DNA of 35,001 nucleotides from an uncultured Bacillota bacterium (lineage in GTDB: Bacteria > Bacillota_I > Bacilli_A > RF39 > UBA660), in NCBI GenBank assembly GCA_946541645.1, contig CAMNJS010000004.1, positions 1 through 35,001 of the forward strand, given 5' to 3'. The position numbers were made by a program, and so were the translations under genes. The notes under the pieces are model-generated. The model saw only the letters and a program-made list of their open reading frames with translations, did no database searches and was not told the origin of the DNA. The number at the start of each line of letters is the position of its first letter. Position 1 is the stretch's first letter. Shown here in pieces: positions 1 to 35,001 of this stretch.

Positions 1-22
1 TCTCTAGCCTTTATTAATGTAA

Positions 23-2653
23 TTATTTATCTGCTTTTTCTCTAATTGCAGCTTGAGCAGCAGCAAGCCTTGCACCAGGTACTCTAAATGGTGAACATGA
101 TACATACGTAAGACCAACCCTATGACAAAAATCAATAGTTTTAGCATCTCCACCATGCTCGCCACATATACCAAGTTTAATATCAGGACGAGTTTCTCTA
201 CCTAATTTAACAGCTCTTTCAACAAGCTTACCTACACCTTTTTGATCTAATGTTGCAAAAACATCACTTTCAAAAATATGTTTATTATAGTATTCAGATA
301 AAAACTTACCAGCATCATCACGTGAAAATCCATAAGTCATTTGAGTTAAATCATTTGTTCCAAATGAGAAGAATTCAGCTTCAGTAGCTATTTCATCAGC
401 GAGAATTGCGGCCCTTGGAATTTCAATCATTGTTCCAACTTTATACTTAATATCAGCTTTATTTTCTTTAAGCACTTCATCAGCCACCTTAACAACAACG
501 TTTTTAACATACTTAAGCTCGGCCTTATCACCTACTAATGGAATCATAATTTCAGGTTCTACTTTAATACCTTTTTTAGATACATTAATAGCAGCTTCCA
601 TAACAGCTCTCGTTTGCATTTCAGCAATCTCTGGATAAACAATTGAAAGCCTGCAACCACGAAGGCCCATCATTGGATTAAATTCTTTCAAAGAATTAAC
701 TCTATCCTTAAGTTCATCAAAAGTCATATTTAAAGTTGGAGCTAAAGCTTCAATTTCTTTATCCTCGTGAGGCAAAAACTCATGTAGTGGTGGATCTAAG
801 AAACGAATTGTAACTGATTTTCCATCCATTTCTGTAAACAAGCCTTCAAAATCTTCCCTCTGGTAAGGTAAAATTTTTGATAAAGCTTCTTTTCTTGTTT
901 CTAAGTCTTTTGCTGTAATCATACGCCTAAAATTAAATATTCTCTCTTCGTCAAAGAACATATGCTCAGTACGACATAAACCGATACCCTCAGCGCCAAA
1001 TTTATTAGCATTAGCCGCATCAATAGGTCTATCTGCATTCGTATAAACTTTTAAAGTTCTATTCTTATCAGCCCAGCCCATAAATGTTTCAAAATCACCA
1101 GAAATTTCTGGAGCTTTAACCATAATTTCTTCGCCATAAACTGCACCAGTAGAACCATCTAAGCTTAAAAAGTCACCCTCTTTAAATACTTTACCATCCT
1201 TAGTAGTTAAAGTTTTTTTAACTTCATCAATAACAACTTCTGAGCATCCTGCAACACAACAAGTTCCCATACCACGAGCAACAACTGCCGCATGTGAAGT
1301 CATACCACCACGAGAAGTCAAAATACCTTGAGCTAGGTTCATTCCTTCGATATCTTCTGGTGAAGTTTCCATTCTTGCCAAAACAATATTCTTAATACCA
1401 TTTTCATATGCATCTTTTACATCTTCTGCGCTAAAATAAACATGACCTGTAGCCGCTCCTGGTGACGCTGCTAAACCTGTAGCAATTATTTCTGCACGCT
1501 TTAAAGCTTTATCATCAAATACTGGATGTAATAATTGATCCAAATCACGAGGATTTACACGAAGTAAAGCTTCCTCCTTAGTAATAGCTCCCTCATCAAC
1601 TAAATCTACAGCTATTTTCAAAGCCGCACTTGCCGTTCTTTTACCATTACGAGTTTGAAGCATAAATAATTTACCATTTTCAATAGTAAATTCCATATCC
1701 TGCATATCCTTATAATGATTTTCTAATATAGCACAAATTTTAACAAACTCATCATAACAATCAGGTAAAACTTCTTTTAATTTATCAATATGTTCAGGTG
1801 TACGTATTCCTGCAACAACATCTTCACCTTGAGCATTAATTAAAAATTCTCCAAATAATTTTTTCTCACCAGTTGCCGGATTACGTGTAAAAGCAACCCC
1901 AGTACCAGACTTATCCCCAGTATTTCCATATACCATTTGTTGAACGTTAACTGCTGTCCCCCATGTATCTGGAATATCATTAAGCTTTCTATAAGTCTTA
2001 GCTCGATCATTATTCCAAGAACGAAATACAGCCTGAATAGCCTCTATCAACTGAACTTCCGGATCTTGAGGAAAATCCTCACCAGCATGTTTTCTATATT
2101 CCTTTTTATAAATATCAACCACTTCTTTTAAGTCAGAAGCCGTTAACTCTGTATCAAATTTTACACCTTTATCTTCCTTAATACGATCAAACTGATGCTC
2201 AAAATCACTCTTAGGAAAACCTTTTACAACATCTGAAAACATTTGAATAAATCTTCTATAACTATCAAATACAAATCTTTCATTTTTAGTTATTGAAGAA
2301 AATCCTAAAGCAACCTCATCATTCATGCCTAAATTAAGTACTGTATCCATCATTCCAGGCATTGATTCACGAGCCCCTGATCTTACTGATACAAGTAGTG
2401 GATTTTTAGGATCACCTAACTTTTTACCAGAAACCTCTTCAAGTTCAGCAAGTTTTTCCTTAACCTCGCTCATTATTTCCTCAGAAAGTTTACCACCATC
2501 ATCATAATATTTAAGACAAGCTTCCGTAGTAATTGTAAAACCTTGTGGAACAGGTAGACCAATACTTGTCATTTCTGCAAGATTTGCACCTTTACCGCCC
2601 AAAGTCTCACGCATATCTTTGTTTCCTTCTTTAAAAGAATAAACATATTTCAT
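23..2653 (-). CDS. ppdK: Pyruvate, phosphate dikinase
   Basis: MKYVYSFKEGNKDMRETLGGKGANLAEM start; catalytic-His region GGMTSHAAVVARGMGTCCVAG; C-terminal GICGEHGGD. Start moved from 2725 to ATG at 2653, which has GGGAGGT about 7 nt upstream. Confidence 0.97.
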   Translation of the reverse strand: MKYVYSFKEGNKDMRETLGGKGANLAEMTSIGLPVPQGFTITTEACLKYYDDGGKLSEEIMSEVKEKLAELEEVSGKKLGDPKNPLLVSVRSGARESMPGMMDTVLNLGMNDEVALGFSSITKNERFVFDSYRRFIQMFSDVVKGFPKSDFEHQFDRIKEDKGVKFDTELTASDLKEVVDIYKKEYRKHAGEDFPQDPEVQLIEAIQAVFRSWNNDRAKTYRKLNDIPDTWGTAVNVQQMVYGNTGDKSGTGVAFTRNPATGEKKLFGEFLINAQGEDVVAGIRTPEHIDKLKEVLPDCYDEFVKICAILENHYKDMQDMEFTIENGKLFMLQTRNGKRTASAALKIAVDLVDEGAITKEEALLRVNPRDLDQLLHPVFDDKALKRAEIIATGLAASPGAATGHVYFSAEDVKDAYENGIKNIVLARMETSPEDIEGMNLAQGILTSRGGMTSHAAVVARGMGTCCVAGCSEVVIDEVKKTLTTKDGKVFKEGDFLSLDGSTGAVYGEEIMVKAPEISGDFETFMGWADKNRTLKVYTNADRPIDAANANKFGAEGIGLCRTEHMFFDEERIFNFRRMITAKDLETRKEALSKILPYQREDFEGLFTEMDGKSVTIRFLDPPLHEFLPHEDKEIEALAPTLNMTFDELKDRVNSLKEFNPMMGLRGCRLSIVYPEIAEMQTRAVMEAAINVSKKGIKVEPEIMIPLVGDKAELKYVKNVVVKVADEVLKENKADIKYKVGTMIEIPRAAILADEIATEAEFFSFGTNDLTQMTYGFSRDDAGKFLSEYYNKHIFESDVFATLDQKGVGKLVERAVKLGRETRPDIKLGICGEHGGDAKTIDFCHRVGLTYVSCSPFRVPGARLAAAQAAIREKADK

Positions 2654-2776
2654 ATTCATAACCTCCCAACGTATAGTATAACATAAACTCCATAATATAA
2701 CCCAATAATTTAACCTTTTTGTCACTTTTTAACACTCTACTCAATCATTAAAATTATACAAATTTATACAAAAAAA

Positions 2777-2804
2777 TTGTTTTTTTAATTATAGATGTTA
2801 TAAT
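2777..2804 (+). promoter_or_regulatory. Sigma-A-like promoter with extended -10, upstream of the sortase
   Basis: TTGTTT at 2777-2782, 16-nt spacer, TGtTATAAT with TATAAT at 2799-2804. Confidence 0.55.
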
Positions 2805-2820
2805 TAAAGTGGTGAATGAT

Positions 2821-3678
2821 ATGACAAAATACAAAATAGATAAAAATATAAAATTTAAACAAATGATATGCCATGTTATGTTTACTGCATCATTAGTAGG
2901 AGCCTCATTTTTCGGATTTCAAGCCTTAAAAGATGTCGCCGAACTACAAAGACAAAGCACAGCATCTCAAAATCAAATAGAAATAGTAACAGATGCCATT
3001 AATCCTGATTATGAAGAAATACAAACCCAAGAGGAAAAAGATACTACTGAACAATACGTACCAAAGTATGACTTTGAAAAACTATGGGAGACAAATCCAA
3101 ACATAGTAGCCGTTATCGAAGGCGACTGCTTCGAAGGAGGATATTATCCTATTGTTTCAACAAACAGTATTGATGAAGAAGAATACTATCTTCACCACTC
3201 TATAGATGGCAGCGAAAGTAGTACCGGAAGTATATTTTCAGATTATAGAAGTGATAACAGCATTCAAAGTGACATAACAATGATATGGGGACACAACATG
3301 CGTGGTCAAGATGGAAAAATGTTTGGTAGTCTCACTAACTATCAAAGTCAGCAATACTATGAAAACCATAACAAGCCACTAAAACTATACACCCCAGCCG
3401 GTGAATATAATCTACACCTATACTCAGTAGTCGTTGAAGACCCAAGCTACATTTCTGTTGGCAATTTTAAAAGTGAAGAAGAAATGCTAAATTTTCTAAC
3501 CGATATGCAAAGCAAATCATTAATTAATACTAATAGAAATCCAAACCCCAATAGTAACTACCTCATAACATGCACATGTAGTTCCGAAACAAGTTCTAAT
3601 ATTTATGATAGGAATATAAATTTATGGGAAATTGAACCTGTAATGGTAAAAGAAATAAATAATGAAAAAGCGTTATAA
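2821..3678 (+). CDS. Class B-like sortase
   Basis: N-terminal TM; sortase catalytic set GHNM (His), YLITCTC (Cys), YDRNINLWEI (Arg). ATG at 2821 with GGTG Shine-Dalgarno preferred over GTG at 2809. Confidence 0.85.
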   Translation: MTKYKIDKNIKFKQMICHVMFTASLVGASFFGFQALKDVAELQRQSTASQNQIEIVTDAINPDYEEIQTQEEKDTTEQYVPKYDFEKLWETNPNIVAVIEGDCFEGGYYPIVSTNSIDEEEYYLHHSIDGSESSTGSIFSDYRSDNSIQSDITMIWGHNMRGQDGKMFGSLTNYQSQQYYENHNKPLKLYTPAGEYNLHLYSVVVEDPSYISVGNFKSEEEMLNFLTDMQSKSLINTNRNPNPNSNYLITCTCSSETSSNIYDRNINLWEIEPVMVKEINNEKAL

Positions 3679-3697
3679 AATATTTTATACGCTTTTT
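3665..3697 (+). terminator. Intrinsic terminator after the sortase
   Basis: AAAAAGCGT ... ACGCTTTTTT hairpin with T-run, overlapping the sortase stop codon. Confidence 0.7.
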
Positions 3698-3738
3698 TAA
3701 ATACTGTTTTTCTATATTAACCATATCTGCTACAACGT

Positions 3739-4014
3739 CTAATGTTGATTTTTCCAAACTGTAATACTATTTTTAACAATATTGTAAGGAATCATATACC
3801 CAGCTTTGTAATGCCCTAGCAAAGTAAATGAACCCGCAATATTTATCCCTACTATACCTCTAATAGCATCATTAGATTTATTTTGCATCTCATTAAATAC
3901 CCTGCTTTTGCTTTCTTTCTCTCCAGCAATTGGAATCATTTCACTCGCACCAATAAAAACAAAGATAATAACTATAACAGCTAATACAAAAGCAACTAAA
4001 TTTTTATTTTTCAT
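3739..4014 (-). CDS. Small single-TM or secreted hypothetical protein
   Basis: N-terminal hydrophobic segment NLVAFVLAVIVIIFVFIGA; TTTAAGAAAGAGGA upstream of ATG. Confidence 0.55.
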   Translation of the reverse strand: MKNKNLVAFVLAVIVIIFVFIGASEMIPIAGEKESKSRVFNEMQNKSNDAIRGIVGINIAGSFTLLGHYKAGYMIPYNIVKNSITVWKNQH

Positions 4015-4124
4015 ATATAAATCCTCTTTCTTAAATATTATAACATAGCTATTATATTTTCATAATCTATATATATCAAAATTTTAATCAATTTTAAATA
4101 TTATTTGCCATATTTTTAGGCCAT

Positions 4125-4146
4125 CAAAAAACGGACTTTCATCCGT
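4125..4146 (-). terminator. Intrinsic terminator downstream of the Xre-family gene
   Basis: ACGGA ... TCCGT hairpin followed on the minus strand by a T6 run. Confidence 0.6.
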
Positions 4147-4173
4147 CTTACATAAATTTAATAATATAATTAT

Positions 4174-5322
4174 TTATGATACAAACTTATTAAAACACAA
4201 ATCTATAAATTCTATATCTGATATTTTTTGTTCAAGATATTTATTAAACAAATCTTTGTTAATCCCGTCTTTAACTATACTTTTATAATTTGGAAAATTG
4301 TTTTCAACACTCTCTCTATGAACCTCATATATTTTGCCACTAAAATTATATTTAATATATTTAACATTATCTATTAAAGCAAACATCGACACAGAATTAT
4401 AAACTATACTTTTTTCCAAATAATAATTTTCGTTTATATACCAATCTGTTATATTATAATCAATTATTAATCCTAAATTATCAGTATCTATTTCAAACAC
4501 ATAGCCATATTCAGATAATGGCAATGATGCGATTAAATTTCCATCATTACTATTATTACCAACATATTTATTTTTATATTTAATAATATTATCAATCCCT
4601 GATTTATCCCTATTAAATGGCACAACCGGAATAGTATCAATATTATATTTTTTACTAGTATCTACAATAATATACTCATTTGGTGTATTGCTATTTACTC
4701 TATACACAGTATATAATGGATTATCACATTCATAGACATATCCATTACTAGTTTTTATAATGCAAAATCTAGATAATTGTTTTAATGAAATAACACTTAT
4801 ATAATCAATAATAAATAATGAAATTAAAAATAATATAAAATATACAAAACAAATTATTATCCTTTTTGAAAATTGATAATTCTTTGTGAGTTTACTGACC
4901 CCTATTAATGATATTACAGCCCCCAAAACAGAATATATGCTTCCCCACGAACTTTCTGAGGCAAACATAGTCATTGCTGTAAAAGATATAAGAATTCCCA
5001 AAATTAGTAATACTATTCCCAAATTGTTCCTAATTAAATTAATTTTCTTGGTAGAATAATCAATAGTGTTAATAATATTTTCTTCAAATTTTTCTTGATA
5101 CTCTTCCCTATTTAATCTTTCTCCACTCAGCAATTCATTAATATTAATATCTAATTCGTCACATAATGGTTTAAATAAAGATAAGTCAGGCATGTTTCGC
5201 CCGTTTTCCCAATTTCCTATTGATTTATCCGTAACTCCCAATTTTTCTGCTAACTCCGATTGAGTCATTTTCTTATCTTTACGGCACATAGCAATAAACT
5301 TTCCTATTTTTTCTTGATTCAT
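4174..5322 (-). CDS. Xre/Cro-family HTH regulator with C-terminal membrane and extracytoplasmic region
   Basis: N-terminal HTH IGKFIAMCRKDKKMTQSELAEKLGVTDKSIGNWENGRNMPDLSLFKPLCDEL; then 2-3 hydrophobic helices and a ~200-aa C-terminal region. Confidence 0.85.
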   Translation of the reverse strand: MNQEKIGKFIAMCRKDKKMTQSELAEKLGVTDKSIGNWENGRNMPDLSLFKPLCDELDININELLSGERLNREEYQEKFEENIINTIDYSTKKINLIRNNLGIVLLILGILISFTAMTMFASESSWGSIYSVLGAVISLIGVSKLTKNYQFSKRIIICFVYFILFLISLFIIDYISVISLKQLSRFCIIKTSNGYVYECDNPLYTVYRVNSNTPNEYIIVDTSKKYNIDTIPVVPFNRDKSGIDNIIKYKNKYVGNNSNDGNLIASLPLSEYGYVFEIDTDNLGLIIDYNITDWYINENYYLEKSIVYNSVSMFALIDNVKYIKYNFSGKIYEVHRESVENNFPNYKSIVKDGINKDLFNKYLEQKISDIEFIDLCFNKFVS

Positions 5323-5455
5323 AAATTCTCTCCCTCCACACCAAAATCATATATCTATTATAACTAATTTAACAGGAAACAATTCTAGGGTTATAAATAA
5401 GAAATTAAATTTCTGCCTGTATTTTACCATAGAAAAAATAATTTTCGCATTCTAA

Positions 5456-6088
5456 TTAAAATAATATTATAGTGCCAAGCGCAACTAGCCCTTGACAAAT
5501 AACATTTGATATTTCTATCTTCCAATGTGTTCTTGGATCTTTTAAATTAGCTTTTATGCCTATAACACATAGCATTATAAATATGATAATTGCAAATGCA
5601 TAAAATACTGATGGAAGAATATTATTAGTTCTAATTGAAAAAGTTATTAATGAAATGTATATTAATAAATACCCAAATGCGCCAGTTAGCACAGCTATCG
5701 TATTCATTTTTTTACTTTTTTTATATACTAAATATAACAATAATAAAATCAATTCAAAAATCAATAATAAAACTAATCTCAAACTCATAACATATTTTAA
5801 TATCATTAATCCTGATAATAAAATTCCAGCATTAACACAAAATACCAAACTAACTGGCATTTTAAACTCTATTATGCCCAAACCTACTATTACTTTTCCA
5901 GTAGGAATAATAAAACCAAATAATAATGATATTACTGCACCTATTATTAAAAACACATTATAAGGGATACCAAGTTCAGGTCCAATATTTTTAATAATTG
6001 TTATGATTATGACACTATAAAAAACTGGATTAATATAATCAAGCAAACCTAACGAAACAGAAAAATTATTAAATTTATCTTTTTTCAT
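5456..6088 (-). CDS. Multi-pass membrane protein, unknown function
   Basis: Several hydrophobic segments; ATG at 6088 (MKKDKFNNF) preceded by AAAAGGGG. Confidence 0.6.
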   Translation of the reverse strand: MKKDKFNNFSVSLGLLDYINPVFYSVIIITIIKNIGPELGIPYNVFLIIGAVISLLFGFIIPTGKVIVGLGIIEFKMPVSLVFCVNAGILLSGLMILKYVMSLRLVLLLIFELILLLLYLVYKKSKKMNTIAVLTGAFGYLLIYISLITFSIRTNNILPSVFYAFAIIIFIMLCVIGIKANLKDPRTHWKIEISNVICQGLVALGTIILF

Positions 6089-6112
6089 TTTATACCCCTT
6101 TTCTACTATTAG

Positions 6113-6156
6113 TATACCATAATAAAAGGAACTCACGTTCCTAATATTATGGTATA
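6113..6156. repeat. Long imperfect inverted repeat (hairpin)
   Basis: ATACCATAATA-AA-AGGAAC-TCAC-GTTCCT-AA-TATTATGGTAT; outer arms of at least 10 bp and inner 6-bp stem separated by a 2x2 internal loop. Confidence 0.75.
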
Positions 6157-6198
6157 TTTTAATTTAAACAAAGATATCAAATCATTACAATAATATTG

Positions 6199-6603
6199 TT
6201 ACTTAGCTTTAATATCCATACTTCCAGTAGCTCCTTTCCCCGCAGTAATACGAATAGTGTAATCACCAGATGGTAGCTCAAATTCACGAACGTCGATAGA
6301 TGTAAATGTTTCTTTCATAAGTACTTTTGTTATAGCATCTATATTTTTAGGTAACACCTCAATTCTTATTAAACTATTATCTGTTAAATTTGTTCTAACT
6401 TCAAGCTTTTGCTCCTCTTGAAGTTTAATATAACCAATTCCTGATGCCTTTCTTCCTGCCTTCTGAGCTGTAACAACAATGTTTCCATTTTCATCATTTT
6501 CTACACTAAATATAGAGCTAGTTTGATTAATATATATTATCGCAATTATAACTGCCAGTAAAATTACTAATATTGTACAAAGTATAGCCTTTTTACACTT
6601 CAT
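6199..6603 (-). CDS. Secreted or membrane-anchored hypothetical protein
   Basis: MKCKKAILCTILVILLAVIIAIIYI signal anchor; AAAGGAG upstream of ATG at 6603. Confidence 0.65.
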   Translation of the reverse strand: MKCKKAILCTILVILLAVIIAIIYINQTSSIFSVENDENGNIVVTAQKAGRKASGIGYIKLQEEQKLEVRTNLTDNSLIRIEVLPKNIDAITKVLMKETFTSIDVREFELPSGDYTIRITAGKGATGSMDIKAK

Positions 6604-6668
6604 AAAATTCAACTCCTTTGCAAACATTGTATCACACTATTTATTATTTTTTTACTATTTTCATGCAT

Positions 6669-7856
6669 TCATAAAACTTTATTAGTCAAAACACAAACTG
6701 TCTCAACATGATAAGTCCAAGGAAACATATCAAATAAAACAACATCTTTAATATCGTATGATCTGCCAAATTCCTTCAAATCTCTAGCAAGCGATATAGG
6801 ATTACAAGACACATAAATAATTCTTTGAGGATTTATATCTAAAATATTATTAATCCCCTCTTTAGTAAGACCACTTCGAGCAGGATCAACAATAACAACA
6901 TCCGCCTTAAGCTTTTTAACTAATTTATTAGCATCCCCACACATGAATTCCACATTATTAACTTTATTCGATTTTTTATTTTCATCCGCGCATAAAACTG
7001 CTTCTTTATTAATTTCGACCCCAACAACTTTTTTAAAATTCTTACTTAAAAATAATCCAATTGTCCCTGTTCCACAATATAAATCAACCGCGTTTTCTAA
7101 AACTCCCGCATACTCTGCAATCTTCAAATAAAGTTCTTCAGCAACATCACTATTAATTTGGAAAAAAGCATCTTTAGAAATCAAAAATTTATAATCACCA
7201 ATAGTTTTCAAAATTTTCTCTTTACCATATACAAGATTATCATTAATAAATATAGAATCTGCATACTTTTTAATATTAGTAATATCCATCATGCCTTTAA
7301 TTATAACCATAACTTCATCCATATCCTTAATAATTATCTCTTCTACCAAAGCCAAATTTTCACCCCTAATCACTTCAATTATTTTATTAATCCTCGAAGA
7401 AGCAATTAGACATTTATCAATCGAAATGAGTTCGTTAGAATTATTTTTAAAATAACCAATTTTTCCATTTCTAACCTTGAGTGTAACTTTATTTCTATAA
7501 CCATACATATTTTTACTAGGAACTATTGTTTTTATATCAAAACTAACCCCGCCTATTCTTTTCAAAACATCATAGACTTTTTCTTTTTTATATTCTAACG
7601 TTTTTTCATAACTTAAATTTTTTAAAGCACACCCGCATTCATCATATTTACACTTTGAACAAATACGGTGGATAGACTCTTTTTTCAAAGAAATAATCTT
7701 ACCTTCCATAAAACTTTTCTTATCAGAAAAAACCTTAACAACAGCTTCTTCACCGATAAAAAAATCAGGAACAAAAATTATTTTTCCGTTGATTTTTCCT
7801 ATTCCTCTTCCAAAATTATCCATTCGCTCACATTTTATTAAAAACTCATCACTCAT
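6669..7856 (-). CDS. TrmA/RlmD-family (uracil-5-)-RNA methyltransferase
   Basis: Cysteine cluster CSKCKYDECGC, DLYCGTGTIGLFL SAM motif, VIVDPARSGL, IIYVSCNP. Start MSDEFLIKCERMDNFGRGIG at 7856 rather than 8096. Confidence 0.9.
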   Translation of the reverse strand: MSDEFLIKCERMDNFGRGIGKINGKIIFVPDFFIGEEAVVKVFSDKKSFMEGKIISLKKESIHRICSKCKYDECGCALKNLSYEKTLEYKKEKVYDVLKRIGGVSFDIKTIVPSKNMYGYRNKVTLKVRNGKIGYFKNNSNELISIDKCLIASSRINKIIEVIRGENLALVEEIIIKDMDEVMVIIKGMMDITNIKKYADSIFINDNLVYGKEKILKTIGDYKFLISKDAFFQINSDVAEELYLKIAEYAGVLENAVDLYCGTGTIGLFLSKNFKKVVGVEINKEAVLCADENKKSNKVNNVEFMCGDANKLVKKLKADVVIVDPARSGLTKEGINNILDINPQRIIYVSCNPISLARDLKEFGRSYDIKDVVLFDMFPWTYHVETVCVLTNKVL

Positions 7857-7880
7857 AAAATCACATCCAAAAAAATTATA

Positions 7881-7909
7881 ACATATCTTAAATGTATTTG
7901 GGCATAATA
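7881..7909 (+). promoter_or_regulatory. Candidate sigma-G (forespore) promoter for the ger operon
   Basis: ACATA (-35), 17-nt spacer, CATAATA (-10), upstream of gerA; compares with the B. subtilis sigma-G pattern GHATR-N17/18-CATNNTA. Confidence 0.5.
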
Positions 7910-7929
7910 AAAAAGAAAGTTGGGATATT

Positions 7930-9390
7930 GTGGAAAAAATTAGTATTAAAATAGAGGAAACTATCGATAAAATCAAAAAAATATACGGAAATAGCTCCGA
8001 TATTAACACAAGAATCATCAATATCAAAGGTACAAAAATTGGATGCATTTTCCTAGAAAGTTCATCAGCAACAGCAACCATAAGTGATTTCATCATTAAA
8101 AGTGCGATCTATGCTGAAAAAAGCAAAACTATTTTTGATAACTTATTTAATACCTTAAAAAACAAGCTTTTTAATTGCCAATTATTTACTATAGAAAACT
8201 TTAAAGATTTTCCTTACTATTTATCAAGCGGATTTACAATAATCATTGTCGACGGAAATGATAAAGCTATTGTCATGGAGACAAGAGCAAACCTAGATAG
8301 AGGCATAACAGAATCCACAAGTGAACCAATAATTAGAGGCCCAAAAGATAGCTTTACCGAAAGTCATTCAAAAAATCTTGGACTAATCCGCAAACGAATA
8401 AAAGATCCAAACTTATGGTTTGATGAAATTAAACTAGGAAGAAGAACCAAAACAAGAATTACCATTGCTTACATAAATAATATAGCTGACAAAATAAAAA
8501 TTAGAAAAATAAAAGATAGATTAAATGAAATAGATATAGATGGCATACTAGATAGTGGAAATATCAGAGACTATTTAACAAGTCAAAAATCAATTTTCCC
8601 ACAAATAAAAAGCAGTGAAAGGCCAGATACCGCATGTCAAGAACTTTTAAACGGTAAAATAGTAATCCTAGTAGAAAATAGCCCATTCATATTAATACTA
8701 CCTACTGTATTTTTAGACTACATAAAATCACCAGAAGATCAAAATCAAAAATCCATAAACATAAGTTTTACAAGAATATTAAGGTTTTTTGCCCTAATAA
8801 TCACAATTTTAACTCCAGCCATTTACATTGCGATTGCCACATATGATCAAAACACAATCCCAGATAAACTACTTATTTCACTAGCCGTTCAAAGAGAAGG
8901 AGTTCCTTTTCCGACATTTTTTGAAATAATTTTATTTATGACAGTATTTGAAATACTAAGAGAAAGTGACCTAAAAAGTCCAACAAACATGAGTACCGCT
9001 ATGAGCATCGTTGGTGCCCTAGTCTTAGGACAAGCCGCTGTTGACGCATCTATAGTATCACCTATAACTATTATTATTGTCGCGATAACATCCATATGTA
9101 GTCTCATATTTCAAGATAGTGACTTTATAAACGGTATAAGATTTTGGCGTTTTCTTTTCATACTAGCATCAAGCATGTTAGGAGTAATTGGAATATTATC
9201 GATGTCTTTAATATGGATAACCAAAATGGCTTCCTTAGAAAACCTAAACACAAGTTTCCTATCACCAATCGCCCCGTTTGACAAAACAGGAAATCAAGAC
9301 GCTATCATTAAAGAAGCTACGCCAAATATATATGAAAGGCCAAAATATATAAGTTCAAAAAACATAATTAAACAAGGAGGAAGAAAATGA
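7930..9390 (+). CDS. gerA-family A subunit: Spore germination protein, GerA family (A subunit)
   Basis: Central YLTSQKSIFPQIKSSERPDTACQELLNGKIVILVENSPFILILP and AVQREGVPFPTFFEIILFMTVFEILRES are GerA-family signatures. GTG start. Confidence 0.93.
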   Translation: MEKISIKIEETIDKIKKIYGNSSDINTRIINIKGTKIGCIFLESSSATATISDFIIKSAIYAEKSKTIFDNLFNTLKNKLFNCQLFTIENFKDFPYYLSSGFTIIIVDGNDKAIVMETRANLDRGITESTSEPIIRGPKDSFTESHSKNLGLIRKRIKDPNLWFDEIKLGRRTKTRITIAYINNIADKIKIRKIKDRLNEIDIDGILDSGNIRDYLTSQKSIFPQIKSSERPDTACQELLNGKIVILVENSPFILILPTVFLDYIKSPEDQNQKSINISFTRILRFFALIITILTPAIYIAIATYDQNTIPDKLLISLAVQREGVPFPTFFEIILFMTVFEILRESDLKSPTNMSTAMSIVGALVLGQAAVDASIVSPITIIIVAITSICSLIFQDSDFINGIRFWRFLFILASSMLGVIGILSMSLIWITKMASLENLNTSFLSPIAPFDKTGNQDAIIKEATPNIYERPKYISSKNIIKQGGRK

Positions 9391-10559
9391 AAAAAGCACT
9401 TACAGTAATTATTATTTGTCTCCTACTTTGCGGATGCGAAGATTATGCTGAACTAAACAACCTTTCAATTGTAACAGCTGCTGGCATAGATAAAGCTGGT
9501 GATAAATATGAAGTTACCCTCTTAATCGCTAACTCTCCTAAAAACGAAACAACAAATAAAGAAGGAGAAGCTAAAACAACCGTATATCAAGGCAAAGCCA
9601 AAACCATTGCTGAAGCCGTAAAAATAATAGATAAAAAAACGCCAAAACAGCTATATTTTAGTCATATAAACGTCGTAGTTATATCAGAAGAAATAGGAAA
9701 AGAAGGTTTTTTAAACGTTGCTGACTGGTTAATAAGACATCCCCAAACCAGAAACAGATTTTATCTAATGCAAGTAAATGAAAATAAAGCTGGAGATGTA
9801 TTAAAAATAATTTCCCCTCTAGAATCTTTTCCTTCGCAAAGTATAGCAACACTAATCGAATCAAATAAAAATTCAAGATCTGTTGGGGATACCGCATCTT
9901 ATAGTAATTTTATTGGACGAATATTAGAAACTGGCTATGAGCCCATAATGTCAACTATAAAAATAAATGGCACTGTAAAAGAAGGAAGTACGCAAGAAAA
10001 CCTTGAAACAACCGAGCCTAAAACATACCTAAGTCTAGGCCCTCTAGCCATATATAAAAAAGATAAACTAATTGAAACAACCACAAAAAAACAAACCGAT
10101 TTAATATATGTTATTACAAACGAAGCCAAAGAATTACTATATAATATAAAATATAAAAATAGCAGCATTAATATCTTTTCCAATGCTGTAAAAACTAAAA
10201 TAAAATTAAAAAATGAAAATAGTGTCGATATATACGTCGAAGCTAAAGGCAGTATATATGAAGCAAACGGAAATATAAACTTAAACAGTACAAGCGAAAT
10301 AGAAAACATAGAAAAAATATGGAAAACATCAATGAAAAAAGACTTAATCAAATTAATAAAACAAATAAAAACTGAATATAAAAGTGATATTTTCGGATTT
10401 GGTAACATGATTTATAAAAATTATCCTCAAAAATGGAAAAAAATCAAAGATAAATGGAATGAAAAATATTTTAATAATCTTAATATTAATGTTCACACAA
10501 AAACAGAAATAATATCAACAGCCTCACTAACAAAGACATTAAGGGATGATGAAAAATGA
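9387..10559 (+). CDS. gerA-family C subunit: Spore germination lipoprotein, GerC family (C subunit)
   Basis: Lipobox LLLCGCEDYAELNNLSIVTAAGIDK typical of Ger(x)C; overlaps gerA by ATGA. Confidence 0.92.
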   Translation: MKKALTVIIICLLLCGCEDYAELNNLSIVTAAGIDKAGDKYEVTLLIANSPKNETTNKEGEAKTTVYQGKAKTIAEAVKIIDKKTPKQLYFSHINVVVISEEIGKEGFLNVADWLIRHPQTRNRFYLMQVNENKAGDVLKIISPLESFPSQSIATLIESNKNSRSVGDTASYSNFIGRILETGYEPIMSTIKINGTVKEGSTQENLETTEPKTYLSLGPLAIYKKDKLIETTTKKQTDLIYVITNEAKELLYNIKYKNSSINIFSNAVKTKIKLKNENSVDIYVEAKGSIYEANGNINLNSTSEIENIEKIWKTSMKKDLIKLIKQIKTEYKSDIFGFGNMIYKNYPQKWKKIKDKWNEKYFNNLNINVHTKTEIISTASLTKTLRDDEK

Positions 10560-11671
10560 AAAAAATAAGTACTTTTGAATATAATACTTTAATATGGTTT
10601 TTAATTAGAGCTTGCTTCACAGAACTTACATTTACAAGCATTCTATACTATACTAGACAAGATTCTTGGATTAGCATAACAATAGGAATTATATTAGGCC
10701 TTATTCCATTTTCTATATATGAATTTCTAAAACAAAAATATCCAAATGAAAACATAATAACATTAAATAACAAGCTGTGGAAAAAATTTGGAAAAGTTTT
10801 AAATATGTTCATTTTTTTAGGAAGCCTAGCCATAGTCACTTGTACATTTTGGATTTTAGTCCATTTTTCTAGTGCCCTATTTCTTTACAAAACAAATTTA
10901 TGGATTATCTCACTTGCACTAATAATTCCCACCAGCTACGCTGCTTCAAAAACGATAAATATTATTAGTAAAGTAAGCTTAATGCTTTTTTACGCTTCAA
11001 TGATTTTTAATGTTCTTATTTTATTTGGACTCATCGGAAACATCGACATAAGTAATGTTAAACCTATTTTTGAAAGTAACGTTAAAGACATTTTAAAATG
11101 TTCATTCATGCTTGTTGGCATAAATATAATGAAACTATTTTACTTAAATATTATAAATAAAAACATCATAAAAAACTATTCCAGCAAATATAGCATAATT
11201 ATGTACTTTATAACAACAATAAATCTTTTAATTATCGCATTCACAACAGTTTGTGTATTTGGTATAGACCTTTCAACTTTATATGAATATCCTGCATTTC
11301 AAATTTTAAAAAGAGTAAACATATTAGGAATTTTTGACCGCATCGAAAGTATCTTATCAATAGAAGCACTATTTTCCATGTTTATACAAATAACTATCAT
11401 AATATATTATTTAAAAGAAACGATATTAGAAACATTTAAACTCAATAAAAAAACAAATAAATATATAGTAATATCTATTTGCCTTTTCATCTATATTATA
11501 AGTAATATAATTTTTATAACCCATGAATCTGGGGAAAAATTCTTTATAAATCCACTTCTTTACATAACCTATATAATATTATTTATAATACCTTCAATTA
11601 CACTAATTAAAAGTTTAAATAATATTAAAATACCTAAGCGTCAAAAAAATAGCGCCAGCCAAGAAGGCTAA
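10556..11671 (+). CDS. gerA-family B subunit: Endospore germination permease, GerB family (B subunit)
   Basis: About 10 TM segments; overlaps gerC (ATGA), completing an A-C-B operon. Confidence 0.9.
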   Translation: MKKISTFEYNTLIWFLIRACFTELTFTSILYYTRQDSWISITIGIILGLIPFSIYEFLKQKYPNENIITLNNKLWKKFGKVLNMFIFLGSLAIVTCTFWILVHFSSALFLYKTNLWIISLALIIPTSYAASKTINIISKVSLMLFYASMIFNVLILFGLIGNIDISNVKPIFESNVKDILKCSFMLVGINIMKLFYLNIINKNIIKNYSSKYSIIMYFITTINLLIIAFTTVCVFGIDLSTLYEYPAFQILKRVNILGIFDRIESILSIEALFSMFIQITIIIYYLKETILETFKLNKKTNKYIVISICLFIYIISNIIFITHESGEKFFINPLLYITYIILFIIPSITLIKSLNNIKIPKRQKNSASQEG

Positions 11672-12364
11672 AATAAACATAGTTAAGAAAAATGTCTTTA
11701 CAAAAGATCCTTGCTTTTTGCCACCATCAACAAAATCAGCTTTTTTAAGTTTTATACCACCAGTAAAAAATGAATCATCCATTGTTTTTTCACCTAGTGA
11801 AGTAAATTCTGTAAAATCTTTAACATCGCCTACTTTAGTATCATCGGAAACTAAATCCTCAAGCATATTAACATCATCTTCATCACTATTTTTATTTAAC
11901 ATACTAGTTTGTGAAATAGTTTTAATAAGCTCCTTTAACTCCTCTTTATCATCTTCATCGTCTTTAGATTTTAAATTAAGATTTTTTAAAATATCATAAC
12001 CAGTGTTATTTAAAACGCGCTCTTTATTATCTGGTTTCTTATTTTCCTTAGCTTCTTTTAAAACATCCATAATATCATAATTTCTATCAGTATCTTCTTT
12101 ATAATGACTTTTAAAAGTAGGAGCTTTTGAATAATAAGTATCTGCATTATCATGTTCACGCTTTTTGCCAGCATTTTCTCTAGTTTCAATCATCTTTCTA
12201 ACTTTAGAAATATCTATTTCGTTTGATTTATCAATAGAAGCAACACCTTCGATATTGCTATATCTTTCATCGTAAGAATATATACTATTATATAAATTTT
12301 TATTACGGCTAGACCTTAATGGTCTAACATTTTTGTCTTTATATCTTTCCATTCTAGATGCCAT
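11615..12364 (-). CDS. Charged protein with a single C-terminal TM (tail-anchor-like), unknown function
   Basis: Long hydrophilic D/K/E-rich region, then KTFFLTMFILAFLAGAIFLTLRYFNII; AGGAGGCG upstream of ATG. 3' end overlaps the gerB 3' end by 57 nt. Confidence 0.75.
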   Translation of the reverse strand: MASRMERYKDKNVRPLRSSRNKNLYNSIYSYDERYSNIEGVASIDKSNEIDISKVRKMIETRENAGKKREHDNADTYYSKAPTFKSHYKEDTDRNYDIMDVLKEAKENKKPDNKERVLNNTGYDILKNLNLKSKDDEDDKEELKELIKTISQTSMLNKNSDEDDVNMLEDLVSDDTKVGDVKDFTEFTSLGEKTMDDSFFTGGIKLKKADFVDGGKKQGSFVKTFFLTMFILAFLAGAIFLTLRYFNII

Positions 12365-12470
12365 AGGTATCGCCTCCTACAATAATAATAACATATTTTA
12401 AATATTTTTAAAAGCATGCTATTGCAATTTACAAATTATTTATTTATAATTTTGTTATAGGAGGATTAAA

Positions 12471-12653
12471 ATGGCAAAAGTTGAAGTAAATAAGAATAAA
12501 TGCATTGGTTGTGGTGCCTGCACAGCTATAGCTCCAGATGTTTTTGAATTTGATGACGATGGTCTTGCTAAAGCTGTAAAACAAGAAATAAATGAAGACG
12601 TAAAAACCGCTGCTGAAGGTTGTCCAACAGAAGCAATTACTGCTGAAGAATAA
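12471..12653 (+). CDS. fer: 4Fe-4S ferredoxin
   Basis: CIGCGACTAIAPDVFEF ... CPTEAI; ATAGGAGG Shine-Dalgarno. Confidence 0.95.
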   Translation: MAKVEVNKNKCIGCGACTAIAPDVFEFDDDGLAKAVKQEINEDVKTAAEGCPTEAITAEE

Positions 12654-12711
12654 AAAAAACTATTTTTTAAAGTGTTCAAAATAGTGTTCACTTCATTAAA
12701 TAGTTTTTTTT
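12653..12711. terminator. Bidirectional terminator-like hairpin between convergent genes
   Basis: AAAAAAAACTATTT ... AAATAGTTTTTTTT arms flanking a loop with two AGTGTTCA copies and an inner AAGTG/CACTT pairing. Confidence 0.7.
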
Positions 12712-13543
12712 ATGCATTTCTTGCCCTTTTTAAAAGAAAACCATACACACCTATGCCAATAACAACAGCTAAAGCAAAAATACCAAAAACAATATACTGC
12801 GCATTTGCCGCAGTTGATGGCACTCTAACAGTTTGAGTTGTATTAGCAGCAGTCACATTAGAATCATCAAATTCTAATGAAAAATCATCAGCCATATCAT
12901 TTAAACCATTAGTAAATTCATCCACAATTGAACTTGATAATATACTTTTTGCCATAGGATCACTAAAACCCTTCAGAAAAGTAAAAATCTGGGTAATTTC
13001 TTCTGAATTATCAACATCAGTTTGAAAAGATTTTGTATAATTATCAAATTCCGCTAAATTAAATGTAGCTGACTCAATTTCTGATGCACTAGATTTTGAA
13101 CCATTAGAAGTCTCATAAGTAATTTGTTCACCTTCCTTAAGATCTATCCCCATCGCATCATAATCAACATCTTGAGGCATACTATCCATATCAACGTTAT
13201 AAACATCAAATAAAGATAAAATCATTGCCATAATAAAATAATTATCTGTCGAAGCATAATACATTCTCGTTTCATCATTTGCTGAAGATATATCCCTAGT
13301 ATTAACATAAGTTATAGTATCATCAGTTTCATTAAATTCTATAGTATATGGCCCATAAGTAGGATTAGTTAAAGAAATAGTAATCTTACCATCAGCATTA
13401 GAAATATTATAATTACTATCCTCTATGTATTCCAAAAACTTTGAGTTGACATCTGAAATGCCAACCTCAGCAGCAAAAACTTTTAAAGTATTCATAAATA
13501 ATAAACAAGAAACAACCATTAAAATTAATATTTTATTCTTCAT
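12710..13543 (-). CDS. Secreted protein with C-terminal sorting-signal-like tail
   Basis: Signal peptide MKNKILILMVVSCLLFMNTLKVFAAE; C-terminus VPSTAANAQYIVFGIFALAVVIGIGVYGFLLKRARNA; GGAGGT upstream of ATG at 13543. Confidence 0.8.
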   Translation of the reverse strand: MKNKILILMVVSCLLFMNTLKVFAAEVGISDVNSKFLEYIEDSNYNISNADGKITISLTNPTYGPYTIEFNETDDTITYVNTRDISSANDETRMYYASTDNYFIMAMILSLFDVYNVDMDSMPQDVDYDAMGIDLKEGEQITYETSNGSKSSASEIESATFNLAEFDNYTKSFQTDVDNSEEITQIFTFLKGFSDPMAKSILSSSIVDEFTNGLNDMADDFSLEFDDSNVTAANTTQTVRVPSTAANAQYIVFGIFALAVVIGIGVYGFLLKRARNA

Positions 13544-13595
13544 ATGATACCTCCTATAATACAAATATATTATATATAAAAATTAACCAGTAAAC

Positions 13596-13630
13596 AACAA
13601 AAAAGCAATTGTAATTTACAACTGCTTGTC
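13596..13630 (-). terminator. Terminator after the rluB-like gene
   Basis: AAGCAATTGT ... ACAACTGCTT (one mismatch) with T6 on the minus strand. Confidence 0.65.
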
Positions 13631-13634
13631 AGCC

Positions 13635-14345
13635 CTAAAATAATGAGTAAAGTGTCTTTACCTCTTTAATTGTTAAGTGCCTATATTCGCCAGATTTTAA
13701 GCCATGTAAATCTAAAAAAGCAAACTTTTCTCTTTTTAATTTGATTACTTTATAACCAATTGCCTCAAACATTTTTTTTATCTGATGATTCTTTCCTTCA
13801 TGTATTGTAACCTCAATCAAAGAAAAATTCTTTTTTTTATCTATTTTCTTTATTTTAGCCTTAGCTCTAGCAGTCTTCTTACCATCCACTAGTACGCCTA
13901 AACACATTTTTTTTAAAAGATCAGACCTTATCACACCCTCCACTTTAGCCACATAAACTTTTTCTATTTGACTTCGAGGATGAATAAGCAAATTAGTAAG
14001 CTCACCATCATTTGTAAGGATTAAAAGACCACTAGTATCATAATCAAGCCTACCTACAGGATAAAGCCTATTCGTAGTTTCAACTAAGTCCATAACTGTT
14101 TTTCTACCTTTTTCATCACTCGTCGTTGTAACAACTCCCCTTGGCTTATAAAGTAATATATATTCTTTATCTTCCAATTTTAAATTATGCCCGGAAACAG
14201 TAATCTGATCACTATAACTAGCTTTTGTCCCCAAATCAGTAACCTTTAAACCATTGACAAATACCTTTCCGCTTTTGATAAGTTCCTCGGCTTTCCTTCT
14301 AGAGCAAAATCCACTATTCGCGATTATTTTTTGAAGTCTTTCCAT
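13635..14345 (-). CDS. rluB: 23S/16S rRNA pseudouridine synthase, RluB/RsuA family
   Basis: S4 domain MERLQKIIANSGFCSRRKAEELIKSGKVFVNG; YPVGRLDYDTSGLLILTNDG; EGKNHQIKKM. Confidence 0.93.
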   Translation of the reverse strand: MERLQKIIANSGFCSRRKAEELIKSGKVFVNGLKVTDLGTKASYSDQITVSGHNLKLEDKEYILLYKPRGVVTTTSDEKGRKTVMDLVETTNRLYPVGRLDYDTSGLLILTNDGELTNLLIHPRSQIEKVYVAKVEGVIRSDLLKKMCLGVLVDGKKTARAKAKIKKIDKKKNFSLIEVTIHEGKNHQIKKMFEAIGYKVIKLKREKFAFLDLHGLKSGEYRHLTIKEVKTLYSLF

Positions 14346-14386
14346 AAAAATCACCAACTAAATTATACTTTATGAAAGATTTAATG

Positions 14387-14896
14387 TCAAAACAAAATAG
14401 GAACTACAATTAAACTCATAATAACCATAAATAAATCAGCAAGCAATCCTACCCAAAGAGCATACTTTATTTTTTTTATACCTACTGATCCAAAATACAA
14501 AGTAATTATATAAATAGTTGTATCACTAGAACCCTGAATAACAGAAGAAAGAATACTAATAAAACTATCTGGTCCATATATGCCATATATGTTATTTAAT
14601 AAAGCAAGTCCAAAACTGCCAGAAAGAGGTCTCATTATAGCTATAGGAAGAACCTCAAAAGGTATTTTTAGAAATAAAAATAGTGGTTTTAAAAAATTAA
14701 ATAAAAAGTCTATAACTCCACTATTTTTAAAAATATTAACAGCCAAAATCATAGCAAGCAACGATGGAAACATACCTTTTACTATTGAAAACCCTTCACT
14801 GGCTCCCACCACAAAACTATCATAAACATTTATTTTCTTTAAATATCCATATATAATTATTAAAAAAACAATAAGTGGAATAAATAAATCTGTCAT
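14387..14896 (-). CDS. spmB: Spore maturation protein B
   Basis: Gate-domain membrane protein; MRPLSGSFGLALLNNIYGIYGPDSFISILSSVIQGSSDTTIYIITLYFGSVGI typical of SpmB; start overlaps the spmA stop (ATGA). Confidence 0.92.
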   Translation of the reverse strand: MTDLFIPLIVFLIIIYGYLKKINVYDSFVVGASEGFSIVKGMFPSLLAMILAVNIFKNSGVIDFLFNFLKPLFLFLKIPFEVLPIAIMRPLSGSFGLALLNNIYGIYGPDSFISILSSVIQGSSDTTIYIITLYFGSVGIKKIKYALWVGLLADLFMVIMSLIVVPILF

Positions 14897-15465
14897 TTTT
14901 TTGCCCACAGCCTATCAATCATAAGTCCAAACAATAATGAAAAAAAGCTAACAATTATACAAGGCAAAATAATACTTGAAGGCCTATCACTGTTATGAAG
15001 CATCCTAAGCGAAATAATTGTTGTCGGAATAAGCGTAAAACCGCAAGTGTTCATAACCAAAAAAGTAATCATACTTCTGCTAGCAACATCCTTTTCACCA
15101 TTTAAATTTTGAAGTGACTTCATAGCTTTTATTCCAAATGGGGTTGCCGCATTTCCAAGTCCAAAAATATTTGCAATAATATTTGAAGAAATATATCCAA
15201 AAGCTTCATGGCCTTTTGGGATTTCCGGAAATAATCTGATTAAAAATGGTTCTATTTTCCTAGAAAGCTTACTTAAAAGGCCCGATTCTTTAGCAATATT
15301 CATAATCCCAAGCCAAAGCGAAATAAGCGGAAAAATTTGAATTATTAAATCAAACGTTACCTTTCCACTATTTAATATTTCTCTATTTAAAACATTAAAA
15401 TTTCCACTGCTGATTAAATAAATAGACCCTGTAATTATTAAAAAAATCCATAGCTTATTAATCAT
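14893..15465 (-). CDS. spmA: Spore maturation protein A
   Basis: LISLWLGIMNIAKESGLL, NIIANIFGLGNAATPFGIKAMKSLQ, MNTCGFTLIPTTIISLR; ATGA overlap with the upstream gene. Confidence 0.93.
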   Translation of the reverse strand: MINKLWIFLIITGSIYLISSGNFNVLNREILNSGKVTFDLIIQIFPLISLWLGIMNIAKESGLLSKLSRKIEPFLIRLFPEIPKGHEAFGYISSNIIANIFGLGNAATPFGIKAMKSLQNLNGEKDVASRSMITFLVMNTCGFTLIPTTIISLRMLHNSDRPSSIILPCIIVSFFSLLFGLMIDRLWAKK

Positions 15466-16487
15466 GATTTTACCTTCACATAAATATCTTCTTTTTTAAC
15501 TACCAAGTCTCCTAAATATACTTTTACTACTCCAACTCTCATATTGTTTTTATACTTTCTAGCCTTATTAAGTTCAAATTTAAGTTTAAGTACATTTTCT
15601 TCATAAGCACTAAGCGGATAAGTAATTTTATTTCTAATGTACAGTTTATCATTATAATAATTTTCACCAATTATATGCAATTTTCCTTTATTAAGAAGTA
15701 AATAATTCTTATAAGTTTTAAAAGCCTCCTCGAACAAATCAGTATGATCTTTAAAATCATTACCATCATTTATTGTCACAGCCACTAAATTAAGATTATC
15801 CTTAGAAGCGGCCGTAACTAAAGTTCTTTTAGCTTTCTTTGTATATCCTGTTTTCCCACCTATGGTATATCTATATGAATATAAAAGTTTATTCTTATTT
15901 TTCCATTTATAAACATTTTTATTAGTTTTTAAAGTATAGGTTTTAACACTTACAATTTTTCTAAATTTTTTATTTTTCATCGCATAACTCATAAGTAATG
16001 CCATATCATAAGGCGATGATAAATTGCCATCATCTTCTTCATCAAGACCAGTAGGATTATTGAAAATAGTATTTTTCATACCTAACTTCTTAGCCTTCAT
16101 ATTCATGATATTAGCAAACCCTTTGACACTTCCTCCAGCATTTTTAGCTAAAACTATAGCCGCATCATTTCCACTTCGCATCATAAGACCATAAAGCAAA
16201 TCCTTAACTTTTAGCTTTTCACCAATTTGAACGTATATTCCAGAACCATACGCTTTTAATACTTCGTCTCCTACAATAATATCATCTTCTAAATCCATAT
16301 TTTCAATAACACATATCGCCGTCATAATCTTAGATATTGATGCGACACTTTGAACATAATTTATATCTTTACCATATAATACTCGGCCACTATCCATATC
16401 CATTAAAATTGCCGCTTTAGCCGATGTGCCAAAGGCCTTAACATTAAATGGAATAAATAATACCAAACATAATAAAAATTTTTTCAT
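15462..16487 (-). CDS. D-alanyl-D-alanine carboxypeptidase (DacF/DacB-like, sporulation-associated)
   Basis: S-x-x-K motif SVASISKIMTA, SGN motif MMRSGNDAAIVLA, KTG motif GGKTGYT; upstream of spmAB as in B. subtilis dacB-spmAB. Confidence 0.92.
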   Translation of the reverse strand: MKKFLLCLVLFIPFNVKAFGTSAKAAILMDMDSGRVLYGKDINYVQSVASISKIMTAICVIENMDLEDDIIVGDEVLKAYGSGIYVQIGEKLKVKDLLYGLMMRSGNDAAIVLAKNAGGSVKGFANIMNMKAKKLGMKNTIFNNPTGLDEEDDGNLSSPYDMALLMSYAMKNKKFRKIVSVKTYTLKTNKNVYKWKNKNKLLYSYRYTIGGKTGYTKKAKRTLVTAASKDNLNLVAVTINDGNDFKDHTDLFEEAFKTYKNYLLLNKGKLHIIGENYYNDKLYIRNKITYPLSAYEENVLKLKFELNKARKYKNNMRVGVVKVYLGDLVVKKEDIYVKVKS

Positions 16488-16512
16488 TACTTTCACCTAA
16501 ATAATTTTATAC

Positions 16513-16536
16513 AAAAAAAGGACATATTATGTCCAC
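16513..16536 (-). terminator. Intrinsic terminator after the lipoprotein gene
   Basis: GGACATATTATGTCC hairpin followed by T7 on the minus strand. Confidence 0.7.
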
Positions 16537-16540
16537 ATAT

Positions 16541-17200
16541 TTATTCATTCATATCATTTGTAGCATTCTGGTTATTGTCAGTAGTAGCGTCAGATGTGTT
16601 TTGATTATCATTAGTACTTTGATTATCATTAGTATTTTGTGTTGTATCAGTAGAATCTATAGCCGAACTATTAACATCAGTCACGCCATAAAGGCCATTA
16701 AGTTTACTTTCATCATCAGAAGATATAGGATTAATAGTCCACTGCTCATCAAGTTTAGTTAAATAAAAAGTAAGTGTATAAGTTTCAGTATCTGTAACCT
16801 TTTTAATCTCACCAAGCCTATATGATGCGAAAGTATTTTCATCATTAAACTCTGAAGCATTCTCAAGTCTATAATTATTTGCGTTATTAACTGCATCAGT
16901 ATAATTACGAACAGTAATTTCAGCCGTTACCGTAGCCGAATCACCATCAATTGTTTCATCTTTAATTTTATAAGTCATATCTTGATAGTGCTTCTTCATA
17001 AATTCACGATAATCATTACGTTCATCATCAGTTAAGTCTGCATCAAAAAGTAAAACATCATCTAAATCAGCCATTACATCACTGTCATTTGTTTGATACT
17101 TATTCAAAAAAGCTTCGACCTTTTTAGTTGGTGTATTATTCATGTTGCCACAACCAGTCAATATAACTAAAGAAATTATTAAACAAATAAATTTTTTCAT
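16541..17200 (-). CDS. Lipoprotein of unknown function with N/T/D-rich C-terminus
   Basis: Lipobox LVILTGCGNMN; GGAGGG upstream; C-terminal DTTQNTNDNQSTNDNQNTSDATTDNNQN. Confidence 0.8.
   Translation of the reverse strand: MKKFICLIISLVILTGCGNMNNTPTKKVEAFLNKYQTNDSDVMADLDDVLLFDADLTDDERNDYREFMKKHYQDMTYKIKDETIDGDSATVTAEITVRNYTDAVNNANNYRLENASEFNDENTFASYRLGEIKKVTDTETYTLTFYLTKLDEQWTINPISSDDESKLNGLYGVTDVNSSAIDSTDTTQNTNDNQSTNDNQNTSDATTDNNQNATNDMNE
16601..16636. repeat. Short in-frame tandem repeat, 18-bp period, two copies
   Basis: TTGATTATCATTAGTA at 16601-16616 and 16619-16634; encodes a 6-aa repeat (TNDNQ-x). Confidence 0.8.
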
Positions 17201-17277
17201 AAAATCCCTCCTTAATAAATATTTTGAGACATTTATAAAAAAATATACTTTGTTATTACAATTTTTAAAAATTTAAA

Positions 17278-17745
17278 TTACTTTTGTTTGCCTTTCTTTT
17301 TTAAATATATAGATTCATAAAAATCATCTAACGGTTCATCACACAAAAAAGACATATAATCCATATTACGAGTTATTAACTGAACCTGCTCCAAATACTC
17401 AAAATTAAGATATTTACTTTTAATACAATATTCCTCAACTATTCGTGAAAAACTATTAGTAATTAAATCCAAATATTCGCCACTTCCAAGTCCTTCATTT
17501 AAAATTTCTGAAGGAATATCATATGTACAAATATATCTTCCTTTTTCCAAATTCACATAAAATAAACTCCCAAATTTTGGAAAAAAATGCATATACCTTT
17601 CATTTTGAACATAATTATGTGTATTAAGATTAACCTCTCCTGGATCTTTTTGATATAAACTCCCAGGTGCACCTATATTCTTAAAATCCACACCATTAAA
17701 TATCTTATCAATTTCTTCTTTATCACATACTCTAAAAACTTGCAT
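17278..17745 (-). CDS. Hypothetical cytosolic protein (155 aa)
   Basis: GGTGATTTT upstream of ATG; no recognised motif. Confidence 0.65.
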   Translation of the reverse strand: MQVFRVCDKEEIDKIFNGVDFKNIGAPGSLYQKDPGEVNLNTHNYVQNERYMHFFPKFGSLFYVNLEKGRYICTYDIPSEILNEGLGSGEYLDLITNSFSRIVEEYCIKSKYLNFEYLEQVQLITRNMDYMSFLCDEPLDDFYESIYLKKKGKQK

Positions 17746-17911
17746 AAAATCACCAGCTCACCATTACAACACCATTATATCAAATATATTAGTTTAAAGA
17801 AAAACAAAATTTAATAAATATATCTTATGGCCTATAAACTTTACAGTTTATTTAAGCAAGATTATCATTTTAATCATCTAACGCAATTCAAAAACAAATA
17901 CAACTATTTAA

Positions 17912-17941
17912 AACTCGAACCTTAGTTAAAAAGTTCGAGTT
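17912..17941 (-). terminator. Terminator-like hairpin downstream of the tmRNA
   Basis: Perfect 9-bp inverted repeat AACTCGAAC ... GTTCGAGTT, 12 nt from the tmRNA 3' end. Confidence 0.6.
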
Positions 17942-17952
17942 AAATTCACATA

Positions 17953-18301
17953 TGGTGGACCCGAGGAGAATTGAACTCCTGTCCAAAAATACTTCAAAGA
18001 AAATCTCTACAAGCTTAGTTAGTTATAAAATTTCCTAATAAAAATTAGTAACTAACAACCATTTTATTAGTAAGCCTATAAAATTCATCACTATTCCTAG
18101 GCAAAATAATGATATATCTCACTAAAGCGAACCTCTAAAATTTCTCGTGAGCTAAGAAATTAAAGAAGTGTACCAAGCCATCTTAGGCAAAAGTAGGTAC
18201 TAAATTATTTCTGTTTCCAGTTATATTTAAGGTTAGACATAACGTGTCTCTCCGGCTTGCAATTTAAATTTCCATATTCCTGTCGAAACCAAAACGGGCC
18301 C
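17953..18301 (-). ncRNA. ssrA: tmRNA (transfer-messenger RNA)
   Basis: 5' GGGCCCGTTTTGGTTTCGACAGG pairs as a 7-bp acceptor stem with 3' CGGGTCC-ACCA; T-arm GGAGTTCAATTCTCC; encoded tag ORF and H5-like stem GTACC/GGTAC around the tag stop. Confidence 0.96.
18183..18218 (-). other. tmRNA tag reading frame: GNRNNLVPTFA-stop
   Basis: GGA AAC AGA AAT AAT TTA GTA CCT ACT TTT GCC TAA, preceded by TTAAATATAACT, the same string I recall just 5' of the resume codon in B. subtilis ssrA. Confidence 0.8.
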
Positions 18302-18310
18302 AGTTAAACA

Positions 18311-18316
18311 ATTATA
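18311..18316 (-). promoter_or_regulatory. tmRNA promoter -10 element
   Basis: TATAAT on the minus strand ending 9 nt before the mature tmRNA 5' end; no clear -35 seen. Confidence 0.45.
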
Positions 18317-18345
18317 TTCTAACATATAACTGTTTATTTTACAAA

Positions 18346-18780
18346 TTACTTTTTTAATCTACTTCTAATATCTCTTTCAATATCACGTTTTTTAATATCT
18401 TCCCTTTTATCATAATCCTTCTTACCTTTACATATACCTATTAATACTTTAGCATATCCTTTACTTAAATATATTTTTAAAGGTATTAACGTATAACCTT
18501 CTAATCTTATCTTATCTCGAAGCTTATAAATTTCCCGCTTATGAAGAAGTAATTTTCTTGTTCGAGTTTCTTCATGATTAAAAATATTACCATTTTCATA
18601 ACCACTAATATGCATATTAATAAGAAAAGCTTCATCCTTTTTTATAGTTGCATAGCTATCCTTTATATTAGCCCTACCATCTCTTATAGATTTTATCTCT
18701 GTTCCCGTTAAAACAATACCAGCTTCAATAGTTTCAAAAATCTGATAATTATGCTTCGCCTTTCGGTTGTTTATTTCCAT
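18346..18780 (-). CDS. smpB: SsrA-binding protein
   Basis: [51 protein letters not shown]. Confidence 0.97.
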
Positions 18781-20875
18781 TCTTATCACCTTTATTTAAC
18801 CTAAAATTAATAAGCCCTTTTTCTTTTATCACACTATCAACAACTATTTCCAAAGTCATTCCAAGCATATACCTTTTTTTACTCTTTTTTCCAATTAAAC
18901 TATAAGTACTTTCATCATAGAAATAGTAATCATCATCTATCTCATCTATCTTAATAAGACCCTCAACTAAATTAGATAACTCTACATACATCCCATAATT
19001 AGTAACCGTACTTATCATTCCCTTATAAACTTCACCAACGTGCTGCTCCATATATTCAGCCATCTTCATATCATCAACATCACGTTCACAATCCACGCTA
19101 GCTCTTTCTCTATCAGATGATTGTTTTGCAATAACAGGAAGTTCTCCCGTAAAATAATTAACAGTCTCATTATCTATTTTATGTTCAAACAAATATGTTC
19201 TAAGAAGTCTATGCACTGTCAAATCAGGAAAACGCCTTATTGGTGATGTAAAATGCGTATAAAACTTTGAAGCTAACCCAAAGTGACCAATATTAATATT
19301 ATCATAAACAGCTTTCATCATACTTCGTAAAAGCATACTAGATAAAATCGGATATTCTTTTTTATCCTTAAGCTGATTTAAAATACTTTGAATTGTTTTA
19401 GGTGTAATATTTTTTAAATTAGCATTCACCTTATAACCTAAAACATTTAAAAAACCTAAAAATTTTCTTAATTTATCCTCGTCAGGAGCTCCATGAACAC
19501 GATAAATAAACGGAAGCTCCATATAAGTTATTGTTTCAGCCACCGCTTCATTTGCCGCTATCATAAAGTCTTCAATCAAGTTTTCTCCAATTCCGCGCTC
19601 CCTTTTTTGAATATCTATAGCTCGTCCATTTTCATCCGTTATAATTTTAGGTTCATCAACATCAAAATCAATATACCCTTTCGAAATTTTAGCTTTTCTT
19701 ATGATTTGTGAAAGCTCCTTCATCAAATTTAATGTATCTGCAAACTCCTCATAACCATCAGGTACAATATTTTCTTCTAAAATTTTGTTTACATTTTTAT
19801 AAGTCATCTGTTTCCTTGACTTAATATAACTTTCAAAAATATCACTACTTACTGTGTTTCCATTTTTATCTATTTCCATATAACAAGAAATAGTAAGCCT
19901 TATAACATCAGGATTTAATGAACATATCCCATTTGAAAGTTGATGTGGAAGCATTGGAATTACCGTATTTGCAAGGTAATTACTAGTCCCCCTCGCAAAC
20001 GCTTCTTTATATAATGCTGAATCAGGTTTTACATAATGACTAACATCAGCAATATGAACACCAAGCATATAATTTCCATTTTCCATTTTTTTAACACTAA
20101 TAGCGTCATCGATATCTTTAGTATCATCACCATCAATTGTAAAAATCATTTCTCCAGTTAAATCTCTGCGACCTTCAAGTTCCGTATCAGAAACTACACT
20201 AGGAACAGTTTTAAGTTCTTCTAAAACCTCATCTGGGAAAATATCATTAATCTGATATTTAGCTGCCACAGATAAAATATCAACTCCAGGATCATCTTTA
20301 TGACCTAATACCCTAACAATTTCGCCCTCGTAATAATTACTCTTTGCGATATTATTTTCAATCTTAACTACGACTTTATGACCTGGCACAGCTCCATTTA
20401 ACTTTTCTAAAGGAATTTCTACAACAATCTTTAATTTATCATCATCTAAATTTATAAAGTTTTTATTATCTTTTACATATAATTCCCCAACCAAAATATT
20501 ACTTAAATTTCGCTTATTAATAGAAGAAATGACGGCTTCATGTTTTCCCTCATCAATTATTTTAATAATAACCTCATCACCATCAATAGCTCCATTGACA
20601 TTTTCTTTAGAAACATAATAATCATTTTTAGCCCCATCAACAATTACAAAGCCAAAACTTTTTTTATTACCCGCAAATATTCCAATTTTTTTCATTTTAT
20701 CATTAAATTTTTCAAATTTGCCTTTATTTGTAAGCCTAATTTTTAATTCTTTTTCTAATTTTGTTAACGTCTCTGCAAGAAGTGGAAGCTCATCATCATT
20801 TAAAATAGAAGCTATCTCTTCATATGACAAAGCCTTATTGTGTTTAACTATATAATCTAATACTTTTTCTTCCAT
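18749..20875 (-). CDS. rnr: Ribonuclease R
   Basis: RNB motif [72 protein letters not shown]1 domain near the C-terminus. Start at 20875 after GAGGTG. Confidence 0.97.
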
Positions 20876-20954
20876 CTTAAACACCTCTATACTAATTATA
20901 AAATAAAATAATAAAAAAATACAGTACTTATTCTTTTCGCTTTACACTAGCACA

Positions 20955-20980
20955 CAAAAAGAAGCCTTAAGACTTCCTAA
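20955..20980 (-). terminator. Terminator overlapping the stop of the downstream membrane gene
   Basis: GAAGCC TTAA GACTTC hairpin (one G-U pair) with T5 on the minus strand. Confidence 0.5.
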
Positions 20981-21512
20981 AAAAATGAAGTATACTTACG
21001 AATATTGCTCCAAAAAGCGCAACAATAATATCCCACATTGTATCAGATACGCCTGTTAAAGCTACCCTTTGAGCATCGCCTCCTACTAAAGCATTACAAG
21101 TAAATTCAAATACTTCCCAAAGGCACGCACATAACGAAGTAAAAGATAATATAAAAATTATATTAAAAAACATATTTTTTGATTTAACTTTATCTAATAT
21201 AAGTATTGCAACCCCGCTGGATAAAACCCCAGAAAATGTATGAGTTATTTTATCAAATATCGCCCACTCATTATATAAATTACATATTACGCCTAAAAAG
21301 TGGGCTAAAAATATAAATATAATCCAAATAAAAATTAATCCATCATTAATATTAAGTTTAAATACTTTATTTAAAATATAAGGAAGTAGTATTGTCAAAA
21401 CAATACTACTATCTTTCAAAAATATCACTGGGCCTTCACCAATATTAGAAAAAATAATAAAAAACGCTAAAACCAAAGTTATAATTATAAATAAATTATT
21501 AATTTTCCTCAT
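20967..21512 (-). CDS. DUF2238/YjdF-like or VanZ-like multi-pass membrane protein
   Basis: FDKITHTFSGVLSSGVAILIL and DTMWDIIVALFGAIF; ATG overlaps the rmuC 3' end. Confidence 0.6.
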   Translation of the reverse strand: MRKINNLFIIITLVLAFFIIFSNIGEGPVIFLKDSSIVLTILLPYILNKVFKLNINDGLIFIWIIFIFLAHFLGVICNLYNEWAIFDKITHTFSGVLSSGVAILILDKVKSKNMFFNIIFILSFTSLCACLWEVFEFTCNALVGGDAQRVALTGVSDTMWDIIVALFGAIFVSILHFFRKS

Positions 21513-22563
21513 GTTCAATACTCTCCATCTCTACCCCATTAATAATATCAAATCTTTTAGTTATCTTATCAGTTGTTGTATGAATATCCTTAACATCTTT
21601 ACTTACCGTTTCAATACTTCTGTAAAGTTTATCCCATCTATCTTTATAACGCTTAAATTCTATATCCAAAAGTCTTAATTCCTGATGAATAACTTTTGTG
21701 TATTTATCTCTTTCAAGATTTTTAATAATAATCTGTATAGTAGTAAGTGTGCTTATTAAAGTAGTTGGACCACATATCCACACTCTTTTTTGATATGCAT
21801 AATCAATAATATCTTGATGATACGCATTAACTTCAGCAAATATTGCTTCAGCAGGTAAAAATAATATTGCCTGATCCGTAGTTTCCCCAGGAATAATATA
21901 CTTAGTTGCAATAGCATCTATATGTCTTTTCATATCCGTTTTAAATTTTCTTTCAGCAAGACCCCTATTCATATTATTCTTATCAACCATAAGTTCATAA
22001 TTTTCTAGTGGGAACTTTGAATCAATCGCAATCATACCCATAGGGTCAGGTGCAAAAATAACACTATCAGCAATTGTTCCATTACTAAGAGTATATTGCA
22101 GCCTATATGTATTATTCTTCCCTTCGCCGAAAACATTATACAAAATATGCTTTAAATTTACTTCACCAAAAATACCTCTTGTTTTCTTATCCGTAAGTAT
22201 CCCTTGTAAAGAAACAATATCTGAAGATAAATGATCAATTTTCTTTTGAGCTTCATCAATTTTAGAAAGTCTTTCTAAAACAGAAGTAAAGGTTTTATTT
22301 GTTTTTTCAAAATTTTGATCTAACCTCTCGTTTACCTTGTCATTAATCAAATTAAGTCTATGATCAATTCTATCATTTAATCCTGTAAAATCATCATTTA
22401 AACTTTTATTTATTTCGCTCTTAAATTCGCCAAGCTCCTTTATCATTTCAGTTTCTAGTTTACCAAGCCTTTCAGTAATATTAGACTCATTGACATTTTT
22501 AGAAAGTGCAATAACGCTTACTATTAAAACTACAACTAAAAGACCTATTATAATATATTCCAT
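21499..22563 (-). CDS. rmuC: DNA recombination protein RmuC
   Basis: N-terminal TM and coiled coil; RGIFGEVNLKHIL, IDSKFPLENYELM, ILFLPAEAIFAEV. Confidence 0.94.
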   Translation of the reverse strand: MEYIIIGLLVVVLIVSVIALSKNVNESNITERLGKLETEMIKELGEFKSEINKSLNDDFTGLNDRIDHRLNLINDKVNERLDQNFEKTNKTFTSVLERLSKIDEAQKKIDHLSSDIVSLQGILTDKKTRGIFGEVNLKHILYNVFGEGKNNTYRLQYTLSNGTIADSVIFAPDPMGMIAIDSKFPLENYELMVDKNNMNRGLAERKFKTDMKRHIDAIATKYIIPGETTDQAILFLPAEAIFAEVNAYHQDIIDYAYQKRVWICGPTTLISTLTTIQIIIKNLERDKYTKVIHQELRLLDIEFKRYKDRWDKLYRSIETVSKDVKDIHTTTDKITKRFDIINGVEMESIEHEEN

Positions 22564-22637
22564 TTTATCACCTATAATAATTATAAATTATTTTAAATAC
22601 TGATTCAAGAAATTATTAATAAATTAGTGTAAAGAAA

Positions 22638-22660
22638 AAAGCTATTTTAAAGCTTTAATT
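22638..22660 (-). terminator. Terminator after the rhodanese gene
   Basis: AAAGCT ATTTTAA AGCTTT with T6 on the minus strand. Confidence 0.6.
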
Positions 22661-22678
22661 CGTACTTATATAATTTTT

Positions 22679-22972
22679 CTACATTCTCTTCAAAACATAT
22701 GATTCATATCCACCAATCACATTATATATAGTATATCCATATGCTCTTAAAATTTGGCTTACAGTTTTAGACGTAATTCCTTTTTGACAGTATAAATAAT
22801 ATTTATCATTTTTATTTAAATATTTACTATGATTATTAATTAAATCATCATAATCTATATTTATTGCCCCAGGAATATGATTATCATTATATTTTTCCTT
22901 AGTTCTAATATCAATAATATGTGCATTTTTAATATTTAATAAATCATTAATCGTAATTTCCAAACAATTCAC
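22679..22972 (-). CDS. Rhodanese-like domain protein
   Basis: IIDIRTKEKYNDNHIPGAINI; active-site loop YCQKGITSKTV. Confidence 0.9.
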   Translation of the reverse strand: MNCLEITINDLLNIKNAHIIDIRTKEKYNDNHIPGAINIDYDDLINNHSKYLNKNDKYYLYCQKGITSKTVSQILRAYGYTIYNVIGGYESYVLKRM

Positions 22973-23024
22973 CTCTAAAACATTATATGTTTAAAATATT
23001 TTTAAATATTTACAAAAAACTAAA

Positions 23025-23048
23025 AAGACAAGTTTTTTTACTTGTCTT
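23025..23048 (-). terminator. Terminator at the 3' end of the T4SS coupling-protein gene
   Basis: AAGACAAGT TTTTTT ACTTGTCTT, perfect 9-bp arms, overlapping the stop codon; downstream T-rich on the minus strand. Confidence 0.7.
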
Positions 23049-25251
23049 ATTCGTCATCACTAAAGAAATCATCAAAGAACTGATCATCAGTAACATAGTC
23101 ATCATTTTCATTAACTTTTTCCTTCTTAAAATCAGAAACTTTTACTGGCTTTTTATTTTCTTCTTTAACTGTCTTATTAACTCTATCAGTAATCTTAGCT
23201 GCAAAATCTGATGAAGAAAAAGTATTTTTCATATCTTTTCTATTAGCTTCAAAAGTAGCTTCTTTATGATTAACCTCTTTTATATCCTCCCTAGGTACAA
23301 CAACAGGTTTTTTAACCACTTCAATTTTAGGGGCAGAAGTTCGCTTACTAGCCGTTCTCTTAGCTGCCTTTTCTTTCTCTTCTTTTTCTAGTTCAGCTAT
23401 TTTTGCATCTATATTTTTAATAAAATCACTTGTTGAAAGAGGTTTATTATTAGCATTCATCTTATCAGCAAGACCAGGCATAACTGAATTAACTAAATTA
23501 TTCATTTTTTCTTGACGTTTTGCGTCAACAAATCCTTTCAAATCAAATATATGAACAGGTTCCTTTTCCCTATCAGGATAAACTGCTTTTTCAACTTTTT
23601 CATAAGGACCCCAATCAATTTGATAATTAAGCTTTAACTTAGTTTTAAAAGGATTCATACGAAGTCTAAGCAAAATAACTTCACCCATTTTTAATTTCTG
23701 CAAATCACTAACAGTAATTAATGGACGAGTTTCTTTCTTCTCTTTGCCATCTTTGTCCTTTTCTTTTATTTCATATTCACCGCACATCTCACTTATTTCT
23801 TTTAAAGCGGCAAGTTCAGTACTAATCAAGTAAACTATATTTGTACAGTTACCCCTAATAGTATCTCCCTTTTCTTTACCGTAAACTTCAGCAAGTTGTG
23901 CATAGTTTTGAATAACAAAATAAAATCTCATCTTACGTGAACGCGCCGCTGAAACCATCGTATCAACATCTTTAAGCGGTGGCATATTAGCAAACTCATC
24001 TAGAATAAAATTAGTTCTATATGGAAGTTTTCCCCCATTTTTTTGTGCATAATCAACTAGTGCCTCATAACACTGTTTAAGGAAAATAGTAACAAGTGAA
24101 TGATATGTTTTCTTTTCGTCTTGAACTATTATAAATACAGCTGTTTTTTTACTTCCAATATCTTCAAAATCAAAATCACTATGTGAAAGCATTTCAGATA
24201 AATTTTCACGAGCCGCAAATAATCTTAATTTCTGCTTAAATACAGATAAAATACTACCCTTAGTATCTGTAGGTGCCACAATCGTCGATGAAGCACTAAT
24301 ATAAGCTGGAGAATTTGGATCTTTACTCTTAAAATACTCATTAACATAAACAGTATTTGGCCCGCATTTTTCTTCTCCAATTGTCGTAAATGCGTTTACA
24401 CTATTTAAATTAATTTCTTCCTCTTTTGCATCCTCAAATAAGCCTAAACAAATTCCTGAGAAATAATCAGCTGATGTCTTTTCCCAGAAAGGATCTTGAT
24501 TTTGTGCATTCTCATCATAAAGAATGTTCATTGCAAGGTCATCAGTAAGTTCATTAGCCTTATCAGCATTGCCATTTTTAAAATACTTATATGGTAAATG
24601 AAGCGGATTCCAGCCACTTCCTTTTTGAGGATCACGTAAATTAAGTAATACTACATTATAACCTCTTTTTTTAAGCATTTCAGAAGTTTCTTCATATATT
24701 TCACCTTTAGGATCGGTTATAATCATAGACTCATCGTGTTTTGCTAAACTATGAACAAGAGGAAAAATAGCAACTTGAGTTTTTCCGGCTCCAGTAGAAC
24801 CAATTATTATATTGTGTCCCTCGCCATCATCAACCCACATTTTTTTACCATCATTAATTAAAGGAATTCCACCATATTCAGATTTTTCATCTTGGACTCT
24901 AACCATTTTAAGTTCCTTTTTAATTTCACTATCAGTAGCCCATCTAGAATACCCCTTCTTATTTTTCTTTCCTTCTGTAGAAAAACCAAATCCTTCTTCT
25001 ATATCAAAAAATCTATCTTTAACACTATATATACTGGCTGCCAAAGCTATTATATAGCAAAAAATAGTAAGCCCTATAAAGTCTGGCGAAAAAGCGGGAA
25101 ATGGATTAAGCCCATGAAATGGATGATCTAAATCACCTTTTGCAAATTGAACAACATTCAAAAGTGCAACAGCCACAAAAAACAAAAGCACCACACAATA
25201 AATACCAAACATTGCCCAATCTTTTGATTCAGCTCTAAACTTTAATTTCAT
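23047..25251 (-). CDS. T4SS coupling protein, VirD4/TraG family ATPase
   Basis: N-terminal TMs; Walker A NIIIGSTGAGKTQ; IITDPKGEIYEETSEMLKKRGYNVVLLNLRDPQKGSGWNPL; FILDEFANMPPLKDVDTMVSAARSRKMRF; AGGAGG Shine-Dalgarno. Confidence 0.95.
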   Translation of the reverse strand: MKLKFRAESKDWAMFGIYCVVLLFFVAVALLNVVQFAKGDLDHPFHGLNPFPAFSPDFIGLTIFCYIIALAASIYSVKDRFFDIEEGFGFSTEGKKNKKGYSRWATDSEIKKELKMVRVQDEKSEYGGIPLINDGKKMWVDDGEGHNIIIGSTGAGKTQVAIFPLVHSLAKHDESMIITDPKGEIYEETSEMLKKRGYNVVLLNLRDPQKGSGWNPLHLPYKYFKNGNADKANELTDDLAMNILYDENAQNQDPFWEKTSADYFSGICLGLFEDAKEEEINLNSVNAFTTIGEEKCGPNTVYVNEYFKSKDPNSPAYISASSTIVAPTDTKGSILSVFKQKLRLFAARENLSEMLSHSDFDFEDIGSKKTAVFIIVQDEKKTYHSLVTIFLKQCYEALVDYAQKNGGKLPYRTNFILDEFANMPPLKDVDTMVSAARSRKMRFYFVIQNYAQLAEVYGKEKGDTIRGNCTNIVYLISTELAALKEISEMCGEYEIKEKDKDGKEKKETRPLITVSDLQKLKMGEVILLRLRMNPFKTKLKLNYQIDWGPYEKVEKAVYPDREKEPVHIFDLKGFVDAKRQEKMNNLVNSVMPGLADKMNANNKPLSTSDFIKNIDAKIAELEKEEKEKAAKRTASKRTSAPKIEVVKKPVVVPREDIKEVNHKEATFEANRKDMKNTFSSSDFAAKITDRVNKTVKEENKKPVKVSDFKKEKVNENDDYVTDDQFFDDFFSDDE

Positions 25252-25345
25252 ATATTGTTCCTCCTAAATTGATTTTAATAAATAACTTTTTAAACATAAT
25301 TAATAACACCATAATTATAACATTTATAATTTAAGAAGTAAATTA

Positions 25346-25379
25346 AGAAAAAAAGATTTACCAAATTTTTGATAAATCT
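25346..25379 (-). terminator. Terminator after the 25388-26179 CDS
   Basis: AGATTTA ... TAAATCT arms and T-run on the minus strand. Confidence 0.55.
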
Positions 25380-25387
25380 AAATACAT

Positions 25388-26179
25388 TTATTTTTCAAAC
25401 AAACAATCCTGATATAATTGTAAATCATTATCATTTATTTTATATATTTGATAACAAGAATAAAAAGTAGGAATATCAACAACATCTTTACCTATTACCA
25501 CTTCTTTTTTACCGTCATTATCAAGATCAATAACTTCCATTATCTCGAAAACATCACTATTAGAAGAGCTAATCGTGTCAATTACCGTATTATTTTTTAC
25601 TAAAACTAAATAAGTTTTAACAGTATAATCCATTATGTCTAACTTAAAATTAGTAAATCTATAAATAGTTTCTATTGAACCATCACCATCAAAATCTAAA
25701 CTTAATTTAAGTAAAGTTCCTCTATAATTATTTAATAAATTATTATCATAAACTTTAGTAACTTCCTTTATTATATCATCATCACCAGAATCGTAAGTTT
25801 GTATTTCATAATCAGTTGGTTTTATATCATCTATTCCTGTATATGCAAACTTAAAATCATTAGTCGGAATACTATTATAATCTTTATCAAAAAAATGCCA
25901 TTTATTAGACAAAAACTGCAATGTGTCAGCATTATATTTACTTGTTCCATTATATAAAACATATTTATGCCCCGTCACATCAGCATCAACCGCAGTTTTT
26001 TGATACCATTTTCCTTTACTTTCATGCCAAATCAAATAATTGCCAATAAGTAAGTATTTATTAGAATTAATCTTATCCCTATTATTAATAAACAAAGCGA
26101 AAAAAATATAACAAGCCACAATTGCTGCAACGATTACAATCCACTTAATATTCTTTTTTACTTTTTCAAAATCTTCCAT
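25388..26179 (-). CDS. Membrane-anchored extracytoplasmic protein with two DxDxDG-type Ca2+-binding-like motifs
   Basis: N-terminal TM IKWIVIVAAIVACYIFFALFI; DFDGDGSIE and DLDNDGKKE. Confidence 0.7.
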   Translation of the reverse strand: MEDFEKVKKNIKWIVIVAAIVACYIFFALFINNRDKINSNKYLLIGNYLIWHESKGKWYQKTAVDADVTGHKYVLYNGTSKYNADTLQFLSNKWHFFDKDYNSIPTNDFKFAYTGIDDIKPTDYEIQTYDSGDDDIIKEVTKVYDNNLLNNYRGTLLKLSLDFDGDGSIETIYRFTNFKLDIMDYTVKTYLVLVKNNTVIDTISSSNSDVFEIMEVIDLDNDGKKEVVIGKDVVDIPTFYSCYQIYKINDNDLQLYQDCLFEK

Positions 26180-26302
26180 AAACACCAACCTATCCTAATA
26201 AAATTATATAATGTAAAAATAACAATGTCAATTATAAAAAAAATAGTATTCTTATTGCTAAAAAAATCCCTAATTGATATAATTTAAATAGAAGGTGAAA
26301 AT

Positions 26303-26836
26303 ATGGAAGACGGAATAATTTATCCAAAATTAATATTAAAAATAATTATAGGAATAATAGCTGCAATAATCTTAGTTATAACATATAGACTTTTTATGAC
26401 AAATACCAACACTAAAAAATACGAAAATTATTTGCTAAAAAATGGATTTGAACTCAAAGAAGATAATACATATCATAAACAAACAACTAACAATAATATG
26501 ATAATAAACTATTATGTATATAATGATACATCGATAATGACAAAAGAGATTATAAATAATTCTAATAATAGTAATAACTCTTTAGGCCTAAAATACGAAA
26601 ACAATATAATATATGCTACATATAGTATCGAAGGAAAAAATAACGATGGAAATTACGACACCGCAATACAAAAATCAGAATACAATGTAAAAAACCAGAA
26701 TTATTCATGTAAAATAATTATAGATGGTCACTTTGATGACAAATGTAGTGAAATGAAAAAAGAAAGCATAAAATTTAATGATGAAATTCAAAAAATATTA
26801 TCCCAAAATAATTTAAAAATGAAATATATAAAATAA
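26303..26836 (+). CDS. Single-TM extracytoplasmic hypothetical protein
   Basis: N-terminal TM IIIGIIAAIILVITYRLF; GAAGGTG upstream of ATG; only plus-strand gene in the T4SS region. Confidence 0.65.
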   Translation: MEDGIIYPKLILKIIIGIIAAIILVITYRLFMTNTNTKKYENYLLKNGFELKEDNTYHKQTTNNNMIINYYVYNDTSIMTKEIINNSNNSNNSLGLKYENNIIYATYSIEGKNNDGNYDTAIQKSEYNVKNQNYSCKIIIDGHFDDKCSEMKKESIKFNDEIQKILSQNNLKMKYIK

Positions 26837-26861
26837 AGGTGAATTAATTCACCTTTATTTT
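26830..26861. terminator. Perfect palindromic bidirectional terminator
   Basis: AAAATAAAGGTGAATT|AATTCACCTTTATTTT, 32-bp perfect palindrome between convergent genes. Confidence 0.8.
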
Positions 26862-29696
26862 TTATTCACTTTTATATAATTTTACACGTTCATTATAGTA
26901 TTCTCTAGACCAGTAATAAGATGTATCAGGATCATTATAATGACTAAAATCTCTTTCCGCGTTATAATTTCCATTATAGAATAAATGAAATTCAACTTCA
27001 CGTCTAATAATACCACCAAAAATTCCTTCAAGGCCATTATATTTTAAGAATAGCCTATAACCTTCATAACTTCTAACATCATCAAGCTCGGCAAGTTCAT
27101 CCATTAAATGATATGAGCCAACTGGCCAGTGATGGTTTATTAAAGCAAGTGCATGATATTGATATTCCTCTAGTTTTTTACCTCCAGAAACCTCCTCAAA
27201 ATATTGCCTCATATCTTCAACTCTTGTTTCCATGTACTTGATAGCCATTTCTTTAATATAAGACTGTTCAACACATCCATTAGACATATCTGAATCAAAA
27301 GTAGTATATCCTACTTCATTAGCCATATACACGCCATATTTTTGAGTTATTCCATATGCTGTTGAATAACCAACATCAGCCAAATCAGCATATATTTTTC
27401 TAGCAACATAACCTTCTTTACCTCTAACTGTACAAGTTTCACCAAGCATACCTTCAAGTCTTCCAAGCATATCAGTTAAATCAGCAATACTGCCACTAGG
27501 TCTATAACATACATTACTACCATTAACTCTATCACTACTAATAGCTTGTGTATTAACAAGATAAGGTAATAAATATCTATTTAAAAAACTAATATCTTTA
27601 TATCCTTCTCTATCTATACCTGAAGAATTAAAAGGATTTGGATCAAAAACAAATATTTGATTAGTCTCCTCGTTATAATGATCAAGTAAAATAAAATGTC
27701 CATAAGTTGTTGGATATACAGCACTTTTATTACCTGCTATTAAACACAATATTTTTTTGCCTTCTTTTAAACTATTAATAATAGAATCCATATTTATATC
27801 AATTTGCTGACCAGACAATCCCCACTGGGATGTAAAATATGGTGTGTTACTAGGAGAATTAAATTTTGAGCCTGAACCACCAGTAGCATCAAGATAACCT
27901 TCCTGTATAGCATCATTAACAAACTTAACAGTATCAAAATCTTCTCCAGTAAACATATAATAAGCTCCCATTAAAGACGCCGTCCCGCAGCCAACATTAC
28001 TCATAAATGTTGATTGAACAGGAATATTTTTTATTGCACTGGTAGAGCCTAATTGATAATATTTAGGAAGAACGGTTAAACGTTTTTTATATTCATCACT
28101 TTTATAGTTAAAATTAGAAGAACTACTAGAAGAACTTCCCGAAGAGCCAAATGCAACATCAGTTGCGCAAAAAGAATTATAACTAGAAAGAGAATGGCCC
28201 TTCGCAGTATCTTGTATTCTAGCTAATCCTGTTTCTGAATATGATGGATCCATAACATATATAGTTCCATTTTCAATATGGTCTAAAGCTATCCAGTGAC
28301 CTAATGACAAATAAAGTATTACAAACCTTTGATTATTATTACCACAAGGTCTATTAAGCTCATTACTTAATACAGAAACTGCATTACTCATACTAACAGA
28401 ATTTTCTCTACTAATAGTAGTAAAATTTGGAGCTATTCCAGTCCAACTATCCCAGTAAAGATTACTACTAGTATAACTAGCATTTTTAACAAACACACCA
28501 GGATCTATACTAGGGACTGTAAGCTTCGTTCCAGATTTTGCAATTAAATAAGCCATTGAGGTTGAAGTGCAGCCAGCTTGAGCAACGGTTAATCCTCCTG
28601 CCCCTAATGGTATACTTCCCCATCTTTCATCCGTCTGTCGCCAATTTGTCATATCGCCAGTTCCTGCCGAACTAGCATATGTACATGTATCTTCCTCTTG
28701 AGGAAACAAAAATTTATAAAATTCAGCAAATTCTATAATATTATCAGCAATTTCTTTTTTCTTACCAAGGATTTTACTTTCTTGAGCACTTTTCTCAGAT
28801 CCCTCTGACATCTTTTCTAACTCATCTTCCATTTGTCTAATGTCATCAAAAGTTCCACCAATAAAACCATATTTACATATATTAGCAGTAGAAGTAAAAC
28901 GATTATATGCATCCACAAGATTTCCTTGATTACTAAAACTATTTATAAGTGGCAAAGAGTGAAAAACACCGACAGTTTTTTCCCAAGATGATTTAGTTAC
29001 ACAAATCGCGGCATCCCCAATAGAAGAAGCTACATATTCACTTTTACTCGCTAACCATTCTAAAAATGAAACACCTTCTAACTCTTCGTCTTTAGCAACT
29101 CTACTTTTAAGGCCAAATCCAGAATTTATTAATGCATTTTTATAACTTTCTTCATCATATTTATCATTGACATTAGAATTAAACATTATTATAAGTGCAG
29201 AATCTAACATGTCAATTTCACTTTGAGTAATACCATCATATGAAGTACTACCTGTTACACTAAGTACTCCCAAAAAATTTCTTACTTTTTCAGTAAAACT
29301 CTTTTCATCAAAATCCTTATCATATTCAGCATCTAATACTTCGTAATAATCTCCTTGAAATAATACAGTTGACGCTAAAACAACTTTATCGACATGTGCA
29401 CCAAAAACATCGCCAATAATATTAAGTTTAGTTTTAAACTGATCCTCTTTCATCTGGGCAAGTTCTTCGTTAGTACAAAGAATGCACCCACCTTTTAAAA
29501 GGTTATCAACTCTTTCAACATTTTTTTGAACATTACCAAGTAAATAAGAAACAGCTCCAATTATAATAACTAAAACAATGAAAAAAGAGGCGATTCCGCC
29601 TAAGACTGTAATTTTGACAGTTTTAGCATTTTTACTTTCACTATTATCAGAAGAAAATAAACCGCGCACTAAATTTTCAATTCCAGCCTTAAACAT
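26862..29696 (-). CDS. T4SS-associated multidomain wall-remodelling protein: TM anchor, two C39-like peptidase domains, C-terminal GH24-like lysozyme domain
   Basis: C39-like 1: NWRQTDERWGSIPLGAGGLTVAQAGCTSTSMAYL ... GHWIALDHI ... YVMDPSY. C39-like 2: VQSTFMSNVGCGTASLMGAYY ... GHFILLDHY ... FVFDPNP. GH24-like: GKEGYVARKIYADLADVGYSTAYGIT ... YQYHALALINHHWPVGS ... GIIRREVEFHLFYNG. GGAGGTGA upstream of ATG. Confidence 0.75.
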   Translation of the reverse strand: MFKAGIENLVRGLFSSDNSESKNAKTVKITVLGGIASFFIVLVIIIGAVSYLLGNVQKNVERVDNLLKGGCILCTNEELAQMKEDQFKTKLNIIGDVFGAHVDKVVLASTVLFQGDYYEVLDAEYDKDFDEKSFTEKVRNFLGVLSVTGSTSYDGITQSEIDMLDSALIIMFNSNVNDKYDEESYKNALINSGFGLKSRVAKDEELEGVSFLEWLASKSEYVASSIGDAAICVTKSSWEKTVGVFHSLPLINSFSNQGNLVDAYNRFTSTANICKYGFIGGTFDDIRQMEDELEKMSEGSEKSAQESKILGKKKEIADNIIEFAEFYKFLFPQEEDTCTYASSAGTGDMTNWRQTDERWGSIPLGAGGLTVAQAGCTSTSMAYLIAKSGTKLTVPSIDPGVFVKNASYTSSNLYWDSWTGIAPNFTTISRENSVSMSNAVSVLSNELNRPCGNNNQRFVILYLSLGHWIALDHIENGTIYVMDPSYSETGLARIQDTAKGHSLSSYNSFCATDVAFGSSGSSSSSSSNFNYKSDEYKKRLTVLPKYYQLGSTSAIKNIPVQSTFMSNVGCGTASLMGAYYMFTGEDFDTVKFVNDAIQEGYLDATGGSGSKFNSPSNTPYFTSQWGLSGQQIDINMDSIINSLKEGKKILCLIAGNKSAVYPTTYGHFILLDHYNEETNQIFVFDPNPFNSSGIDREGYKDISFLNRYLLPYLVNTQAISSDRVNGSNVCYRPSGSIADLTDMLGRLEGMLGETCTVRGKEGYVARKIYADLADVGYSTAYGITQKYGVYMANEVGYTTFDSDMSNGCVEQSYIKEMAIKYMETRVEDMRQYFEEVSGGKKLEEYQYHALALINHHWPVGSYHLMDELAELDDVRSYEGYRLFLKYNGLEGIFGGIIRREVEFHLFYNGNYNAERDFSHYNDPDTSYYWSREYYNERVKLYKSE

Positions 29697-29725
29697 CTAA
29701 ATCACCTCCATACAACTATTTTAAA

Positions 29726-31510
29726 TTAAAGTCCTCCACCAGAGCCAAATGAATCTAGCTCTTGCTCAGTAACAACAATGTTAATTCGCATTCTCTTACT
29801 GCCACAAACAAATAACGCCTCGCCTTGATTATAGCCTTTTATGCTTTCTTTTTCATTATCGTTTAAATCAATTAACTTAGATAAATCTTCAACAGCCTGC
29901 TTACGAAGTCCCATGACTAAATAATAAGAAGCATTATCAAATATAGCCTTTCCTTGTGTAATAACAGATGGATCACTAAAATCCGTTGGTTGTTGTGTAC
30001 TTATAATTGTACCAGTATTATATTTACGAGCCCTTCGTTGAACTTGGGCCAAGAATTCAGCACCCAAAGTATTATTTCCAGAAAGAAGTACATGAGCCTC
30101 ATCAACAGTTAATATTGTATTTATACTAGTATCAAGTGTTAAACTCCAAGCATATTTTAAAACATTAAAGAACAAAGCATTTCTAATATTAGTATCCGCA
30201 TTCATAAGTTCCCTGATATTAAAAACTATAAAATTGCTCTTAGGAGAAATCGTAGTTTTACCATCAAAATAAAATCTAAGCTCATTAATAAGTGGTCTTA
30301 ACTTTAACTCCAAACTTTCTAATATATCTCTTTCTCTATTTTGTTCAGGCATAGCTGTTATTTTACCTCTTACAGTTGCATAAACATCTCTAAAAGTAGG
30401 ATAATCAGCAGAAGTAAAATTAGTAAAATCAGTATTAAAGTCTATATTAAACCTCTTATATGTTTCTTGTACAACTTCACTAAATATATTAAGAACATCT
30501 TCCTTTATAGAAGGATCATAATACTTCATAAATGCTTTTACAGTTTGTAATGACCTTGTAAGAACAGCATATCCCATACCTTGTTTTATTTCATCCTCGT
30601 CAGCGTCCATTATAACCTCAAGTGGATTTACCATGCCATAGTCTCCACCTTTTCCAAGGTCAATAAAATCTCCACCATAAAGCCTAGTCATTTCTTCAAA
30701 TTCACCTTCTGGGTCGATTATAACAATTTTATAATCATTCCTAATATGAGATCTGATCAATAATTTAGCAGCTGTAGATTTACCACTACCAGACGTACCA
30801 AGTATAATCATATTAGCATTATTACGATTATTTTCTTTTTGAACCTGATATAAAAATTGATTAAATAAAATTACTCCTCCGGAGAAATCAACACCAAGTA
30901 AAGTAGAAAGTCCAGGATCCTTAATACTATCAAAAACATAAGGATACATAGCTGCTAACGTCGGAGCTGGAATAGGAGTTCCTATTCTATCTTCAATTTC
31001 TTGTTTAGGAAAAATTGGAAGTATAGATTTTAATACTTGCTCCTGCTCAAATCTTAAAGGAAGAGCCCTAATATCCATTGCTTCTAAATAACTTTTTAAT
31101 TGCATTTTTTTTGCAGTAAGCTCATCCTCAGAATCAGCAGTAATCATCAAATGCATTTGAAAATCATAAATTTTAGCTTGACTTGAAGCAAGCTGCTGAA
31201 CAAAAGATTCCAAAGACTCATAATCCTGCCTTATTCTTTCTTGAATAGTAACATCACGTTCTTCTTGATATCTTACTTTTAATTCAGCAACCTCTTTATT
31301 AATCATTTTAGAAATTACACTAAATGGTAAAGGTATATGTTTAAGTGCTAATTTGACTCCAGGCATACTTGTTAAATCAGCCAAAAATCCAGGATAAATC
31401 GCCTTAGGATATGATATACAAGTTAAAATAGTAGAATACTTATCGCTAACAATAATTTCACTAGGTTTAAATTCTAACCCCTTAGGGGCAATTTGTGTCT
31501 TAATATCCAT
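29726..31510 (-). CDS. VirB4/TraE-like T4SS ATPase, C-terminal (motor) part
   Basis: Walker A MIILGTSGSGKSTAAKLLIRS, Walker B NTILTVDEAHVLL, RRARKYNTGTIISTQQPTDF. Confidence 0.93.
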   Translation of the reverse strand: MDIKTQIAPKGLEFKPSEIIVSDKYSTILTCISYPKAIYPGFLADLTSMPGVKLALKHIPLPFSVISKMINKEVAELKVRYQEERDVTIQERIRQDYESLESFVQQLASSQAKIYDFQMHLMITADSEDELTAKKMQLKSYLEAMDIRALPLRFEQEQVLKSILPIFPKQEIEDRIGTPIPAPTLAAMYPYVFDSIKDPGLSTLLGVDFSGGVILFNQFLYQVQKENNRNNANMIILGTSGSGKSTAAKLLIRSHIRNDYKIVIIDPEGEFEEMTRLYGGDFIDLGKGGDYGMVNPLEVIMDADEDEIKQGMGYAVLTRSLQTVKAFMKYYDPSIKEDVLNIFSEVVQETYKRFNIDFNTDFTNFTSADYPTFRDVYATVRGKITAMPEQNRERDILESLELKLRPLINELRFYFDGKTTISPKSNFIVFNIRELMNADTNIRNALFFNVLKYAWSLTLDTSINTILTVDEAHVLLSGNNTLGAEFLAQVQRRARKYNTGTIISTQQPTDFSDPSVITQGKAIFDNASYYLVMGLRKQAVEDLSKLIDLNDNEKESIKGYNQGEALFVCGSKRMRINIVVTEQELDSFGSGGGL

Positions 31511-32052
31511 TAACTCATCACCGTCCTAAAAGTATCAGTTTGTCCACCATTTAAGAAATTATCTAAAACCACCCTCAAATCATCATTAGATGTTTGCGTT
31601 GCATTAAGCCCTGCATTGGCAAAAGCTTGAACCAAATTTCTGATTTTTTTCTGAATTTTATCAAAATCTCTTTCCTTAAATAGCAAATAAAACTCAGTAT
31701 CAACAACATTATTGTTTGTAAACATATTAGCCTTGTTTATATCATCAAGTATTAATTTTCGCTTAACTGGATTAGTCTGTGAATTATATAAAAGCTGTAA
31801 TCTAGATAAATATGCTGTAATATCAACAGGTCTATCAGCTACAATAATCCAAAATTCATAGTCTATAAGATTATAAACGTTTCTTAAATTACTAATTATT
31901 AAATTTTGAGTTTCGATATCGGAAATAAAAATATTTCTAGGGAATATTTTTACACCTGTAACCTTTTCATCATTATCAAGCATAATAACACCATTGGTTA
32001 TTGACTTAATAGGAACAAAATCATTTGTATATTTACTTCTCTCCGAACTCAT
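31510..32052 (-). CDS. VirB4-like N-terminal domain encoded separately
   Basis: FVPIKSITNGVIMLDNDEKVTGVKIFPRNIF resembles VirB4/TrsE N-terminal regions; stop overlaps the ATG of the motor ORF by 1 nt (TAATG). Start at 32052 overlaps the PrgI-like gene. Confidence 0.75.
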   Translation of the reverse strand: MSSERSKYTNDFVPIKSITNGVIMLDNDEKVTGVKIFPRNIFISDIETQNLIISNLRNVYNLIDYEFWIIVADRPVDITAYLSRLQLLYNSQTNPVKRKLILDDINKANMFTNNNVVDTEFYLLFKERDFDKIQKKIRNLVQAFANAGLNATQTSNDDLRVVLDNFLNGGQTDTFRTVMS

Positions 32053-32344
32053 CTTTAACACACCATCCCTTCCAAATAAATTTTTCTCTAGATGTATAAA
32101 AACGATAAACTTCCATTATAAATACCCTAACATTGTGATAATTGGGAATTGGAATTACCAAAAATCCAGTTGTAACTCCTGGTAGTAAATCGATTATAGC
32201 TTTTAATAAATTATTTGGCTGCACTATTAATAAAAGTAAAATTGTAATAGCAAGCCCAGAACCAAATAATATTAAATCAAACGGTGTGAAAAGACCTAAT
32301 ATAAGCATTGACCTTTTCGAGTTCGCTGGTATCAAATAATTCAT
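32033..32344 (-). CDS. PrgI-family T4SS membrane protein
   Basis: Small two-TM protein immediately before virB4; C-terminal FYTSREKFIWKGWC. Confidence 0.8.
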   Translation of the reverse strand: MNYLIPANSKRSMLILGLFTPFDLILFGSGLAITILLLLIVQPNNLLKAIIDLLPGVTTGFLVIPIPNYHNVRVFIMEVYRFYTSREKFIWKGWCVKDEFGEK

Positions 32345-32374
32345 AAACTATTCCCCTTTCTATTTTATAAATAT

Positions 32375-34498
32375 TTAATGTTTAAAGTGTGCCTGTCTAG
32401 AAGTATCCTTAATCATAGTATCACGATCTTTAGCATTATTATATTTTTCATCACTTCTAATTTTAATTGCTTGATTTTTTGAAGCTTTTCCTGCTGCTTC
32501 AAGTGCTTCCCAGTCGGCTTTATCAACATCAAATTTATAATTAGGGTCTCCCGGATAAATATCTTTAACATCTGACTTCATAGCTTTTCTCTCAAGCTCT
32601 ATTTCTAGGTCATTGCTACTATTGATATAGTTAGCAATTGCCGCATTTTCCTCATCCGTAAGAGCACCCATTGCAGTATTATATTCACTATAAATTTGAT
32701 TATCGCTTAATCTACTCATCTGCTGATCATATTCATTCTGAAGATCCGTAATTGCTTTAGTCCTCTGCTCATCAGTAAAATGTTTACTATTTTCAATTGC
32801 AGCCCTTTCATTTTCAAAATCAGATGTCAGCTTAGTTCTAGAATCAAACACAGATTTCAACAATTCATCTCTTCTTATTCTAGCTGCTTCCTTTTTGCTT
32901 TGAATAGTCTGCCAATTTTCATCTTTTTTAGCCAAAGCTGTTTTAGCTATATCCTTAATCTTATCAACGTGTCCTTTAATAGCATCATGCTTTTTAGCAT
33001 TTCTTTCTAAAGATTCATATTCAGTAGGTCCTCCAAAAGCATACCTAGCCCTATCAGCTAGCCTACCTGGGGCGCCAAAAAATCCTCCAGTTTGCTGTCT
33101 AACTTCCATATTTCTCATAGTCCTTCCAGCCGATAATTTTGCAGCTTTTAATGGGTCTTTACTGTTAGTCAAACCTCCAAAACCTCCTCTAGCAATTCCT
33201 GAAGCCACACCGCCAAGAGCAGAACCAAAAACCGGTTTATTAAAGCTTGCTGCGGTTACTCCTGCAGCTATACCAGTAGTAACTCCACCAAATATTGCAC
33301 CACCTGCAACCCCCAAAGCTCTACCAAAAGCATCATTTTTTAACGGATTAAAAGTAAGACTACCAGAATCTTTTATTCCAAATACGCTTTCCAACAATTT
33401 AGGAACTTGCTTAGCAAAAGTAAGTAAACCAATTATTACCATGACAACTACTAAGCCAGACATTAATCCATTTGGAATGTCGCCGTTTAAATATACAGCA
33501 TTGTCACCAGATAAAAGTGCACCAGAAATTAAATCTACAACATAAAATACAAAATAAATAATTGCAAGTCTAATAAATAATGATAAATATGTATTTAAAC
33601 ATTCTTTAGCCCATCTACTAAGCATGCCATCTTTCCCAGCTTGCCTAGGGTCCATATAAGAAATAATTGGTACAGGGGCAATCATTTCTAAAAATGCAAG
33701 TTTTACTACTCTAACTGCAATATCTATACAAAAGCCTATCATAAAAACCGCAATTAATCCGCCGACAGCAGTCGTAATTAATGGCATATAATCAAATAAA
33801 TATTCACCGTCGACAGTAACAAGAACAGCATCTCCAAAACTATTGAAATTTCTGTCACCAGTAACGCCGAAAAAGTCATCTATTGCAATATTCTTATCAT
33901 TTAACTTATTTGCCACATTTTGTAAACAATAATCATTACTAGCCATTGCTTTAGTTCCTAAAATAGGTGTATCTACACATTCAGACATTACCTTGGTATT
34001 TACAGGCATAAATGTACTATAAACTAAAAATTTCATATCTTCAGATAATTCAGCATTTGTACTATTGGCGTTTTCAGAATTATTAGTGCCTAAAACAAGA
34101 TTGCCAATTATATTACTATCTAATACCCTTGTTTGAACATTTAGTGCGAAACTAAATATAAAAGGAGTTGCCACAACTAAAATTAATGATATCAACACAT
34201 TTCTAACAAGTTTCCCAAATCCTTTAGTCTTATCCGAGAAAGAATCAGGGTCCATAATATATTGTAAAATAGAAAAAGCCAATCTAAACAGCATAAATAT
34301 ACCCAAAAATGCATATATTCTGCTTGAAAAGGTAACTATTGGACTAACTGCTGCCCCTTCTTCAGCGACTCTAGACATTCCAAATAAATCTAAATTTGCC
34401 AAATAAAGAAGCAACTCATATCCCCAAGAAATAAGTTGATAAACTATACGGTCCAAAAAGGTAAAAAATGTCCTAAATAAATTAAAATACCACGTCAT
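32375..34498 (-). CDS. VirB6/TrbL-like polytopic T4SS channel protein with cytoplasmic C-terminal extension
   Basis: Multiple TMs, MIAPVPIISYMDPRQAGKDGMLSRWAKECLNTYLSLFIRLAIIYF, Gly/Ala-rich stretch, then ~300 aa charged, coiled-coil-like region. GGAGG upstream. Confidence 0.85.
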   Translation of the reverse strand: MTWYFNLFRTFFTFLDRIVYQLISWGYELLLYLANLDLFGMSRVAEEGAAVSPIVTFSSRIYAFLGIFMLFRLAFSILQYIMDPDSFSDKTKGFGKLVRNVLISLILVVATPFIFSFALNVQTRVLDSNIIGNLVLGTNNSENANSTNAELSEDMKFLVYSTFMPVNTKVMSECVDTPILGTKAMASNDYCLQNVANKLNDKNIAIDDFFGVTGDRNFNSFGDAVLVTVDGEYLFDYMPLITTAVGGLIAVFMIGFCIDIAVRVVKLAFLEMIAPVPIISYMDPRQAGKDGMLSRWAKECLNTYLSLFIRLAIIYFVFYVVDLISGALLSGDNAVYLNGDIPNGLMSGLVVVMVIIGLLTFAKQVPKLLESVFGIKDSGSLTFNPLKNDAFGRALGVAGGAIFGGVTTGIAAGVTAASFNKPVFGSALGGVASGIARGGFGGLTNSKDPLKAAKLSAGRTMRNMEVRQQTGGFFGAPGRLADRARYAFGGPTEYESLERNAKKHDAIKGHVDKIKDIAKTALAKKDENWQTIQSKKEAARIRRDELLKSVFDSRTKLTSDFENERAAIENSKHFTDEQRTKAITDLQNEYDQQMSRLSDNQIYSEYNTAMGALTDEENAAIANYINSSNDLEIELERKAMKSDVKDIYPGDPNYKFDVDKADWEALEAAGKASKNQAIKIRSDEKYNNAKDRDTMIKDTSRQAHFKH

Positions 34499-34532
34499 AA
34501 ACCTTTAACCTCCTTCATATAAGTTAAAAATT

Positions 34533-35001
34533 TTATTCTTGTACTTCGTTGCTAAATGAAGCATTTATATTGCACACAGGATTATCAGACTTAACTCCCC
34601 ATAAATTGCCTGCACCATTTACTACCTGAACAATAAATGAAACTAGCGTAGGTAATAGTAATAAAATAACAAGGCATATTATTCTTACCTTTAATTTTTT
34701 AAAAAACTTAGGTAATCCATCATCCTCGCTGCCAGCTATAACTCCAACAAGATTAAAAATAGTTAAGCCAACAACTGCAATAATTCCAACTACGCTTATA
34801 ATAGTAAAAATTTGATTTATCAAATCTTTAATGTCCGAATTTATAATGTTGCATGCATCAGTAGGATCAACTTCCTCATATTTAGAAGTTTTTTCTTCAG
34901 TCCCCCATTTAGTAATAGCATCTACTGCATTATCATAAATTTCATTATCATCCTCATAAGTAGTCGATGAATCCTTATTCGATTTTACGCCAGTAACAGC
35001 G
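34533..35001 (-). CDS. Pilin-like/VirB2-like two-TM T4SS protein, 5' end beyond the window (partial)
   Basis: The listed 96-aa ORF starts at an internal TTG; the frame stays open to the edge: ...AVTGVKSNKDSSTTYEDDNEIYDNAVDAITKWGTEEKTSKYEEVDPTDACNIINSDIKDLINQIFTIISVVG... Confidence 0.75.
   Translation of the reverse strand, partial: AVTGVKSNKDSSTTYEDDNEIYDNAVDAITKWGTEEKTSKYEEVDPTDACNIINSDIKDLINQIFTIISVVGIIAVVGLTIFNLVGVIAGSEDDGLPKFFKKLKVRIICLVILLLLPTLVSFIVQVVNGAGNLWGVKSDNPVCNINASFSNEVQE

Follow-up and report, generated by a model that had tools for sequence, protein, structure and literature searches.

The window, by which we mean the whole 35,001-nucleotide stretch of DNA analysed here, encodes a 944-residue protein that is likely to be the wall-opening, VirB1-type component of a T4SS fixed in the chromosome of its host family, with two C39-like domains predicted to cut peptides and a GH24-like domain predicted to cut glycan. 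At the level of sequence, support for this assignment comes from the domain families, the membrane anchor, the catalytic residues, the position of the gene within the T4SS gene run, and the conservation of the surrounding machine from the genus up to the family.

Domain organization of the hydrolase

The gene occupies positions 26862-29696 on the minus strand and begins with an ATG; when the plus strand of the same interval is translated, it is full of stops. The initial annotation, which gave no strand, was correct about the open reading frame, and all of the motifs that it quoted are present. Because the C-termini of the protein's relatives are not homologous, we did not fold it at full length and instead used two separate structure models, one of residues 1-725 and one of the GH24-like domain, with mean pLDDT values of 70 and 78, respectively (moderate confidence). 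For the N-terminal region, a hydrophobic stretch at residues ~28-53 (29538-29615, minus strand), where the model has a long helix (residues 24-69), is the predicted membrane anchor. Since the hydrolase domains all follow this helix, sequence and model together predict that they are placed outside the cell. The anchor is a variable feature: some of the congeneric hydrolases have a signal peptide instead. Residues 80-332 (28701-29459, minus strand) make up an alpha-helical region of unassigned fold that is kept in nearly all members of the genus and appears to be specific to it, with profile comparison returning a single weak match among the proteins encoded at the equivalent position in other genera.

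Two C39-like domains come next. The second of these, at residues 535-720 (27537-28094, minus strand), matches PF13529 (Peptidase_C39_2) with an E-value of 3.9e-7 and a score of 31.2 bits, above the curated cut-off of 24, and the second C39 domain of the nearest relative matches the same family at 1.8e-10. Judged by the curated score and by its Gln-Cys-His-Asp set (Q548, C570, H667 and D685), this domain is a Peptidase_C39_2-type, papain-like cysteine peptidase. The first, at residues 340-525 (28122-28679, minus strand), gave on its own weak Pfam matches to the DUF3335/C39 family that fall below the curated cut-offs; its tentative assignment to the papain fold comes from conservation, profile and structural comparisons. 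Q354, C376, H467, W468 and D483 show no or almost no variation across 18-27 relatives, and the profiles of the first and second domains align with an E-value of 1.3e-6, with the Gln, Cys, His and Asp residues in register. When the model of residues 1-725 was submitted to Foldseek, papain-like enzymes led the results: the pseudomurein endoisopeptidase PeiR came first (E 2.2e-3), with phytochelatin synthase among the further matches and the C39 peptidases of ComA and PCAT1 appearing later. The two C39-like Cys/His/Asp sets claimed in the initial annotation are borne out by conservation, by profile alignment and by the papain-like top matches of the model, and for the second domain also by PF13529. 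Although the second domain passes the curated cut-off for PF13529 proteins, the window's arrangement differs from theirs in that its C39 domains are in tandem, linked to a T4SS and fused to a GH24-like domain. PeiR, which leads the structural matches to the C39 region, is about 20% identical to it in sequence and acts on archaeal pseudomurein.

For the C-terminal domain (residues 726-944; 26865-27521, minus strand), the window protein itself has no match to PF00959 or to any other Pfam family. A five-sequence profile of the domain matches GH24 lysozymes in the PDB (6et6, E 6e-4; 8b2s, E 0.015) as well as PF00959-positive proteins from the equivalent position in other genera (best 3e-11), and relatives of the protein match PF00959 over nearly the full length of the model (E 6e-4 and 3e-3). 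Foldseek matches for the modeled domain were weak and not significant (E 0.4-1) and included numerous entries for T4 lysozyme, pesticin and further GH24 muramidases. The profile and the relatives' PF00959 matches support the lysozyme-like domain proposed in the initial annotation, but not its choice of catalytic residue: E761, at the start of the 'EG-x6-Y-x-D' pattern, is not conserved among the relatives, and the invariant Glu is E748, which lies in an LEG motif terminating a predicted helix, like Glu11 in T4 lysozyme. The position of T4 Thr26 probably corresponds to Ser778. The T4-type Glu-Asp-Thr triad with T4 spacing is not found here, the E748-Asp spacing of ~25 being longer than that in T4, and because the Asp and Thr parts of the triad are not strictly kept, we use "GH24-like" as a safe name.

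Wall-enzyme families in the VirB1 slot

The hydrolase gene follows virB4 in the same orientation after ~30 bp, and it lies between virB4 and virD4 both here and in the syntenic loci. We therefore refer to the ORFs between these two genes as the slot; across 60 host-family loci outside the genus, we examined 70 such ORFs. Their Pfam matches include M23 (26), SpoIID (26), CHAP (13), glucosaminidase (7), NlpC/P60 (7), C39_2 (7), phage lysozyme (4) and phage tail lysozyme (3). SpoIID is also present in eight of the nine C39-bearing slot proteins that were scanned individually, and M23 and phage lysozyme occur together in two other slot proteins. Because the slot holds endopeptidase and glycan-cleaving families in these relatives, the C39 and GH24-like domains of the window protein appear to substitute for known wall hydrolases.

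In agreement with the initial annotation, which read the protein as a non-canonical occupant of the CwlT/VirB1 hydrolase slot of a T4SS, the position of the gene, the membrane anchor and the family-wide substitution of domains all point the same way. The protein shares with the Gram-positive VirB1 type its encoding within a T4SS cluster and its membrane anchor; where that type has an SLT or muramidase domain plus CHAP, NlpC/P60 or LytM, the window protein has C39, C39 and GH24-like domains. This combination supports describing it as a VirB1-type hydrolase with non-standard domains, for which we regard the novelty of the enzyme architecture as moderate and the genetic setting as the more interesting aspect.

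The hydrolase family is present in 38 of 44 congeneric MAGs, and its named relatives come from rumen and gut MAGs labelled as uncultured Bacilli, Erysipelotrichaceae, Tenericutes or Candidatus Coprosoma. (The contig scan used a subset of the alignment, that of all 27 hydrolase relatives being too diverse.) The first C39 domain type is found at 16 of the 20 loci within the genus and at 16 of the 60 from other genera. The complete C39-C39-GH24 order singled out in the initial annotation proved rare, occurring in three genomes (the window's own, L002 and L007), and in three others (L003, L004 and L006) the same pair of C39 domains is followed by an alternative C-terminal domain. The hydrolase had no match in the plasmid, phage and IMG/VR sets that we searched; therefore, within them, the architecture is not a widespread module of mobile elements or phages. 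The alternative C-terminal domain, of ~150 residues, is strongly conserved in most congeners (IPEEFGNGGYTVT...WGHNNGQN...EWxGKRVxSAxNLG; for example, L044 9766-10224). A profile of it (IPEEFGNGGYTVT...WGHNNGQN) gave no convincing match in the PDB, and one family member matches ELLD weakly.

A conserved T4SS with Tad-type genes

In the direction of transcription, pilin-like genes, virB6, prgI and an apparently split virB4 lie upstream of the hydrolase gene, and genes for an FG-GAP-like protein and for VirD4 lie downstream; all of those described here are on the minus strand unless noted. The C-terminal part of the VirB4 ATPase (594 aa; 29726-31510) matches NF045975 with an E-value of 4e-101. 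Its probable N-terminal part, recognized by position, is a separate ORF (183 aa; 31510-32061) with a counterpart at all 60 loci from other genera, such that VirB4 is apparently split into two adjacent ORFs throughout the host family. A PrgI/VirB3-like membrane protein (32033-32344), assigned by size and position, and a VirB6-like polytopic membrane protein (32375-34498), assigned by position and topology, were likewise found at all 60. Near the edge of the window is the C-terminal part of a T4SS pilin-like protein (34533-34823; PF18895, E 1.3e-4), whose gene probably starts further upstream; L055 has a fuller homologue of 313 aa (E 7.6e-6). On the other side of the hydrolase gene, a small single-TM protein (26303-26836, plus strand) is kept at the same place in the genus, and a membrane-anchored FG-GAP/EF-hand-like protein (25388-26188) is a component of the locus as judged by Pfam and synteny. 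The VirD4 coupling ATPase (23047-25251; NF045973, E 8e-95) is present at 56 of the 60 loci. It ends in an acidic and aromatic C-terminal tail (DDQFFDDFFSDDE), and an FDDFF tail was seen in 32 of 33 VirD4 proteins checked across the host family.

In L055 the run continues with pilins, one TadZ-like protein, a pair resembling pseudopilins and a pair of TadB/C-like membrane proteins, followed by CpaF (T2SSE, E 3e-28), CpaB (RcpC, E 8e-8) and a DUF5411 protein, and L108 shows the same gene order. The names TadB, TadC and TadZ reflect size and position, Pfam giving no match for those three. At the start of the Tad run in L055 (340-3102) there is also a 920-aa secreted, Cys-rich protein with no Pfam match, a possible adhesin. 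CpaF, a VirB11-superfamily ATPase, is found in 80 of 97 high-quality host-family genomes; by comparison of coordinates, 29 of those 80 have it 7-12 kb upstream of virB4, sharing strand and contig with that gene, and in others it is on a different contig.

The machine is conserved well beyond the genus. VirB4 orthologues are present in 35 of 44 congeneric MAGs (12 of the 14 high-quality ones) and in 168 of 193 host-family genomes (134 of the 148 genera), with identities that are mostly 67-81%. In a class-wide sample, matches to VirB4 with E < 1e-120 numbered 38 in the host family and one in another family. Congeneric genomes have the locus at one fixed site, next to rhodanese-rmuC-rnr-smpB, and among the truncated stretches that represent the 60 other-genus loci, rmuC is seen downstream in at least 34.

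The locus yielded no relaxase, where "relaxase-less" refers to the two families searched, PF03432 and PF02486, and to the gene content of the locus. PF02486 was absent from all 44 congeners. PF03432 exceeded its cut-off in eight of them, in every case on a contig other than that of the T4SS locus, and seven of these eight contigs carry a second, divergent VirB4 (G001:C24, G029:C2, G016:C9, G028:C3, G017:C78, G007:C95 and G021:C81). The contigs with both a relaxase and a second VirB4 look like ordinary ICE-like elements and provide an internal contrast to the core locus. The initial annotation, which compared the gene with those of Gram-positive conjugation systems, missed that this is not an ordinary conjugation or ICE system: the locus is chromosomal and core to the family, Tad-type genes accompany it, and we found no relaxase next to it. 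Of the marks of an ICE or conjugative element, a relaxase of the two families searched does not accompany the T4SS, and the fixed chromosomal site speaks against mobility.

Probable gene fusion and domain turnover

In many congeners, a separate gene for an anchored peptidase (NlpC-like, CHAP-like or C39) and one for a lipoprotein are found between virB4 and the gene for the C39 protein, and the C39 protein of such two-gene loci carries a signal peptide. In the fused forms, the separate peptidase and lipoprotein genes are missing and the hydrolase has an extra domain that resembles the separate peptidase: L005 versus L096 gave an E-value of 1e-25 and L011 versus L106 one of 4e-60, with weaker matches for the C39 cases (2e-5 to 1e-4). 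Because the separate genes are missing from the fused forms and the extra domain matches them, the window order probably arose when an anchored peptidase gene beside virB4 became fused to the downstream gene for a secreted C39 protein, a direction that is read from gene content and domain matches rather than from a tree.

Comparison of near relatives reveals a mosaic. The T4SS block of the window (26774-35001) is 98-100% identical in DNA to L055 11650-19910, from a different species. Between the window and its nearest relative, the flanking core genes are 81-86% identical in DNA and the Tad part 84%. The parts of the hydrolase that flank the second C39 domain are mostly 90-100% identical to those of the nearest relative, whereas this domain, the most divergent segment of the hydrolase between near relatives, drops to 62-70% in DNA and about 50% in protein before the lysozyme domain returns to 100%. 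The end of the window overlaps contig G000:C51 by 55 bp, exactly where identity to the relative shifts from ~99% to 84%. Recombination and chimeric MAG assembly are both plausible explanations for the divergent island at the second C39 domain. Within the genus as a whole, VirB4 is 76-100% identical, as opposed to about 25-53% for most members of the hydrolase family, whose wall-cutting domains appear to have been exchanged among relatives more than once.

Proposed role and alternatives

In the mechanism that we favor, the N-terminal anchor would hold the protein in the membrane with its domains exposed outside. The two papain-like C39 domains would most likely cleave stem peptides or cross-links and the GH24-like domain would most likely cut the glycan strand, and their joint action would open a local gap in the peptidoglycan where the VirB4/VirB6/PrgI/pilin channel is built. 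We infer the enzymatic activity, the bonds cut and the target, the cell's own wall rather than a neighbor's, from sequence. The suggestion in the initial annotation that the C39 domains cut wall cross-links gains from the substitution seen in the slot and from the top match to PeiR, with the activity itself being a prediction.

It is possible, although less likely than not, that within this VirB1 role some of the domains are degenerate and serve in wall binding or regulation, leaving the GH24-like domain or one C39 domain as the sole enzyme. The model for such an arrangement is PrgK, the VirB1 protein of Enterococcus pCF10: because only one of its three domains is active, with the LytM and CHAP domains inactive and down-regulating the muramidase (PMC11323569), some of the window domains may also be regulatory or binding modules. 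Inactive VirB1 homologues have, in addition, been proposed as adhesins (PMC12857230). Arguing against degeneracy, the Gln, Cys, His and Asp residues are kept in both C39 domains and E748 is invariant.

A distinctly less probable alternative is that the protein, or its second C39 domain, acts on another cell, as an antibacterial effector or an opener of the recipient's wall that works via the T4SS, with domain swapping that tracks the target cells. Such a role would fit the extreme domain turnover relative to VirB4, the second C39 domain that differs so sharply from its flanks, the appearance of pesticin, a GH24 bacteriocin, in the Foldseek results, and the small divergent membrane proteins encoded alongside (25388-26188 and 26303-26836). 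However, the window form has a membrane anchor, ordinary wall hydrolase families occupy the slot across the host family, and the adjoining small genes, putative at best as immunity genes, are components of the locus in most congeners.

We give hardly any credence to the idea, raised in the initial annotation for bacteriocins and pilins, that either C39 domain, or the two together, would process a protein substrate of the T4SS (a pilin, an adhesin or a bacteriocin-like leader) in the manner of ABC-transporter C39 domains: strict MEROPS C39 peptidases do cut double-Gly leaders, the ComA and PCAT1 peptidases are among the fold matches and pilin-like genes belong to the same gene run, but no LanT/ComA-type ABC transporter adjoins the hydrolase gene, no ABC transporter domain of the kind found in MEROPS C39 bacteriocin exporters is present in that gene or its neighbors, and many slots in the host family are without C39 and hold M23, SpoIID, CHAP or NlpC.

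Relation to known systems

For the preferred reading, that of a VirB1-type component acting on the cell's own wall, PrgK offers a three-domain precedent: it too is membrane-anchored, has three extracellular hydrolase domains and is encoded with a Gram-positive T4SS (PMC11323569). It differs in having the order LytM-SLT-CHAP and in residing on a conjugative plasmid, whereas the window has C39-C39-GH24 at a chromosomal, family-core locus. VirB1 proteins of the CwlT/TraG/Orf14 type (Tn916, pIP501) share the slot and the presumed role of the window protein but combine an SLT or muramidase domain with NlpC/P60 or CHAP. The domains that a 2025 review depicts in its figure of Gram-positive VirB1 proteins are CHAP, SLT, MUR and LytM only, and the same review describes VirB11 as universally absent from Gram-positive T4SSs (PMC12857230). 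The nearby CpaF may work for a Tad-like pilus and not for the T4SS.

At the level of the whole system, the nearest analogue is the T4SS of Patescibacteria, which is chromosomal and lineage-wide, has PF18895-type pilins and mostly lacks a relaxase; wall enzymes are encoded beside virB4 there as well, and in Ca. S. epibionticum the genes that follow virB4 include homologues of peptidases and lysozymes (PMC12102498). The window system differs in its phylum, its host being among the Bacilli, in its Tad/CpaF genes and in its fixed rmuC-rnr-smpB site, and the likeness is one of gene content and organization rather than of a VirB4 tree. In the open-access literature we found no description of the host family's T4SS/Tad system, and this family-core machine is apparently undescribed. 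A tentative proposal, which we hold with somewhat less than even confidence, is that the core, relaxase-free machine joins the CpaF Tad motor to the T4SS channel for contact with other cells instead of conjugation, with the shuffling in the slot fitting it to different walls.

A T4SS is thus core to these small-genome gut Bacilli; CpaF is encoded close to it in many genera, no relaxase was detected, and its slot has sampled many wall-enzyme folds. The system offers a natural experiment in how such a channel crosses the cell wall. Together with Patescibacteria, the host family would make two lineages where a machine of the conjugation type seems to have been turned into a fixed cell function. 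Elsewhere in the window (7930-11671 and 14387-15465), within a genome of ~1 Mb, there are spore germination (GerA/B/C-like) and SpmA/SpmB-like genes, named from their translations.
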